Part shown: in pieces, positions 1 to 64,000 of the stretch | Layout: every line of letters starts with the position of its first letter | How positions within the stretch are numbered: the stretch's first letter is position 1 | Origin: Anoxynatronum buryatiense | GTDB lineage: Bacteria > Bacillota > Clostridia > Peptostreptococcales > Tindalliaceae | NCBI RefSeq assembly: GCF_900182905.1 | Contig: NZ_FXUF01000003.1 | Location: 310,001 to 374,000, forward strand | DNA: 64,000 nt | Direction: 5' to 3' | The notes under the pieces: generated by a model | Databases searched by the model: none | What the model was told of the DNA's origin: nothing | Seen by the model: the letters and a program-made list of their open reading frames with translations, nothing else | Position numbers and translations under genes: made by a program

Positions 1-202
1 TCACGACCTTGCGATGGAAAGCATCACCTTCAATGGGGAATGCTCTCAAATACTGGGTGTGCTTTTGAAAATAGGGCACTGATTCGAAGTGTGCCATAAT
101 TGTTTCACTGGTTGTGTTCTCCTGCGTCGTTCCAGAAATGCCAGGGGTTGCCACCAAATTGTAAAAAAGTGCTTCAAGTCGTTCTCGATTTATTTCCAGC
201 AT
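1..202 (-). CDS. rocB: RocB-like M20-family peptidase (5' part only)
   Basis: Only the first 67 codons are in the window; the gene runs off the left edge. The start is an ATG at 202 behind an AGGAGG Shine-Dalgarno (SD) sequence about 8 nt upstream. The translated N-terminus contains LVATPGISGTT followed later by PYFQKH, which resembles the start of RocB, the M20-like protein of arginine/ornithine utilisation in Bacillus. M20 members are metal-dependent peptidases or deacylases; the metal ligands would lie beyond the edge and cannot be checked. A sigma-54-type promoter lies 71 nt upstream, matching that of the ornithine operon, which supports a role in arginine/ornithine supply. The RocB call rests on a short N-terminus and is moderate. 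Confidence 0.6.
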   Translation of the reverse strand, partial: MLEINRERLEALFYNLVATPGISGTTQENTTSETIMAHFESVPYFQKHTQYLRAFPIEGDAFHRKVV

Positions 203-272
203 GTTGTCTCCTCCTGTTCGCTTTTTATTGGTAACGATTGATTGTATTCTTTCGCATCATGCTTTATTTCTA

Positions 273-289
273 TGCAAGCTGTGTGCCAG
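273..289 (-). promoter_or_regulatory. Sigma-54 (-24/-12) promoter of the RocB-like gene
   Basis: On the minus strand the sequence reads CTGGCAC-N5-TTGCA, with GG and GC exactly 10 nt apart as sigma-54 RNA polymerase requires. It points at the RocB-like gene whose start is at 202, leaving a leader of about 60 nt. The same architecture occurs at 12771-12787 before ord, so both units are probably activated by the RocR-like protein encoded at 12841-14259. The match is seen directly; the regulatory link is inferred. Confidence 0.75.
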
Positions 290-342
290 TTGCTTTTTCT
301 TTTGAATGCGTTTCGCTTTATACCAAAGGCTGTTAAAATCTA

Positions 343-351
343 TGCTATAAT
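343..351 (+). promoter_or_regulatory. Extended -10 promoter for the amidohydrolase
   Basis: The plus strand carries TGCTATAAT, an extended -10 element, about 90 nt before the amidohydrolase start. No good -35 hexamer is seen 16-18 nt upstream, which is acceptable for extended -10 promoters. The 203-429 intergenic region holds this element and the divergent sigma-54 promoter and nothing else recognised. Confidence 0.45.
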
Positions 352-438
352 ATAGGACAAGAAAGAATAAAAGAATCAAACTGTGTCACTAACTGCACCA
401 GAACCCTTTGACCATTCAAACTGACAGGAGTGATGAAT

Positions 439-2064
439 GTGAAGACCCTCTTTATTCATGCAGATCCAGTGCTGTTTGACGGCCAGGCTTCATTCGATGC
501 CTTTCTTGTGGAAAATGGTGTCATCGTAGCAACAGGCACCGAGTTATCGTTGAATCCTCATGATACAACTCAGGCGCCTGTTACAAAAATCGTTGATTTG
601 GAAGGCCGTACCGTCAGCCCCGGACTGGTTGACTGTCATCTCCACTTGATTGGTTACGCTGCCATGAAAGAAAAAAATGTCAGTCTCAAAGGCGTAACCA
701 GTCTTGATGCCATGCAGCAAAAAGTAAGCGATTTTATTGATCAAAAAAAACTGATACCCGGAACATGGATCAACGGATCCGGCTGGAATCATGATGCTTT
801 TCCGGTTCGCAAAATGCCCACTCGCCACGACCTTGATGCTGTTTCTGAGCAGTATCCAATGAAGTTGCTTCGGATGTGCTACCACATATGTGTCGTGAAC
901 ACTGAAGCATTGCGTTTGGCGGGCATCACCAAAGATACTCCCGATCCCGAAGGCGGTCGCATTGACAGGGATGCCGATGGGAATCCAACAGGTATTTTGC
1001 GGGAGACTGCCATGAATCTGGTTGACCGGGTTATTCCACCCATCAAAGAAAAAGAAGAAATGAAAGAGTTAATTCTTGCGGGTTGTCAGGATTTAGTGGC
1101 CATGGGTTTTACCGGCGTGCATACAGATGACTTTGGGATGGTCGGAGACCGACAGGCTCTGCTGGAAGCTTACCTAGAGCTTGACAGTGCCAATCTTCTG
1201 CCTTTGAATGTTGTGCTTCAGATGATCACCTATGAACCTTCGGACTTTCAATTTTATCTCGATAATGGACTTACGACGGGTAAATGTTTTAACCGGTTGA
1301 TGGCCGGACCAATTAAAATTCTGGGAGACGGTTCACTGGGATCACGCACAGCGGCTTTAAAGTCACCATACAGTGACGATCCATCCACCAGTGGCTTTAT
1401 GCTCATGTCTGAAGAAAGCTTGGATCAAATGATTCGTCAGGCTTTTGAGCATGGATTTGATACTGCCATTCATGCCATTGGAGATCTGACCATGGAAAAA
1501 GTACTGGCAGCTTACGAAAGATACCAGCCTTTGATTCAACAACACCAATTAAAGCCTTCCATCATTCACAGTCAGATTGCCAGCCCGGAATTACTTGAAC
1601 AGTATCAGCGGCTGCAGGTGGTGGCCAATTTTCAGCCTATCTTTTTACATTCTGACTGGCATATTGCCGAAGAAAGAGTGGGTACCCAGCGTTTACAAAC
1701 CAGCTATTGCTGGAAAACCTATTTTCAGATGGGGATCCCCTGCGTAGGCAGTTCAGACGCACCCGTTGAAGGATTCAATCCGTTTGAAAACCTCTATACG
1801 GCTATTGCCCGAAAAGACCTGTCAGGCAATCCGAAGAATGGGTGGATTCCGGAAGAAGCACTTACACGTGAAGAGGCGATTAAGCTGTTTACCCTCTACC
1901 CGCCTCTTCTCACACGAGAAACACATATTAAGGGTCAACTGGCACCCGGGAACCGGGCCGACTTTACCGTACTGTCAGCCCACCCCTATCAGGTGGAGGA
2001 GGAAAACATTAAAGAGATCAAAGCCGTAGCCACCTATAAAGACGGTGAAAAAGTTTATGGTTAA
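439..2064 (+). CDS. YtcJ-type amidohydrolase, metal-dependent
   Basis: This is a 541-residue amidohydrolase-superfamily enzyme of the YtcJ/amidohydrolase_3 type, expected to be cytoplasmic and to hydrolyse an amide or cyclic amide of unknown identity. The N-terminal beta-sandwich leads to the metal motif DCHLHL (His67, His69). Later come an AIHAIGD segment, an HSQIAS segment and [13 protein letters not shown] near the C-terminal third, the usual order of metal ligands and catalytic Asp. Upstream GTG (430) and ATG (433) are in frame, but the SD sequence AGGAG at 426-430 is 8 nt from the GTG at 439, so that start is preferred. It stands alone on the plus strand beside amino-acid catabolism genes, so a nitrogenous substrate is likely; the substrate cannot be read from sequence. 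Confidence 0.85.
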
Positions 2065-2092
2065 TACACCATAAGTCTCAGTAGAAGATTTC

Positions 2093-2130
2093 AAAAGAAC
2101 CCTGCCATTTCAACAAGGCAGGGTTCTTTT
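2093..2130. terminator. Bidirectional terminator between the amidohydrolase and rarA
   Basis: A hairpin with a 14-nt stem (AAAAGAACCCTGCC paired with GGCAGGGTTCTTTT) and a 10-nt loop is flanked by A and T runs, so it can end both the plus-strand amidohydrolase transcript and the minus-strand rarA transcript. The rarA stop codon lies at its right foot. Confidence 0.85.
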
Positions 2131-3446
2131 TACTGGTTATGCAACTTATTCATATAGGCTTTTCGTTTCTTTTCTTCCCCCTGATCTGTCATTTCATAAT
2201 ACTTTGCACCCAAAAGGGAATCAGGTAAATATTGCTGGTGCACATAATGATCGGGATAATTATGAGCATATTTGTAGTCTTTTCCATGCCCTAGGCTAAC
2301 CGCACCTCTGTAATGCGCATCGCGAAGATGCTGCGGTACTTCTGTACCGCGTTTTTCAACATCGGCCTGAGCCCGATTGATAGCCAGAAAGGCAGCATTG
2401 CTTTTTGGAGCAGTTGCCAGATACGTCACTGCCTGGGCAAGGGGAATGCGTGCTTCAGGAAGTCCAATGTGTTTAACGGCATAATGAGCTGCCATCGCAA
2501 CAGACATTCCCATAGGATCTGCGTTACCAATGTCTTCAGAAGCAGAAATAATGATGCGACGGGCGATGAATTCCGGGTCTTCTCCTGCTGCAATCATTTT
2601 TGCCATATAATGAAGGGCGGCATCGGGATCGCTGCCTCGAATGCTTTTTATAAAGGCAGAAATCACATCATAGTGCTGATCTCCATTTTTGTCATAACGA
2701 ACAGCTCTTTTCTGGATAGATTCTTTGGCATCCTCAAGATTTACTAATATTTTCCCCTGTTCATTTGCGGGAGTGCTTAAAGCGGCAATTTCAAGTGCAT
2801 TCAATGCTTTTCGGGCGTCTCCTCCAGCAGTTTCAGCAAGAAAATTCATGGCTTCAGGTGCTACTTCAGGCGATAGTCTTCCCAAACCCCGCTCTTCATC
2901 AACTAAGCTCTTTTCCAGTAAAACCTGTATATCTGATGTTTTCAGAGGCAACAGTTTCAAGACGGTTACTCTGGATATTAAAGCACTGTTTACTTCGAAA
3001 TATGGATTTTCAGTGGTGGCTCCCACTAAAACAATCAGCCCTTTTTCCACATGTGGCAAGAGAGCATCCTGTTGATTCTTTGAAAATCGATGAATTTCAT
3101 CAATGAAAAGGATGGATTTCTTTCCGGCATGTTTCCGCAAATGTTCAGCTTCTTCAACTACCGTGCGAATATCTTTTACCCCTGCCATCACCGCACTCAA
3201 TTGAAAAAAAGTGCTGTCTGAGGCCGCTGCCAGCAGACGGGCCATTGTCGTTTTTCCGCTGCCTGGTGGGCCATACAGAATCAGGGAGGGGATCCGTCGT
3301 GCACTCACACAGCGTTGCAAGAAACGACCCTTACCAAGAAGCTGGCTTTGACCCACCACTTCTTCTAATTTTTGTGGCCTCATTCGATCAGCCAGTGGCG
3401 CTTCTTCTTTTATCTGATTTCGGTTCATGATATCAAAAATATCCAT
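2130..3446 (-). CDS. rarA: Replication-associated recombination protein A (RarA/MgsA AAA+ ATPase)
   Basis: A 438-residue AAA+ ATPase related to clamp-loader subunits and Werner helicase-interacting protein. It acts at stalled replication forks with SSB and gap repair. The Walker A GPPGSGKTT lies near residue 60, Walker [11 protein letters not shown] near 110, and the sensor segment GATTENPYF follows. The C-terminal half matches the RarA tetramerisation region, with HYRGAVSLGHGKDYKYAHNYP close to the end. Length is typical. The start ATG follows a purine-rich AGAGGG. It lies 69 nt downstream of the threonine aldolase on the same strand and ends in a shared terminator; no functional link to that gene is evident. 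Confidence 0.95.
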   Translation of the reverse strand: MDIFDIMNRNQIKEEAPLADRMRPQKLEEVVGQSQLLGKGRFLQRCVSARRIPSLILYGPPGSGKTTMARLLAAASDSTFFQLSAVMAGVKDIRTVVEEAEHLRKHAGKKSILFIDEIHRFSKNQQDALLPHVEKGLIVLVGATTENPYFEVNSALISRVTVLKLLPLKTSDIQVLLEKSLVDEERGLGRLSPEVAPEAMNFLAETAGGDARKALNALEIAALSTPANEQGKILVNLEDAKESIQKRAVRYDKNGDQHYDVISAFIKSIRGSDPDAALHYMAKMIAAGEDPEFIARRIIISASEDIGNADPMGMSVAMAAHYAVKHIGLPEARIPLAQAVTYLATAPKSNAAFLAINRAQADVEKRGTEVPQHLRDAHYRGAVSLGHGKDYKYAHNYPDHYVHQQYLPDSLLGAKYYEMTDQGEEKKRKAYMNKLHNQ

Positions 3447-3515
3447 ACGATTTCCCTCTCTTTACAAATCAGGCAGCTAATGTTGAGATAAGACAGCCTG
3501 TGCTTGGTGATATCA

Positions 3516-4547
3516 TTAGCGCAGGACGCTATTAAAAATGGCAACAGCCTCAATTATTTGTTCCCGACTCACATCTTTATGGGTTACAAAACGAAAATGC
3601 CGACGGCTTCGGGCATTGGCCAATACTCCATTCTGGGCCATTTTTTCCAGGAGATCAAAGGCGTTGTTCTTTTCACTATCCAGCACCGCATTGACAATGT
3701 TTGTTTTAACCGACTCTGGTTGAGTTATGAAATGGCCAGTTTTCAAAAGTTCTTCTGCCAAAAAACGTGCATTATCGTGATCTTCGTGTAGTCGTTCCAC
3801 CATATGTTCAAGTGCCACAAGGCCACAAGCTGCTAAAACCCCGGCCTGACGCATACCGCCACCCAGCATTTTTCGGTGTTTACGTGCTGTATTGATAAAT
3901 GCCTGACTACCCACCAGCATACTCCCCACAGGGGCTCCCAGGCCTTTTGACAGGCAGAACATCACTGAATCTGAATACTGTGCTATTTCTCGAACATCTC
4001 TTTTCAGTGCTGTGGCAGCATTAAATATGCGCGCTCCATCGAGATGAACCGGAAGGTTTCTTGACTGCGCCAACGTGAACACTTTTTTCATGTACTCCAG
4101 AGGAAGTACTGCTCCACCGTACATATTATGTGTATTTTCCAATGCAATGAGCCCCGTCTCGGGGAAATGAATATTATCCGGACGAATGGCATCTTCGATG
4201 CACTCCAGGTTCATTTGTCCCCGGGGACCACACAGCGGGCGTGTTTGAACTCCGGCTATCCGTGCAACGCTGGCCACTTCATAAAGAAAAATATGGGACT
4301 TTTCTTCAAGAATCATTTCTTGTCCCGGTTTCGTGTGGGTGAGAACTGCAATCAGGTTACCCATGGTGCCCGTGGGAACCAGAAGAGCTGCTTCTTTACC
4401 CAGTTTTTCTGCAGCCATTTCCTCTAAACGGTTTACAGTGGGATCATCGCCATACACATCGTCACCAAGTGGTGCCTGTGTCATGGCTTTTACCATTTCC
4501 GGGGTTGGTTGCGTCACTGTATCACTTCGAAGATCGATGGGATTCAT
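3516..4547 (-). CDS. ltaE: Low-specificity L-threonine aldolase
   Basis: A 343-residue PLP enzyme of fold type I that cleaves L-threonine or L-allo-threonine to glycine and acetaldehyde. It begins with DLRSDTVTQPT, the hallmark N-terminus. GDDVYGDDPTVNRLE follows, and the PLP lysine lies in SKGLGAPVGS. The open frame extends 35 codons further upstream, but the ATG at 4547 has an AAAGGAGA SD sequence 7 nt away and restores the normal family length. A sigma-A-like promoter lies about 30 nt upstream. Its product glycine could feed the glyA enzyme at 14309-15541 or a selenium-dependent glycine reductase; the latter is inference, since no reductase gene is in the window. Confidence 0.95.
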   Translation of the reverse strand: MNPIDLRSDTVTQPTPEMVKAMTQAPLGDDVYGDDPTVNRLEEMAAEKLGKEAALLVPTGTMGNLIAVLTHTKPGQEMILEEKSHIFLYEVASVARIAGVQTRPLCGPRGQMNLECIEDAIRPDNIHFPETGLIALENTHNMYGGAVLPLEYMKKVFTLAQSRNLPVHLDGARIFNAATALKRDVREIAQYSDSVMFCLSKGLGAPVGSMLVGSQAFINTARKHRKMLGGGMRQAGVLAACGLVALEHMVERLHEDHDNARFLAEELLKTGHFITQPESVKTNIVNAVLDSEKNNAFDLLEKMAQNGVLANARSRRHFRFVTHKDVSREQIIEAVAIFNSVLR

Positions 4548-4577
4548 GGAACCATCTCCTTTAAGAATGTTACTCTC

Positions 4578-4607
4578 ATTATAGTTCATGTTCACAAAAG
4601 AATCCAA
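4578..4607 (-). promoter_or_regulatory. Promoter of the threonine aldolase gene
   Basis: Minus strand: TTGGAT (4607-4602), an 18-nt spacer and a perfect TATAAT (4583-4578). A start near 4571 gives a short leader before the ATG at 4547. It sits immediately after the terminator of the ornithine operon, so this gene is an independent unit. Confidence 0.7.
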
Positions 4608-4610
4608 TGA

Positions 4611-4686
4611 AAAAACCCTGTTTGCACTAGGATCAAAATGGTAAAAGGCCATTATTTTTGATCACAAAACAGTGCATACGGGGTTT
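4611..4686 (-). terminator. Long imperfect hairpin terminator of the ornithine operon
   Basis: Read on the minus strand, AAACCCCGTATGCACTG pairs in several blocks with the distal AGTGCAAACAGGGTTTTTTC. GATCAAAA pairs with TTTTGATC inside, and there is an inner ATGG/CCAT stem. The T run follows the last arm. At 76 nt it is unusually long and interrupted for an intrinsic terminator. It lies 29 nt after the orr stop. Confidence 0.75.
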
Positions 4687-4715
4687 CAGTTTTCAGAAAA
4701 ATAACTCGCTTCAGT

Positions 4716-5786
4716 CTAAGCTCCTTCCACATACTGGGTTGATACATAGCTGCTGGTATTTAAGGCCAGCATTGCACCATAGCTGAGCGAGAAGGTCACT
4801 TCATCTCCAACGCGATAAGTTCGAGACGCATCGCTGATATCTAAAATCAGATGATCGCTGCTGGCACCAAGGATCTCAACTCCCTGGTTGAGCGGGGTAA
4901 TAGCATGAGTGGCAAAATCCTGTTTGCCGACAGCTGCAATCGCCCTTTTTCGGATGCCGCGATCTTCAAAAACAGGCACCTGACCAAAAGCGTCTTTTCC
5001 AATAGTACCTGTGGGTACAGAAGGCTTTTCTTCCACTTCAATCAGTTCTGCCACCAATTGAAAGCAGTCATGGTTCATATTTGGAAGTTGAGTGCCATAA
5101 GCACTTTCAGTTCCAAGAAGAATTCCTTCGCCAATTCTCAAGTGATTGATGCCTTCCGGAAGTTTGCCTTCCTGCAGCAAATACAGGCTGCTGCTATTGC
5201 CACCACTGACCATTTCCAGTGGTTTTCCTGCAATGGTCACCGATTGCTCTGCAATGGCTTTTAAGCGACCCAGGTTCTTTTCATCAGGCAGAATCGCACC
5301 GAAACAGGTGAGATTGGTTCCAATTCCTTTCAGGTCGATATGAGACAGGCGGCAGGTGTTTTTCACCAGATCCAGGAAAGCTCTTTCACTGAAGAGCCCT
5401 TCACGAAGATCACCCAAGTCCATCATTAAAATCACACCATGACGGACGCCTCGTTTACCAGCTGCTTTATTCAATGCCTGAATGGTTGCCCATTGTGAAT
5501 TTAAGCTGATATCTGAAAACCAAACGACTTGCTCTGCCTGGTTGATCATGGGAAGTCGCAGCAGGAGTTTTTCTGCTTCTAGAGGTTGGAGCTTGCGAAG
5601 GTTTTCGATACGCGAATCCGCCAGACTGGTGATGCCACCCTTCAGCAGAGCTGCTGCTGCCTGAGGTTTGGCGCAAAAACCTTTGGTGACAGCACTTACC
5701 TTAATACCTGATGCAGCGCACATGTCAACCATTAGGGCAGCATTATGTGTCAGTTTTCCCAGATGAATCTTAATTCTTGGGTTCAT
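4716..5786 (-). CDS. orr: Ornithine racemase (PLP-dependent)
   Basis: A 356-residue protein with the alanine-racemase N-terminal barrel. The presumed Schiff-base lysine is Lys35 in VTKGFCAK. It interconverts L- and D-ornithine, giving the substrate of D-ornithine aminomutase. The first residues (NPRIKIHLGKL) and the context, last gene of the ord-ort-ora operon, match the clostridial Orr family rather than true alanine racemase. The ATG follows AAAGGAGGA at good spacing and overlaps the preceding gene by 17 nt, implying translational coupling. Being last, its mRNA is the one most exposed to polarity. Confidence 0.93.
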   Translation of the reverse strand: MNPRIKIHLGKLTHNAALMVDMCAASGIKVSAVTKGFCAKPQAAAALLKGGITSLADSRIENLRKLQPLEAEKLLLRLPMINQAEQVVWFSDISLNSQWATIQALNKAAGKRGVRHGVILMMDLGDLREGLFSERAFLDLVKNTCRLSHIDLKGIGTNLTCFGAILPDEKNLGRLKAIAEQSVTIAGKPLEMVSGGNSSSLYLLQEGKLPEGINHLRIGEGILLGTESAYGTQLPNMNHDCFQLVAELIEVEEKPSVPTGTIGKDAFGQVPVFEDRGIRKRAIAAVGKQDFATHAITPLNQGVEILGASSDHLILDISDASRTYRVGDEVTFSLSYGAMLALNTSSYVSTQYVEGA

Positions 5787-7167
5787 GAAATGCTCCTCCT
5801 TTCCAGCGCATGCTTTTTTTCATTAACTGATAAGCACTGGCCGGATACTTTCTCGACAGAACTCCCAAAGAAGCCATGATGTAATCATGATCAAGTAATA
5901 CCACTGCATCTTCTGTAGGCAGCAATTTGTTTTGCTCATGCTTTGCAAGGATGCTGCGCAGTATTTGGTAACCATGGGGCAGTCGAGTCAATGCACCACC
6001 CGTCCCAATAATATATTGCACATTGGACAAATCTTTACCTTCTGCAATGGTGGTTTTTCCACCAGGCCCGTACAGGTGTTTTATCTGTCCCACATGTCTC
6101 TGAAGTGCTGTTTTAACAGCCTCCTGTGTCAAACGCTCTGCAAATGCAATCTGCTGGGGAGTGGCAGGAATAGCCTGGTGCGTTTCCATTAACTCAAAGA
6201 GATTCATCTGCATCTTTTCTTCTATTTCTTTCTGAAGGTTTTCTTCTCCTATCAATGCCACAATATTTTTTAGATTAACAAAGACACCCAAATCACCTTC
6301 AACCGTTCTTTTGGCAACAGGTTCAGGGCTGATCAAGATCCGGTTAATTTCTTCGCTTCCCTCTGTAACTGAATGCAGGTCTGTCGTGGCACCACCTACA
6401 TCAAAAGCAAGAAGATCTCCCATTTGTTCTTTCATCAATTTTGATGCTTCCATCACTGCACCGGGAGTTGGTATGATGGGTCCGTTGACAAGTTCTCGTA
6501 CATGTTCCATCCCAGGTGCATGGATAATATGGGCTTCAAATACATCCTGAATGATACGGCGTGTGGGCTCAATGTTCAGCTGATCAATTTTGGGATATAC
6601 ATTTTCGACCACATACAGTCGACTTTTTGTTTTATCAAAAATAAGTTTTATTTCTTCCTGATTCTCGATATTGCCGGCATAGATGAAAGGGATCTTCAGG
6701 TTTAAGGATGCCAACTTTTCAGCATTTTCGATGGCGGTTTCCTTTTCACCATAATCCACGCCTCCTGCAATGAGAATGATATTGGGGTTAATCTCCTGAA
6801 TGGCATTCAAATCGGTTTGACGGAGTTTTCCGGCGGTCACTTTATGGATAATGGCTCCGGCTCCGAGTGCAGCTTCTCTTGCTGCCCGGACTGTCATATC
6901 ATGCACCAGGCCGTGCACTGTCATTTTAAGACCGCCAGCAGCACTGCTGGTGGCCAACATTTCATCATAGATAACTGTCTCTGTCTTTAGATATTTTGAA
7001 AGTTCCTCGATGGCGTTGTTGAGACCGATCCGCACATCTCCTTCGAGTACACTTGTTGGTGCCTGCCCCTGACCCAGAAAAACCGGGTCAGGGGTGTGGA
7101 TTCCATTAAATGCATTCACAACTGTTGTCGTGCTGCCAATTTCTGCCACAAGAACATCAATTTTCAT
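5770..7167 (-). CDS. GlmL/MutL-family ATPase, probable reactivase of ornithine aminomutase
   Basis: A 465-residue member of the GlmL/MutL family (the actin/Hsp70-fold protein of glutamate mutase clusters, not the mismatch-repair MutL). The phosphate-binding segment is near the N-terminus (AEIGSTTTVVNAF), and a second motif, LLAFDVGGATTDLHSV, lies near residue 250. Relatives sit beside B12 mutases and are thought to exchange damaged cobalamin. Here it lies between oraE and orr, overlapping both neighbours by 11 and 17 nt. A chaperone or reactivating role for OraS/OraE is therefore likely but inferred from position and family. Confidence 0.85.
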   Translation of the reverse strand: MKIDVLVAEIGSTTTVVNAFNGIHTPDPVFLGQGQAPTSVLEGDVRIGLNNAIEELSKYLKTETVIYDEMLATSSAAGGLKMTVHGLVHDMTVRAAREAALGAGAIIHKVTAGKLRQTDLNAIQEINPNIILIAGGVDYGEKETAIENAEKLASLNLKIPFIYAGNIENQEEIKLIFDKTKSRLYVVENVYPKIDQLNIEPTRRIIQDVFEAHIIHAPGMEHVRELVNGPIIPTPGAVMEASKLMKEQMGDLLAFDVGGATTDLHSVTEGSEEINRILISPEPVAKRTVEGDLGVFVNLKNIVALIGEENLQKEIEEKMQMNLFELMETHQAIPATPQQIAFAERLTQEAVKTALQRHVGQIKHLYGPGGKTTIAEGKDLSNVQYIIGTGGALTRLPHGYQILRSILAKHEQNKLLPTEDAVVLLDHDYIMASLGVLSRKYPASAYQLMKKSMRWKGGAFHEPKN

Positions 7168-9367
7168 GGGCCATCTCTTCTCTTCGATTCACCAGGAATG
7201 TGGCGACATGAACTCCTTTAGTTCCACGGCCGAAACCGGCGTCGATCCCTTGTTTAACTGCCAGCTCAGGTGTCACCTGGGTGCCACCGGCCACCAGAAT
7301 CAGTCGATCTCGCACACCTTTTTCGACACAGATTTCATGCAATTTTTTCATATTTTTGTAATGGATCTCATCATGACTAATAATGGTGGAAGCCAGAATA
7401 GCATTTGCGTTGAGTTCAATGGCTGCATCCACCAATTTTTCTATGGATACAGATGTTCCAAGATACTCACATTCTATTCCATATTTTTCGATACCACCAT
7501 GTTTAATATCAATGATTTCACGCAACCCAACGGAATGTTCGTCCTCTCCAACTGTACCTGCAACAATTTTCAGGGGTTGTGCTTCAATTGACTCCCGAAT
7601 TTGATCATCAGACATGATCTCCGGTTCTGGCGGAATCACCAGGTCATTGATATCCACCGTAAAGTCAACGCGGCCTTTTAATTCAACCCGCGTTCCTTCA
7701 GCTGTTTGCATGACTTCTTTATGGATGACTTCCACTTCTTTAAGATTCATTTTCTTAGCAAATTCAATGGCTGCATATTCGGCAACACGACGGCTGGCAG
7801 GAATAAACATATTAAGCATAACAATGCCATCACCCCGCCATTCCATTTCTGGTTTCAGCTTGCTGGTATCCATTAAATCCTTCTGTTCTTCAAGGCGTAC
7901 ATGTACATTATCCGTCTCATCAAGCTCGTCGATGTAGATAATTTTATCAGGGTCTTCAAGTGTGCAGCCACCGATAAGAGTTGACGGATTTTCTTTGGCA
8001 GCCGGATCATATTGTTCTAAATTGTTGTATCCGTAATGCGCTGTCACCGGCGCCAGATAATCCTTGTCTCTTTCAAAGATGTTTCCAGCACCAATGCCTC
8101 CATCGATTTTACGGGAAATACCATCACCATTTCGTTCCGGGTAGTAACCGGAGTCTACAAAAAATCCTTCTTCCACTGCCTGGAAGTAACCACCTGTCTC
8201 CAGCACTTCTTCCATAAAGAGGACTGCTCTTTCTTTAATTTCCCGGCTTCGCTCATGGAGATAGCCATCTTCTTTCAACTGTACCATGGACATTAGATCG
8301 TCCATTCCAACAAAAGCCTGTTTGGCAGTATCGACGGCTTCCATGTTGTAAATGTGCCAGGGAACATTGCGCCCTTCATCCGGGGTGATGGTTGACTGGA
8401 TGTCGGCCCGGGTCAGGCGTGAAATCATAAGATTTAGCACGTGGGTAACGGTGGCTTCCCGGGTGGAAGATTCAATGTACTTTGTATTCATTTGTGCCCG
8501 CATTTTATAGTCTCTAAAAAGGTCTCTCAGTGCCACCGCATAGGGTAAATCCAGCTTCATGCATGGTGCCGGCGGTGCTGTTGGCGGCACGGTTGAAAGA
8601 CAAATGTTTTCTTTTTTCATACCCACCTTAACTGAAAAAATGGAGTTGATGGCATGTTGCACCAGAAGTTCTGGCATTACTTTCCAGGCTTCCCGAGCGG
8701 TGGCATTGGCATTGTGAGCACCATCAATTTGGGCAATATCCGCCCATACCATGATTTTCTTCGCTTCTGCAGCATCAACATAGGAACGTACCATATTAAT
8801 GTTTCTGTAAAGCACGTTGTACTGGGGATCCTGATGAGCACCATTGACACCCTCTTCAGCAAACATGACAGAAATTTCAGGCCCTGCTACCCCGCTGATG
8901 TAAGAATGATAATTTAAAGGACGTCCCACTTCTTCTTCGATAAGATCAAGGGCTTTGCGCTGGGCACGCACTTGCTTGCGGGTGATGGGTATGCCTCCGA
9001 TGCCCTGGGGAGTACCCTCGATTAGACCGTCAAAATGACTTTGGCCTGCTGTCCGAATCACCATCAGATGATCAGCGCCATGCCAGGCGGCCATGCGCAT
9101 ACGGCGGATATCATCTTCAAAGCGTCCCGAGGCAATTTCTGTTGTGATCACACTGTCAGGCTGAGGATCAATATCTCCAAAGTATTTGGCTGATGGAAGG
9201 GGAACGCTCTGTTCCAGTGGCTTGGCACAATCTTGATAAGTGAAGTGGCCCATTTTTAAATCTTTTTCTTTTTCTCGCCAGGTCCAGCCCCTGCGTTTGG
9301 GTCTGTACTTGTCCAGATCTTTCAAAAGTTCTCTGATGTTAAGTTTATCATTGGGTTTAAGTTCCAT
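7157..9367 (-). CDS. oraE: D-ornithine 4,5-aminomutase, large subunit OraE (B12 and PLP)
   Basis: A 736-residue subunit that moves the terminal amino group of D-ornithine to C4, giving 2,4-diaminopentanoate. It uses adenosylcobalamin and PLP. The N-terminal TIM barrel is followed by a C-terminal Rossmann-like B12 domain carrying DEHSVG, with base ligand His611. Lys622, 11 residues later, is the expected PLP lysine; the same spacing is known for His618 and Lys629 of the Clostridium sticklandii enzyme. GGTQV near residue 694 is typical of the B12 domain end. The ATG shares one base with the oraS stop, so the two subunits are translationally coupled. SD AAGGAGG. Confidence 0.97.
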   Translation of the reverse strand: MELKPNDKLNIRELLKDLDKYRPKRRGWTWREKEKDLKMGHFTYQDCAKPLEQSVPLPSAKYFGDIDPQPDSVITTEIASGRFEDDIRRMRMAAWHGADHLMVIRTAGQSHFDGLIEGTPQGIGGIPITRKQVRAQRKALDLIEEEVGRPLNYHSYISGVAGPEISVMFAEEGVNGAHQDPQYNVLYRNINMVRSYVDAAEAKKIMVWADIAQIDGAHNANATAREAWKVMPELLVQHAINSIFSVKVGMKKENICLSTVPPTAPPAPCMKLDLPYAVALRDLFRDYKMRAQMNTKYIESSTREATVTHVLNLMISRLTRADIQSTITPDEGRNVPWHIYNMEAVDTAKQAFVGMDDLMSMVQLKEDGYLHERSREIKERAVLFMEEVLETGGYFQAVEEGFFVDSGYYPERNGDGISRKIDGGIGAGNIFERDKDYLAPVTAHYGYNNLEQYDPAAKENPSTLIGGCTLEDPDKIIYIDELDETDNVHVRLEEQKDLMDTSKLKPEMEWRGDGIVMLNMFIPASRRVAEYAAIEFAKKMNLKEVEVIHKEVMQTAEGTRVELKGRVDFTVDINDLVIPPEPEIMSDDQIRESIEAQPLKIVAGTVGEDEHSVGLREIIDIKHGGIEKYGIECEYLGTSVSIEKLVDAAIELNANAILASTIISHDEIHYKNMKKLHEICVEKGVRDRLILVAGGTQVTPELAVKQGIDAGFGRGTKGVHVATFLVNRREEMAHEN

Positions 9368-9729
9368 TATCTTGCCTCCTTAAACAAAGCAACAGCTTCA
9401 TCCCAGCCTTCGCCTGCAGCCAGTTTCAGTCCTGTTTCACGTATGGCAGCCTTTCTCATCTTTGCCAGCTTATATACCACATGACCTGCCCCTTTGCCCA
9501 TAAGGCCTCTATCCATAACACCTTCAACAATGGCTTTTGCTTCCAGACTTGAGAAGCCCATGCGCAGTAAAACGGATCGTTCGATGGAAGGGGTGGTATT
9601 GTGATGGGCCAGATCAAGCATGGGATCAACCAATTTCTCAGCCAAATCCCAAAAACGTTGTTCCAACGCTTCATCACTCAGATGTGTTAAATGTTCTCTT
9701 CGAGTTTGAAAATCATCAGTTCTTTTCAA
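9367..9729 (-). CDS. oraS: D-ornithine 4,5-aminomutase, small subunit OraS
   Basis: A 120-residue partner of OraE, forming the heterodimer units of the aminomutase. The sequence GAGHVVYKLA near residue 80 and the segment PSIERSVLLRMGFSSLEAKAIV are family hallmarks. A GTG at 9738 is in frame, but it overlaps the SD sequence AAGAGGTGA. The TTG at 9729 lies 8 nt past GAGG and gives the N-terminus MKRTDDFQ, as in the sticklandii protein, so TTG is preferred. The stop is fused with the oraE ATG (TAATG). An 11-bp hairpin lies in the 96-nt gap before it. Confidence 0.93.
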   Translation of the reverse strand: MKRTDDFQTRREHLTHLSDEALEQRFWDLAEKLVDPMLDLAHHNTTPSIERSVLLRMGFSSLEAKAIVEGVMDRGLMGKGAGHVVYKLAKMRKAAIRETGLKLAAGEGWDEAVALFKEAR

Positions 9730-9759
9730 ATCATTCACCTCTTTTCAAAAAATCGATGC

Positions 9760-9784
9760 AGGAAATGCCCATCGGGCATTTCCT
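9760..9784 (-). other. Perfect hairpin between ortB and oraS
   Basis: AGGAAATGCCC and its exact complement are separated by 3 nt. On the minus strand a T6 run follows only about 9 nt after the stem, so it is not a standard terminator. A role in mRNA stability or partial attenuation, setting the thiolase to mutase ratio, is plausible but not shown. Confidence 0.5.
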
Positions 9785-9825
9785 CATCGTTACCATCATA
9801 ATCGTTGACCTGTTTGCAGAAGATA

Positions 9826-11241
9826 TCAGACTTTCACAGTAATGTTCATTTTTTCAAGTTCAGCCACGATAAATGGCTTGTCTGTTTTGGTTTCTGCCAT
9901 CAGATATTCCACATCTTCCTGAGTGATTGCTGATGCACCTGCAATGGCATTTTTGATGAGTGAAGCGCGTAGCTTGTTCATGTCAACATCACGTGCTTTC
10001 ATCTGTGAGGGGTGTTCAGGCAATATGATGTTTTCACCTTTTACTTCCTCGTCAGGATTGCCAAAGAAAATTCGTATTCCATTTTCACGGGCAAAGGTCA
10101 ACTGTGCCTGAATATGCTTACCTGCTCCTGTATACTCGGTTTCTTGCACAACAATTATCTGATCTTCATTCATTTCCTGGGCTAGTGCGAAGGCAGCAGC
10201 CAGTGCTGTATTGCCTGCAGGACCACGTTCAAGGCCTTCAAGCTGAGCCAGCGCTTCTGTCATATAAAACACCTCGCCCTGATTGACCAACAGATAGCGA
10301 TCCATGTAACGCAGGGGTCTGGCTGCAGATCTGGGGACATCAGATCGGTCAGGACTGGTTGCGAAGGGCATCCCAAAGCCGGTATGTCCGGTGGTGAAGG
10401 ACTTGCGATTAAAGTGATTGTCACTGGCCATATGAAGCCCCGTCAGGTCAACGCTGGCACCCACTATTTTTGATTCAGTTGCACCAGCCTTAATCAACCC
10501 TCTGGCAGTACCAGTTAAGTTGCCGCCACCAGCATTGGTGCACAAAACCACATCAGGGTCGCGTCCTTCTCTTTCGCGAAATTGCATGGCCAGCTCGTAG
10601 CCCAGGGTTTCCACCCCGGCAATGCCAAAAGGTGTGTAGAGGGAGGCGTTAAAGTAGCCCGTTTCTTCAAGTAGTGTGAGGAAAATGTAAAACAGTTCTG
10701 GGCCCACGCTGGTCTGTAACACCTCGGCTCCATAAGCTTCACATTTCCGCGCTTTTTCAATGATTTCAGGCTGTCCCACATACTGACTGTCGTAGCACTC
10801 CTGAACAATGATGCACTTCAGCCCGTGCATGGCAGCCTGACTGGCAACCGCAGCTCCGTAATTACCGCTGGTGGCTGCAATGACTCCCTTGTATCCCAGT
10901 TTTTTGGCATGGTGAACTGCGTTGGCAGCCCTCCTGGCTTTAAAACTACCTGATGGATTAGCAGCTTCATCTTTGATGAAAATACGCGCGCCTTTTCCCT
11001 TTGGAGCATACTTTCGGGCGAGAGCTGTCAGGTTATTCATCTCCAGTAACGGTGTGTTGCCAACTCCTGTGGCACCCTGAATTTCCTGCATTTCCGAAAG
11101 GGTATAGCCGGTCTCTTTCATCATTCGTTCATAGTCAAATCCGATACCAGGCAGTTCGAACTGATGATAATCGATTCCAACTGAAGCTTTCATGATTTCA
11201 GGGCGTCGTGACATGACGGCTTGGTAGCTGTTATCTCTCAT
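9826..11241 (-). CDS. ortB: 2-amino-4-oxopentanoate thiolase, PLP subunit OrtB
   Basis: A 471-residue PLP protein of the tryptophan-synthase-beta fold. With OrtA it cleaves 2-amino-4-oxopentanoate with CoA to D-alanine and acetyl-CoA. The PLP lysine is Lys101 in NPSGSFKAR, and ATSGNYGAAVA and a CTNAGGGNLTGTARG phosphate-binding loop follow. The frame stays open 21 codons upstream, but GGAGG at 11254-11250 is 5 nt from the ATG at 11244 and 8 nt from the ATG at 11241; the latter is preferred. The start overlaps the ortA end by 11 nt. Confidence 0.95.
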   Translation of the reverse strand: MRDNSYQAVMSRRPEIMKASVGIDYHQFELPGIGFDYERMMKETGYTLSEMQEIQGATGVGNTPLLEMNNLTALARKYAPKGKGARIFIKDEAANPSGSFKARRAANAVHHAKKLGYKGVIAATSGNYGAAVASQAAMHGLKCIIVQECYDSQYVGQPEIIEKARKCEAYGAEVLQTSVGPELFYIFLTLLEETGYFNASLYTPFGIAGVETLGYELAMQFREREGRDPDVVLCTNAGGGNLTGTARGLIKAGATESKIVGASVDLTGLHMASDNHFNRKSFTTGHTGFGMPFATSPDRSDVPRSAARPLRYMDRYLLVNQGEVFYMTEALAQLEGLERGPAGNTALAAAFALAQEMNEDQIIVVQETEYTGAGKHIQAQLTFARENGIRIFFGNPDEEVKGENIILPEHPSQMKARDVDMNKLRASLIKNAIAGASAITQEDVEYLMAETKTDKPFIVAELEKMNITVKV

Positions 11242-11539
11242 CATCGTCACCTCCCCACCGCTCCCGACGCAAATCAGCACCAATACGAAGCAACTCGGGT
11301 ACAAAAGTGCCGTAATTATGCTGATAAGACGGCTCCACTTCCATTAATGTTCCTTCAACGAGGCGCCCCGTTATGGTTTTGACAGTCACCAGACTATTCA
11401 TCTCAGCATCTGCAATCAAAAAACCCTTCGCCCACATCAAAAATGGTACTTGTTTGGTGTCTTCCGGCAATTGAGGTGCCCGCTGGCCGGCCGGTAATAC
11501 CTGACGTTGTATTTTTACCCATGTTCCCTGTTGTATCAC
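11231..11539 (-). CDS. ortA: 2-amino-4-oxopentanoate thiolase, small subunit OrtA
   Basis: A 102-residue subunit with the family segments RAPQLPEDTKQVP near the start and YGTFVPELLRIG near the end. It has no known catalytic residues of its own and pairs with OrtB. Start choice: a GTG at 11566 is open but has no SD; the GTG at 11539 follows AAAGGAAG by about 10 nt and yields MIQQGTWVKIQ, the normal family N-terminus. The C-terminus is rich in Arg and Asp and overlaps the ortB start. Confidence 0.9.
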   Translation of the reverse strand: MIQQGTWVKIQRQVLPAGQRAPQLPEDTKQVPFLMWAKGFLIADAEMNSLVTVKTITGRLVEGTLMEVEPSYQHNYGTFVPELLRIGADLRRERWGGDDDER

Positions 11540-11592
11540 GGCATTCGCTTCCTTTCCTGCTTTCACTCATGCTTCAGCATTATAGATATTTT

Positions 11593-11634
11593 CTGTTTGA
11601 ATTTCACGTCAATGAAATTGACTTTACCAAACAG
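11593..11634 (-). other. Stem-loop in the ord-ortA gap
   Basis: On the minus strand CTGTTTG pairs with CAAACAG and an inner AATTTCA pairs with TGAAATT, with a 6-nt loop and an unpaired segment on one side. No T run follows, so it is more likely an mRNA-processing or stability element than a terminator. It lies in the 104-nt gap between ord and ortA. Confidence 0.4.
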
Positions 11635-11643
11635 AGGATTAAT

Positions 11644-12687
11644 CTATCGCTCGATCATATCTCTCATATCTCCCATGATTGCCCTTGGCACTGGCATATC
11701 CATCATCGTTTTCAAACCGGGGCGGGAATTAATTACATGAGGAATCATATTCACTGCCATCGCAATGGTACCAATACCACCAGGAATTTCTGGCTTGATT
11801 TGCATATCGATGTTGGGTACGCCCCGCACCCATATATAGTCACCTGTATCCTGGCCTTCAAGGCTTGGATGAATTTGCTGTGGATGCTCCATATCTATCT
11901 TTATTTCGCCATCAACTTCACCAGTGGCACAATGTCTGCACCCTGCCACATTACCTGGATCGACTGAAACATATTTGGTTTCACGGGCAACAGTACTGAT
12001 AATAGGTTCTCGAGTTTGTTCAATTTTGCTGATTTTCCAGCCCAGGCCTTCGGCCACCATGCTGATACTCTCGGGGAAGCCCACATGACCAACAACTTCG
12101 CCGCTTTCCACACCGCTCATAAATGCGTCTTCTGTCAGTCCCACACCTTGTCCTTTCATCACGGCAGTGCCGAAGGGTGATAAGTCATTGACACGGGAAG
12201 CTTTGATATAATCAACAGTTTCACAAGTTCCAGTAAGGGCGAGAATCAGAAGGTCTAAAACAAATCCAGGGTTTATGCCCGTCCCCAGAATAGTTATCCC
12301 ATTTTCTTTTGCGATCTGATCCATTTTTTCTGCCAACTCAGGTTCCTGCGCTTTGGGGAAAGCCATTTCTTCAGCAATAGAAATGACGTTAATACCATTC
12401 TCAGCTACTTTTTTGATTTTGTCAAAAGTGTCGCGAGTGAAAGAGTCTGTTGCAACAAGTACCACATCAGCCGATTTCTGCTTCACCAGTGTATCAATAT
12501 CATTGGTGACGATGATGGGTTGGCGCCCGGCGGCATCCATCTCCAGTACATCGAACAAATTCTCTCCAACGTGACTTCTGCGGCTGCAAACACCAACAAT
12601 ATCAACACCTTTTTTTTCAAGTAACATTTTTGCCATTCCACTACCCATTGCACCGATTCCCCAAATAATTACTTTCACATTTTCCAT
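11644..12687 (-). CDS. ord: 2,4-diaminopentanoate dehydrogenase
   Basis: A 347-residue NAD(P)-dependent oxidoreductase that deaminates (2R,4S)-2,4-diaminopentanoate to 2-amino-4-oxopentanoate. This is the only oxidation step of the pathway. The N-terminal Rossmann motif is WGIGAMGSGMAK, followed by VGVCSRR, where the Arg pair suits cofactor phosphate contacts. The dihydrodipicolinate-reductase-like C-terminal domain follows, with GTGINPGFVLD. Two adjacent ATGs exist (12690, 12687); the second lies 7 nt from AGGAGG and is preferred. It is the first gene of the operon, with a sigma-54 promoter about 85 nt upstream. Confidence 0.95.
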   Translation of the reverse strand: MENVKVIIWGIGAMGSGMAKMLLEKKGVDIVGVCSRRSHVGENLFDVLEMDAAGRQPIIVTNDIDTLVKQKSADVVLVATDSFTRDTFDKIKKVAENGINVISIAEEMAFPKAQEPELAEKMDQIAKENGITILGTGINPGFVLDLLILALTGTCETVDYIKASRVNDLSPFGTAVMKGQGVGLTEDAFMSGVESGEVVGHVGFPESISMVAEGLGWKISKIEQTREPIISTVARETKYVSVDPGNVAGCRHCATGEVDGEIKIDMEHPQQIHPSLEGQDTGDYIWVRGVPNIDMQIKPEIPGGIGTIAMAVNMIPHVINSRPGLKTMMDMPVPRAIMGDMRDMIER

Positions 12688-12770
12688 CATATTGCCTCCT
12701 TTTGAATAATGTTCATTCGTTCGACATTAACTGACATCAGTTTTTGGAATTTCGACTACCCTACTTATTA

Positions 12771-12787
12771 TGCAAAAGGTGTGCCAA
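12771..12787 (-). promoter_or_regulatory. Sigma-54 (-24/-12) promoter of the ornithine operon
   Basis: The minus strand reads TTGGCAC-N5-TTGCA, the full consensus with 10 nt between GG and GC. It faces ord, giving a leader of about 70 nt. A RocR-like bEBP (bacterial enhancer-binding protein) is encoded immediately upstream. A near-identical element precedes the RocB-like gene at 273-289. Confidence 0.9.
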
Positions 12788-12800
12788 TATAAAAGAAATT

Positions 12801-12825
12801 AAAAAACGCCGGATTAATTCCGGCG
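12801..12825 (-). terminator. Intrinsic terminator after the sigma-54 activator gene
   Basis: Minus strand: CGCCGGA, 5-nt loop, TCCGGCG, then T6. It lies 16 nt past the activator stop and directly before the sigma-54 promoter of ord, so the activator gene and the operon are transcriptionally insulated. Confidence 0.9.
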
Positions 12826-12840
12826 CTACAACCCTTTTAA

Positions 12841-14259
12841 CTATTGTTCGAGGCTGTACTTTTTGAGTTTGTGTTGTAACGTCTGCCTTTTAATTCCCAA
12901 TCGTTGTGCAGCTTGACTGATATTTCCACTTGTTTGGAGCATGGCATTTTTGATATAAGCGCTTTCAACTCGGTCAACCACTTGATTGAGATCAACAAAT
13001 TCATCCAATGACACGTGCAAATCATTTTGCGTTTGTGCAAAATTTTTCTCAGCTTCTCTAAAAATGTACTCAGGAAAACTATCGCGCATCAGGAGTGATT
13101 CTCCAATACTTAGGTTCATGGCACCTTCAATGGCATTTTCAAGCTCACGTACATTGCCAGGCCAGGAATAATTCATGAAAGCATCCAAACACTCTGTATC
13201 CATACCAGTCACCGACAGTTTCAGTTGGCTATTGTACTTGGCAATAAAGTAATTTGTCAATCCTTCGATATCTTCTTTTCGATCTCTCAGGGGCGGAATC
13301 ATAATATTGACCACATTCAATCGATAATACAAGTCTTTTCGAATTTTTCCGTGTTGGAGTATGAACTGGGGGTCTTCGTTGGTAGTGGCGATAATTCTGA
13401 CATCTACCGGAATATCTTTTAAACCTCCCACACGGCGAACGTATCCTTCCTGAAGTACACGAAGAAGCTTCGCCTGAAGTTGAAGCCCCATGGAATTAAT
13501 TTCATCAAGAAGGATCGTGCCACCGTTAGCCTGTTCGAAAATTCCAGGTCTATCAACCGCACCCGTAAAACTGCCTTTTGAAGTTCCAAACAAAAGACTC
13601 TCCAGCAGAGATTCTGGAAAAGCAGCACAATTCTGGGCTATAAACGGATTGGATGACCGTCTGCTGGCGTAATGGATCCCTTGAACAAAAAGTTCTTTGC
13701 CAGTGCCTGTTTCTCCATAAATAAGAACACTTGAAGAAGATTTGGCAGCTCTTTTTGCCAGTTTGATTGCTTTTTGAAATGTCGGACTCTGCCCTTTCAG
13801 GTCTTCAAAGGAATAACTTCTAATATGATGTTTTCCATGATAGACCGGTTGTGTTATGGTTTGCTGCAGGCGCATAATTTCATCGGAGAGTTCTTTGATT
13901 CGCGTTATGTTCTTTGCAATTTCAACTGCTCCGATTTTTTCATTGTTTACATAGAGGGGAATAGTGGAATTGATCGTCATAATTTTCTTCTTCTGACGAT
14001 TCATATAAGTCTGGCTTTGATCAAGAATTGGTTTTTCGGATGTTAATACCTGTAACAGGGTGCTGGTTTGATGATTAAGGTCGGGGAAAACACTGAGAAA
14101 CTTTTGTCCGACAACATCTTCTGCCTGCATACCCTCTAATTCTCCCATTGCTTTATTATAGAGAATGGTAAACCCATTTTTGTCGATGACGTGAATTCCT
14201 TCATCAATGACATTGAGAATATTTTGGAGAATTGCCATCAAAACGTTTTTAGTGACCAC
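12841..14259 (-). CDS. RocR-like sigma-54-dependent activator (PAS, AAA+, Fis-type HTH)
   Basis: A 472-residue bEBP. A PAS sensor spans about residues 8-120 and the AAA+ domain about 150-380. The Walker A GETGTGKE is at 182-189, the sigma-54 contact loop GSFTGA at 229-234 (Ser in place of the usual Ala), and Walker B GGTILLDEI near 246-254. A Fis-like HTH (GNISQAAQRLGIKRQTL) ends the protein. The layout resembles Bacillus RocR, which senses ornithine or citrulline and activates roc operons. Position next to the sigma-54-driven ord operon makes it the probable activator; the ligand is inferred. GTG start with GGGGGA 6 nt upstream. It follows glyA by 49 nt and may be cotranscribed with it. Confidence 0.92.
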   Translation of the reverse strand: MVTKNVLMAILQNILNVIDEGIHVIDKNGFTILYNKAMGELEGMQAEDVVGQKFLSVFPDLNHQTSTLLQVLTSEKPILDQSQTYMNRQKKKIMTINSTIPLYVNNEKIGAVEIAKNITRIKELSDEIMRLQQTITQPVYHGKHHIRSYSFEDLKGQSPTFQKAIKLAKRAAKSSSSVLIYGETGTGKELFVQGIHYASRRSSNPFIAQNCAAFPESLLESLLFGTSKGSFTGAVDRPGIFEQANGGTILLDEINSMGLQLQAKLLRVLQEGYVRRVGGLKDIPVDVRIIATTNEDPQFILQHGKIRKDLYYRLNVVNIMIPPLRDRKEDIEGLTNYFIAKYNSQLKLSVTGMDTECLDAFMNYSWPGNVRELENAIEGAMNLSIGESLLMRDSFPEYIFREAEKNFAQTQNDLHVSLDEFVDLNQVVDRVESAYIKNAMLQTSGNISQAAQRLGIKRQTLQHKLKKYSLEQ

Positions 14260-14308
14260 GCCAGTTCCCCCGTCCCTTTAAACCACTTTCAATGTTTTGC
14301 TGATGAGT

Positions 14309-15541
14309 CTATTCGTACAGTTTATACCTGGAGCACAGGGCAGCAACTCTGGTTTGCACTTCTTCCTTATGGGTTGGATGATGAATGATCTCAGCAATCA
14401 AATCAGCAATCTCTTTCATTGCATTTTCCTTCATGCCCCGGGTCGTCACCGCTGGTGTTCCAAGGCGCACACCACTGGTCACAAACGGACTTTCCGGGTC
14501 ATAGGGAATGGTGTTTTTATTGCAGGTAATACCGACTTCATCCAATAGATGTTCTGCATTTTTTCCTGTGATGCCCTTATTGCGAAGATCCAGCAGAAGA
14601 AGATGTGTGTCAGTTCCATCAGATATCAGATTAAACCCATGAGATTTCAGTGCTTCACCCAATGCCCTGGCATTGGAGATGGTTTGACGCTGGTATTCTT
14701 TAAATTCCGGTTCTAATGCCTCTTTAAAGGCAACTGCTTTGGCGGCGATGACATGCATCAGCGGACCGCCTTGTATCCCTGGAAAAATTGATTTATCAAT
14801 CATTTTTGCATGCTCTTTTCGGCAGAGAATCGCTCCTCCTCTGGGGCCTCGGAGGGTTTTGTGAGTGGTTGTGGTAACAAAGTCAGCATAAAGGCAGGGG
14901 TTTTGATGAAGGTCGGCTGCAATTAACCCTGCGATGTGCGCCATATCAACCATTAGATATGCACCCACTTCATCCGCAATTTCCCTGAAGCGTTTAAAAT
15001 CAATTTCACGGGGATAGGCACTGGCACCAGCGACAATCATTCGGGGTTTTTCCTTTAGAGCAAGTTCCCGAACTTCATCATAGTTGATCAAATGGGTTTC
15101 AGCATCAACGCCGTAGGCCACAAAAGTATAGTAGTTGCCAGACATGTTGACAGGACTGCCATGAGTAAGATGACCGCCGTGGGACAAATTCATTCCCAAC
15201 ACCTTGTCACCTGGCTTTAAGACAGCGAAATAGACGCCAAAATTCGCACCAGAGCCTGAATGAGGCTGCACATTGGCATGTTCTGCTTTAAACAACTGCT
15301 TCATGCGATCCCGGGCAAGATTTTCAGCAACATCAACTTCTTCACAGCCCCCGTAATAGCGATGTCCAGGGTACCCTTCCGCATACTTATTTGTCAGCTG
15401 ACTGCCCATGGCTTCCATTACTGCTGGAGAAACAAAGTTTTCAGAAGCAATCAGTTCAATTTTATGACGTTGTCGAGCTGTCTCCCGATGAATCACTTCC
15501 AGAATTTCAGGGTCCTGTTTTTTCAAAAATGTATAATCCAT
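14309..15541 (-). CDS. glyA: Serine hydroxymethyltransferase
   Basis: A 410-residue PLP enzyme that interconverts serine and glycine with tetrahydrofolate, feeding one-carbon metabolism. Family features are [14 protein letters not shown] at the start, [15 protein letters not shown], and the PLP lysine in [13 protein letters not shown]. Length is normal. The ATG has GAGAGGAGATG upstream. It has a sigma-A-like promoter of its own and is the first gene before the RocR-like activator. Together with the threonine aldolase it manages glycine in a cell that appears to ferment amino acids. Confidence 0.97.
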
Positions 15542-15575
15542 TCATTCATCTCCTCTCAGTTTTTAGCTTAACATC

Positions 15576-15604
15576 AGCATACCTCATTGCATGAATACTG
15601 TAAA
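15576..15604 (-). promoter_or_regulatory. Promoter of glyA
   Basis: Minus strand: TTTACA (15604-15599), 17-nt spacer, TATGCT (15581-15576), placing the start about 28 nt before the glyA ATG. No folate, glycine or SAM riboswitch fits in so short a leader. Confidence 0.6.
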
Positions 15605-15699
15605 GCCCATAATTTTGCACTTTGAAAGTTTAAATGAAAATGCATATGATGATCTTGAAGCGTTATGAAGATGATGAAATTATTTTAACGTTGATCCAC

Positions 15700-15728
15700 T
15701 TGATTTTTGCTTCTAAAGAGCCTATACT
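15700..15728 (+). promoter_or_regulatory. Promoter of the ThrE-like exporter pair
   Basis: Plus strand: TTGATT (15700-15705), 17-nt spacer, TATACT (15723-15728). The leader to the ATG at 15844 is about 110 nt. I searched it for riboswitch signatures and recognised none. Confidence 0.6.
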
Positions 15729-15843
15729 TCATAGGAAGCTTATTGGCAAAACAATTGACATGTGTAGTTTCCAAACAACTGGTTAATTGCCCCGACCGTC
15801 GCAAATAAGCAGCTCAGGAGTTATTAAGGAAAGGCTGATCATC

Positions 15844-16635
15844 ATGAACACTGACGCTTCCAAAAAACTAATGATTTTTGCCCTCTACGCTGGTGAAATA
15901 CTACTCAAAAACGGCGCAGAAACCTATCGGGTTGAAGACACTATTTCACTGCTGTGTCGATCAGGACACTATGAATATACTGAAGTATTTGTGACACCCA
16001 CGGGTATTTTTGTTTCCATTGATCAGAAAGGTGATCATACAGGACATATGACCACTTTCATCAAGCGCATAAAGAATCGATCCATTAATCTGGAAAAGAT
16101 TTCGCTGGTAAATGATTTGTCGCGACGTTTTGTTGCTGGTCATGTTTGCCTGGAAGAAGCCATGCAGGAACTCAAAGTCATCGATCGATCGCCTGGGTAT
16201 CCTTTTTGGCAAAAGGCTGTTTTTGGCGGTATGGGAAGCGCTTTATTTGCTGCATTGTTTGGCGCCAACTTTCTTGAGTTTTTCTTTGCACTGTTAGCAA
16301 GTATTTTGGTCACTGTCACCGCTTCTAAAATGGATGAAGCCAGTTTCCCGCCTTTTGTTTGCCACATGGCAGGCGGTGCTGTGGCAGCACTATTGGCTGT
16401 CATTGCCTCTGGAGTTGTGCCTGGGGTTGAAATGGATAAAGTGATTGTCGGTGCTGTTATCGTATTGGTTCCGGGAGTAGCCGTTACCAATGCGATTCGG
16501 GATTCCATTGCCGGTGATTTGATTTCAGGCATGGCCAAAGGTGCTGAAGCCGTTATTATCGCCACTTCCATTGCCATTGGTGTTGGTGCCGTTCTTAAAA
16601 CCTGGTTATTGCTGACTGGAGGAAGTTTGTTATGA
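15844..16635 (+). CDS. ThrE-type threonine/serine exporter, N-terminal half (DUF1212 family)
   Basis: A 263-residue membrane protein. The cytoplasmic N-terminal region carries the family signature ILLKNGAETYRVEDT. About five hydrophobic segments follow from residue 120, with a conserved NAIRDSIAGD loop. In Corynebacterium ThrE both halves are fused; here the second half is the next gene, overlapping by 4 nt. The substrate in related systems is threonine or serine, but it is unproven here. The frame is open 19 codons upstream, but the ATG at 15844 has an AAGGAAAGG SD and starts just before the conserved part. Confidence 0.85.
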   Translation: MNTDASKKLMIFALYAGEILLKNGAETYRVEDTISLLCRSGHYEYTEVFVTPTGIFVSIDQKGDHTGHMTTFIKRIKNRSINLEKISLVNDLSRRFVAGHVCLEEAMQELKVIDRSPGYPFWQKAVFGGMGSALFAALFGANFLEFFFALLASILVTVTASKMDEASFPPFVCHMAGGAVAALLAVIASGVVPGVEMDKVIVGAVIVLVPGVAVTNAIRDSIAGDLISGMAKGAEAVIIATSIAIGVGAVLKTWLLLTGGSLL

Positions 16636-17129
16636 TGATACTGAAGGAGCTTTTAATCGTCAATTTTATCATTTGCGGATTTGCCTTTTTGTTTAATGCG
16701 CCATTATCTTCTCTACCCAAAGCAGGGTTTGGTGGAGCAATGGGGTGGCTGGCACACCTTGGAACAGTATCGTTGACAGGGTCTGTCATTATCGGAAGCT
16801 TTACCGGCACTCTGGTCATAGCATTGCTGGGGGAAATGTTCTCTATTAGGGATAAGAAGCCGATGACCGTCTTTATTGTTCCAGGCATCGTGCCTTTTGT
16901 ACCTGGTTTTGGCCTCTATAATACTATGCTTGCCATTTTGGAGCAGGATTATTCGATGGCAGCTTCATATGGTACTGATGCTTTCTTCGTGGGTCTAGCT
17001 ATTGCATTTGCATTAACGATTATGTTAAGTATCAATACTTATCGAAAAAGCAAAAAACAAAACCGCCAAATGAAAAAAGAAAGAGAATCCGACAAATGTG
17101 TTGAAACCACTTTGTCTGAATCCTCTTGA
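16632..17129 (+). CDS. ThrE-type exporter, C-terminal half (ThrE_2/DUF3815 family)
   Basis: A 165-residue integral membrane protein with about five hydrophobic segments. It contains the FVPGFGLYNTMLAI stretch that mirrors the conserved loop of the larger partner. ATG overlaps the partner's stop (ATGA), so the two are almost certainly made together and act as one transporter. The charged C-terminal tail is Lys/Arg-rich. It converges on the rseC-like gene with a 25-nt gap and no evident terminator. Confidence 0.85.
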   Translation: MMILKELLIVNFIICGFAFLFNAPLSSLPKAGFGGAMGWLAHLGTVSLTGSVIIGSFTGTLVIALLGEMFSIRDKKPMTVFIVPGIVPFVPGFGLYNTMLAILEQDYSMAASYGTDAFFVGLAIAFALTIMLSINTYRKSKKQNRQMKKERESDKCVETTLSESS

Positions 17130-17154
17130 TAAATATTACGCGTTATATATCGGT

Positions 17155-17589
17155 TTAGTCTGCTTCCTCAATCACATTGGTGATGACAGGGAGCATTTTT
17201 GATTTAAACTTTTGGTTTTTTTCACTTCTGTTTAAAAACACATATGACAAAGCTGTCATTGAGAAAGCAAAGATCGCCGTCAGTAAATCCGCATATTGCT
17301 GAACGCCCATTGCCTGCAGACCATAGTGCCCGATGACAACACCCGTCACTAAAAACAGCAACGGAACCACATACATTAAAAAAGCAGCCAGCAATACATG
17401 CTGATGTTCCATCTCAACTTCAACGATTTGACCTTTGGTCACATTTTGAGGATTCAGTGCTTCCAGTTCGATGGGCTTTTCAGATGATCCCATCTTGCAG
17501 GCATTGCATCCGGCACAACTGGTATGTCGTTGCATTCGGACTCGAGCTGTCTGATCGCCAGTTTCAATCACCAGTCCACATTGTTTCAT
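17155..17589 (-). CDS. RseC/MucC-family (SoxR-reducing) membrane protein
   Basis: A 144-residue protein with an N-terminal cysteine cluster (Cys4, then Cys25, Cys28 and Cys31 in SCAGCNACKMG), a beta-rich segment and two transmembrane helices at about residues 68-90 and 93-113. RseC-like proteins are found with Rnf complexes and SoxR reduction, and the cysteines probably bind an Fe-S cluster or are redox active. No Rnf genes are nearby. It lies directly downstream of the 6S RNA terminator. Confidence 0.85.
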   Translation of the reverse strand: MKQCGLVIETGDQTARVRMQRHTSCAGCNACKMGSSEKPIELEALNPQNVTKGQIVEVEMEHQHVLLAAFLMYVVPLLFLVTGVVIGHYGLQAMGVQQYADLLTAIFAFSMTALSYVFLNRSEKNQKFKSKMLPVITNVIEEAD

Positions 17590-17612
17590 CAGTTGATCCT
17601 CCCAAATTTCGG

Positions 17613-17815
17613 AAAAAACCCTTGAAAGGGTTTAATTTCAAAGCGACACCCGCCATGCCGTATGTCGATCGTTTTGGACCTGCTCTCGCAGGTGGGTGCC
17701 CTGCCAATGATTTTACAAGTCCCAAAGGGCTTTTGCTCCACCATCAGACGCCAGGCTCCCAATGTAATAGTGTTGGCTCAAAACTAAATCGAATACACGC
17801 ACACAGCAGGCTGTC
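17613..17815 (-). ncRNA. ssrS: 6S RNA (RNA polymerase regulator)
   Basis: The 248-nt gap between aspS and the rseC-like gene holds a structured RNA on the minus strand. A TATAAT -10 lies at 17827-17822 and transcription should start near 17815. The body contains the 6S central-bubble flank TTTTGAGCCAACA...TTGGGAGCC and the distal GGTGGAGCA. Closing-arm elements GCCTGC near the 5' end and GCAGG near the 3' end pair. It ends with an AACCC...GGGTT hairpin and T6 at about 17632-17613. Position next to aspS is the same as Bacillus bsrA. It would inhibit the housekeeping polymerase in stationary phase. Length about 200 nt is normal; exact ends are estimates. Confidence 0.85.
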
Positions 17816-17837
17816 TATGTCATTATATTACCATAAA

Positions 17838-19649
17838 TCAGTCGTTTTGACAATGTGGAGGATTTGAATCACTTTTTAGTGACAAAAGAGAAATTCCCAG
17901 CTCTTCCAGTTGCTTTAAGTCAGCTGGCGAAGGTGCATTGGTTAATGGACAACCAGCGTTTTGTGTTTTTGGGAATGCTATCACCTGCCGAATATTTTCT
18001 TCTCCTGCCATAATCATAACAAGACGGTCAAGTCCGAAAGCAATGCCACCATGGGGTGGGGTGCCAAATCGAAATGCATCTAAAAGAAAGCCAAATTTTT
18101 CGTTAATCTCGGTTTCATTCAAACCAAGGGTGCGAAACATTTTTTCTTGAAGAGAGGCATTGTGAATACGAATACTGCCACCACCAATTTCGTAACCATT
18201 AAGAACAATATCATAGGCTTTTGCACGTGCTTCTCCGGGAGCTGTGTCAAGTTTTGTAACATCAGCATCCACAGGTGAAGTGAAGGGATGATGCATGGCT
18301 ACATAGCGTTCTGCTTCATCATCATATTCGAGCAGTGGAAAATCAGTAATCCAAACAAACTGGTATTGATTTGGTTCAATGATTTTGAGCCTTTTTGCCA
18401 GCTCGCACCGCAGGAACCCTAATGAAGCTGCCACTATTGACGGTTCATCTGCGATGAAAAGAATTAAATCATTCTCTTCAGCTTCCGATTTTGCAAGAAT
18501 TTGCACCAGTGTTTCTTCACTGAAAAACTTTTTAATGGGCGATACAATATCTTCCGTCTGTACCTTCATCCAGGCAAGGCCCTTTGCCCCATACGTTTTG
18601 ACTAAGTCTTCAAGCGCGCTAATATCTTTACGTGTGAAGGCCTCAGCTCCACCTTTTACGGTGATGCATTTCACTTGACCGCCTTTATTCAGGGTTTCAT
18701 CAAAAACTTTGAATCCACAGCCTGTAACAACAGGTGCCAGATCAATTAATTCCATGCCAAACCGAAGATCTGGTTTGTCAGATCCGAAACGACTTATGGC
18801 GTCCTGGTAGGTTAGTCGCTTGAAGGTGAGTGGCAGGTCAATACTCATCACAGCCTTAAACAGGCTCTGCAGCAATCGGCTATTGATATCAATCACATCT
18901 TCGAGGGTGACAAAAGACATTTCGCAGTCGATTTGTGTAAATTCAGGCTGTCTGTCAGCTCTCAAATCTTCATCACGAAAACATTTGACAATCTGAAAAT
19001 AGCGATCCATTCCGGACACCATCAGTAATTGTTTGAAAAGCTGTGGTGACTGAGGCAACGCATAGAACTTTCCCGGATTCACCCTGCTGGGCACCAAATA
19101 ATCCCGGGCTCCCTCGGGAGTCGGTTTGGTGAGCACCGGTGTTTCGACTTCCACAAAACCTTCTTCTGTCAAAAATTGTCTGACATGATTCGCCACCTGT
19201 TGCCGCAACAAGAGGTTTCGTTGCATACCCGGTTTGCGTAAATCAAGGTAACGATACTTCAGGCGCAGGGCTTCTGAAACATCGTCATCATCACGAATAT
19301 AGATTGGGGGCGTTTCAGCGGCATTCAATATTAACATGGCATCTGCATGAACTTCTATTTTTCCAGTGGGCAGGTTCGGGTTTTCTGCCTGGCGTTTAAC
19401 AACTTTTCCTTGTACAGATATAACGTACTCTGTACCCAGCATTTCTGCTTTTTCAAATGCTTCGGTGGATAGTTCGCGATCAAAAATAATCTGAATAAGT
19501 CCAGATCTGTCTCTTAGGTCGACAAAAATTAAACTCCCCAGGTCACGTCGCTTTTGAACCCAGCCATTGAGTGCAACCCGCTCGTTTAGTTGCTTCTCAG
19601 ACAGCTCACCACATCGGTGAGTTCTTTTGAAAAAGCCTTGTTCTGACAT
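17838..19649 (-). CDS. aspS: Aspartyl-tRNA synthetase
   Basis: A 603-residue class IIb synthetase: OB-fold anticodon domain at the start, catalytic core with motif 2 (FRDEDLRADRQPEFTQID), the bacterial GAD insertion, and motif 3 (GIAFGLDRLVMIMAG) near the C-terminus. SD AAGGAGATG before the ATG. No T-box is present in the 100-nt gap upstream. hisS, which commonly lies between hemZ and aspS, is absent. Whether it is the discriminating or nondiscriminating type cannot be decided without a gatCAB survey. Confidence 0.97.
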   Translation of the reverse strand: MSEQGFFKRTHRCGELSEKQLNERVALNGWVQKRRDLGSLIFVDLRDRSGLIQIIFDRELSTEAFEKAEMLGTEYVISVQGKVVKRQAENPNLPTGKIEVHADAMLILNAAETPPIYIRDDDDVSEALRLKYRYLDLRKPGMQRNLLLRQQVANHVRQFLTEEGFVEVETPVLTKPTPEGARDYLVPSRVNPGKFYALPQSPQLFKQLLMVSGMDRYFQIVKCFRDEDLRADRQPEFTQIDCEMSFVTLEDVIDINSRLLQSLFKAVMSIDLPLTFKRLTYQDAISRFGSDKPDLRFGMELIDLAPVVTGCGFKVFDETLNKGGQVKCITVKGGAEAFTRKDISALEDLVKTYGAKGLAWMKVQTEDIVSPIKKFFSEETLVQILAKSEAEENDLILFIADEPSIVAASLGFLRCELAKRLKIIEPNQYQFVWITDFPLLEYDDEAERYVAMHHPFTSPVDADVTKLDTAPGEARAKAYDIVLNGYEIGGGSIRIHNASLQEKMFRTLGLNETEINEKFGFLLDAFRFGTPPHGGIAFGLDRLVMIMAGEENIRQVIAFPKTQNAGCPLTNAPSPADLKQLEELGISLLSLKSDSNPPHCQND

Positions 19650-19749
19650 CCAATCATCTCCTTCTTTCTTTAGACAGTATCACATTCGATCCCGTGATGA
19701 TGTTCGAGTACCTATTGAACTGCATTAGATGCAACGGACCACTGGGCCA

Positions 19750-21267
19750 CTATTTATCAAATAACTCCCAGGATTTGTCATTGAAGCCCACCTCGAGCAT
19801 TCGTTGTATATAGACGTGGATACTTTTGGGATTGGGAATTCTTCGAATTCGATCCTGAGCCGGAAAATACTGTTTCGAAACTGCGCCGGCCCCAATACCA
19901 AGAATGGTCTGCTTTTCTTCCATCATGAGAACATTATAAAGACATTCGGTACCAGGAAGCGAATAACCAATGTTTTCCAAATGGCCGGTGATTTCCTTTT
20001 GCCTGTATAGATAATAAGGCCTCATACGATTTGAATAGGCCATCGCTTCAATTTCATCCATCAATAAATCTGCTGTCCGGTCATCCAGTCGCTGGTTATT
20101 TCTGATCATAGCCAAGGATGAACTGCGTTTCAGTGCCAATGCATGTACCGTTAGATTTGGCGGCTGCAGCGCTGCAACCTGTTTCAGTGTATGCCTGACA
20201 TGCTGAATCCCTTCACCGGGCAGTCCAATGATGATGTCTAAGTTGATGAGTGAAAACCCTTCTGCCAATGCCATTTCCCATGCCTGATAGAACTCATGGA
20301 CGGTATGTTGACGATTAACATTAGTCAGTGTACTGTCATTGAATGTTTGTGGGTTAATGCTCAGTCGGTGAACCGGGTATTGGTGCAGTTCACGAAGTTT
20401 CTCAAGTGTCAGTGTATCCGGCCGACCGGCTTCAAAAGTAATTTCACGCACCTGATGTAAGGGGTATAGTCTCGCCAGCGTATCCATTAGTCGATGAATC
20501 TGTTTAGTTGAAAATACAGAAGGTGTTCCACCACCGATATAAATGGTGTCAAGTTGACGTTTTTGTTCTTTCAGCCACTGAATGGATTGCTTCAGCTCAA
20601 TGATGAGTGCTTCCAGGTATTGGTCCAGCAATGGATCATTCTGCCCTTTAACTGGCTGTGAAATAAACGAACAATAAGTGCACCGTGATGGACAAAGAGG
20701 AACTCCGATATACATGCTTACGCGGTCGGGTGTTGTCCCGTCTAATAAAGGACGTTGCACCGCTGCAACATCAGTTAACAGCGCAGCTTTCTTTTTGCTC
20801 ACAAAATAACATGCTTCCAGTGAATCTCGTATTAGTTGGTCATTTTCAAGTTGTTGGGTCAGTTGATGTGCCAGTTTCACCGGACGGACACCTGTGAGTA
20901 TGCCCCAGGGCAACTCTCGGGGTCGCCATTGTTGCAACACTTTAAAAAGGCATTGTTTAAAGTCTCGCTTGAACAGTTTTCGATCAAGTTCAACTGAGTC
21001 GTTTTTGAATCTTTCAACATCAATGAAGCAACTCTCGATAAATGTATGGCTTTCTGTTTTCAGGCAGCAGATAAGTCGACATCCTGCTCTCTCTGAATAG
21101 CAAAGAAGCCCCAGTGTTGGCACCGGGGTGGTTTCATCGATGGTCGGGTCCACTGAGATTACTGTCAATTCAGCGGGATAAAAAAGTCTCGCCAACTCTC
21201 TGGTTTCATAAATCAGAAAATCATCCTGTACAATTATTTGCAATGTTATCGGTAAATGTTGGTTCAT
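19750..21267 (-). CDS. hemZ: HemZ-type oxygen-independent coproporphyrinogen oxidase-like radical SAM protein
   Basis: A 505-residue radical SAM protein. The cluster motif is PLCPSRCTYCSF near residue 190, followed by YIGGGTPS. An N-terminal domain of about 170 residues distinguishes HemZ from HemN and HemW. Reported activity is decarboxylation of coproporphyrinogen III, though many clostridia with HemZ make no haem, so the role here is open. It lies 8 nt after the MBL hydrolase, as in many clostridia. Confidence 0.9.
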   Translation of the reverse strand: MNQHLPITLQIIVQDDFLIYETRELARLFYPAELTVISVDPTIDETTPVPTLGLLCYSERAGCRLICCLKTESHTFIESCFIDVERFKNDSVELDRKLFKRDFKQCLFKVLQQWRPRELPWGILTGVRPVKLAHQLTQQLENDQLIRDSLEACYFVSKKKAALLTDVAAVQRPLLDGTTPDRVSMYIGVPLCPSRCTYCSFISQPVKGQNDPLLDQYLEALIIELKQSIQWLKEQKRQLDTIYIGGGTPSVFSTKQIHRLMDTLARLYPLHQVREITFEAGRPDTLTLEKLRELHQYPVHRLSINPQTFNDSTLTNVNRQHTVHEFYQAWEMALAEGFSLINLDIIIGLPGEGIQHVRHTLKQVAALQPPNLTVHALALKRSSSLAMIRNNQRLDDRTADLLMDEIEAMAYSNRMRPYYLYRQKEITGHLENIGYSLPGTECLYNVLMMEEKQTILGIGAGAVSKQYFPAQDRIRRIPNPKSIHVYIQRMLEVGFNDKSWELFDK

Positions 21268-21275
21268 ATAAACAC

Positions 21276-21893
21276 CTACAGGTAGGGATTTTTCGTTCGT
21301 TCCTCTCCAATTGTGCTTTCAGGCCCGTGTCCAGGGTAAACGACAACATCGTCTTCAAGGACCATCAATCGATCTTTTATTGATCGTATCAATTGACGGT
21401 GATTGCCGCCTTCAAGATCTGTTCGGCCAATTGACATCATGAAGAGGGTATCTCCTGTAAACAACAGATTGTCTGCTTTGAGACAAATTCCGCCCTGTGT
21501 ATGACCTGGTGTCGAAATTACCAAAACAGACTGATCTCCCAGTAGAATTTCATCACCATCTTCCAGTGTACCGTCGGGGGTAATTTCAATACCTGTCCCC
21601 ATCATGGATGTAAAGTTTCGCTTACTGTCTGTCAGCATGGCGACATCTTCTTCATGAATAACCATCGATACGCCGGTACGATTCTGCAGTTCTGCCACTG
21701 CTCCAATATGATCACCATGACCATGTGTTAATACAATGAGTTTAAGCGTCCAACCTTGTTGTTCTAGAACTTGTATAACACCTCCGGCGTTTCCGCCGGG
21801 ATCAATCACCATTGCTTCTTTAGACTCTGTTTCACCCAAGATGTAGGTGTTGACCTGCAACGGACCTGTTACCAGTTTTTTAACTTTAAACAT
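21276..21893 (-). CDS. MBL-fold metallo-hydrolase (glyoxalase II-like)
   Basis: A 205-residue metallo-beta-lactamase-fold hydrolase. The metal motif is THGHGDHIG, with further ligands in STPGHTQGG, FTGDTLF and the final YPGHGPES. It probably acts on a thioester or similar small substrate. Its place between dtd and hemZ is conserved in Firmicutes, but the substrate is unknown. Confidence 0.9.
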   Translation of the reverse strand: MFKVKKLVTGPLQVNTYILGETESKEAMVIDPGGNAGGVIQVLEQQGWTLKLIVLTHGHGDHIGAVAELQNRTGVSMVIHEEDVAMLTDSKRNFTSMMGTGIEITPDGTLEDGDEILLGDQSVLVISTPGHTQGGICLKADNLLFTGDTLFMMSIGRTDLEGGNHRQLIRSIKDRLMVLEDDVVVYPGHGPESTIGEERTKNPYL

Positions 21894-21929
21894 GTTGGTC
21901 TCCTTCCATTATTGGCTGCGTGTTTGTCA

Positions 21930-22379
21930 CTAAAATTGCTTTTTACTGTCGACAAGCATGGTGACTGGTCCATCATTCACTGATTCAACTGCCATATGCG
22001 CCTGAAAAACACCCGTCTGGGTGTGAATCCCTTTGTCTCTGCACATTTCAACAAACTGACGGTACAGTGCATCTGCCTCGCCTGGTGGCTTCGCTTCGGA
22101 AAAACTGGGGCGTCTTCCTTTTCGACAGTCACCCAACAGGGTGAACTGAGAAATACATAAAATCTCACCAGCTTCATCCATTAGTGATCGGTTCATTTTT
22201 CCATCCTGGTCTTCAAATATGCGCAGATGAATGATTTTTTCCACCATGTAATTAACATCTTCCTGGGTGTCGTTTTTTTCAACTCCCACATATATCAAAA
22301 ATCCTTGTTGAATTTCTCCGGTTATCTGATTATCCACAGTCACTTTGGCGCTCCTGACTCGTTGTACGACTGCTCTCAC
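21930..22379 (-). CDS. dtd: D-aminoacyl-tRNA deacylase
   Basis: A 149-residue enzyme that hydrolyses D-aminoacyl-tRNAs (and Gly-tRNA-Ala). Signature motifs SQFTLLG and NDGPVTM are intact. The frame begins at GTG 22388, but that codon overlaps the SD sequence; GTG 22379, 8 nt past GGGAG, gives the classic start MRAVVQRV. It may matter more than usual here, since the ornithine pathway makes D-ornithine and D-alanine in the cytoplasm. Confidence 0.96.
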   Translation of the reverse strand: MRAVVQRVRSAKVTVDNQITGEIQQGFLIYVGVEKNDTQEDVNYMVEKIIHLRIFEDQDGKMNRSLMDEAGEILCISQFTLLGDCRKGRRPSFSEAKPPGEADALYRQFVEMCRDKGIHTQTGVFQAHMAVESVNDGPVTMLVDSKKQF

Positions 22380-22443
22380 TGTTGCCACTCCCTCTTTTGT
22401 CAGTATGGTTTAGGATGAATGCATATACGCCGACTGTCTATTC

Positions 22444-24618
22444 TTACGTTTTCACGCGATACACATCCAGAACACCTTCCATTCGTCTGCATTTTTGCAT
22501 AAGGTGCTCAAGAAAAGCAATATCTTTGGTTTCGATGACCAAATTGATAGAGGCGGAATGATCTTTACTGGTTCTGGCATTCAACGCATTGACAGTTACT
22601 TTCATATCTGTCAGCAATTGAGTGATTTCACGCAGCAGTCCTTTTCGGTCGGTGGCATTAATCTGAATTTCGGCCTGAAAATCAATTTGAGTATCGCCGT
22701 CCCACTCCACTTCAATCACCCGTTCATCTTTTTCCGGGCTTTCCGAAAGACTGGGGCAGTCACGCCGATGAACCGAAACACCTCGACCCCGGGTAATATA
22801 ACCCACGATGTCATCTCCGGGAACCGGGTTGCAACATTTTGAAAAACGCACCATGATATTATCGATTCCTTTTACGCTGACACCCTGACTTTTTTTCACC
22901 GGACGTTTTTTATCCGATTCTTTCTTGGGCAATGCCGGCATCCATTTTTCCAGTTCTTCCGACGGGATCTCACGTTTGATATACTCTCTGATTTTAGGGA
23001 GAATCTGAGCCAGTGTGATGCCGCCATAGCCTAATGTGGCATATAGGTCTTCCTCTGAGGCCAGACTCATTCTTTTAGCAACAGATGTCAGTGTTTTGGG
23101 GTTCATTGCCAATTGCATGGGTACATTCATCCGTTTGACATTTTGTTCCAGCATTTCTTTTCCTTTGGTAATATTCTCTTCCCGACGTTCTTTTTTGAAC
23201 CACTGTTTAATTTTTGTCTTAGCCTGTGAACTCTGTACAATCTTCAGCCAGTCACGACTGGGGCCATTGCTGTTGGATGAAGTCAGCACTTCTATGATAT
23301 TACCGTTTTTCAATTTGTAGTTTAATGGAACGATACGGCCGTCAACTTTGGCTCCCACGCACTTGTTGCCAATATCACTATGAATTTTATAGGCAAAATC
23401 GATGGGGGTAGCTCCGGCAGGCAAATCAATCACTTTGCCCTTAGGCGTAAAGACAAAAACCTCATTGGTAAACAGATCGATTTTCAGTGATTCCATAAAC
23501 TCTTTGGGGTCTTTTGTTTCTTTTTCCCACTCCATCATTTGGCTGAGCCAGCCAAGTTTCTCATCAATGTTACTGGATTCCCTGGTTGTTTGATTTTCTT
23601 TGTATTTCCAGTGAGCCGCTATGCCATATTCTGCAATTTGATTCATTTCCCAGGTTCGAATCTGAATTTCAAAAGGTTCGCCTTTTGGTCCAATCACAGT
23701 TGTATGAAGAGACTGATACATATTAGGCTTCGGCATGGCGATATAGTCTTTGAATCGACCGGGAATGGGTTTCCAGATGGTGTGAACCACACCCAAAACA
23801 CCATAACAGTCTTTAATGCTGTCAACAATCACCCGAATGGCCAGAAAATCAAATATTTCTTCAAAGGCACGGCCCTGATTTACCATTTTTTTGTAGATGC
23901 TATAGAAATGCTTGGGACGCCCATAAATTTCATTTTCTATGTCAAAATCGGAAAGTTTTTCTTTTAAATCTCGAATGACAAGATTGATGAAATCCTCACG
24001 ATCTTTTCTTTTTTTGGCAACTTTTTCCACCAACGCATAATACCCTTCAGGATCCATGTAAAGCAGGCTGAGATCTTCAAGTTCCCATTTAATGCGGGAA
24101 ATACCCAGGCGATGAGCAATTGGAGCAAAAATATCCAAGGTTTCATGGGCTTTTTCTTTTTTCTTTTCATCACTCTGAAACTTAAGGGTGCGCATATTAT
24201 GAAGCCGGTCTGCCAGTTTTATCAAAACAACACGAATGTCCTTTGCCATTGCAACAAACATTTTGCGCAGGTTTTCTGCTTGCTTTTCTTCTTGCGTTTC
24301 AAAACTCATTTTGGTAAGTTTGGTGACCCCTTCAACCAGCTCTGCTATTTCAACCCCAAACTCAGATTTGAGTTTCTCATAGCTATTGGGAGTGTCTTCC
24401 AGTACATCATGCATTAACCCGGCTGCAATGGTGCTGCTGTCCATTTGCATTTGGATGAGGATTTTGGCAACCTCCACCGGATGAGAAAAGTACCTGTCAC
24501 CCGATTTGCGGTATTGGCCTTCATGGGCACTTTCCGCATACTGAAAAGCTCTGATGATCAGTTCGACATCACACTGTGGATTATACTCTTCAATCATGGT
24601 AATGAGATTTTCCAGCAT
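22444..24618 (-). CDS. relA: Bifunctional (p)ppGpp synthetase/hydrolase (RelA/SpoT homologue)
   Basis: A 724-residue stringent-response enzyme. The N-terminal HD hydrolase has HPVEVAKIL and MHDVLEDT, so hydrolysis should be active. The synthetase domain has the RFKDYIA segment, then come TGS (VFTPKGKVIDLPAGATPIDFAY), a helical/CC region and a C-terminal ACT domain (ATDRKGLLREI). The order matches long Rel proteins. ATG with GGAGG 10 nt upstream. It sits between apt and dtd as in most clostridia. Confidence 0.97.
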   Translation of the reverse strand: MLENLITMIEEYNPQCDVELIIRAFQYAESAHEGQYRKSGDRYFSHPVEVAKILIQMQMDSSTIAAGLMHDVLEDTPNSYEKLKSEFGVEIAELVEGVTKLTKMSFETQEEKQAENLRKMFVAMAKDIRVVLIKLADRLHNMRTLKFQSDEKKKEKAHETLDIFAPIAHRLGISRIKWELEDLSLLYMDPEGYYALVEKVAKKRKDREDFINLVIRDLKEKLSDFDIENEIYGRPKHFYSIYKKMVNQGRAFEEIFDFLAIRVIVDSIKDCYGVLGVVHTIWKPIPGRFKDYIAMPKPNMYQSLHTTVIGPKGEPFEIQIRTWEMNQIAEYGIAAHWKYKENQTTRESSNIDEKLGWLSQMMEWEKETKDPKEFMESLKIDLFTNEVFVFTPKGKVIDLPAGATPIDFAYKIHSDIGNKCVGAKVDGRIVPLNYKLKNGNIIEVLTSSNSNGPSRDWLKIVQSSQAKTKIKQWFKKERREENITKGKEMLEQNVKRMNVPMQLAMNPKTLTSVAKRMSLASEEDLYATLGYGGITLAQILPKIREYIKREIPSEELEKWMPALPKKESDKKRPVKKSQGVSVKGIDNIMVRFSKCCNPVPGDDIVGYITRGRGVSVHRRDCPSLSESPEKDERVIEVEWDGDTQIDFQAEIQINATDRKGLLREITQLLTDMKVTVNALNARTSKDHSASINLVIETKDIAFLEHLMQKCRRMEGVLDVYRVKT

Positions 24619-24670
24619 CTCAGGATCACCTCCTCATAGCTTCATTTTCAAGTGAACACTGCACAAAGAT

Positions 24671-25189
24671 TTATTCGTCGTAAGTGATCAGTGATTGCAC
24701 CTCGTACCCTTGCAGTTTCTCTCTTCCATTGAGAAAATTTAGTTCCATAAGGAACTGGACCGAAACCACAATTCCACCCAATGATTCGATGAGCCTTGCC
24801 GTTGCCAATACAGTGCCGCCAGTGGCTAATAAGTCGTCCACAATGGCTACTTTTTGACCTGGTTTGATGGCATCATGGTGGATTTCAAGAACATCTGTCC
24901 CATATTCCAGTTCATATTCGTAACGTTCAACTTTAGCTGGTAATTTTCCGGGTTTTCTGACGGGCACAAAGCCCGCACCCACCTGACAGGCGACAGGTAC
25001 ACCAACAATAAACCCGCGGGATTCAGGGCCGGCAATAATTTCAATGCCTTTATCCTTCAAGTTTTCTGAAATGGCATCAATCGTTGCTTTTAGTGCCAAT
25101 GGGTCTTTCAGCAGGGTGGTAATGTCTTTAAAGTTAATACCTTCTTTGGGAAAATCCTGTATTTCACGAATGGTTGATTTAAGATCCAT
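24671..25189 (-). CDS. apt: Adenine phosphoribosyltransferase
   Basis: A 172-residue type I phosphoribosyltransferase that salvages adenine to AMP with PRPP. The PRPP loop [13 protein letters not shown] lies near residue 120, and [11 protein letters not shown] and the start region [13 protein letters not shown] are family-typical. ATG with AGGAGG upstream and a clear promoter 60 nt upstream, so transcription of the apt-relA-dtd-MBL-hemZ run may start here. recJ, often located just before apt, is not present. Confidence 0.97.
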
Positions 25190-25246
25190 GGTATACCCTC
25201 CTGATATTGTTCAAATTTTCAGATCTTGTCAGTGCCAATATGTTTC

Positions 25247-25275
25247 ATTATAACGGTTTGATGAAGATTGAGCAA
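25247..25275 (-). promoter_or_regulatory. Promoter of the apt-relA-dtd-hemZ run
   Basis: Minus strand: TTGCTC (25275-25270), 17-nt spacer, TATAAT (25252-25247). The leader to apt is about 50 nt. It lies between the secF terminator and apt. Confidence 0.65.
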
Positions 25276-25317
25276 TAACTCCCGCCATATATGCACGATT
25301 CCCAGTTGTTATAATTG

Positions 25318-25364
25318 AAAAAACCGACCACTGCCGCAGTAACGCGCATACGGTATGTGGTCGG
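25318..25364 (-). terminator. Terminator after secF
   Basis: Minus strand: CCGACCAC pairs with GTGGTCGG around a 25-nt internal part that can pair further (TACCG with CGGCA), then T6. It closes the secD-secF transcript 22 nt after the stop. Confidence 0.85.
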
Positions 25365-25385
25365 AGGGAACTCACTGATGACGGA

Positions 25386-26270
25386 TCAAGCTTTGGCGAA
25401 CATTTTATTGCGATCCTTTGTGCGTTCCTTAATCATCACCCATACAGGGCTGGCAATGAAGATTGAAGAGTAAGTCCCACTTACAATTCCAGCGATCAGG
25501 GGTAGTGCAAACTCTCTTATCTGAGGCACTCCCATAATGTACAGTGCAAGAATCATAACCAGTGTTGTCAGGGAGGTATAGACAGATCGTTTGATTGTTT
25601 GATTGATACTGTTGGTGGCCAGTTGTTCAAAGTCGAACTTTTTCATGGTTTTTCGATTTTCTCGAATCCGATCAAAAACAACAATGGTATCATTGATTGA
25701 ATAACCCAAAACGGTTAACATTGCTGCAACAAAGGGGCTATTCAGCGGGATTCTGAAAATCACATATACCGCAAGAACCACTAAAATATCGTGGAACAAT
25801 GCAATAATTGCTGCGATGCCAAAGCTGAACTCGAAACGAAAGGTGATGTAGATCAACATTCCGACTGCTGCTATCAGCATGGATAGAAACGCTCTGTCAC
25901 GAATTTCTCTTCCAATGGCAGGACCAAACTGTTCAGCGCGCAAAAAATCATCTTCTGTAATTTCATAACGGGTTTCCAGTTCACGGAAGACTTCCATCCG
26001 TTCAGAATGATCCAAATCTTCAATAGTTCTGATCTGAAGTGTCGTTTGATCACTGCCAATAAAGTTAATGCTGGCACTTGTATCAAACGCGTCTGTAATC
26101 GAACGGATTTCGTCTGTACTGGCAGATTGATGCAGTTCAAACTCCATCAGGGTACCGCCGGTAAAGTCAATGCCTGCATTGACTCCGGTCAAAAGAGCCA
26201 TTACCAGCCCCACCAGAATAATGGCGGCGGAGATGGAGAACCAGATTTTTTTCTGATGAATAATATCCAT
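25386..26270 (-). CDS. secF: Protein translocase subunit SecF
   Basis: A 294-residue RND-type membrane protein that works with SecD and YajC to pull secreted proteins across the membrane using the ion gradient. It has one N-terminal transmembrane helix, a periplasm-side P-loop-like domain beginning with DFTGGTLMEF, and five C-terminal helices with GYSINDTIVVFDRIREN. The frame extends eight codons upstream, but the ATG at 26270 has AGGAGG at 8 nt and gives MDIIHQKK. It follows secD by 13 nt. Confidence 0.96.
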   Translation of the reverse strand: MDIIHQKKIWFSISAAIILVGLVMALLTGVNAGIDFTGGTLMEFELHQSASTDEIRSITDAFDTSASINFIGSDQTTLQIRTIEDLDHSERMEVFRELETRYEITEDDFLRAEQFGPAIGREIRDRAFLSMLIAAVGMLIYITFRFEFSFGIAAIIALFHDILVVLAVYVIFRIPLNSPFVAAMLTVLGYSINDTIVVFDRIRENRKTMKKFDFEQLATNSINQTIKRSVYTSLTTLVMILALYIMGVPQIREFALPLIAGIVSGTYSSIFIASPVWVMIKERTKDRNKMFAKA

Positions 26271-26283
26271 TTCTGCTTCCTCC

Positions 26284-27522
26284 TTATACGCCAAAGTAGC
26301 GGGGATTTTTGAAAAGATTGGTGGAAATCAACAGTTTGAGTAGTACTCGGGTGATAAATACTGCTGTCAACAGACTTACGACGAGTCCAATTATCAACAT
26401 GACTGCAAACCCACGTATGGGTCCTGTTCCAAACTGATAAAGAACTAAGCCGGCAATGAGGGTGGTAATATTGGCATCCATGATGGTTCTAAATGCTCTT
26501 TTGAATCCTGAATCAACTGCCGCACGAACGGTTTTTCCATTGGACATCTCTTCTTTTAAACGTTCAAAAATAATAACATTGGCATCTACCGCCATGCCAA
26601 TAGAGAGGATCAGTGCTGCAATTCCCGGCAATGTGAGCGTGGCATTGAGACTAATAAAGATGGCCAGTACCAACAATACATAGATTGTCAAAGCGATGTT
26701 GGCCACAAGACCTGGCAGCCGATAGATCAACAGCATGAAAAGGAACACTAACGCAATCCCTATCTTTGCTGCCTGAATACTTCTGTTGAGAGCATTGACG
26801 CCCAAAGAAGCCGTAATGGTAGAAGTCTGAACTTCATTTAAGGTGACCGGTAATGAGCCGGCTCTTATGAGTGCCGCCAGATTGGATGCTTCTTCAATTG
26901 AAAAGTTGCCGCTGATGGTTGCTGTTCCAAGTGAAATCTGGTCCTGAACAATTGGGGCAGAAATCACTTCATCATCAAGAATAATATAGATTGGTTCACC
27001 CAGATATCTTCCGGTGGCGTCTGAAAAGCTCCGTGTACCTTCTGAGTCCAGTTCAAGTCTAACCACTGGATTAGGTTCTCTATCAACATATGTGGGGGCC
27101 GCGTCTGTCACATTGCTGCCTGTAAGCACTACCTCGCCGTCAGGTGTTACAAACTGCAACTGTGCTGTTTTTCCGATCATATCCAGCGCATCCTGCACCT
27201 GCTCAACTCCAGGCAGTTCGACACGAATTCTCCGATCACCTTCCTGAACGATTGTCGGTTCTGTCAACCCCATGGCATCAACCCGTCGACGGAATACCTG
27301 TATTGTTTGGTTAATCAGTTGATCCAGTTCCTGCCCTGTGGCGGTTGTATCTGCCTCAAAAACTACAAAGACACCGCCCTTTAAATCAAGACCCTGTTTA
27401 ATACTGTCTCTGACAGGTGTTATTTCAGCACCGCCTATTTGCAGCCCGTTGACAGCAGCCAAAACACCTGTGATCGCCAATGCAACAATTATCACAAAGG
27501 CAATAAGACCTTTTGCTTTCAT
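26284..27522 (-). CDS. secD: Protein translocase subunit SecD
   Basis: A 412-residue partner of SecF. The N-terminal helix is followed by LDLKGGVFVVFE (the D1 signature), the P1 domain, and six transmembrane helices with SIGMAVDANVIIFERLKEE. Length suits the short Firmicutes form. It follows the carbonic-anhydrase-like gene by 12 nt, continuing the tgt-yajC-scf-secDF order known from clostridia. Confidence 0.97.
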   Translation of the reverse strand: MKAKGLIAFVIIVALAITGVLAAVNGLQIGGAEITPVRDSIKQGLDLKGGVFVVFEADTTATGQELDQLINQTIQVFRRRVDAMGLTEPTIVQEGDRRIRVELPGVEQVQDALDMIGKTAQLQFVTPDGEVVLTGSNVTDAAPTYVDREPNPVVRLELDSEGTRSFSDATGRYLGEPIYIILDDEVISAPIVQDQISLGTATISGNFSIEEASNLAALIRAGSLPVTLNEVQTSTITASLGVNALNRSIQAAKIGIALVFLFMLLIYRLPGLVANIALTIYVLLVLAIFISLNATLTLPGIAALILSIGMAVDANVIIFERLKEEMSNGKTVRAAVDSGFKRAFRTIMDANITTLIAGLVLYQFGTGPIRGFAVMLIIGLVVSLLTAVFITRVLLKLLISTNLFKNPRYFGV

Positions 27523-27534
27523 GTTGTTTCCTCC

Positions 27535-28053
27535 TTATCGGGCGTCTTGTTCCCGTTTGTGTTGTTGGGCAAAAACGATATAGTCTTCTGCCGATCGCTT
27601 AATTTTGTCGATTTCATCTGATGTCAGATCACGAATTACTTTTGCTGGTGATCCCATTGCCAAAACGCCTGCCGGAATAGTTTTGCCTTCCGGCACCAGA
27701 CTGCCTGCTGCGATAATCGCATCGTTTCCAATGACAGCGCCATTTAGGATAATAGCACCCATACCGACAAGCACCCGATCTCCCACGGTACATCCGTGGA
27801 CAATGGCATTGTGTCCAACCGTTACAAAATCACCGATAATGGTGGGATGGTGGTAGGCAATGTGTAAAACTGAACCATCCTGAATATTACTGCCTTCACC
27901 AATATAAATATCATTGTAGTCACCTCTGGCAACGACACCATACCAAATACTGGCATTTGGCTTCATAACCACATTTCCCATGACACTGGCTGTTTCTGCA
28001 ATAAAACAAGTTTTATCAATAGTGGGATGCTGCCCATTATGGGCTTTGATCAT
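27535..28053 (-). CDS. Gamma-carbonic-anhydrase-like hexapeptide protein
   Basis: A 172-residue left-handed beta-helix protein with repeated [V/I]GxxxxI hexapeptides. The three zinc histidines are expected in the segments VLHIAYHHPTI and VGHNAIVHGC, which are present. Such YrdA/PaaY-type proteins may hydrate CO2 or bind metal without known activity. The ATG at 28053 follows GAGGAG by 7 nt; the 17-nt overlap with scfB suggests coupled translation. Its insertion between scfB and secD is not the commonest arrangement. Confidence 0.85.
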   Translation of the reverse strand: MIKAHNGQHPTIDKTCFIAETASVMGNVVMKPNASIWYGVVARGDYNDIYIGEGSNIQDGSVLHIAYHHPTIIGDFVTVGHNAIVHGCTVGDRVLVGMGAIILNGAVIGNDAIIAAGSLVPEGKTIPAGVLAMGSPAKVIRDLTSDEIDKIKRSAEDYIVFAQQHKREQDAR

Positions 28054-29419
28054 AGTCGATCTCCTCACTTTCTTTTGCCACCAACATTAGTGCAGTTTCA
28101 ATTCGTGATTTTTCAAGTCGGCAGCCAATGGCATACGGTTTAATAAGTGAACCATTGCTATGCCAGGCGTTTGCATGACAACCGCCGCTGCAATAATACT
28201 TTGCCCAGCATTCACGACACTCACTTTTATCATATATCGTGGCATTTTCAAATTGTGCCACGGTTTCAGCAGCCGTCAAACCAGTTGACACATGACCAAT
28301 ACAAAAATCTGGGTTACCAACGAATTGATGACAAGGATACAAATCTCCTTCTGGTGTAATGGCCACATACTCTGTACCAGCCCCACAGCCTGAAGCCCTT
28401 TTTTTCATGCACGGGCCCTGTTTCAAATCAATGATGAAGTGGAAAAAACGGAAAGGCTGACCCGCATTGGCACATTGCAAGTATAATTCTGCCAGGCGGT
28501 CATATTCTTTTTCAATTAGATTGCAATCTTCATCCCTTAATGAAAGCGGGCTTTCTGGTGGTGCCACAACCGGTTCCACTGAGATTTCCCGAAAGCCCTG
28601 GTCAACCAAGTGAGCCACATCGTTTGCAAAATCCAAGTTTTCCCTTGTAAAAGTGCCCCTGACAAAATGGGGGCGATCTGCCCTCAGAGCTGCCATTTTT
28701 TTGATGTTTGGCAGTATTTTCCGATAAGAGCCTTCACCATTCCGACATTTACGCATTTGATCATTTATTTCAGGTCTTCCGTCGAGACTGAGCACCACAT
28801 TGCTCATATGTTCGTTAATCCATGCCATGTTTTCATCAGTAAGTGCCAGTGCATTAGTTGTCAGTGTGAAACGAAATTCCTTTCCCGTATCCTGTTCACG
28901 ACTTCGTGCATATGCAACGACTTCTTTAACTAATGGCATATTCAATAGAGGTTCACCGCCAAAAAAATCCACTTCCAAATGGGTTCTTTTCGCAGAATGT
29001 CTAATCAAAAAGTCAATGGCAGCTTTGCCTGTCGACAGGTTCATCATAGACCTTTCACCTTGAAAGGTGCCTTCTGATGCAAAACAATATGCGCATGAAA
29101 GATTGCAATCGTGTGCCACATGCAAGCAAATTGCTTTCACAATACCAGGGCGGTGCGCCACTTCTTCATCCAACGGATGAGCTTCAGAAAACAGCAGGTT
29201 TGCTGATATTAGTTGGCCGATTTCAGCCAAAGCATCAATTACGGCTGATTTTCCATATTCAGTTTCCAGCTGTTGTCTTTCATGATCCTGAAGCTGTAAG
29301 TGTTTGCTGGTGACTGATCCGGTTAGAATCTTGTAAACCAGTTCATCCACCATATGTACAGCACCGGAGTTCACATCAATCGCCAGATTGATGCCATTCT
29401 TACTGAATGTGTGAATCAC
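28037..29419 (-). CDS. scfB: SCIFF peptide thioether maturase (radical SAM/SPASM)
   Basis: A 460-residue radical SAM enzyme that makes thioether crosslinks in the six-cysteine SCIFF peptide. The SAM cluster cysteines are Cys105, Cys109 and Cys112 (DCNLSCAYCF). The C-terminal SPASM region includes CGAGTEYVAITPEGDLYPCHQ and CRECWAKYYCSGGCHANAW, giving two auxiliary Fe-S clusters. The N-terminal region resembles the RiPP recognition element that binds the peptide leader. GTG start. The precursor gene lies 132 nt upstream, separated by a terminator-like hairpin. Confidence 0.95.
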   Translation of the reverse strand: MIHTFSKNGINLAIDVNSGAVHMVDELVYKILTGSVTSKHLQLQDHERQQLETEYGKSAVIDALAEIGQLISANLLFSEAHPLDEEVAHRPGIVKAICLHVAHDCNLSCAYCFASEGTFQGERSMMNLSTGKAAIDFLIRHSAKRTHLEVDFFGGEPLLNMPLVKEVVAYARSREQDTGKEFRFTLTTNALALTDENMAWINEHMSNVVLSLDGRPEINDQMRKCRNGEGSYRKILPNIKKMAALRADRPHFVRGTFTRENLDFANDVAHLVDQGFREISVEPVVAPPESPLSLRDEDCNLIEKEYDRLAELYLQCANAGQPFRFFHFIIDLKQGPCMKKRASGCGAGTEYVAITPEGDLYPCHQFVGNPDFCIGHVSTGLTAAETVAQFENATIYDKSECRECWAKYYCSGGCHANAWHSNGSLIKPYAIGCRLEKSRIETALMLVAKESEEIDYDQSP

Positions 29420-29469
29420 TTAAAGGCCTTCTTTCTTCATTTACAGCAGAGCACTCATGAAACCTTTCC

Positions 29470-29497
29470 AGTATACTGCTGACGATTTTATACACAA
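29470..29497 (-). promoter_or_regulatory. Candidate promoter for scfB
   Basis: Minus strand: TTGTGT (29497-29492), 16-nt spacer, TATACT (29475-29470), just after the scfA hairpin. It would let the maturase be made independently of the peptide. The -35 match is only fair. Confidence 0.35.
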
Positions 29498-29500
29498 AAC

Positions 29501-29528
29501 AAAAAAGCAGGGAGTCGAAACTCCTGCT
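29501..29528 (-). terminator. Terminator or attenuator between scfA and scfB
   Basis: Minus strand: AGCAGGAGT, TTCG tetraloop, ACTCCCTGCT (one bulged C), then T6. A partial terminator here would give much more peptide mRNA than maturase mRNA. Confidence 0.8.
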
Positions 29529-29551
29529 AATGGAACGGACTCTTCAAAAAT

Positions 29552-29698
29552 CTATTCTTTTTCACAGATTTGATTTCCCACTGTGCAGGAAGTTTTACAG
29601 GCTGACTGACAGGATGTTTGACATTCTCCACAACCTGTATCTGCTCCTTTTGGGGGCAGATGCAATGCATTTAAAGTTTTGATACGTTTAAGCGCCAT
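29552..29698 (-). CDS. scfA: SCIFF (six cysteines in forty-five) ribosomal peptide precursor
   Basis: A 48-residue peptide. The N-terminal leader begins MALKRIKTLN; the core holds six cysteines at positions 23, 26, 30, 34, 38 and 45, in the pattern CGECQTSCQSACKTSC. The ATG at 29698 has GGAG 8 nt upstream; a longer frame to 29833 has no support. ScfB converts such cysteines to thioether links. The mature product's function is unknown although the pair is nearly universal in clostridia. Confidence 0.95.
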   Translation of the reverse strand: MALKRIKTLNALHLPPKGADTGCGECQTSCQSACKTSCTVGNQICEKE

Positions 29699-29838
29699 GA
29701 AGCGTTCTCCTTTCGAAATGGAATCCTTATGCATTATATCACACGCTTCCAGAAAAAAAAAGAGAAGCGCTAATAAATCCTTACAAACCAAAAGCAGCAC
29801 GGGACTGGCCGGCTGCCTGATGGAGTCAATCAATGGGA

Positions 29839-30141
29839 TTATTCATTACTGCTGTCAGAGGTTTCCTTTGATACTGTTTCAGCTGCGAGGTTTCCAACGG
29901 CCCATTTGGTGATGGTGAGTTTTGTCTTATCCATACCAACTTCAATGGTGATGACCTCATCCTTGAGTTTCAGTATTCTACCGTAGATACCACCGATGGT
30001 GATGATTTCGTCTCCAACTTTCAAATTATTACGCATTTCCCTGATTTTTTTCTCTTTGGTTTTTTGCGGCTTAATAATTAGAAAATAGAAGATGGCAAGA
30101 AATCCCAACGGAATAATCAAGCCAGATAACTGTTGCGGCAT
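29839..30141 (-). CDS. yajC: Preprotein translocase accessory subunit YajC
   Basis: A 100-residue single-pass membrane protein (helix at about residues 5-23) with a cytoplasmic beta-domain containing VGDEIITIGGIYGRIL. It joins SecDF. ATG at 30141 with AGGAGGT. Between it and scfA (29699-29838) there is a TATAAT at 29738-29733 that may drive scfA, and an imperfect GC-rich hairpin; the small TIGR04086 membrane protein often found here is absent. Confidence 0.95.
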   Translation of the reverse strand: MPQQLSGLIIPLGFLAIFYFLIIKPQKTKEKKIREMRNNLKVGDEIITIGGIYGRILKLKDEVITIEVGMDKTKLTITKWAVGNLAAETVSKETSDSSNE

Positions 30142-30215
30142 GTTAGACCTCCTTCCTGTCATTGTTCAATCCTTATTACATTAAACAACATCTCCGGTAT
30201 CTTGTCAATGGACAA

Positions 30216-32395
<2,180 letters not shown>

Positions 32396-32473
32396 AGGCC
32401 ACATACTTTCTTAGAGAATAAATAATGAATCTGTTTTCTTGAAATGTCGGCTTGCAGAAAAATGTGCTTTTGC

Positions 32474-32695
32474 TTAGCGGCGAAGGAACAGGTTCAACAG
32501 AATCGTTAGCAAAAGGCTCACCAAAAGGCTGGTAGCCAATGGAAAATACACAATAACGTTTTTCCGCTGCAGCATAAAATCTCCAGGCAGGCGTCCCAGT
32601 CCCATTCGATTAGCTAATAGCATGCAACAACCAATTAATATCAGGAACAGCCCCAAAAACATCAATCCTTTTGCCAGGGTGTTCATTTTCATCAC
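32474..32695 (-). CDS. DUF2905 small membrane protein
   Basis: A protein of about 70-73 residues with two hydrophobic helices joined by [13 protein letters not shown], the DUF2905 signature. Function unknown. Starts at 32695 (GTG), 32692 (ATG) and 32686 (ATG) are all possible; the first overlaps the ruvB stop. Conserved position just after ruvB. spoIID, sometimes found between here and queA, is absent. Confidence 0.85.
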
Positions 32696-33705
32696 TCGCT
32701 TTTTTCGTCTAAAGAACGATGATAATGCTCATAAGCACGTTTCATTACCACTCGCCCTCTCGGTGTACGGCTCATAAAACCAATTTGCATCAAATACGGT
32801 TCATAGACGTCTTCAATGGTTGTCTTTTCTTCTCCTGTAACAGCAGAAAGCGTGTCTAGTCCCACCGGCCCGCCATTGAAATGATCAATCATCGCCAAAA
32901 TCATCTTTTTGTCAGTGCCATCCAGTCCCAAAGGATCAATTTCCAACAGTGCCATTGCATCCTGCACCACCTGCAGGTTAATAACACCATCTGCCCGTAC
33001 CTGGGCATAATCTCGTATGCGTTTCAGCAGTCGGTTGGCTATACGCGGCGTTCCTCTGGACCGGGAGGCAATTTCAGAAGCTGCTTTTTCTTCGATGGGT
33101 ATATCAAGAATTCTTGCAGAGCGTCTGACTATTTGTGCCAGTTCATGTTGCTCATATAGCTCAAGCCGACAGATTACCCCAAACCGGTCTCTCAGCGGGG
33201 AAGTAAGCAGCCCTGCACGAGTGGTAGCTCCAATAAGTGTAAATTTGGATAAATCCAAACGAACCGTTCGGGCACTTGGTCCTTTACCGATAATGATATC
33301 CAGCGCAAAGTCTTCCATGGCAGGGTACAAGATTTCTTCCACCGTACGATTCAGTCGGTGGATTTCATCGATAAACAGCACATCGTTTTCACCAAGATTG
33401 GTTAAAACAGCAGCCAGATCTCCTGGACGTTCAATGGCAGGTCCACTGGTGATTCGGATATTAACATTCAATTCATTGGCGATAATGCTTGATAGTGTCG
33501 TTTTTCCAAGACCAGGGGGCCCATAAAGCAATACATGATCAAGTGCTTCATTTCTTTCTCTGGCCGCTTTGATAAAGATCCGGAATTTTTCCTTGTTATT
33601 CTCCTGGCCAATATAATCATCCAAACGTCGTGGCCTCAGGCCATTTTCAATGGCAACGTCTTCTTCCTGCGTTGAGCCTGAAATAATCCGTTCTTCTATA
33701 GTCAT
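32692..33705 (-). CDS. ruvB: Holliday junction branch migration helicase RuvB
   Basis: A 337-residue AAA+ motor that drives branch migration with RuvA. Walker [10 protein letters not shown], Walker [10 protein letters not shown], sensor GATTRAGLL and a C-terminal winged helix with RTPRGR are seen. SD AGAGGCG. It lies 33 nt after ruvA. Confidence 0.98.
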
Positions 33706-33738
33706 GGTGGAATCGCCTCTTTTCCATCTTTGTGACGC

Positions 33739-34320
33739 TTATTTCATCAGCCATGACAAGGCCGCTTTGATACCTTCTTCAGTAGAAATCCCCTGATTAG
33801 TCGTTGCTCTGACGGCTTCCAGTGCCTCTGTCTTATGATAACCCAACGCCATTAATGCTTCCAACACTTCGTCTTCAAACGAGTTTATTTGTACGGGTAT
33901 ATCTGTCTCTGTATAGCCCATTTTCTTCACTTTGTCCTTTAACTCCAAAACTATACGCTCAGCTGTTTTTTTACCAATTCCTGGAGCTTTTGACAACGAA
34001 TCCAGATTATGGGCCAGAATCTCCTGACAAAGATTCTCGACAGAAAATGTAGACAAAATGGCAACGGCTGCTTTTGGACCCACTTTGGTCACTGTGATTA
34101 ATTTTTTAAACATGTCCAGCTCATTTCTGCTGAAAAATCCATAAAGACTGGCGCCGTCTTCCCTCAAACTGTAATGAGTATGCAACGTTACTTCCTGACC
34201 ATTCACTAATTTTACCAACGTCGTAAGGGATGAGTAGACTCCATAACCAATCCCATTCACATCGATAATTGCCTGATCCACCGAAACTGAATGGACGGTT
34301 CCCTTTACGAATTCTATCAT
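33739..34320 (-). CDS. ruvA: Holliday junction binding protein RuvA
   Basis: A 193-residue tetrameric junction-binding protein: N-terminal OB fold, central helix-hairpin-helix pairs (GPKAAVAILS and APGIGKKTAERIVLELKDK) and a flexible C-terminal RuvB-binding domain. The start ATG 34320 with GGAAGGAG gives MIEFVKG, 19 codons inside the longest frame. Confidence 0.97.
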   Translation of the reverse strand: MIEFVKGTVHSVSVDQAIIDVNGIGYGVYSSLTTLVKLVNGQEVTLHTHYSLREDGASLYGFFSRNELDMFKKLITVTKVGPKAAVAILSTFSVENLCQEILAHNLDSLSKAPGIGKKTAERIVLELKDKVKKMGYTETDIPVQINSFEDEVLEALMALGYHKTEALEAVRATTNQGISTEEGIKAALSWLMK

Positions 34321-34377
34321 GGTGCAGTCTCCTTCCAGAAATGAATACTGCTTTTGCGCTGGCAAAAAAGTGCGCAA

Positions 34378-34869
34378 TTACACACTGAACAATTGCTTGA
34401 AATGACCGGTATGTGCATGGCATACAGCTATCGCAAGGGCATCTGCGGCATCATCAGGTCTTGGAATTTCCTTGAGGTTTAAGAGGGTTTTTGTCATGTG
34501 TTGTACCTGTTTCTTCTCAGCACGTCCGTAACCTGCAATCCCTTGCTTGACCTGTAACGGTGTATACTCATAAACTGGTAAGCTTGCTGCAGCTGCAGTA
34601 ACCACAACTACGCCTCGTGCCTGTCCCACCAAGAGTGCACTTTTCGCATTTGTATTAAAAAAAAGCTCTTCGACTGCTACTGCCTCAGGTTTATATTGTT
34701 TGATAAGTGTTTGAATTCCCTGATGAATTTGCAGCAATCGATCCGGTAAGGGCTGTTTGCTTTCTGTGCGAATGACACCATACTGTATTACCTGGAAATG
34801 ATTTTGTTCAAAATGCACCAGTCCAAAGCCGGTAATAGCTAATCCGGGATCAATCCCCATGATGATCAT
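34378..34869 (-). CDS. ruvC: Holliday junction resolvase RuvC
   Basis: A 163-residue RNase H-fold endonuclease that cuts Holliday junctions. The catalytic acidic residues occur in GIDPGLA (Asp near 7), [10 protein letters not shown], and [10 protein letters not shown] near the C-terminus. The ATG overlaps the stop of the Fur-family gene (ATGA), so translation is coupled to that gene. The ruvC-ruvA-ruvB order is standard; a Fur-type gene as the leader is not. Confidence 0.96.
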
Positions 34870-35315
34870 TTTTTTCCCTCTTCCTCATTCTGACGGCACT
34901 CACTGCAATAGCCGTAAATTTCAAAGCGATGTTCCACCGGAAGAAAATTTGTGTGCTGCTTTACAAAGCGGTTAATTTCTTCAAAGGGACATACGTCTAC
35001 CACTTGCATACGGTTGCATTGAAGACAGATGAGATGATGGTGATGATGATCTGTTACCAGTTCATAGCGAGCAAGCCCGTCGTTCAAAGAGATCTGGCGA
35101 ATAATCCCTGCTTCATCGAGTGTTTCCAGATTGCGGTAAATGGTTGAAGGGTTCATATTTTGGTCGGTCAACTGTAGTGCCTGATGAATTTGGGCAGCTG
35201 TCAATAAATGCTGTTCAGGAGATAGAAATAATCGAAGCAATTGTTCTCGCTGTCGTGTCACTTTAATGCATTTCTTTTTTAATTGATTTTTGAGATCTTC
35301 CCATGTCATGTTCAT
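34866..35315 (-). CDS. Fur-family metalloregulator (Fur/PerR/Zur type)
   Basis: A 149-residue repressor. An N-terminal winged helix ([11 protein letters not shown], then [16 protein letters not shown]) is followed by a dimerisation domain with a run of five histidines (90-94) and two CxxC zinc sites (Cys97/Cys100 and Cys137/Cys140). Which metal or peroxide it senses cannot be told. The longest frame runs on through the tRNA-Sec gene; the ATG at 35315, 8 nt after GGGGAG, is the real start. Its 4-nt overlap with ruvC ties it to the ruv operon. Confidence 0.9.
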
Positions 35316-35357
35316 CTTTCTAACTCCCCAGAATGAATTGACTGCCGTCTTGAATAC

Positions 35358-35388
35358 AAAAATAAATTGAGAGCCGGAGCTCTCAATT
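35358..35388 (-). terminator. Terminator after tRNA-Sec
   Basis: Minus strand: a 10-bp stem AATTGAGAGC/GCTCTCAATT with a TCCG tetraloop, followed by TATTTTTG. It starts 12 nt after the encoded CCA, so tRNA-Sec is a single-gene transcript or the end of selAB. Confidence 0.85.
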
Positions 35389-35399
35389 CGGTGTTGTTT

Positions 35400-35496
35400 T
35401 GGCGGGAGTACGTGGGAATCGAACCCACCCAAGAGGCTACTAACCCCTCGTACTGGTTTTGAAGACCAGAGGATACACCAGCACCCATCTACTCCC
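35400..35496 (-). tRNA. selC: tRNA-Sec (anticodon UCA), CCA encoded
   Basis: The minus strand forms a long tRNA: 5' arm GGGAGTA, a 3' arm TACTCCC followed by G and a genomic CCA (35402-35400), T-loop GGTTCGATTCC and an extended variable arm. The anticodon TCA is at 35462-35460 within CTTCAAA. The extra-long acceptor/T stack and variable arm are those of selenocysteine tRNA. It lies between selB and the Fur-family gene with its own promoter and terminator. Confidence 0.97.
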
Positions 35497-35531
35497 TGAT
35501 TACCCTTTACCATGAAAGTGGCAACGGAGGT

Positions 35532-35561
35532 ATTATATCACAACCGATGGAGCTTAATCAA
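35532..35561 (-). promoter_or_regulatory. Promoter of tRNA-Sec
   Basis: Minus strand: TTGATT (35561-35556), 18-nt spacer, TATAAT (35537-35532); start near 35525, 29 nt before the mature tRNA. It allows tRNA-Sec synthesis independent of selAB. Confidence 0.75.
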
Positions 35562-35610
35562 CTCTGTCTATGCACACCGAATTATTTATGAAAAAAACCA
35601 TTAATTATCA

Positions 35611-37515
35611 TCAGAGTTTTCGATTCAATATACGGCTGTCTCCATTGCGCTTCGTCAGTTTTTCCTGATCAAAATATTCCAGCAAAGCAACTGCAAATTT
35701 CCTGCTTGTGCCTAGAAGATCCCGGAAATCAGCTGGCGCGATGTCTGAATGATTTTCAAAATGCTTCAGGAGCATATCTTTAGCTGCATTAATTGAATTT
35801 TGATGAAAAACCATTTCCTGATTGATGCGAATTAAGGGTTGTCCCAGCATTAACTCGATCACTTGGCGCACTTCTTTTTCTTTAACTTTGATGATACCTG
35901 CAATTTCTTCAAGCCGTGGTGGTGCAAAAGGCTTTTCAAGATAAAGCGATTCAATCTGATTCATTATTTTCTGCTGGATCGGATTGATCTTAATTTTGAA
36001 ATCCGCTAATGCAGCAAGTTTACCATCTGCTTTTATGATATCTTCAGTTTCTAGTTGTTCCAGCCAGCGATCAACTATTTTTGAGCGGATATCACCAAAT
36101 ACCCTGCTTTTCAGTTCTTCTTTTGGCATGCCTCTTCTCAGCGGATTATCTTTGTGATATCTCGATAATTTATTGACTATATCCTCAACAATTTGATGAT
36201 AATATTCTTGATGGACATATGCCATTGAACCGATTGAGTAAATACTGCCTTCCTCTTCCAGCTGTTGCAGAAGTGCTATCAGCTGATCAGAAGAATAGCC
36301 GGTGTGTTTACACAGAGCACCTGTATCAGGAAGTTCTTTGCTAAAACGAAGTATTTGCTGCTCAAGATAGACTTCCGGGCCACCACTTTCTTTCGCCTGA
36401 AGCTCATCGATGACGTCCTGTCGAAGTGCTTTATGTTTTTCCGGGTTCGGGTCAATGACACGAGCACCTCCCAACGTTTGCATGGGGGAATAGAATCGAA
36501 CAATGAGCTTATCTTCTTTTCTGAAAGCTGCCCTTTCTTCTAATCGAAACTGCACCAATGCACTTTCACCTGGTTCAACCTGTTCTTTTTCAAGAATGAC
36601 AACCCGGGCAAGAATTTCTGAAGTGCCATGATATAATCGTATGCGGTCACGTTGTTTTAAAGGTCTGTTGGCATTTTTTAACATCTTTATTCGACAATCA
36701 ACCATCATGGTATATGTCATGGATCCCGGTTGTGCAAGAAAGCTGCCGCGTTTTATCTGATCTTTTTTCAATCCGGACAGGTTAATGGCCACACGCTGGC
36801 CTGCATAGGCTTCTTTAACCGTATTGCCATGAACCTGAATGTTTCTGATTCGAGCAACTGTTTCTTCCGGAAAAATTTCCAGCGTTTCTTCAACCTTTGC
36901 TGTACCTTCCAACAATGTACCTGTCACAACTGTTCCAAAACCAGTTATGGTAAATACACGATCGATGGGGATTCGACAAGGCGCTGTTTGGTCACGGGTT
37001 TCAATCCTATCGTATGCTTCGGTTAGCAACTCCAAAAGGACTGGAATCCCATCACCGGTAATGGAGTCTACGGCTATAATTGGACTGGCTTCCAAAAATG
37101 TGTCGCTTGTTGCCTGTCTTATCTCTTCTTTAATAAGTTCGAGCCAGTCAGTCTCAACCAGCGAAGATTTTGTAATGACAATGACCCCTTGTTTCATATC
37201 AAGCAATGACAAAATATCCAGATGTTCTTTTGTCTGCGGCATGACACCTTCATCTGCTGCAACAACCAACATGACTAAATCCATTCCACCGACACCAGCC
37301 AGCATATGGCGAATGAACTTTTCATGCCCCGGCACATCAATAATGCCTGCCCGCCGCTCATCTGGGAGATCAAAATAGGTGAACCCCAACTCGATGGAAA
37401 TACCCCGTTTCTGCTCCTCTTTCAGGCGATCGGTGTTTCTGCCGGTCAATGCATGGATGAGCGTGGTTTTTCCATGATCAATGTGCCCTGCTGTTCCAAT
37501 GATTAGATGTTTCAT
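35611..37515 (-). CDS. selB: Selenocysteine-specific elongation factor SelB
   Basis: A 634-residue GTPase that delivers Sec-tRNA-Sec to UGA codons with a SECIS hairpin. G1 is GHIDHGKTT near residue 10, G3 DVPGHEKF near 60, and G4 is TKSS rather than the common NKxD. Domains 2-3 of the EF-Tu type follow, then four C-terminal winged helices that grip the SECIS RNA, ending near SRKFAVALLEYFD. It starts 4 nt after the selA stop with AGGAGTG. Confidence 0.96.
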   Translation of the reverse strand: MKHLIIGTAGHIDHGKTTLIHALTGRNTDRLKEEQKRGISIELGFTYFDLPDERRAGIIDVPGHEKFIRHMLAGVGGMDLVMLVVAADEGVMPQTKEHLDILSLLDMKQGVIVITKSSLVETDWLELIKEEIRQATSDTFLEASPIIAVDSITGDGIPVLLELLTEAYDRIETRDQTAPCRIPIDRVFTITGFGTVVTGTLLEGTAKVEETLEIFPEETVARIRNIQVHGNTVKEAYAGQRVAINLSGLKKDQIKRGSFLAQPGSMTYTMMVDCRIKMLKNANRPLKQRDRIRLYHGTSEILARVVILEKEQVEPGESALVQFRLEERAAFRKEDKLIVRFYSPMQTLGGARVIDPNPEKHKALRQDVIDELQAKESGGPEVYLEQQILRFSKELPDTGALCKHTGYSSDQLIALLQQLEEEGSIYSIGSMAYVHQEYYHQIVEDIVNKLSRYHKDNPLRRGMPKEELKSRVFGDIRSKIVDRWLEQLETEDIIKADGKLAALADFKIKINPIQQKIMNQIESLYLEKPFAPPRLEEIAGIIKVKEKEVRQVIELMLGQPLIRINQEMVFHQNSINAAKDMLLKHFENHSDIAPADFRDLLGTSRKFAVALLEYFDQEKLTKRNGDSRILNRKL

Positions 37516-37519
37516 AACT

Positions 37520-38947
37520 TCACTCCTGATTCTGCAGAGTTATCCAAGCCAGAAATGCTTGGCAGATATCATTATAGTCCTGCTGGAAAATGGTACGCAA
37601 ATCCAAAAGCAGTGCGTTGTCCTGAATACGACCAACAATTGCAGGGCTTTGACTGCGCAGGAACCGTTCGAGACGGGGTATGTTCTCAAGCGATGAACTG
37701 AAGCGGATGAGACGGCTTTCCATTTGAACAGTTGGATATGAACCACCACCCACCTGAGACGACCCTGGTATAATATCTATTTGAATGCCAGAATCGTCAT
37801 TATTGACAGACTGAAGTTGATCATATAAATCCTTTGCACGTTGCTGCAGATTTTGAACCGATTCAGTCATCATCTTCAAAGCTGGTATATGTTTTTTAGC
37901 TTGTATTGGATCGAGGTACTGTACCAACGTAGCTTCCAAAGCACATAATGTTAGCTTGTCCACTCGAAGGGCTCTTGTTAACGGATGCTTTTCAATAAGC
38001 CTGATCCATTCACGTTTTCCGGCGATGATACCGGCCTGAGCACCTCCCAGCAATTTGTCACCACTAAATGTGACAACATCACTACCTGCTTCAATGGCCT
38101 GCTGTACAGTTGGTTCTGCAGGAAAACCATCGACTTCAAGATCAATCAGAAGTCCGCTGCCCAAATCATTAATTAAAGGCAAATCATGGGAATGTGCCAG
38201 TGAAACCAGCTCCTCCACTGATGCTTCCTGAGTAAATCCCACAATTTTAAAGTTGCTTTGGTGTACTTTCAGCAATGCCCCGGTGTGTTCTGTCACTGCT
38301 TTTTCGTAATCTCGTACATAGGTTTTATTTGTGGCTCCCACTTCAATAAGTGTAGCACCGCTTTGCTCCATTACTTCTGGCACTCGAAAAGAACCACCGA
38401 TCTCCACCAGTTCACCCCTGGATATAATCACTTCTTTACCCTTGGCGATGGCTGAAAGCACCAACAAAACAGCACCAGCGTTATTATTGACAACTAAAAC
38501 GTCTTCGGCACCTGTTAGTCGCAGCAATATTTCTTTCATGTGATCATAACGACTGCCTCGTTTTCCTGTTGTTAAATTCATTTCAAGGTTACTGTACCCT
38601 TGAGCAACGTCCCACAATGCTTCTTTAACATAGTTTCCCAGCGGCGCACGGCCCAGGTTTGTATGAAGAACCACGCCAGTCCCGTTTATGACTCTGCGCA
38701 GCTGTAATGCGGAAATCTGCTGACATCTTTCTTGAACTGACTTGATGATCTGCTGAATACTCAGATTTTGCGGGTGATCTTCGGAGTATTCACCAGTGAG
38801 AATTGCTTCTCTTAGTTCTTGTAAGACTTGACGAACTTCAGCTTTTATAAAATCCTCATTGAAAGTTTGCATGTCATCAATCGTTTTAATCTGATGAAGC
38901 ACATCGTCTGTTTTGGGAATTTTCCGCAACCAAGCCTGACGTTCCAA
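37520..38947 (-). CDS. selA: L-seryl-tRNA(Sec) selenium transferase
   Basis: A 475-residue PLP enzyme that converts Ser-tRNA-Sec to Sec-tRNA-Sec using selenophosphate. Hallmarks are NGTGVVLHTNLGRAPLG, EMNLTTGKRGSRYDH and the PLP lysine in VTFSGDKLLGGAQAG. The open frame extends 52 codons further, but the TTG at 38947 lies 7 nt after GGAGG and gives the usual start (LERQAWLRKIPKTDD). An extended -10 promoter lies 29 nt upstream. Confidence 0.95.
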   Translation of the reverse strand: MERQAWLRKIPKTDDVLHQIKTIDDMQTFNEDFIKAEVRQVLQELREAILTGEYSEDHPQNLSIQQIIKSVQERCQQISALQLRRVINGTGVVLHTNLGRAPLGNYVKEALWDVAQGYSNLEMNLTTGKRGSRYDHMKEILLRLTGAEDVLVVNNNAGAVLLVLSAIAKGKEVIISRGELVEIGGSFRVPEVMEQSGATLIEVGATNKTYVRDYEKAVTEHTGALLKVHQSNFKIVGFTQEASVEELVSLAHSHDLPLINDLGSGLLIDLEVDGFPAEPTVQQAIEAGSDVVTFSGDKLLGGAQAGIIAGKREWIRLIEKHPLTRALRVDKLTLCALEATLVQYLDPIQAKKHIPALKMMTESVQNLQQRAKDLYDQLQSVNNDDSGIQIDIIPGSSQVGGGSYPTVQMESRLIRFSSSLENIPRLERFLRSQSPAIVGRIQDNALLLDLRTIFQQDYNDICQAFLAWITLQNQE

Positions 38948-38975
38948 GGTAACACCTCCATGATCATTCCACTCA

Positions 38976-38984
38976 ATTATAGCA
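38976..38984 (-). promoter_or_regulatory. Extended -10 promoter of selAB
   Basis: Minus strand TGCTATAAT. A TTGTTC lies 20 nt before it, too far for a strong -35. Start near 38969, about 22 nt before the selA TTG. Confidence 0.5.
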
Positions 38985-39175
38985 TAAATCACACTTTGTG
39001 AGAACAATGCATGTCTATTTCGCTGAATGCTATATGTCAAGAACGTTGAAACATTGCTGAATGATTCTGACCATTTCGCGAAATGTGTTTTTTGAGTGAA
39101 CACATCGTTAAAATTGTCTTAAAAGGACATTCATCATCTTTTATTATTTTGAGTATTATGATAATATGAAACTGT

Positions 39176-39189
39176 TATAATAGTATAAT
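39176..39189 (+). promoter_or_regulatory. Tandem -10 elements upstream of the AGCS symporter
   Basis: Two TATAAT hexamers (39176-39181 and 39184-39189) lie in a very AT-rich stretch of the 438-nt selA/symporter gap. No convincing -35 is seen. The roughly 190-nt leader that follows has no riboswitch or T-box I can recognise, but it holds two SD-like AAAGGAGG/AAGGAGG sequences about 50 nt apart. Confidence 0.4.
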
Positions 39190-39385
39190 GCTTTGGGTAT
39201 ACATACACAGAGAGGCATTGATCGTTTTATCGGCATGAACTGGATTAGGTGCAGTGCTGTACTTAAACGCATTCATTGTCTTTTGTTATGACCATTTATC
39301 CCAAGCAAATCTTAAGAAAAGGAGGCGAATCACCGAAAGTCTGTGTCGAGATGGTCAACCACTATGTCAAAGGAGGTCGTGTGAT

Positions 39386-40753
39386 TTGATCGGATTTGTA
39401 CAGATGATTGAAAGCATCAACGGCACCATCAATGGTATTGTATGGGGACCCTACATGCTCGTACTTCTGGTAGGAACCGGTGTTTATTATTCTTTTAGAA
39501 CTAATTTCCTGCAGGTAGGTAAGTTTGGCTTTGCCATGAAAGAAACGCTGTTCAAAATTTTTGACAAGACAGAAATTGCTGAAGATGGTGATATTACTCC
39601 TTTCCAGGCACTTTCGACTGCATTGGCCGCTACCATTGGTACCGGTAATATTGCCGGTGTGGCTACTGCTATTGCCATCGGTGGACCAGGAGCGGTATTC
39701 TGGATGTGGGTTTCTGCTTTCTTTGGCATGATGACCAAATTTGCAGAAGTCGTACTGGCCATCAGATATCGTGAAAAGAACGCCGAAGGCAACTGGGTGG
39801 GCGGCCCCATGTACTACATTGTTGACGGTATGGGCGCCAACTGGAAATGGCTCGCCTGGATTTTCTCTCTCTTTGGTGCATTGGCAGCCTTTGGTATTGG
39901 TAACATGGTACAGGCCAACTCAGTGGCTGATGCGCTTAACACCAGCTTTGGCATTCCGCACGTTGTCTCAGGTGTCGTGCTTGCCATTGCCGCCGGAGCC
40001 GTTATTCTGGGTGGTCTGAAACGCATCGCTAAAGTAACTGAAAAAATTGTTCCATTTATGGCAGTTTTTTACATGATTGGCGCTATCGTCATTGTTATTT
40101 TAAACTTGGTTCATATTCCTGAAGCTTTTGCTCTGATTTTCCGCCACGCTTTTACTGCCAAAGCCGGAGTGGGCGGATTTGCAGGAGCGACCGTTATGAT
40201 GGCCATGCGTTTCGGGGTTGCCCGCGGCGTCTTCTCCAATGAAGCTGGTTTGGGTAGTGCTCCAATTGCCCATGCTGCTGCCCGAACAGACCATCCTGTG
40301 CGACAGGGTTTGTGGGGGGTGTTTGAAGTTTTCGCTGATACCATTGTCATTTGTACATTAACCGCCCTAACCATCATTACTTCTGGTGTTTGGAGCAGTG
40401 GTGTTACTGGAGCAGCACTAACAACTGCCGCCTTTAATGAAGGACTCCCTGGTCCCGGTGGTATTATTGTCGCCATCGGTATTTTGTTTTTCGCCTTTTC
40501 AACACTGCTTTCCTGGGCATATTACGGCGAAAAATGCGCAGAGTTTATTCTTGGCTCAGGTTTCAACAAAATCTATCGTATTATCTGGTTGCCACTCATC
40601 GTTTTGGGTTCTGTGGGAAGCCTGACATTGATCTGGGACATCGCCGATACACTGAATGGTCTGATGGCGATCCCCAACTTGGTGGCTCTGCTTGCTTTAA
40701 GTGGTGTCGTTGTTAATCTGACAAAGGAATTCTTTGAAAAGCAAAATCTCTAG
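39386..40753 (+). CDS. Sodium:alanine/glycine symporter (AGCS family)
   Basis: A 455-residue membrane protein with about 11 helices. Family signatures are TALAATIGTGNIAGVATAI, GGPGAVFWMWVSAFFG, MYYIVDGMG and FSNEAGLGSAPIAHAAA. It imports alanine or glycine with Na+. TTG 39386 is 8 nt after GGAGG; the upstream 44 in-frame codons are polar and unlike the family. The next in-frame ATG (39404) is too far from the SD. It is the only plus-strand gene between selA and selD; glycine uptake would suit a Stickland fermenter. Confidence 0.93.
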   Translation: MIGFVQMIESINGTINGIVWGPYMLVLLVGTGVYYSFRTNFLQVGKFGFAMKETLFKIFDKTEIAEDGDITPFQALSTALAATIGTGNIAGVATAIAIGGPGAVFWMWVSAFFGMMTKFAEVVLAIRYREKNAEGNWVGGPMYYIVDGMGANWKWLAWIFSLFGALAAFGIGNMVQANSVADALNTSFGIPHVVSGVVLAIAAGAVILGGLKRIAKVTEKIVPFMAVFYMIGAIVIVILNLVHIPEAFALIFRHAFTAKAGVGGFAGATVMMAMRFGVARGVFSNEAGLGSAPIAHAAARTDHPVRQGLWGVFEVFADTIVICTLTALTIITSGVWSSGVTGAALTTAAFNEGLPGPGGIIVAIGILFFAFSTLLSWAYYGEKCAEFILGSGFNKIYRIIWLPLIVLGSVGSLTLIWDIADTLNGLMAIPNLVALLALSGVVVNLTKEFFEKQNL

Positions 40754-40774
40754 GACAATTTTGCTTACATTTTT

Positions 40775-40812
40775 AACCAAAACAGGACGGCGCATGCCGT
40801 CCTGTTTTGGTT
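40775..40812. terminator. Bidirectional terminator between the symporter and selD
   Basis: A perfect 17-bp stem (AACCAAAACAGGACGGC and complement) with a GCAT loop lies 21 nt after the symporter stop and 16 nt after the convergent selD stop. A- and T-rich arms serve both strands. Confidence 0.9.
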
Positions 40813-40828
40813 ATTCCATTTCCTGATA

Positions 40829-41869
40829 CTATTCACTTATTTCAATAGCATATGATGCAGCTTCTCCCACACTTCCAATCTCTGCAAATGCGCATGGTTG
40901 CGTCTTTTCAAGGGATTCCAGTGCTCGCGAAACATCACTTTCGGGTATTGCCAGTAACAATCCGCCAGAAGTTTGTGGATCATAGCACAAGTCCAACAAT
41001 GCTTCATCTACTATCCCCGTTACCTTCACACGCGATCCAAAGTAATCACGATTTCGATACATCCCACCTGGAATTAAACCCATTCGGGCGTTGTCAATCG
41101 CTGCAGAAATAAAAGGGATTGCTGACATTTTAAGCCGGATGGTCACTCCGCTTCCTTCAGCCATTTCTATAGCATGTCCGAAAAGACCAAACCCGGTAAT
41201 ATCGGTGCAAGCATTAATAGCACCACCTCTGGCGGCGTCAAGTGCAGATTTGTTTAACAGTGTCATTACTGATACAGCTTCCTGATAGTCACTTTCGCCT
41301 AACATTTCAGCTTTTATAGCTGTGTTAAGCACGCCGGTTCCTAACGGTTTTGTCAGAATCAGCCGATCGCCTGGTTTAGCATTTTTATTAGTGAGTATAT
41401 GATCAGGGTGAACTGTTCCCGTAACGCAAAGACCATATTTAGGCTCATCATCTTCCACCGAATGTCCCCCCACCAAAGAAGCCCCTGCTTCCAATACTTT
41501 TGCAGCCCCTCCCTGCAGAATTTTTTCCAACACCTGGGTTGAAAGACAATTGGGAAATCCAACGATATTCAAAGCAAGAATCGGTGTTCCCCCCATGGCA
41601 TAGATGTCACTTAGGGAATTGGCAGCAGCAATTTCTCCAAATGTGTAGGGATCGTCCACAACAGGTGTGAAAAAATCGACCGTTTGGATAATCGCCAAAT
41701 CTGGAGTTAATTGGTAGACTGCACCATCATCACTTGTTTCAAGGCCTACAAGTACTCTTGGATCCATTTTTTTGGGCAACTGCCCCAAAACCTGAGTCAG
41801 GACCTCCGGTCCGATTTTAGCTGCTCAGCCGGCGCTCTTTGTCAGTGTTGTCAAACGTACTGGTTCCAT
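40829..41869 (-). CDS. selD: Selenide, water dikinase; a selenoprotein with in-frame UGA
   Basis: A 346-residue enzyme that makes selenophosphate from selenide and ATP. The frame appears to begin at 41788 only because a UGA at 41827-41825 interrupts it. Read as selenocysteine, translation from ATG 41869 (GGAGG 8 nt upstream) gives a KSAGU-AAKIGP active site, with Sec15 and Lys18 matching Cys17 and Lys20 of E. coli SelD. A hairpin just after the UGA suits a bacterial SECIS. Downstream domains include SDIYAMGGTPILALN, GGHSVEDDEPKYG and TDITGFGLFGH. It depends on SelA, SelB and tRNA-Sec encoded nearby, making the machinery self-dependent. Confidence 0.95.
41800..41827 (-). promoter_or_regulatory. 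UGA codon and bacterial SECIS hairpin of selD
   Basis: The UGA (41827-41825) is followed after 12 nt by GGACC-GGA-GGTCC, a 5-bp stem with a GGA apical loop that starts 17 nt from the UGA. A G in the first loop positions and that distance are the usual bSECIS requirements. Weak pairing may extend the stem. Confidence 0.75.
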
Positions 41870-41937
41870 GCATATCACCTCCTTATCATAGTATTATGTC
41901 GTCCTTTTTGCACATTCATCCCGATAATCAAACTCTT

Positions 41938-42579
41938 TCAGATGGTAATGGATGATTCTAAATCCTGAAATTTCTTATCTCCTATTCCACTGACTTTTTT
42001 TAAATCTGAAAGCGCCTTAAATGAACCATGCTGTTCCCGATAATCCATAATTCTTTCGGCCAGAACCGGTCCAATGCCGGGGAGTGTTTCCAGCTGACGT
42101 TGGTCAGCTGTATTAATATTAATCAGCTGGCTGTTGGATGGTGAAGCAGAAGGTTGAAAATTCAATGTTGGTAACGTAGTATCTACTTCTAAATCAAATT
42201 CTTCTTCACTGGGAATAAACACAAAGGCTTCATCATGTAATTTTTGTGCCAGGTTAACTTTTTTTGCAGCTCCTTCCCTGAGACCACCAGCTAAATGAAC
42301 AAGTTCAATCAAACGTGCATCTTCTTCCAATTCATAAACACCTGGATGTTGGATCATTCCTTCGATATGAACCATGATTGTCCCTTTTTCCTGTTCTATT
42401 GCTGAAGTCACCGAAAGAGCACTTTCTGGTTGAAGCTGTTCAGAAAGATTGGTTTTTTCTATTTCTGAAAGGATATAAATGGTTTTTTGCTGTTCATAAT
42501 GTTGATAAAGTCCTAAAATGACAAACAGCAAACAGGTTCCAATAACAAAAATCCACTTATGTTGACGCGACAGTGCCAC
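41938..42579 (-). CDS. comEA: ComEA-type DNA-binding protein (SLBB and helix-hairpin-helix)
   Basis: A 213-residue protein with a short basic N-terminus, one membrane helix (about residues 9-27), an SLBB domain (VHIEGMIQHPGVYELEEDARLIELVHLAGG), a low-complexity linker and a C-terminal pair of HhH motifs (NINTADQRQLETLPGIGPVLAERIMDYRE). ComEA binds DNA at the cell surface for uptake. The GTG at 42579 follows AAGGAG by 9 nt; the longer frame has a hydrophilic extension without support. No comEB or comEC is next to it, so competence is not implied by this gene alone. Confidence 0.88.
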   Translation of the reverse strand: MALSRQHKWIFVIGTCLLFVILGLYQHYEQQKTIYILSEIEKTNLSEQLQPESALSVTSAIEQEKGTIMVHIEGMIQHPGVYELEEDARLIELVHLAGGLREGAAKKVNLAQKLHDEAFVFIPSEEEFDLEVDTTLPTLNFQPSASPSNSQLININTADQRQLETLPGIGPVLAERIMDYREQHGSFKALSDLKKVSGIGDKKFQDLESSITI

Positions 42580-42751
42580 ATGTGTCAGCTCCTTCAGGAC
42601 GAAAAATGGGAATCTAATTTGATGTCTTTCCACTCTTAACAAATTAACAAATCTATTGTACTATATAATAGTGGCTTTGTGGGGTGAAATGTCCGTCTTT
42701 CTTCACCAACGCCTTTAACTATTCTTATTTTTATCGGGAGCTGATAACTCA

Positions 42752-44086
42752 TTGAAATTTTCAATTAAACGCACTTCAGAAATTGTTCTATCGAGCCTGC
42801 TGTTTCTAGTACTAATGTTTTCCCTTTTTATCAATCCTATTTATGCCTTTCCAACAGCGGTTGAACCCGACATCATTGCACCACGTGCTGTATTAATGGA
42901 TCTGAAAACAGGAACCATTCTTTTTGATAAAAATGCCAATGAACCCACTTTTCCAGCCAGTACCACTAAAATTCTAACAGCGCTGTTGGTACTAGAAAAT
43001 GCCTCGCTGAATGATATTGTTCATATCGACTACGAGCCTGGTGTGACTGGGTCAAGTATGTACATAGTCCCCGGTGAATCTTTTTCAGTGGAAACGCTTC
43101 TAAAAGCATTATTGATTCGTTCTGCCAATGACGCGGCCGAAGTGTTGGCCCGGCATATCTCAGGTTCTGTTGATTCTTTTGTTCTTTTGATGAATGAACG
43201 CGCTGCCGCCCTTGGCGCTAAAAATACTCACTTCACCAATCCTCATGGTTTGCCAAATGAATCACATAAAACAACTGCCTATGACCTGGCAATGATTGCA
43301 CGGGAAGCGATGCAATACGATCTGTTTCGCGAAATTGTTGCCAGTCGGTCTCTTGTTATCCCTCCCACCGGCGAAACCGATCAACGGGTTTATAATAATT
43401 CTAACCGCTTTCTCTGGGGAACCGGACCAAATCATCAAATGATGTATCAGGGACTGAGTACCGATATATACTATGAGCCGGTAGATGGTATCAAAACAGG
43501 CTATACCAACAGTGCACGCAACTGCCTGGTAAGCTCGGCGAATTTTGGTGACCAACGTTTTATTGCCGTCGTATTGAATGCTGAACAGGAAAATATTTAT
43601 TCAGATTCAAGAACACTGCTTGATTATGGCTTTCAACATTTTCACACCATCACTCTTGTTGAGTCAGGATCTGAGCTAACTGCAATACCAGTTTTAAACG
43701 GCACCGAAGATTCTTTGACACTCTATAGTGACAGCACGCTTTCCTTTGTTGTTCCGAGGAGTATCATGGCAGACGATATCAAACCGAAACTCTCCCTTAT
43801 TGATGAAAACATCACTGCCCCTATAGAATCCGGGACAATTTTTGGTTCGATTGATTATTTTTATGAAGATAACTTAATTGGGCAGGTCTCACTGGTTAAT
43901 CAGCAGCAAGTCGATTTTGTGCCAGTATATCAACGCATCAGCTATCGTGGTTATTTGTTCCCGGCCTTTTTACTATTTTTTCTGATTTGGCAAAGCTACG
44001 TGTATCGTTTGCGTCGAAAGAAAAAACGCATTCGCCGGATGCAAGCCAGAACCGACAGATATCAACAATACGAGTCTTATGAATAG
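42752..44086 (+). CDS. dacF: D-alanyl-D-alanine carboxypeptidase, DacF type (PBP5-like)
   Basis: A 444-residue peptidoglycan carboxypeptidase. The signal peptide is at about residues 10-30. Catalytic motifs are SxxK in PASTTKILTALLVLE, SxN in RSANDAAEVLARH, and KTG in DGIKTGYTNSARNC. A beta-rich PBP5 C-terminal domain precedes a membrane anchor (LFPAFLLFFLIWQSYVY) and a strongly basic tail. It trims stem peptides outside the membrane. TTG start with GGGAG about 11 nt upstream, somewhat wide. A TATAAT at 42664-42669 is its likely -10. Confidence 0.93.
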   Translation: MKFSIKRTSEIVLSSLLFLVLMFSLFINPIYAFPTAVEPDIIAPRAVLMDLKTGTILFDKNANEPTFPASTTKILTALLVLENASLNDIVHIDYEPGVTGSSMYIVPGESFSVETLLKALLIRSANDAAEVLARHISGSVDSFVLLMNERAAALGAKNTHFTNPHGLPNESHKTTAYDLAMIAREAMQYDLFREIVASRSLVIPPTGETDQRVYNNSNRFLWGTGPNHQMMYQGLSTDIYYEPVDGIKTGYTNSARNCLVSSANFGDQRFIAVVLNAEQENIYSDSRTLLDYGFQHFHTITLVESGSELTAIPVLNGTEDSLTLYSDSTLSFVVPRSIMADDIKPKLSLIDENITAPIESGTIFGSIDYFYEDNLIGQVSLVNQQQVDFVPVYQRISYRGYLFPAFLLFFLIWQSYVYRLRRKKKRIRRMQARTDRYQQYESYE

Positions 44087-44132
44087 AAAAGCCCGGTAAC
44101 GAGCAGATTTTCTGCCGTAACCGGGCTTTTCT
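44085..44132. terminator. Bidirectional terminator between dacF and ridA
   Basis: AGAAAAGCCCGGT pairs with ACCGGGCTTTTCT, with a second inner CGGCAG/CTGCCG-like part. A and T runs flank it. It separates the converging dacF and ridA transcripts. Confidence 0.85.
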
Positions 44133-44167
44133 TTTCACGTGCAGTGTAAGTTCATTCTGATCATCAA

Positions 44168-44551
44168 TCAGGCACTTTTAACGGCAATGGCTTCTATTTC
44201 CACTTGAGCATCTTTAGGCAAGCGAGCGACTTCAACCGCAGCTCTGGCGGGTTTATGATCGGTGAAGAAAGTGGCATAAACTTCATTCATTTTGGCAAAA
44301 TCATTCATATCTTTCAAAAAGACGGTTACTTTGACAATGCTGTCTTTTGCAAAAGAAGCTGCTTCTAAAATGGCCATTAGATTATCCAGGCATTGTCGTG
44401 TTTGATCCTGTATGTCATTTGAAACAAAATCCATTGTATCAGGATTTAATGGAAGTTGACCTGATACAAAAATCATGTTTCCTGCCTGCACCGCCTGGGA
44501 ATAAGGACCAATGGCAGCTGGTGCTTTTGCTGTGCTAATCATTTGGTTCAT
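44168..44551 (-). CDS. ridA: RidA family reactive intermediate deaminase
   Basis: A 127-residue trimeric enzyme that hydrolyses enamine/imine intermediates released by PLP enzymes. The start [17 protein letters not shown], the GQLPLNP segment and the catalytic-arginine region [25 protein letters not shown] are all present. With so many PLP enzymes in this organism (threonine aldolase, OrtB, OraE, Orr) such protection is sensible. It lies 20 nt after the YheO-type regulator gene and is probably cotranscribed with it. Confidence 0.95.
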
Positions 44552-44571
44552 GGGTGATTTCCTCCTTTATT

Positions 44572-45234
44572 TTAACTGTCAACTCGAATCTCATCAAGAT
44601 AATTATAGATGGTGTAACGCGAAACACACAAGACTTTTGCCACCGAATCAATAGCTCCTTTGATGAGAAATGCTCCCTGCTCATCAAGTTTGCGAACAAT
44701 GGCCACTTTTTCTTCCTTGTTCATATAGGCAACAGGTTTTCCACTGATTTCCAAGGTTTCTGTCAGCAGATGATTTAATACATCATTGACATTACTGCTG
44801 GAGGGATCGACTGCCAACGGGTCTTCCGGCGATTCAATCCAGGTCACTTCCTCAAGTACTTTTCGTGCTATCATAAATTCAGATATATCCAGGTTAATAC
44901 AAAGGCATCCTATTACATGATCTTGTTCATCCCGAACCAGCATTGTGGAAGATTTTAGCGTCTTCCCATTTGAACTTTTGTTCTGGTAGTTCAGAATGTG
45001 GTCAGCATGATTGCCTTTGTTTCGCACCGACTCAAGACCTTCATTAACCATGGGACTCTCTACCGAACGCCCGGTTACATGGCCGTTATGGATAGCAATG
45101 ATAGTTTTGTAGGAATCACCAATTTCGTGAAGTACAACTTCGCAGTTTTTCCCAAATGTTTTACCGATGGATTCAACCAGCGGTATCATGCTCTTCAGAA
45201 TAGGATGTAGATTTTTTCGATTAATGGTTTCCAT
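44572..45234 (-). CDS. YheO/DauR-type transcriptional regulator (PAS-like plus HTH)
   Basis: A 220-residue regulator. The N-terminal YheO-like PAS domain (CEVVLHEIGDSYKTIIAIHNGHVTGR in part, then MLVRDEQDHVIGCLCINLDIS) is followed by a C-terminal HTH with VAKVLCVSRYTIYNYLDEIR. Some relatives respond to D-amino acids. ATG 45234 with GAGGAAAG. Coupled to ridA, it may control imine or D-amino-acid stress genes; the ligand is unknown. Confidence 0.88.
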   Translation of the reverse strand: METINRKNLHPILKSMIPLVESIGKTFGKNCEVVLHEIGDSYKTIIAIHNGHVTGRSVESPMVNEGLESVRNKGNHADHILNYQNKSSNGKTLKSSTMLVRDEQDHVIGCLCINLDISEFMIARKVLEEVTWIESPEDPLAVDPSSSNVNDVLNHLLTETLEISGKPVAYMNKEEKVAIVRKLDEQGAFLIKGAIDSVAKVLCVSRYTIYNYLDEIRVDS

Positions 45235-45268
45235 AACGCTTTCCTCTCTTTGCATTCCTAACGACTAC

Positions 45269-47743
45269 TCAGGAAGGCTTCACAACAATATTTACCAGTT
45301 TACCTGGAACGACAATCACTCGGACTACTTGTTGTCCTTCAATGGTTTGTCTAATTTTATCGTGTCCCATGGCCAGTTTTTCAGTTTCTTCTTTTGAAAG
45401 ATTTGAAGAAATGGTCAGCTTTTCTTTAACCTTTCCATTAACCTGCACAACAATCTCCACTTCATCTTTCACCAGCGCATTTTTGTCTGCCTTTGGCCAT
45501 GCAGCCAAGTGAACGCTTTCACGATGACCCATTAGCTGCCACAACTCCTCAATCATATGAGGTGCAAAGGGCGCCAATAATTGAATCATGGTCTCAATGC
45601 CTTCCTGCAACAGCTGTCCGTTGATGTTTTCTCTATTCTGAGCTTTATATTTATAAAGCTCATTGACAAGTTCCATGACAGCACTTATGGCTGTATTGAA
45701 ATTAAATCGTTGTTCTACGTCATCAGTCACTTTGGCAATTGTGTAATGAATTTTATATCGCAGTGATTTATCTTCAGGTGTTTCCAGTGTTTTTTCAAGG
45801 TGAATGAGTGCGTCGCTGTTGGCTTCTGTTACCAGTCGCCAAATTCGGTTTAAAAATCGATAGCACCCTTCTACTCCCTGATCGCTCCACTCCAAATCAC
45901 GTTCGGGGGGAGCCGCAAAAAGAACAAACAATCGTGCCGTATCAGCACCATACAGCTTGATGATTTCTGCCGGGCTAACGACATTTCCTTTTGATTTGGA
46001 CATCTTTGCACCATCTTTGAGAACCATTCCCTGAGTCAGTAAATTATTGAAGGGTTCATCAAAATCAAGCAAACCAATATCCTTCATCACCTTAATAAAG
46101 AAACGAGAATAGAGCAAATGCAGGATGGCATGCTCGACGCCGCCAATGTACTGGTCAACCGGCATCCATTGATTCGCCAAAGATTTTTCAAATGGTTTTT
46201 CACTGTTTTGGGGGTCTGTGTACCTCAGGAAGTACCATGAAGAATCTACAAAGGTATCCATCGTGTCTGTTTCTCTCGTTGCTTCTTCGCCACATGTCGG
46301 ACATATTGTCTTCAGAAAGGAAGTGCTGGTAGTTAGCGGCGATTTTCCTTTTCCACTGAAAGCAACATCAAGCGGGAGTGTAACCGGCAGATCTTTCTCA
46401 GGAACAGGGACAATACCGCAATGATCACAATAGACCACCGGGATGGGTGCTCCCCAGTAGCGCTGACGGGAAAGAAGCCAGTCGCGTAATCGGTAGCTGA
46501 TGGTTTGCTTACCAATCCCTTCTTGCTCCATTTGTTGACAGATGGCGTCAAAAGCTTCTTGACTCTCCATTCCGTTATATTGACCAGAATTGATCATTGT
46601 TCCCGGCCCGGTATATGCATCAGAATCAATTTTGTATGGTTCTTCTGTTTCAGGCGGAAGTATCACAGGTATCACAGATATACCATACTTGTTTGCAAAG
46701 TCAAGATCCCGTTGATCATGGGCAGGTACAGCCATAATGGCACCCGTTCCATAATCAGCCAAAACATAGTTGGCAATGTAGATTGGAATTTCCTGACCTG
46801 TAAACGGATTTAAACAGTATCTACCAGTAAATCGGCCTTCTTTTTCAGTTTCTGCAGAAGTGCGTTCCACGTCCGACAAATGTTGTAACTGGTGAACAAA
46901 ATCCTGTACACCTTTCTCGTAAGATGTACCTGAAACCAGTTCTTCCACAATTGCATGTTCAGGTGCCAGTACCATATAAGTGGCACCAAAAATTGTATCG
47001 GGACGTGTTGTAAAAACGGTAAGAACTTTATCAGTGCCCGAAATTGGAAATTTAATATCTGCACCAGTACTTTTTCCAATCCAGTTTGATTGCATCGTCT
47101 TAACTTTATCCGGCCAGCCTTTCAGTAAATCAAGGTCTTCCAGAAGCTTTTCAGCATAATCAGTAATTTTAAAATACCATTGGTTGAGATTTTTTTTATT
47201 AACTGCACTGTCACACCGTTCACATTGGCCGTCGACAACCTGCTCATTTGCTAATACAGTATCGCAAGAAGGGCACCAGTTGACCCTGGATTCTTTTTTA
47301 TATGCCAACCCTTTATGATAGAACTGGAGAAATATCCATTGCGTCCACCGATAGTAGTCCGGTGTACAGGTGGCAACTTCACGACTCCAGTCATAACTTA
47401 ATCCCAGGCGATTGAGCTGTTCCTTCATTTCATTGATATTGGATTTTGTCCAGGTATCCGGGTGAATCTGATGCTGAATTGCCGCATTTTCTGCAGGCAG
47501 ACCAAAAGCATCCCACCCCATAGGATGCAACACGTCGTAACCTTGCATCGTTTTAAAGCGGGCAATCACATCACCAATACAATAGTTGCGCACATGACCC
47601 ATATGAATTTTGCCTGAAGGATAAGGAAACATTTCCAATGCATAGTATTGAGGGCGATCAGAGCCATTCAATTCAAAAACCTGATTCTCATCCCAATAGC
47701 GCTGCCATTTTGTTTCAATGTGATTAAAATCATAGGTCGCCAA
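45269..47743 (-). CDS. leuS: Leucyl-tRNA synthetase
   Basis: An 824-residue class I synthetase. The HIGH-like [15 protein letters not shown] is near residue 40, the CP1 editing domain follows, and the KMSKS signature is [12 protein letters not shown] near 580. Start is TTG 47743, 7 nt after GGAGG; the nearby ATG is out of frame. Expression is controlled by the T-box leader directly upstream. Confidence 0.98.
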
Positions 47744-47797
47744 TAGTCATCCTCCTCTTATTACAGATTAGTATGAATCAAAAGAATAAGGGAATGC

Positions 47798-48058
47798 AAA
47801 AAAACTTCCCGTCCAGGACAGGGACGAATCGAAATCCGCGGTACCACCCTGTTTGACAGAAAGTCCACTTAACCGGCTGATATGGGAACCACCCCTGGAA
47901 CGCTGCGCAAAAGATGAGTTCACCATTTGTCACTACCGATTCACAGCAACCACCGGTTCTCTGAAAGTGACGCTTGCCTACTAGTTCTTTCACCATTCCA
48001 TTATAACAGATTTCATTCATTTTTCTATTTTTCATATTCTTGTAATGCTCTCATAGTT
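47798..48058 (-). promoter_or_regulatory. T-box leader of leuS, specifier CUC
   Basis: Minus strand. The T-box core AGGGTGGTACCGCG is exact (about 47851-47838). Stem I contains AGAGAACCGGTGG and a specifier loop GTGAACTCAT, in which CTC (47918-47916) is a leucine codon. After the T-box, CGTCC...GGACG forms a terminator stem ending in T7 (47804-47798). Uncharged tRNA-Leu(GAG) should stabilise the antiterminator and switch leuS on. Confidence 0.93.
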
Positions 48059-48064
48059 CAACTT

Positions 48065-48094
48065 ATTATACATGATGGGCTCAATTTGTGTCAA
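48065..48094 (-). promoter_or_regulatory. Promoter of the leuS T-box transcript
   Basis: Minus strand: consensus TTGACA (48094-48089), 18-nt spacer, consensus TATAAT (48070-48065). The -35 lies inside the 3' end of rsfS. Confidence 0.88.
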
Positions 48095-48437
48095 TATCAA
48101 GCACTGGTGCATCTTTCCAGATTGATTCCAACTGGTAATGCTCTCGATCTTCTGTGATAAAAAGATGGACCACCACATCACCATAATCCATTAATATCCA
48201 ACGCGACTCTTTTAATCCTTCTTGGTGTCTGACAACAATATCAACGTTTTCCAGATCTTCACGGATATTTTCTGCAATGGCTTTTACCTGACGAGCTGAA
48301 GGTGCACTGGCAATAACAAAAAAATCACAAAGCGATGAAATGCCACGTAGATCCAACACAATTGGTTGCTGCCCTTTTTTATCATCAATACTCTTAAGGA
48401 TAGATTCCACCAGTTGAAATTCCCGAGTCTTTTCCAT
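48081..48437 (-). CDS. rsfS: Ribosomal silencing factor RsfS
   Basis: A 118-residue protein that binds L14 and blocks subunit joining under starvation. It carries the family stretch DFFVIASAPSARQVKAIAENI and the C-terminal WILMDYGDVVVHLF. ATG 48437 with GGAGGGA; it begins 44 nt inside the end of yqeK in another frame. The leuS promoter overlaps its 3' end. Confidence 0.95.
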   Translation of the reverse strand: MEKTREFQLVESILKSIDDKKGQQPIVLDLRGISSLCDFFVIASAPSARQVKAIAENIREDLENVDIVVRHQEGLKESRWILMDYGDVVVHLFITEDREHYQLESIWKDAPVLDIDTN

Positions 48438-49059
48438 ATAATCCCTCCCTCATTAATTTTAAAGCATTCACCTTTTTTTCGCCAAGTTCATTTAATATGT
48501 GATTTCGCGCTTCTACAGTGTTTGGATGTAGCAGTTTTCCTGTTTCCAATACATAAATCATTGTGTTTGTAAGCGCCTGATATACTGCCAGATCCAGCTC
48601 CCGATAGGCCAACTCCCGAAGGAATACAACACCAGAATAATCACGCCCTTCTTCGATGAAATCAGCCAAATAAATAATTTTCTCAATAATTCCCATGTTT
48701 TTCCGGCCCGTGGTGTGAAATTCAATCGCTTTTAAAATTTCATCGTCATCAATACCAAACTCATTAAGTGCAATAGCAGCAGCAACGCTTCCATGAAGTA
48801 TTTGATGGGCTTGAATCATAAGAGAATCAGGCTGCAGGTGATAGCGCTGAACGGTCTGAAGTAATTCTTTTTTACTGAAACCCTTTGCATAGTCATGAAA
48901 CAATGCTGCCATCGCTGTTTTGTCACGGTCTGCTCCGTATTGGTCGGCCAGGCGCAAAGCAGCAGTGCGCACTCCCATTGTGTGTTGGAATCGGCCGGCT
49001 TTCATTTTTTTTGCCAATACTTGCTCAATGTGCTTTAACTGTGCTTCATTGATGTTCAT
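48394..49059 (-). CDS. yqeK: HD-domain Ap4A hydrolase YqeK
   Basis: A 221-residue HD-domain phosphohydrolase that splits diadenosine tetraphosphate to ADP in characterised relatives. The metal motif ALFHDYAKG is near residue 65, with QILHGSVAAAIA and AIEFHTTGRKNM following. ATG 49059 lies 7 nt after AAAGGA, so 13 codons of the open frame are excluded; it overlaps nadD by 14 nt. The nadD-yqeK-rsfS order is conserved in Firmicutes. Confidence 0.93.
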   Translation of the reverse strand: MNINEAQLKHIEQVLAKKMKAGRFQHTMGVRTAALRLADQYGADRDKTAMAALFHDYAKGFSKKELLQTVQRYHLQPDSLMIQAHQILHGSVAAAIALNEFGIDDDEILKAIEFHTTGRKNMGIIEKIIYLADFIEEGRDYSGVVFLRELAYRELDLAVYQALTNTMIYVLETGKLLHPNTVEARNHILNELGEKKVNALKLMREGLYGKDSGISTGGIYP

Positions 49060-49696
49060 TGGCGTATCCTTTCGTCTCGCTCTGGTATAATCCATGCTGT
49101 TTAATATAGTCTTGAACTGTTTCCGGAGTCATCGAAAGAATGGACTGACCTTCAGCAGTCCTTGACCGAATTTCCGAAGACGACACATCCATTCTTACAC
49201 CATGTATTAGTTGAATGGATGCATGAAATTCCGACTGAAAAAAAGCAACTCTGTTCAATAGTTCCGTATCAGTACTTTTATCCCTTTTAACAACAATAAA
49301 CCTTGATAATTGAAACAGTTCTTCAAAGTGATACCAGCTTTCAATTTCCAATAATGAATCTGCCCCAAGTATGAAAAACAGTTCTGTACCCGGAAGTTTG
49401 TGACGCAAATGGTTCAGCAGGTGCACTGTATAGCTGGGTTTTTGACGCGTTATTTCAAAGTTACAAAGCTCAAAGAATGGGTGTTTCTGAATTGCCAGCT
49501 CGACCATTTTCTGCCGATGTTCAACTGGCGTAATCAGGTGTCCATTTTTGTGTGGTGGTTCTCCGGCAGGCACAAAGTATACAATATCAAGGTTACATTC
49601 TTTCAGTGCCGCTTGAGCCAGTGTGAGATGTCCCAGGTGAACAGGATCAAATGTTCCACCCAAGATACCAATGTGTTTTAAAACACTCGTTTCCAT
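49046..49696 (-). CDS. nadD: Nicotinate-nucleotide adenylyltransferase
   Basis: A 216-residue nucleotidyltransferase that makes deamido-NAD from nicotinate mononucleotide and ATP. GGTFDPVHLGHL near the N-terminus and the C-terminal SSSEIRSR (the ISSTxIR motif) are present. SD GAGGTGG before ATG 49696. Confidence 0.97.
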   Translation of the reverse strand: METSVLKHIGILGGTFDPVHLGHLTLAQAALKECNLDIVYFVPAGEPPHKNGHLITPVEHRQKMVELAIQKHPFFELCNFEITRQKPSYTVHLLNHLRHKLPGTELFFILGADSLLEIESWYHFEELFQLSRFIVVKRDKSTDTELLNRVAFFQSEFHASIQLIHGVRMDVSSSEIRSRTAEGQSILSMTPETVQDYIKQHGLYQSETKGYANEHQ

Positions 49697-49729
49697 GATG
49701 CCACCTCAGATTGTTGTTCATTCATCTTT

Positions 49730-51052
<1,323 letters not shown>

Positions 51053-51087
51053 TCAATTCAACCAATGATTAAATCTATTATGCTAAA

Positions 51088-51111
51088 TAAAAAGCCGCCT
51101 GACAGGCGGCT
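51088..51111 (-). terminator. Terminator after rpmA
   Basis: Minus strand: AGCCGCCT, 3-nt loop, AGGCGGCT, then TTTTATT. It ends the rplU-prp-rpmA transcript before obg. Confidence 0.9.
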
Positions 51112-51117
51112 GAACTC

Positions 51118-51417
51118 TTACTGTACTTGCAGGGTCTCAGCAGAATAAATGCTAACCTGCTTTCTCTTTTTATCTTTTCTTTCGAATTTAACGATCCCGT
51201 CAATCATGGCAAATAGCGTATCATCGCCACCTTTACCAACGTTTAATCCAGGATGGATTTTTGTGCCGCGTTGACGCACCAGAATATTTCCGGCAGTAAC
51301 AAGCTGACCATCACTCTTTTTTGTTCCCAGTCGCTTGGAAATGCTGTCGCGTCCGTTTTTAGAACTACCAACACCTTTTTTACTGGCAAACAGCTGCAAG
51401 TTCATTTGAAAAATCAT
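51118..51417 (-). CDS. rpmA: Ribosomal protein L27 with cleavable N-terminal extension
   Basis: A 99-residue protein of the large subunit near the peptidyl transferase centre. The first ten residues ([10 protein letters not shown]) form the Firmicutes extension that Prp removes between Phe10 and Ala11 to expose ASKKGVGSS. The first ATG has GGAGG 7 nt upstream and overlaps the prp stop by 1 nt. An inner ATG (Met5) would keep the cleavage site but lacks an SD. Confidence 0.97.
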
Positions 51418-51752
51418 TATGACACCTCCTCGTCATCAATGACGATAATATCTGGATATTGTTGCTGAATATTATGGATCCCCAGCAACATTGTTTCAAG
51501 CAACAAAGTTGCTTCTCTGCGTTGTGTTTCGTTTAATGCCTCACTAATTGTACATTCTAACAGCCCGTCTTCTATGCTGTACTCAGGTGTTTGCCCCAAT
51601 ACCTCATATAAACCAATGATGGTTGTCTGAGCCAGTACAGATACCGCTGCACAAACAATATCCTTGCCAGTTGGCGCAACGTTCGAATGGCCACTCACAG
51701 TATAGCGTACAATATGTTTTTGTGGATTACGCCACACATTTACGTTGATCAT
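51417..51752 (-). CDS. prp: Ribosomal-processing cysteine protease Prp
   Basis: A 111-residue protease (YsxB family) that removes the L27 extension, an essential step in Firmicutes with extended L27. The catalytic His22 and Cys34 are present in [18 protein letters not shown]. It lies between rplU and rpmA as usual, ending in the rpmA start. Confidence 0.95.
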
Positions 51753-51761
51753 CAGTAATCC

Positions 51762-52073
51762 CTATGCTTTAATACTTTCAATTTTTAACTTAGTGAAAGG
51801 TTGTCTGTGTCCCTGTTTTCTACGATAGTCTTTTTTTGACTTATACTTGAAAACAATCACTTTGTCGGATTTTCCATTTTCAATCACGGTAGCTTCTACA
51901 GAAGCACCTGTCACAAAAGGCTCACCTACTGTGATAGAGCCTTCTTTTGAAACAGCCAGCACATGGTCAAGGACTACTTTTTCACCTTCTGACACAGCCA
52001 GTTTTTCAACTACAACGGTGGAACCTTCTTCAATTCGATATTGCTTACCGCCAGTTTCTACGATTGCGTACAT
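51762..52073 (-). CDS. rplU: Ribosomal protein L21
   Basis: A 103-residue large-subunit protein. The start [17 protein letters not shown] and the C-terminal [17 protein letters not shown] are typical. ATG 52073 with GGAGG 7 nt upstream. First gene of rplU-prp-rpmA, behind a consensus promoter and a leader of about 100 nt. Confidence 0.98.
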
Positions 52074-52178
52074 CGTCACACCTCCTCATCCCAGTCTCGC
52101 CAAATAAAGGTATCTGAGGTTCATTCAAGCATTATACAGCTCTCAGAATTTAAACCTGATTTGTGCGGCTTCTACAAA
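52074..52178 (-). promoter_or_regulatory. Probable L21 leader (ribosomal-protein autoregulatory RNA)
   Basis: The transcribed leader between the promoter and rplU is about 105 nt. It can form local stems: CTGAGAG and an AGGTTTAAA arm upstream, and a segment close to the SD containing GGCGAGACTGGGATGAGGAGG. Position and length fit the L21 leader of Firmicutes. I did not verify a covariance match. Confidence 0.5.
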
Positions 52179-52183
52179 TTTGA

Positions 52184-52212
52184 ATTATACCATCTAACAC
52201 TTGGTTTGTCAA
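52184..52212 (-). promoter_or_regulatory. Promoter of rplU-prp-rpmA
   Basis: Minus strand: TTGACA (52212-52207), 17-nt spacer, TATAAT (52189-52184), both full consensus. The -35 overlaps the last codon of the RNase gene. Confidence 0.9.
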
Positions 52213-53618
52213 CGGAAAGACAGTGTGTAATCTTCAATTTCAATTGACTTTGAAAGTGTCAGGTTTAGGTTTAAACCGTAAACATTTGCCAAGGTTGTTA
52301 AATCCAGTTCGTGGGTGCGCAACTGCTGATATCTTGTGGGATGCAAGGTTACATGTGCTTCGTTTATTTCAGAATGCTGTTGATAGCGTCTAAAGGCCTT
52401 TTCAAGCTCATATACCAACCAATGCACTGATGAAATTGCACCGGAACCATGGCAGCAAGGACACGTGGTTTGATAGAGAGAACTCAAATTGCTTCTGCTT
52501 CTTTTTCTTGTCATTTCCACCAATCCCAATTGTGTCATACCCACTAAAACAGTTTTTTGGCGGTCAACTGACAAAGCTCTGTTCAGAGTTTCCAGCACCT
52601 TTTCATTGTTTGTCTCTTTTTTCATATCAATAAAGTCAATTAGAATAATCCCACCGATATCGCGCACCCTCAGCTGATGAGCAATTTCAATAGCTGCAGC
52701 AATATTCACCTGCAGCGCCGTCTCTTCAAAACCATGGCTGCCAATATACCGGCCGCTATTAACATCAATCACTGTTAATGCCTCTGTCGCATTTATGGCA
52801 AGTGTTCCACCGTTTTCGAGTTGCACTTCAGAACTCAACAACCTTTGCCATTCAAGTTCAAGATTTTCATCACTAAACGGACTTGAACCCGATCCAGTTT
52901 CTTGAAAAACAGCTAATAAATCTGGCTGTGTGAATTGGCATAAAGATTTAAGTTGTTGCGCTTCTTCACAATCATTAATCTGAATGCGGTCAGTGTTTTG
53001 ATTGGCTGTATCTCGCAACAAGCGAGGCAGCAGCGACTGTTCACGGTATACTATTTTTTTGATTGACTGCTTGCTTTCGTTTGCAATATGTTGCCATACA
53101 GATTGAAGATGTTGCCAGTCTTTCGTTAAAGCTTTTAAATTTTGTTCAGAGGCAGCAGTTCTAATGATCATGCCATTATTGTTGTTAAGTATGGTTTGTG
53201 CCCAATTTTCAAGACGAGATCGTTCATTATGATCGCTAATTTTATGTGAGATGCCTATGTGGTTATCATTGGGCAGCATGATCAGAAACCGTCCCGGAAT
53301 AGCCATTCGCATGGTTCCTTTAGGTCCTTTTTCACCAAAAGCATCTTTCGTAATTTGCAGCAGTATAAAATCACCTTCATGCAAATCGTTGAAAGGCACC
53401 GTCAAGTCTTCCTGATAGATAAATATGTTCTTGCTTAATCCTGCATCAACAAATATGGTTTGCATACCAGGCAGTCGATTCACGATTTGACCGGTGTAGA
53501 TATTATTCACGAGACTTCGTTGGTTGTGTCTTTCAACATGCATTTCTATAATACGTCCATTTTGAACCACTGCTGCCCTTGTTTCATATACACCCACATC
53601 AGCAATGATTTGATTCAT
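52209..53618 (-). CDS. rng: RNase E/G family ribonuclease
   Basis: A 469-residue endoribonuclease. An N-terminal S1 RNA-binding region (TGQIVNRLPGMQTIFVDAGL) is followed by the RNase H-like and DNase I-like catalytic part, with TVIDVNSGRY (catalytic Asp) and GGIILIDFIDM. The zinc-link CPCCHGSG lies near residue 400. Length fits RNase G rather than RNase E. ATG 53618 follows AGTAGGG; the 17-codon upstream extension is unsupported. The site before rplU is conserved in clostridia. Confidence 0.93.
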   Translation of the reverse strand: MNQIIADVGVYETRAAVVQNGRIIEMHVERHNQRSLVNNIYTGQIVNRLPGMQTIFVDAGLSKNIFIYQEDLTVPFNDLHEGDFILLQITKDAFGEKGPKGTMRMAIPGRFLIMLPNDNHIGISHKISDHNERSRLENWAQTILNNNNGMIIRTAASEQNLKALTKDWQHLQSVWQHIANESKQSIKKIVYREQSLLPRLLRDTANQNTDRIQINDCEEAQQLKSLCQFTQPDLLAVFQETGSGSSPFSDENLELEWQRLLSSEVQLENGGTLAINATEALTVIDVNSGRYIGSHGFEETALQVNIAAAIEIAHQLRVRDIGGIILIDFIDMKKETNNEKVLETLNRALSVDRQKTVLVGMTQLGLVEMTRKRSRSNLSSLYQTTCPCCHGSGAISSVHWLVYELEKAFRRYQQHSEINEAHVTLHPTRYQQLRTHELDLTTLANVYGLNLNLTLSKSIEIEDYTLSFR

Positions 53619-53674
53619 GATTACCCTACTTTCTGGTATGTTGAGCTGATAACCAAAGATCTTAAACAAACTTT

Positions 53675-54421
53675 TTAGGTTGATGCGTTCACTACTGGAA
53701 GAATCGGTTCAAAGCCAGATTCAGTCTTGCGGTAAATTTCAGTTCTTTTGATTGTCAGACTATCTGAATCTATGTTTAGACGACAGTGTTCAAGCCACTG
53801 CTGCAAAATTAAACCAGGTTTGATGGTGCCGTTTTCAGTCACATAAATGGAAAGTTTCAGTATGATGGTATCTTCTTCCAAGATTTCATAGGTGCATTTA
53901 TATAGAAAAGGCACAATATCGATTCGCTTAACTTTTTCAGTATTTCGTCGGTGGCGCTGTTTGTTTTTCTTTTTCTGTTTCTTTTCAATCACCAACTCTT
54001 CCAGTTCCAGAAAATGTTGATGAGATTCTTGCAAAGAAGTGCGTTCCAAGGGATTTGCAGACTTGAAAGTCAGTGAATATTGCATGATTGCTGCTTCCTG
54101 CATTAAAGAATCAGATGCTTTGGAGTCTTTCGTTGTTGCTTGCATGATCACAATGCCCGGCGGAAGAATTTCATTCATGAGATGAACAAAAGTATCAGGT
54201 GACACTGGTTCCGCTAATTGCACATCCACATACTCAGCGATACTCCCAACTCCCACACTCAAAGGTGCAGCAAAAGAAATGATTGGATGTGGATTATAGC
54301 CCTGAGTGAATACCAAGGGCATTTTCGCACGCCGAAACGCTCTTTCAAAAAGACGAACCAAATCAAGGTGAGACAGGAATCTCATATGGCCTGTTTTGGA
54401 ATAACGAGCACGTATCATCAT
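53675..54421 (-). CDS. TIGR03936/DUF2344 radical SAM-linked protein
   Basis: A 248-residue protein with the family start RARYSKTGHMRFLSHLDL and FTQGYNPHPIISFAAPL. Function unknown; it always travels with the preceding radical SAM gene and overlaps it by 4 nt (ATGA). A Lys/Arg-rich stretch (EKKQKKKNKQRHRR) lies in the middle and could bind nucleic acid. A role in tRNA or rRNA modification is often guessed but not shown. Confidence 0.88.
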   Translation of the reverse strand: MMIRARYSKTGHMRFLSHLDLVRLFERAFRRAKMPLVFTQGYNPHPIISFAAPLSVGVGSIAEYVDVQLAEPVSPDTFVHLMNEILPPGIVIMQATTKDSKASDSLMQEAAIMQYSLTFKSANPLERTSLQESHQHFLELEELVIEKKQKKKNKQRHRRNTEKVKRIDIVPFLYKCTYEILEEDTIILKLSIYVTENGTIKPGLILQQWLEHCRLNIDSDSLTIKRTEIYRKTESGFEPILPVVNAST

Positions 54422-56253
54422 GGACAGATCCCCCCCAGATGAGTTTGCTGAAACCCACAAGCGCTACAACTTGAACGGCAATGCGGTGTTGTTTCTCCCT
54501 GAATTGACTTATTGTACTCCTTTTGAAGGAATGCTTTTGTCACTATCACATCAATATGATCCCACGGAAGCGCTTCATCGATCAAACGCTTTCCAGTTGT
54601 ATACTGTAGGGGATCAATCCCACAGGCTTCAAACGCTTCCATCCAACGTTGAAAGTTGAAGTGTTCTGCCCATCCGTCAAACCGACAACCCATTTGGTAT
54701 GCTTTCAGCAACACTCTTCCCAGACGTCGGTCCCCACGGGCAAAGACGCCTTCAAGAAAACTTGTTTGTGCATCATGATAGTTAAAACTGATGGATCGGC
54801 GGTGGCGAAATTTTTCTTTCAGCAACTGATGTTTCGCGTCAAAGGCTTCAATTGTGTCTTGGGGAACCCATTGAAACGGTGTGAAAGGCTTTGGGACAAA
54901 ATTCGAAACACTGACACTAATTCTCAAGGGGTGCGTCAATTGTTTGTCTCTTTTCTGAAAGACTTCGTGATCAAGTTTTGATACCAATTGATAAATCGCT
55001 TCTACGTCTTCATCGGTTTCGGTTGGAAGACCAATCATAAAGTACAGTTTTACCTGGCTCCAGCCGGCCTCATAGGCATTTTTCACCGCGGTAACGAGAT
55101 CCTCCTCAGAAATTCCTTTGTTAATCACATCTCTCATTCTTTGGCTCCCAGCCTCTGGGGCAAAGGTGAGTCCAGATTTTCGCACTTTCTGCACTTCTTT
55201 CAGGATTTCCATTGTCATGTTATCCAGTCTTAGAGACGGCAATGATAAACCCACTCGATCATCACAAAATTGGGCGGTCAGTGCTTCTGTCAGATTCTTT
55301 AGCTGACTATAGTCACTGGTGCTTAATGAGGAAAGCGACAGCTCTTCATAACCGGTTTCCTGAATAATGGTTTGTGCATCATCAATTAATACGCTTAGTG
55401 ACTTCTCTCGAACGGGTCGGTAGAGAACGCCTGCCTGGCAAAAGCGACAGCCTCGAATACACCCTCTAAAAAGTTCAATGGTTGCACGGTCATGAACAAC
55501 ATTTAGGTACGGTACTAAAGGCTTTTGAGGATAAAAAACAGTGTCAAGATTTTGAATGATACGTTTCTTTATTTGAACAGGTGCACTCTCATTGACTGGG
55601 CAGGTCTTAAGAAATTTTCCTGTTTTTTCATCGTAAATCGATTCATATAAACTGGGAACATATACACCTTGAAGTGATGCACACGCTATCAAGAAACTGT
55701 CTCTATCCTGTCGATGAACTCTGAAAGCTTCCATGATCTCAAGGATCACTTCCTCTGCTTCTCCAATAACAATCAAATCAGCTATTTCTGCCAATGGTTC
55801 GGGATTGTAGGCACATGGACCTCCCAAAATGACAAGGGGATCGGTTGATTTTCGTTCTGATGCCAACAGCGGAATATTGGCCAATGTCAACATATGCAAA
55901 ATATTGGTATAGCTCAGTTCATATTGAAGTGTAAAACCAATAAAATGGAATTGATGCAAAGGCGTCGTAGATTCAAGGCTAAAAAGAGGCATTTTTTGTT
56001 CAGCCATTGCTGTTTCCATGTCCTGTGCAGGGGTATAGCACCGTTCGCAAAATATGTCATGCTGTTCATTAAGCAGATGGTACATAATCAGACTGCCCAA
56101 ATGACTCATGCCAATTTCGTACAAATCAGGAAAACACCATGCAAATCTGATTGTTTCAGTTTCCACTTTTTTATGAAAACTGTTGAACTCATTGCCTATA
56201 TAGCGTGCAGGTTTTTCCACTTTTTTCAAAAGACTTTCCAGTTGAGTGTTCAT
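54418..56253 (-). CDS. TIGR03960-type B12-binding radical SAM protein
   Basis: A 611-residue protein: an N-terminal B12-binding-like Rossmann domain (VILGGPCAYNPEPLAEIADL) and a radical SAM core with CIRGCRFCQAG and YEELSLSSLSTSDY. The C-terminal part has a CRSSCSACGF cysteine group. Substrate unknown; conserved partner of the DUF2344 protein. ATG 56253 with GGAGGATATA. The context before rng and rplU is the usual one. Confidence 0.9.
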   Translation of the reverse strand: MNTQLESLLKKVEKPARYIGNEFNSFHKKVETETIRFAWCFPDLYEIGMSHLGSLIMYHLLNEQHDIFCERCYTPAQDMETAMAEQKMPLFSLESTTPLHQFHFIGFTLQYELSYTNILHMLTLANIPLLASERKSTDPLVILGGPCAYNPEPLAEIADLIVIGEAEEVILEIMEAFRVHRQDRDSFLIACASLQGVYVPSLYESIYDEKTGKFLKTCPVNESAPVQIKKRIIQNLDTVFYPQKPLVPYLNVVHDRATIELFRGCIRGCRFCQAGVLYRPVREKSLSVLIDDAQTIIQETGYEELSLSSLSTSDYSQLKNLTEALTAQFCDDRVGLSLPSLRLDNMTMEILKEVQKVRKSGLTFAPEAGSQRMRDVINKGISEEDLVTAVKNAYEAGWSQVKLYFMIGLPTETDEDVEAIYQLVSKLDHEVFQKRDKQLTHPLRISVSVSNFVPKPFTPFQWVPQDTIEAFDAKHQLLKEKFRHRRSISFNYHDAQTSFLEGVFARGDRRLGRVLLKAYQMGCRFDGWAEHFNFQRWMEAFEACGIDPLQYTTGKRLIDEALPWDHIDVIVTKAFLQKEYNKSIQGETTPHCRSSCSACGFQQTHLGGICP

Positions 56254-56334
56254 TATATCCTCCATTGGTTGCTTATACTCTCCACAAGACAAAAAAGACC
56301 ATTTGAGTCAATAGTCTTCTGTCATTCTTCCTAT

Positions 56335-56751
56335 TTATCGAGCTGTCGATTCGTATTTGTGCAAATATTGGCGCCACCGAAAATCACCGCGTTCAAGAGC
56401 TTTTAGCATAATTTCAGCACTGGCAATATTCGTGGCTACCGGTATAAGGTGTACATCACACAAGCGAATTAATGCTTGAATATCCGGTTCGTGGGGCTGG
56501 GCTGTCATGGGATCGCGAAGAAAAATAACTAAATCCATGCGATTATTGGCAATTTCAGCTCCTATTTGTTGATCTCCCCCCATTGGTCCGGATAAAAATC
56601 GATGCACTTTTAAATTAGTGCTTTCCATCACGCGTTTTCCGGTAGTACCAGTGGCAAAAATAGCATGTCTGGAAAGTATTTGCTCATAGGCTATGGCAAA
56701 ATTGACCAGCATATCCTTTTTATTGTCGTGTGCAATCAGTGCGATATTCAT
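56335..56751 (-). CDS. mgsA: Methylglyoxal synthase
   Basis: A 138-residue enzyme that converts dihydroxyacetone phosphate to methylglyoxal, a phosphate-releasing bypass of glycolysis. [33 protein letters not shown] and the catalytic Asp in [17 protein letters not shown] are present. ATG 56751 gives the normal start. rodA, often just before it in clostridia, is missing. Confidence 0.97.
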
Positions 56752-56768
56752 GCATCTCTCCTGTTCCA

Positions 56769-57050
56769 TTATCTTTTCCGATCTTTCATCTGTTTGATGG
56801 GGATGTTTGCCACCAGAGCCGGCACCATCGCATCATCGGTATCGCGCTTGGTTCGTGTCATCCGAATATCGAGTTCATTTTCATCAATAACCATGTAGTC
56901 AGAAATCACTCTGATTAAATCACCTTTAATTGCGTCCAGAAAATCTTGAGAACAGTCTGCCCGATCATGGACCAGCACCAACTTCAGTCTTTCTTTGGCG
57001 ACATTTTTGCTTTTTTTGCTTTCACCCATAAAAAACTTGAAAAAATCCAC
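56769..57050 (-). CDS. minE: Cell division topological specificity factor MinE
   Basis: A 93-residue activator of MinD ATPase that drives Min oscillation. The N-terminal amphipathic helix (DFFKFFMG) is followed by [17 protein letters not shown], the MinD-contact region, and a beta-rich dimer domain. GTG start 5 nt after AGGGGGAT. It follows minD by 22 nt. Confidence 0.95.
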
Positions 57051-57072
57051 AGAACATCCCCCTTTCTAACAT

Positions 57073-57870
57073 TTATCTGGCAAATCCAAGTATTTTCTTA
57101 AGGCGATGAATGAAATTATCCTGTAGTTCCAAATCAAGAAAAGGTACATCTTCACCAGATATACGTCTTGCTATATTGCGAAATGCCTGTCCCGCATAAG
57201 ATTGCGATCCATCTACAACAGGTTCGCCACGATTGGTGGAAATAACGATCGCCGGATCATCAGGCACAACACCTAACAAATCAATAGCCAAAATATCAAG
57301 CATATCTTCGATATTCATCATGTCACCATTTTTTACCATATCGATTTTAATACGGTTAATAATCAGCTTTGGATTACGCAACTCAGCGGCTTCCAGTAAT
57401 CCGATAATGCGGTCAGCATCTCTCACCGCAGAAATTTCCGGTGTTGTTACAACAACCGCCCGGTCTGCACCTGCTATGGCGTTCTTGAATCCTTGCTCAA
57501 TTCCAGCAGGGCAATCGACCAAAATAAAATCAAAAATTTCTTTAAGGTCTTCATGAAGCGCAATCATTTGTTCAGGGTTGATGGCATTTTTATCTCTTGT
57601 TTGCGCCGCTGGCAACAGGAAGAGGTCCGGGTAGCGCTTATCTTTAATCAGAGCCTGCTTTAACCGACAGGTTCCTTCAATCACATCCACCAGATCATAT
57701 ACAATTCGATTCTCCAGTCCAAGCACGACATCCAAATTTCGCAACCCAATGTCAGCATCAATCACTACTACTTTTTTCCCCAGCTGGGCTAATCCGGTTC
57801 CCAAATTAGCTGTCGTGGTGGTCTTGCCTACTCCACCCTTACCAGATGTAATGACTAACACTTCTCCCAT
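57073..57870 (-). CDS. minD: Septum site-determining ATPase MinD
   Basis: A 265-residue ParA-type ATPase. The deviant Walker A KGGVGKTT lies at residue 10, DADIGLRNLD and LVDCPAGIEQG follow, and the C-terminal amphipathic membrane-targeting helix (HRLKKILGFAR) is present. It recruits MinC to the membrane away from midcell. SD GAGGGG. Confidence 0.98.
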   Translation of the reverse strand: MGEVLVITSGKGGVGKTTTTANLGTGLAQLGKKVVVIDADIGLRNLDVVLGLENRIVYDLVDVIEGTCRLKQALIKDKRYPDLFLLPAAQTRDKNAINPEQMIALHEDLKEIFDFILVDCPAGIEQGFKNAIAGADRAVVVTTPEISAVRDADRIIGLLEAAELRNPKLIINRIKIDMVKNGDMMNIEDMLDILAIDLLGVVPDDPAIVISTNRGEPVVDGSQSYAGQAFRNIARRISGEDVPFLDLELQDNFIHRLKKILGFAR

Positions 57871-57881
57871 TTATTCCCCTC

Positions 57882-58574
57882 CTAATCATTTTCGCGATTT
57901 CTTGATAAAAATGGTTCAACACAAATCACCTGATCTTTTATTTTTGCTATCTCAGGATTCCAAACTTTTTCAGGCACATCATCCGGCGATCGTGTGATCA
58001 GTTGATTAATTCTCAGCTGTGTTGGTTGCAGTATCAATGCTGCCACAAACGCATTCTCCTGTCCGTTTAAACCGGCATGTGCTGTTCCCCTTAAATTTCC
58101 CATAACGACAATATTGCCGCCGGCATAAATCTCTGCTCCAGGATTCACATCTCCCAAAACAATGACGTCACCATTATGATCCACTTTTTGCCCGGAGCGC
58201 ATTGTCCCCTGAACAAATTTAGGATTTTGCTGATTGAAGTTTTGCAGCAGTGTCAGTGCAGCATTCTTCTCTTCGTCATCTGAAACTGCTATTGTTTTAC
58301 GCGAAATCTCCCGTTCTTTTTCGTGATTTTTTTGTGCATTGAGGGTCATTTGATAGTCAGATGCCAACCAATTCTCAAGCTCCTGCCTCGTTTCCTCTGA
58401 TACTCCTTCGCATGTGACAGCGGCCAATGTGGCTCCCGTGTAAAAAGCAGGTTTTTCATCAATTCTATGTCGAATCATTTCTTTAATGGTTTCATAGGGT
58501 TGATTTAAATGAACACGGATGGTCAGACCGCTTCCAGTTCCTTTAAATTCAACGGTACCCTCTCCTGTTGGCAT
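57882..58574 (-). CDS. minC: Septum site-determining protein MinC
   Basis: A 230-residue inhibitor of FtsZ assembly. The N-terminal domain is divergent; the C-terminal right-handed beta-helix carries VDHNGDVIVLGDVNPGAEIYAGGNIVVMGNLRGTAHAG in overlapping hexads, the MinD-binding surface. ATG 58574 with AGGAGGTG. First gene of minCDE. Confidence 0.95.
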   Translation of the reverse strand: MPTGEGTVEFKGTGSGLTIRVHLNQPYETIKEMIRHRIDEKPAFYTGATLAAVTCEGVSEETRQELENWLASDYQMTLNAQKNHEKEREISRKTIAVSDDEEKNAALTLLQNFNQQNPKFVQGTMRSGQKVDHNGDVIVLGDVNPGAEIYAGGNIVVMGNLRGTAHAGLNGQENAFVAALILQPTQLRINQLITRSPDDVPEKVWNPEIAKIKDQVICVEPFLSRNREND

Positions 58575-58678
58575 CGTAAACACCTCCTGGCTACATAGAC
58601 TATATTCACCGCATCAGTAACGATGTCCTTCGAAAACTCCGCAAGATGTTTATCTATCGCTATCATCTTACCATAATC

Positions 58679-61477
58679 CTATTCTGTCTGAAAACTATTA
58701 AATGCGTTTGAAACATTATGAGTCTCCTGATTCAGTCCAAGATATTCTGCAACAATTTCTCTGAAAATGGGTGCGCCATAACCTCCAGACCCACCCTGGA
58801 AAACTAACACAGCAATCGCTATTTGAGGATCTTCATAGGGTGCGAACCCAGTAAACCATGAAAAGTTATCATAATCATCCTTAAACTGATCAAGATCGCT
58901 GTTTCGAATGGATGGATTCAATAGCTTGATGGCTTCTCTCATGGCGTAACCTTCATCCTGGAACAAATAATTGTCTCGATTCTCACTCATCAGTTGTTGA
59001 GTCAATTCATCAACTTCCAATTCATTCACGCGAAACGCCGATAAATGGGTTTTTAAATATACGACCTCGTCAGCTGGTGGAATTTTACCTTCTCTTTGAG
59101 CGGTACCGGTTTTAGCCGCTACTTTAACCGGAAACTGTGTAAAGTAGTTACGGGCACCACCTGTAATAGTAGCATCATACATCCCTCTGCGAATGTGTAC
59201 AAGGTTATCGGGGTTATTCAACTTCAATGCTTCCGGCAACTGTCTCTCTGTCACTTTCTTCTGCCCGGTCTCCTGAGAAATAACCTGTTTAACAATGCTC
59301 ACCTGATGACGAATGCCCCCATTCGCTAATGTCGCCATATAATTCGCCATTTGTAAAGGTGTGTAAGCATGACTACCTTGTCCTATGGCGAAGTTCATGG
59401 TGTCTGCAAGAGACCAATTCGTCTGGTTATAATAGCTATATTTAACGAGGTCAGTGATGGCATTAGCTCTTTCTTCCCGAATGCCAGCATCTAATATATG
59501 ACGATATACCTGATATCTGGGCGGGTTGTCGTCTGCAATGGCAACAAGCTGTTCTATGACTTCCCGAAGATTAGCGTCATTCAGTTCCACTTTAGTTTCA
59601 TCTAAATCATCCAGACTCATGATTCGATTAAGATGATTGCGCAGCATCGCTTTGACTGTCCGAGCCTTGGTGTCGGGATTGGGAACACCTCCAAATCGTT
59701 CTCTTGGAATTTGTATCTCAATACCTGTAGGATCATCCAAACCAAATAAATGGGCGTAGTTCACCAGTGTATCAATATTCATTTCAAAGGGAAGGGCGCG
59801 ATTTTTACTATAGTCATAGGCATTTGCAACACTGTAAAAGTAATAGTTGTTAGAAAATGCTATTGCCTCATACAAATTTTGGTTTCCCATGGTTTGACGA
59901 CTCTGGTTCCAGAGCCAGTTCCCAAAGGAATGCTCTCCCACTTGAATATAACCCCGGTCCTGTATTCGATAATCTGGACTGAGTCCCTGTTCCAAGCCAG
60001 CAAGGCCGACCAGCATCTTGTATGTGGAACCGGGCTGTACTGCAGTGGACATTGCAATATTCATTAGTGGACGTGGTGCCAGCGGATCTCTCGGATTATC
60101 CGGCATTAAACTGTTCCAGTTTTCGCTACTTATACCTGTTACAAAAAGATTTGGATCGTAAGCCGGGTAACTGGCCATCGCCAGTACCTCGCCAGTTTTC
60201 ACATCGGTTACGACAACTGCTCCTGCATTTGCGTTTCGACGGGGTCCTTGTGTTCCAACCAAACGATTGCTTCCCCATTGAGTATCATAGCTGCCGCCCT
60301 CCTGAATGGTCAACAATACATCTTCTAAAATTTGTTCTACTTTTTTTTGAAATTCAATATCAATTGTCAAAAATACTGTTTCGCCAGGGATGGGTTCTTC
60401 TTTTTCGAGAATTCTTACCAGTCGCCCTTTGGAATCAACAACCACTCTTTGAGAACCATCTGTTCCCTTTAGCGAAGATTCAAAGCTGTGTTCAATTCCG
60501 GTTTTACCAATTATATCACTCGGGAGGTATCCATGCTCATTAATGTAGTGTTCAATTTCATTTTGCTGAGAAATTTTTCCAAGATTTCCCAAAATATGGG
60601 CAGCAGATTCATTTTCTGGATATGTGCGCACTGGCTCTACCACAATACTAACACCAGGCAAATCAAAAATCATTTCCTCAACCATCGTCACTGACTGTTG
60701 AGAAATGTCCTGTGCAATTTTAACTGGTTGGTATTGCATAAACCCCGGAAGTTGAGTATCAATCTGTTCCCGCATAGCCATTATTTTTCGTGCATCATCG
60801 TCTGAAAGTGATTCAGGAATGCGAAAGCGTTCATTTCTCAACCAATAAAATGCCTCGTCAGCTCGATGGTGCTCATCTGGAATGAAAAATTTTTGAAGCC
60901 ATTGATCCTTTTGCATTTCCTGTGTAAATTTCCATGTTCGAATTGAAATGGGGATTGTTAGTTCTGGAATAGCTAAAAGTTGCTGCTGTATCAAAGCTGG
61001 ATCAGTTTCATCTATCTCATAGCGTATTCGCAAAAGATCAAAGGCTTCTTTTGCCTGATACCATTGGGGGATGTCATAATCATCCTTCCATTTTTCAATT
61101 TCCTGATCAAAAGTATAGAAAAATCGATGACCATTATACTTAATAGGAAATTCATCAAGATAACTGTCACCATTTTTCTCAAATATTCGGATTAATTGAG
61201 CGCTAATTTCGTTAATCTGATCGTCTACCAGCTCATTCTTGGATATCTCCACCGCAAAACTGGGACGATTACCAGCCAATAAGCGCCCATACCTATCACG
61301 AATTTCTCCTCTCGGAGCGCTAATAGTAATACTCTTGACAATTCTGTTTTCTGCATACTCTCGATGCCCTTCTCCTTCTGCAATCATCAGACTGGCCAAT
61401 CGAAATATGATGATTAAAAAGAATAAAACAAACATGATAAAAATGACAACGAAACGTCTGTTAAAATTGTTGAACAT
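58679..61477 (-). CDS. mrdA: Penicillin-binding protein 2 (elongasome transpeptidase), long form
   Basis: A 932-residue class B PBP that crosslinks lateral-wall peptidoglycan. The N-terminal membrane helix is at about residues 9-30, followed by the pedestal start APRGEIRDRYGRLLAGNRPSF. The transpeptidase domain has SxxK at Ser484 (QPGSTYKML), SNN and KTGTAQREG. About 200 residues between the pedestal start and the FDLPGVSIVVEP segment, and another insert before KTG, make it longer than the 600-700 usual outside clostridia. ATG 61477 after GAGGTG. It lies 10 nt from mreD. Confidence 0.95.
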   Translation of the reverse strand: MFNNFNRRFVVIFIMFVLFFLIIIFRLASLMIAEGEGHREYAENRIVKSITISAPRGEIRDRYGRLLAGNRPSFAVEISKNELVDDQINEISAQLIRIFEKNGDSYLDEFPIKYNGHRFFYTFDQEIEKWKDDYDIPQWYQAKEAFDLLRIRYEIDETDPALIQQQLLAIPELTIPISIRTWKFTQEMQKDQWLQKFFIPDEHHRADEAFYWLRNERFRIPESLSDDDARKIMAMREQIDTQLPGFMQYQPVKIAQDISQQSVTMVEEMIFDLPGVSIVVEPVRTYPENESAAHILGNLGKISQQNEIEHYINEHGYLPSDIIGKTGIEHSFESSLKGTDGSQRVVVDSKGRLVRILEKEEPIPGETVFLTIDIEFQKKVEQILEDVLLTIQEGGSYDTQWGSNRLVGTQGPRRNANAGAVVVTDVKTGEVLAMASYPAYDPNLFVTGISSENWNSLMPDNPRDPLAPRPLMNIAMSTAVQPGSTYKMLVGLAGLEQGLSPDYRIQDRGYIQVGEHSFGNWLWNQSRQTMGNQNLYEAIAFSNNYYFYSVANAYDYSKNRALPFEMNIDTLVNYAHLFGLDDPTGIEIQIPRERFGGVPNPDTKARTVKAMLRNHLNRIMSLDDLDETKVELNDANLREVIEQLVAIADDNPPRYQVYRHILDAGIREERANAITDLVKYSYYNQTNWSLADTMNFAIGQGSHAYTPLQMANYMATLANGGIRHQVSIVKQVISQETGQKKVTERQLPEALKLNNPDNLVHIRRGMYDATITGGARNYFTQFPVKVAAKTGTAQREGKIPPADEVVYLKTHLSAFRVNELEVDELTQQLMSENRDNYLFQDEGYAMREAIKLLNPSIRNSDLDQFKDDYDNFSWFTGFAPYEDPQIAIAVLVFQGGSGGYGAPIFREIVAEYLGLNQETHNVSNAFNSFQTE

Positions 61478-61487
61478 TGGTTTCACC

Positions 61488-61985
61488 TCAGTATTGCTTC
61501 TTCATCACATGCCACTGCAATAACTTGCGAACAAATGCATAGACAGGAATCGTCATGATTAACTGATAGAGGAACTGAATCATCCAAACCTGATGGATCG
61601 CATATAAAAGATCAACCTGATAACCTAACAAAAATACAAAAAGCAGGTAAATGCTTTCATGAAATAGAGTCGCCAACATGACTAAAATCAGTGGGGTAGT
61701 CACATGTTCAGCAAATATCTTCCGATTGTAGTGAGCAACAAAATAACCGGTAAGCATAAAACTGATGGCACTGACTCCAATGATGCGCCCAACTACAATA
61801 TCCTTTGTCAACCCTGCAAGTAAACCGATCAGTCCGGCATTGCCTTCTTCTTCATACAAGGCATAACTGATGACCAGAATCAACGTCAGATTGGGTACGA
61901 CACCGTTGATAGATAAAAAAGGAAAAAGTGCAGATTCAGCAATGATGGAAAGCAGAACAGTAAAGGCAATCACATATTTTTGCAT
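61488..61985 (-). CDS. mreD: Rod shape-determining protein MreD
   Basis: A 165-residue integral membrane protein with about five helices, the MreD signature NLTLILVISYALYEEEGNAGLIGLLAGL, and a basic C-terminus. Partner of MreC and PBP2 in the elongasome. It lies between mreC (9 nt) and PBP2 (10 nt). Confidence 0.95.
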   Translation of the reverse strand: MQKYVIAFTVLLSIIAESALFPFLSINGVVPNLTLILVISYALYEEEGNAGLIGLLAGLTKDIVVGRIIGVSAISFMLTGYFVAHYNRKIFAEHVTTPLILVMLATLFHESIYLLFVFLLGYQVDLLYAIHQVWMIQFLYQLIMTIPVYAFVRKLLQWHVMKKQY

Positions 61986-61994
61986 ATCCAGCCT

Positions 61995-62846
61995 CTATTC
62001 ATCAATGGTTCGCGGACTGATAACCAGCACTTTATCTAGTCGATTAAAGTTAACAGCCGGCTCAACATTCACACTTTTAAGCAATAAATCAGGCGTTCTG
62101 TCAATCGTTGTAACTTCACCAATAAGAATTCCTTTTGGGTACAAACCAATTCCTGAAGTAATTAATTGATCTCCCACGACCACTTCAGCATCTGGGTCAA
62201 ATAGATATCCTGATAGCTCATTGGTAACGCTTCCTGAAATAATTCCCTGAAGCGAGCCATCACGCAATACCTGAAAACTAACAGAGCTGCTGTTATCTAT
62301 GATGGCAATTACCTTTGACCAAAAATGACCAGTTTCATAGACGCGACCCACCAAACCTCCAGAGCCAATAACAACACTGTCTTTTTCAACACCTTGTTGT
62401 GAACCCGCATCTATTGTGAACATTTCAAACCAGTTTCCGGGATTTTTTGCAATCACATTGGCTGTTACCGGGAAGAAGTCATCACGTCTGTCTATACTAT
62501 TTAGTGTTCTCTGCAGCTGCTGCAACTCAGATAATTCTTCCTGAGTAAGTTGAAGCTCTATAAGCTGATGCTGCAATGACTCATTAATAGCTCTCAGTTG
62601 ATTGTTTTCATCTTTAATATCCGAAGAGCGAATTAGAGTAACCAGGCTTTCCTCCACCTGAGACATCCCTTTTGAAATCATGCGCTGTATAGGTAAAAAT
62701 ACATTTCCCAAGCCTCGCTCAAGAATGAATATTTGCTCCCTTTGATGGGAAGTGAAGCCGATTATCATAATCAAGACAATCACAACGATAGTCAGAATAA
62801 TCGGTACATGGTTTTTGTCATTCAAGTTGATCAATTCATTCACCAT
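61995..62846 (-). CDS. mreC: Rod shape-determining protein MreC
   Basis: A 283-residue bitopic protein. One N-terminal helix (about residues 15-32), then a coiled coil with repeated LQHQLIELQLTQEELSELQQL, then two beta-barrel subdomains with GLVGRVYETGHFWSKV and GSLQGIISG. It scaffolds PBP2 outside the membrane. mreB, which normally precedes it, is not here. Confidence 0.96.
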   Translation of the reverse strand: MVNELINLNDKNHVPIILTIVVIVLIMIIGFTSHQREQIFILERGLGNVFLPIQRMISKGMSQVEESLVTLIRSSDIKDENNQLRAINESLQHQLIELQLTQEELSELQQLQRTLNSIDRRDDFFPVTANVIAKNPGNWFEMFTIDAGSQQGVEKDSVVIGSGGLVGRVYETGHFWSKVIAIIDNSSSVSFQVLRDGSLQGIISGSVTNELSGYLFDPDAEVVVGDQLITSGIGLYPKGILIGEVTTIDRTPDLLLKSVNVEPAVNFNRLDKVLVISPRTIDE

Positions 62847-62887
62847 CTTTAACGTATACTCAATATTTGGATTTCATGACACTGGGT

Positions 62888-63598
62888 CTATTGAAAAGAG
62901 CAAGCATCTAATTCTCGCAGGCTTACACTCACATTGTCACCAATTATAACATGATCGATGACTGAGATGCCCAAGAGTTTTCCTGCTTCAATAAGTCTTT
63001 TGGTAATCTGAATATCTTCTTTGCTGGGTGAAGGGTCTCCACTGGGATGATTGTGAACTAATGCGATAGCTGCACAACTGTTCTTTATCGCGGGTAGAAA
63101 CACTTCTCTCGGATGAACAATGGAAGCATTCAGGCTGCCCACTGAAATTTCTTCGATCTTCAATACTTCATGCTTTGTATTTAACAGTAGAATGCAAAAT
63201 TTTTCCTTTTGAAGAAAACGCAAATCATCCATCAGTAATCTGGAAATGTCTTCTGGGTTTTTTATCTTATACCGTTGATTTTGCTCCCTTAGTGAAATGC
63301 GTTTACCAAGCTCAACAGCTGCCATGATTTGACAAGCCTTTGCAGTCCCAATTCCCTTTATTTCACACAACTCACTAATTGTTGTATTTCTAAGAAACAC
63401 AATCCCTTCATTCGGGTGGTGACACAGTATTCGGCGGCCCAGTTCAACAGCACTAACATCCTGAGTTCCACTACTTAGAATTATCCCCAGCAGTTCAGGA
63501 TTGGAAAGTACGTGGGCACCAGCACTTTGCATACGTTCACGCGGTCGTTCAGATGCAGGCATTTTCTTGATGGTTGTTTGATATGAATCCAGTGTCAT
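62888..63598 (-). CDS. radC: RadC family JAB1/MPN-domain protein
   Basis: A 236-residue protein: N-terminal HhH region (LCEIKGIGTAKACQIMAAVELG) and a C-terminal JAMM metal motif HVIIG preceded by ALVHNHPSGDPSPSKED. Probable metalloprotease fold; its role in DNA repair is doubtful. ATG 63598 gives the usual MTLDSYQTTIKKMP start but lies only 3 nt from GGAGG; a GTG at 63637 is the alternative. It lies just before mreC, a conserved neighbourhood minus mreB. Confidence 0.93.
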   Translation of the reverse strand: MTLDSYQTTIKKMPASERPRERMQSAGAHVLSNPELLGIILSSGTQDVSAVELGRRILCHHPNEGIVFLRNTTISELCEIKGIGTAKACQIMAAVELGKRISLREQNQRYKIKNPEDISRLLMDDLRFLQKEKFCILLLNTKHEVLKIEEISVGSLNASIVHPREVFLPAIKNSCAAIALVHNHPSGDPSPSKEDIQITKRLIEAGKLLGISVIDHVIIGDNVSVSLRELDACSFQ

Positions 63599-63637
63599 CC
63601 GCCTCCAGATGATAACCAATAATAGTATTTTTTCCAC

Positions 63638-63886
63638 CTAAAGCTTTTTGAATATCAATACAGCGATAATAACACCCAATAATCCAGCAAGGTTCAGATC
63701 GATCAACAAACTTAATTGAAAAGAAATAATGCTTAAATCAATGCCAAACTCTTTGATCCCCAGTGGACCTGGTCCATAGCTGAGCAGAGGAATGAACCTG
63801 GAAAGCACCGCCCCCAACAGACTGCCTATTAAAACACCAGTAACCAGCATAAAAAGAAGTACTCCCATATTTTTGCTGCGATGCAT
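63638..63886 (-). CDS. DUF4321 membrane protein
   Basis: An 82-residue protein with two hydrophobic helices (VLLFMLVTGVLIGSLLGAVL and the C-terminal LAGLLGVIIAVLIFK) and a middle YGPGPLGIKEFGIDL. DUF4321 members have no known role and sit before radC/mreB in clostridia. ATG 63886 is 11 nt after AGGAGG; an in-frame ATG at 63913 lacks an SD. Confidence 0.85.
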   Translation of the reverse strand: MHRSKNMGVLLFMLVTGVLIGSLLGAVLSRFIPLLSYGPGPLGIKEFGIDLSIISFQLSLLIDLNLAGLLGVIIAVLIFKKL

Positions 63887-63920
63887 GTTCTCTGGCACCT
63901 CCTGTCTATCCAATAATCTG

Positions 63921-64000
63921 TTATATCAGTGAGTATGTGATGTTGGTGAAGCGGTATTTCACTTTTTGCAAAACAAAATAGGCCGTCAAACCAATGAAAA
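63921..64000 (-). CDS. C-terminal end of an unidentified membrane-like protein (partial)
   Basis: A minus-strand frame enters from the right edge and ends at TAA (63923-63921). The 25 residues visible include FIGLTAYFVLQKVKYRF. Hydrophobic then basic, suggestive of a membrane protein end. It is 34 nt before the DUF4321 start. Too little to name. Confidence 0.35.
   Translation of the reverse strand, partial: FIGLTAYFVLQKVKYRFTNITYSLI

Follow-up and report, generated by a model that had tools for sequence, protein, structure and literature searches.

Of 223 reference prokaryotic genomes, 26% are reported to have selenophosphate synthetase (SelD). Selenocysteine (Sec) is present in 19% of those SelD genes, always at the identical position, the rest having Cys, and bacterial SECIS elements are recovered in the Sec-coding genes (PMC4561486). 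Another report gives 38 Sec-containing SelD proteins, with Clostridia among the examples, and describes Sec-to-Cys changes in SelD (PMC1794560). SelD is ranked as the second largest prokaryotic selenoprotein family in a review, where its motif is tabulated as UxxK (PMC13188914), and it is mentioned elsewhere as a selenoprotein in many organisms (PMC12013277).

The Sec-coded SelD of Anoxynatronum buryatiense, found in a window of 64,000 nucleotides (the whole stretch of DNA that was analysed), is an ordinary member of this common, long-described class. It is like other bacterial Sec-containing SelD proteins in its family (TIGR00476), in the position of Sec and in the hairpin that follows the UGA, with UAAK as its form of the UxxK motif, and no difference of substance was found. 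The solved SelD chains 3u0o (which we take to be E. coli SelD) and 2yye/2zod (presumably Aquifex aeolicus SelD) share the family and the active-site loop, but have Cys in place of Sec and hence need no SECIS. In eukaryotic SPS2/SEPHS2, in comparison, the SECIS is located in the 3' UTR, and the decoding machinery is different.

The selD gene and its in-frame UGA

The selD frame has a single interruption between its ATG and its stop, a UGA at codon 15 that lies within a KSAGU motif (Table 1). With UGA read as Sec, the product begins MEPVRLTTLTKSAGUAAKIGP and contains the UxxK motif as U15-A-A-K18. It matches the SelD profile TIGR00476 over profile positions 1–309 of 311, with 396.4 bits (cut-off 125) and an E value of 8e-119. 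In the alignment to the solved chains 3u0o and 2yye, U15 corresponds to a Cys and K18 to a Lys of those chains, and the residues aligned with these two are presumably catalytic in E. coli SelD. The GGAGG of the Shine-Dalgarno sequence is 8 nt from the ATG. Readthrough of this UGA had been proposed, in a sequence-only reading of the window, to restore a Shine-Dalgarno-led ATG, the KSAGU motif and Lys18; this is confirmed, and its coordinates are correct.

Table 1. Positions of selD, its decoding signals and other features of the window.
Feature	Position	Strand	Evidence or remarks
selD, selenophosphate synthetase	40829..41869	-	346 residues, Sec at 15; frame, TIGR00476, alignment to solved chains
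In-frame UGA, Sec codon 15 of selD	41825..41827	-	UGA in 80/80 relatives; UGA/Cys in 50/50 further loci
Shine-Dalgarno of selD, AAGGAGGTGAT	41874..41884	-	read from sequence
Apical hairpin GGACC-GGA-GGTCC, SECIS-like	41800..41812	-	folding, register comparison, published limits
selA ORF	37520..39103	-	SelA match from residue 59
selB	35611..37515	-	ORF and family match
tRNA-Sec (selC)	35400..35496	-	RNA search of window and genome
AgcS-type amino acid carrier gene	39254..40753	+	
Fur/PerR-type regulator, mechanical ORF	34866..35513	-	best family match from residue 69
6S RNA	17644..17815	-	95.3 bits

With plain ORF finding, selD is started at TTG 41788 and is 319 residues long, without residues 1–27 and the active-site loop among them. 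The claim that automatic calling loses the active site in this way holds for plain ORF finding, but not for every record, as the annotated selD of a Terrisporobacter plasmid continues across the UGA and is full-length. This plasmid (NZ_CP154621.1, positions 1–21696, 21.7 kb; L150) carries a Sec-coding selD, selA, selB and tRNA-Sec, as well as proline reductase genes that include a Sec-coding prdB, and has already been described (PMC10564238). Of the ten plasmid records listed, one (H9) has no feature under the match, and its gene table is stated to be incomplete.

If the UGA were a true stop, the working product would be the short form from TTG 41788 or near it. This form is the longest plain ORF, and both Pfam domains of SelD fall inside it, but the Sec/Cys loop and Lys18, both kept upstream in relatives, are missing from it. 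Moreover, a good Shine-Dalgarno sequence precedes the ATG at 41869, while the sole GGAGG upstream of TTG 41788 is 14 nt away, inside the hairpin. A true stop would also have to be kept in all of the best 80 of 212 confirmed relatives from a genome scan, as column 15 is UGA in every one of these 80. We consider this explanation very improbable. The internal start at TTG 41788 was rejected, with no well-placed Shine-Dalgarno sequence and the conserved loop lost, and a recent nonsense mutation in selD was likewise rejected, given the UGA in the same 80 relatives. Instead, we are nearly certain that the gene encodes a SelD with Sec at the catalytic position, decoded by way of the hairpin after the UGA.

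Column 15 and the Sec machinery

A second sample consists of 297 genomes from the same order as A. buryatiense. A SelD match is found in 213 of them and SelB over the cut-off in 208, and each SelD row among the matches listed has one in-frame TGA. For a closer look at SelD, 22 genomes were picked, mostly low-scoring ones. Column 15 is covered by 50 loci from the second sample, with UGA in 43, Cys in seven (four UGU and three UGC) and nothing else. Two of these loci (L126 and L137) mark a single place in genome G233, giving 49 places, and 12 loci are identical to those of the first scan, leaving 37 that are distinct and new. Three others (L131, L134 and L135) were left out, as they do not cover the column. 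An alignment of relatives had been suggested as a check, with a stop rather than Sec or Cys at this column as the contrary outcome; only UGA or Cys is present in the loci examined.

The selD gene of G233 has an in-frame TAG besides the Sec UGA, with a second piece alongside; either the gene is decaying or the assembly is in error here. The SelD of G272 is split in two pieces. In G093, a genome that is 88% complete, there is a SelB match, and no SelD was found.

SelA, SelB and tRNA-Sec are all encoded in the window, on the same strand as selD. The true start of selA is probably further in than the ORF start, because the SelA match begins at residue 59. The tRNA-Sec is the only one above the Rfam cut-off in the whole genome. 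The AgcS-type carrier gene is located between selD and the selA, selB and tRNA-Sec genes. The set looks contiguous in G047, a relative, where the start of selB is some 1.5 kb past selD. The mechanical ORF of the Fur/PerR-type regulator overruns tRNA-Sec; its true start is further in, as the best family match begins at residue 69. A 6S RNA is also found in the window.

Elsewhere in the genome, a selenouridine synthase is encoded, so SelD has two customers, SelA and the selenouridine enzyme. UGA appears to be used for Sec outside selD as well, since GrdA has one in-frame UGA and GrdB has one in the segment TSTUGTCTRCG. Two GrdB-family genes (L139 and L140; contig C4:187058-188098 and 192836-193888) lie on opposite strands, separated by about 5 kb. 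UGA/Sec is present in one of them; the other is a long frame with TAG at its end and no in-frame UGA.

SelB and tRNA-Sec were followed in eight of the 22 genomes, seven of them below the SelB cut-off. Full-length SelB was not found in five of the eight (G050, G008, G133, G278 and G192), and SelD has Cys in all five. In four of these five, the SelB matches are only partial and fall in frames some 400 residues long, taken to be elongation factor Tu, and G278 has none at E 1e-35. UGA-coded SelD and tRNA-Sec are both present in the other three, with SelB over the cut-off in G041, full-length but below the cut-off in G033, and a fragment at a contig start in G238. The split is not clean, however. 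Cys-type SelD also occurs in Sec users, since G176 and G020 have Cys SelD together with SelB. In addition, G008 (L130), with Cys SelD and without full-length SelB, has a tRNA-Sec match of 47.5 bits against a cut-off of 47, which is perhaps a relic or a chance hit.

These observations bear on whether the UGA is read through with a residue other than Sec (Cys, Trp or another), which would leave Cys or no such residue at the site. A Cys form would probably work, given the Cys at column 15 in seven of the 50 further loci. On the other hand, the genome encodes SelA, SelB and tRNA-Sec and uses UGA in GrdA and GrdB too, and in the five followed genomes that lack full-length SelB this position is a Cys codon, not UGA. 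Readthrough of this kind is therefore highly unlikely as the main route, and minor mis-insertion at the UGA besides Sec is possible. The idea that SelD is itself a selenoprotein is supported by the SelD family match, the adjacent Sec machinery and a column that is UGA or Cys only in the loci examined.

The hairpin after the UGA

The apical hairpin after the UGA is formed by GGACC (41812-41808), GGA (41807-41805) and GGTCC (41804-41800). The published limits for bacterial SECIS elements, as given in a review, are a loop of 3–9 nt located 16–37 nt from the UGA, an upper stem of 4–16 bp, a G in the first two loop positions, and a folding energy of -7.5 kcal/mol or lower (PMC13188914). The selD hairpin has a loop of 3 nt (GGA) with G first, a stem of 5 bp, and 17 nt between UGA and loop. 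Its geometry is within these limits, and the earlier suggestion of a hairpin at SECIS distance is borne out. The folding energy is -13.7 kcal/mol for 48 nt and -5.8 kcal/mol for the bare 13-nt hairpin, against the limit of -7.5.

The apical hairpin forms in every stretch that was folded, while the lower stem varies with the length. The UGA is within the basal stem when 61 nt are folded, and is unpaired with 48 nt. With 200 shuffles for each length, 41 fold as well as the real 61 nt (z of -0.64), 40 as well as the 48 nt, and 21 as well as the 13-nt hairpin by itself. As a single sequence, the selD hairpin is not exceptional in stability.

Selection for structure after the UGA is shown across relatives, however. 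In a codon-preserving test, the 48 nt from the UGA were compared with synonymous recodings in 74 of the 111 distinct Sec loci, those that share less than 80% nucleotide identity with one another. The mean z is -1.95, and z is negative for 69 of the 74 genes; the other five fold no better than their recodings. Seven control places in the same 74 genes have mean z values between 0.0 and -0.30, and seven Cys genes have a mean z of -0.69. The A. buryatiense selD itself has a z of -1.61, with 6% of the recodings as good. Synonymous codon identity is hardly raised after the UGA (0.429 for codons 16–31, compared to a gene mean of 0.391 and 0.433 for codons 32–60).

The arms of the hairpin are not in a fixed register among relatives, and a single fixed SECIS register is not supported. 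Three registers, selected post hoc from the sequences, were compared in 106 distinct Sec regions, with G-U pairs allowed and no chance control. The outer four pairs of the register in the window fit 31 of the 106, and all five pairs fit seven; three of these 31 also fit the third register. The second register fits 39 regions, the third alone 17, and none of the three fits 19. None of the seven Cys regions fits any of the registers.

SelB with Sec-tRNA(Sec) would bind this hairpin just past the UGA and decode the UGA as Sec without termination. The predicted SelD product would then convert selenide and ATP to selenophosphate, to be supplied to SelA for selenocysteine and to the selenouridine enzyme. 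We infer from the gene and its context that the A. buryatiense SelD does receive Sec and is catalytically active.

Dependence of SelD on its own product

In a genome-wide search for SelD, a single match is full and two more are weak (28% identity over residues 22–254, E 3.1e-10, and 32% over residues 71–175, E 8.5e-4). We take the weak two for other proteins of the fold family. A second, Cys-type SelD that would break the circle was not found in this search. The supply of SelD would depend on its own product, as the only clear SelD in the genome is Sec-coded. Of the suggestion that Sec is needed by the cell for its own selenium donor, the circular part holds, and an absolute need for Sec would be a weaker, physiological reading that goes further than the single gene found. 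The cycle could be sustained by inherited enzyme or by Cys inserted at a low level.

The output of selD would set its own translation, because the sole SelD found is Sec-coded. A more elaborate model is that selD is a selenium-responsive bistable switch, where the UGA would terminate early at low selenium and the enzyme would feed forward when selenium is sufficient, and that the SECIS of the family moves between at least three hairpin registers (picked post hoc) as the underlying codons change. We regard this combined model as doubtful.

The finding matters most for annotation, as residues 1–27 of SelD, with the active-site loop among them, are lost from view in plain ORF calling. It adds one more clear case to a class already known, here with the Sec machinery encoded in the window as well. 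That SelD depends on what it makes itself poses a genuine question, and one that is common to every Sec-coded SelD.
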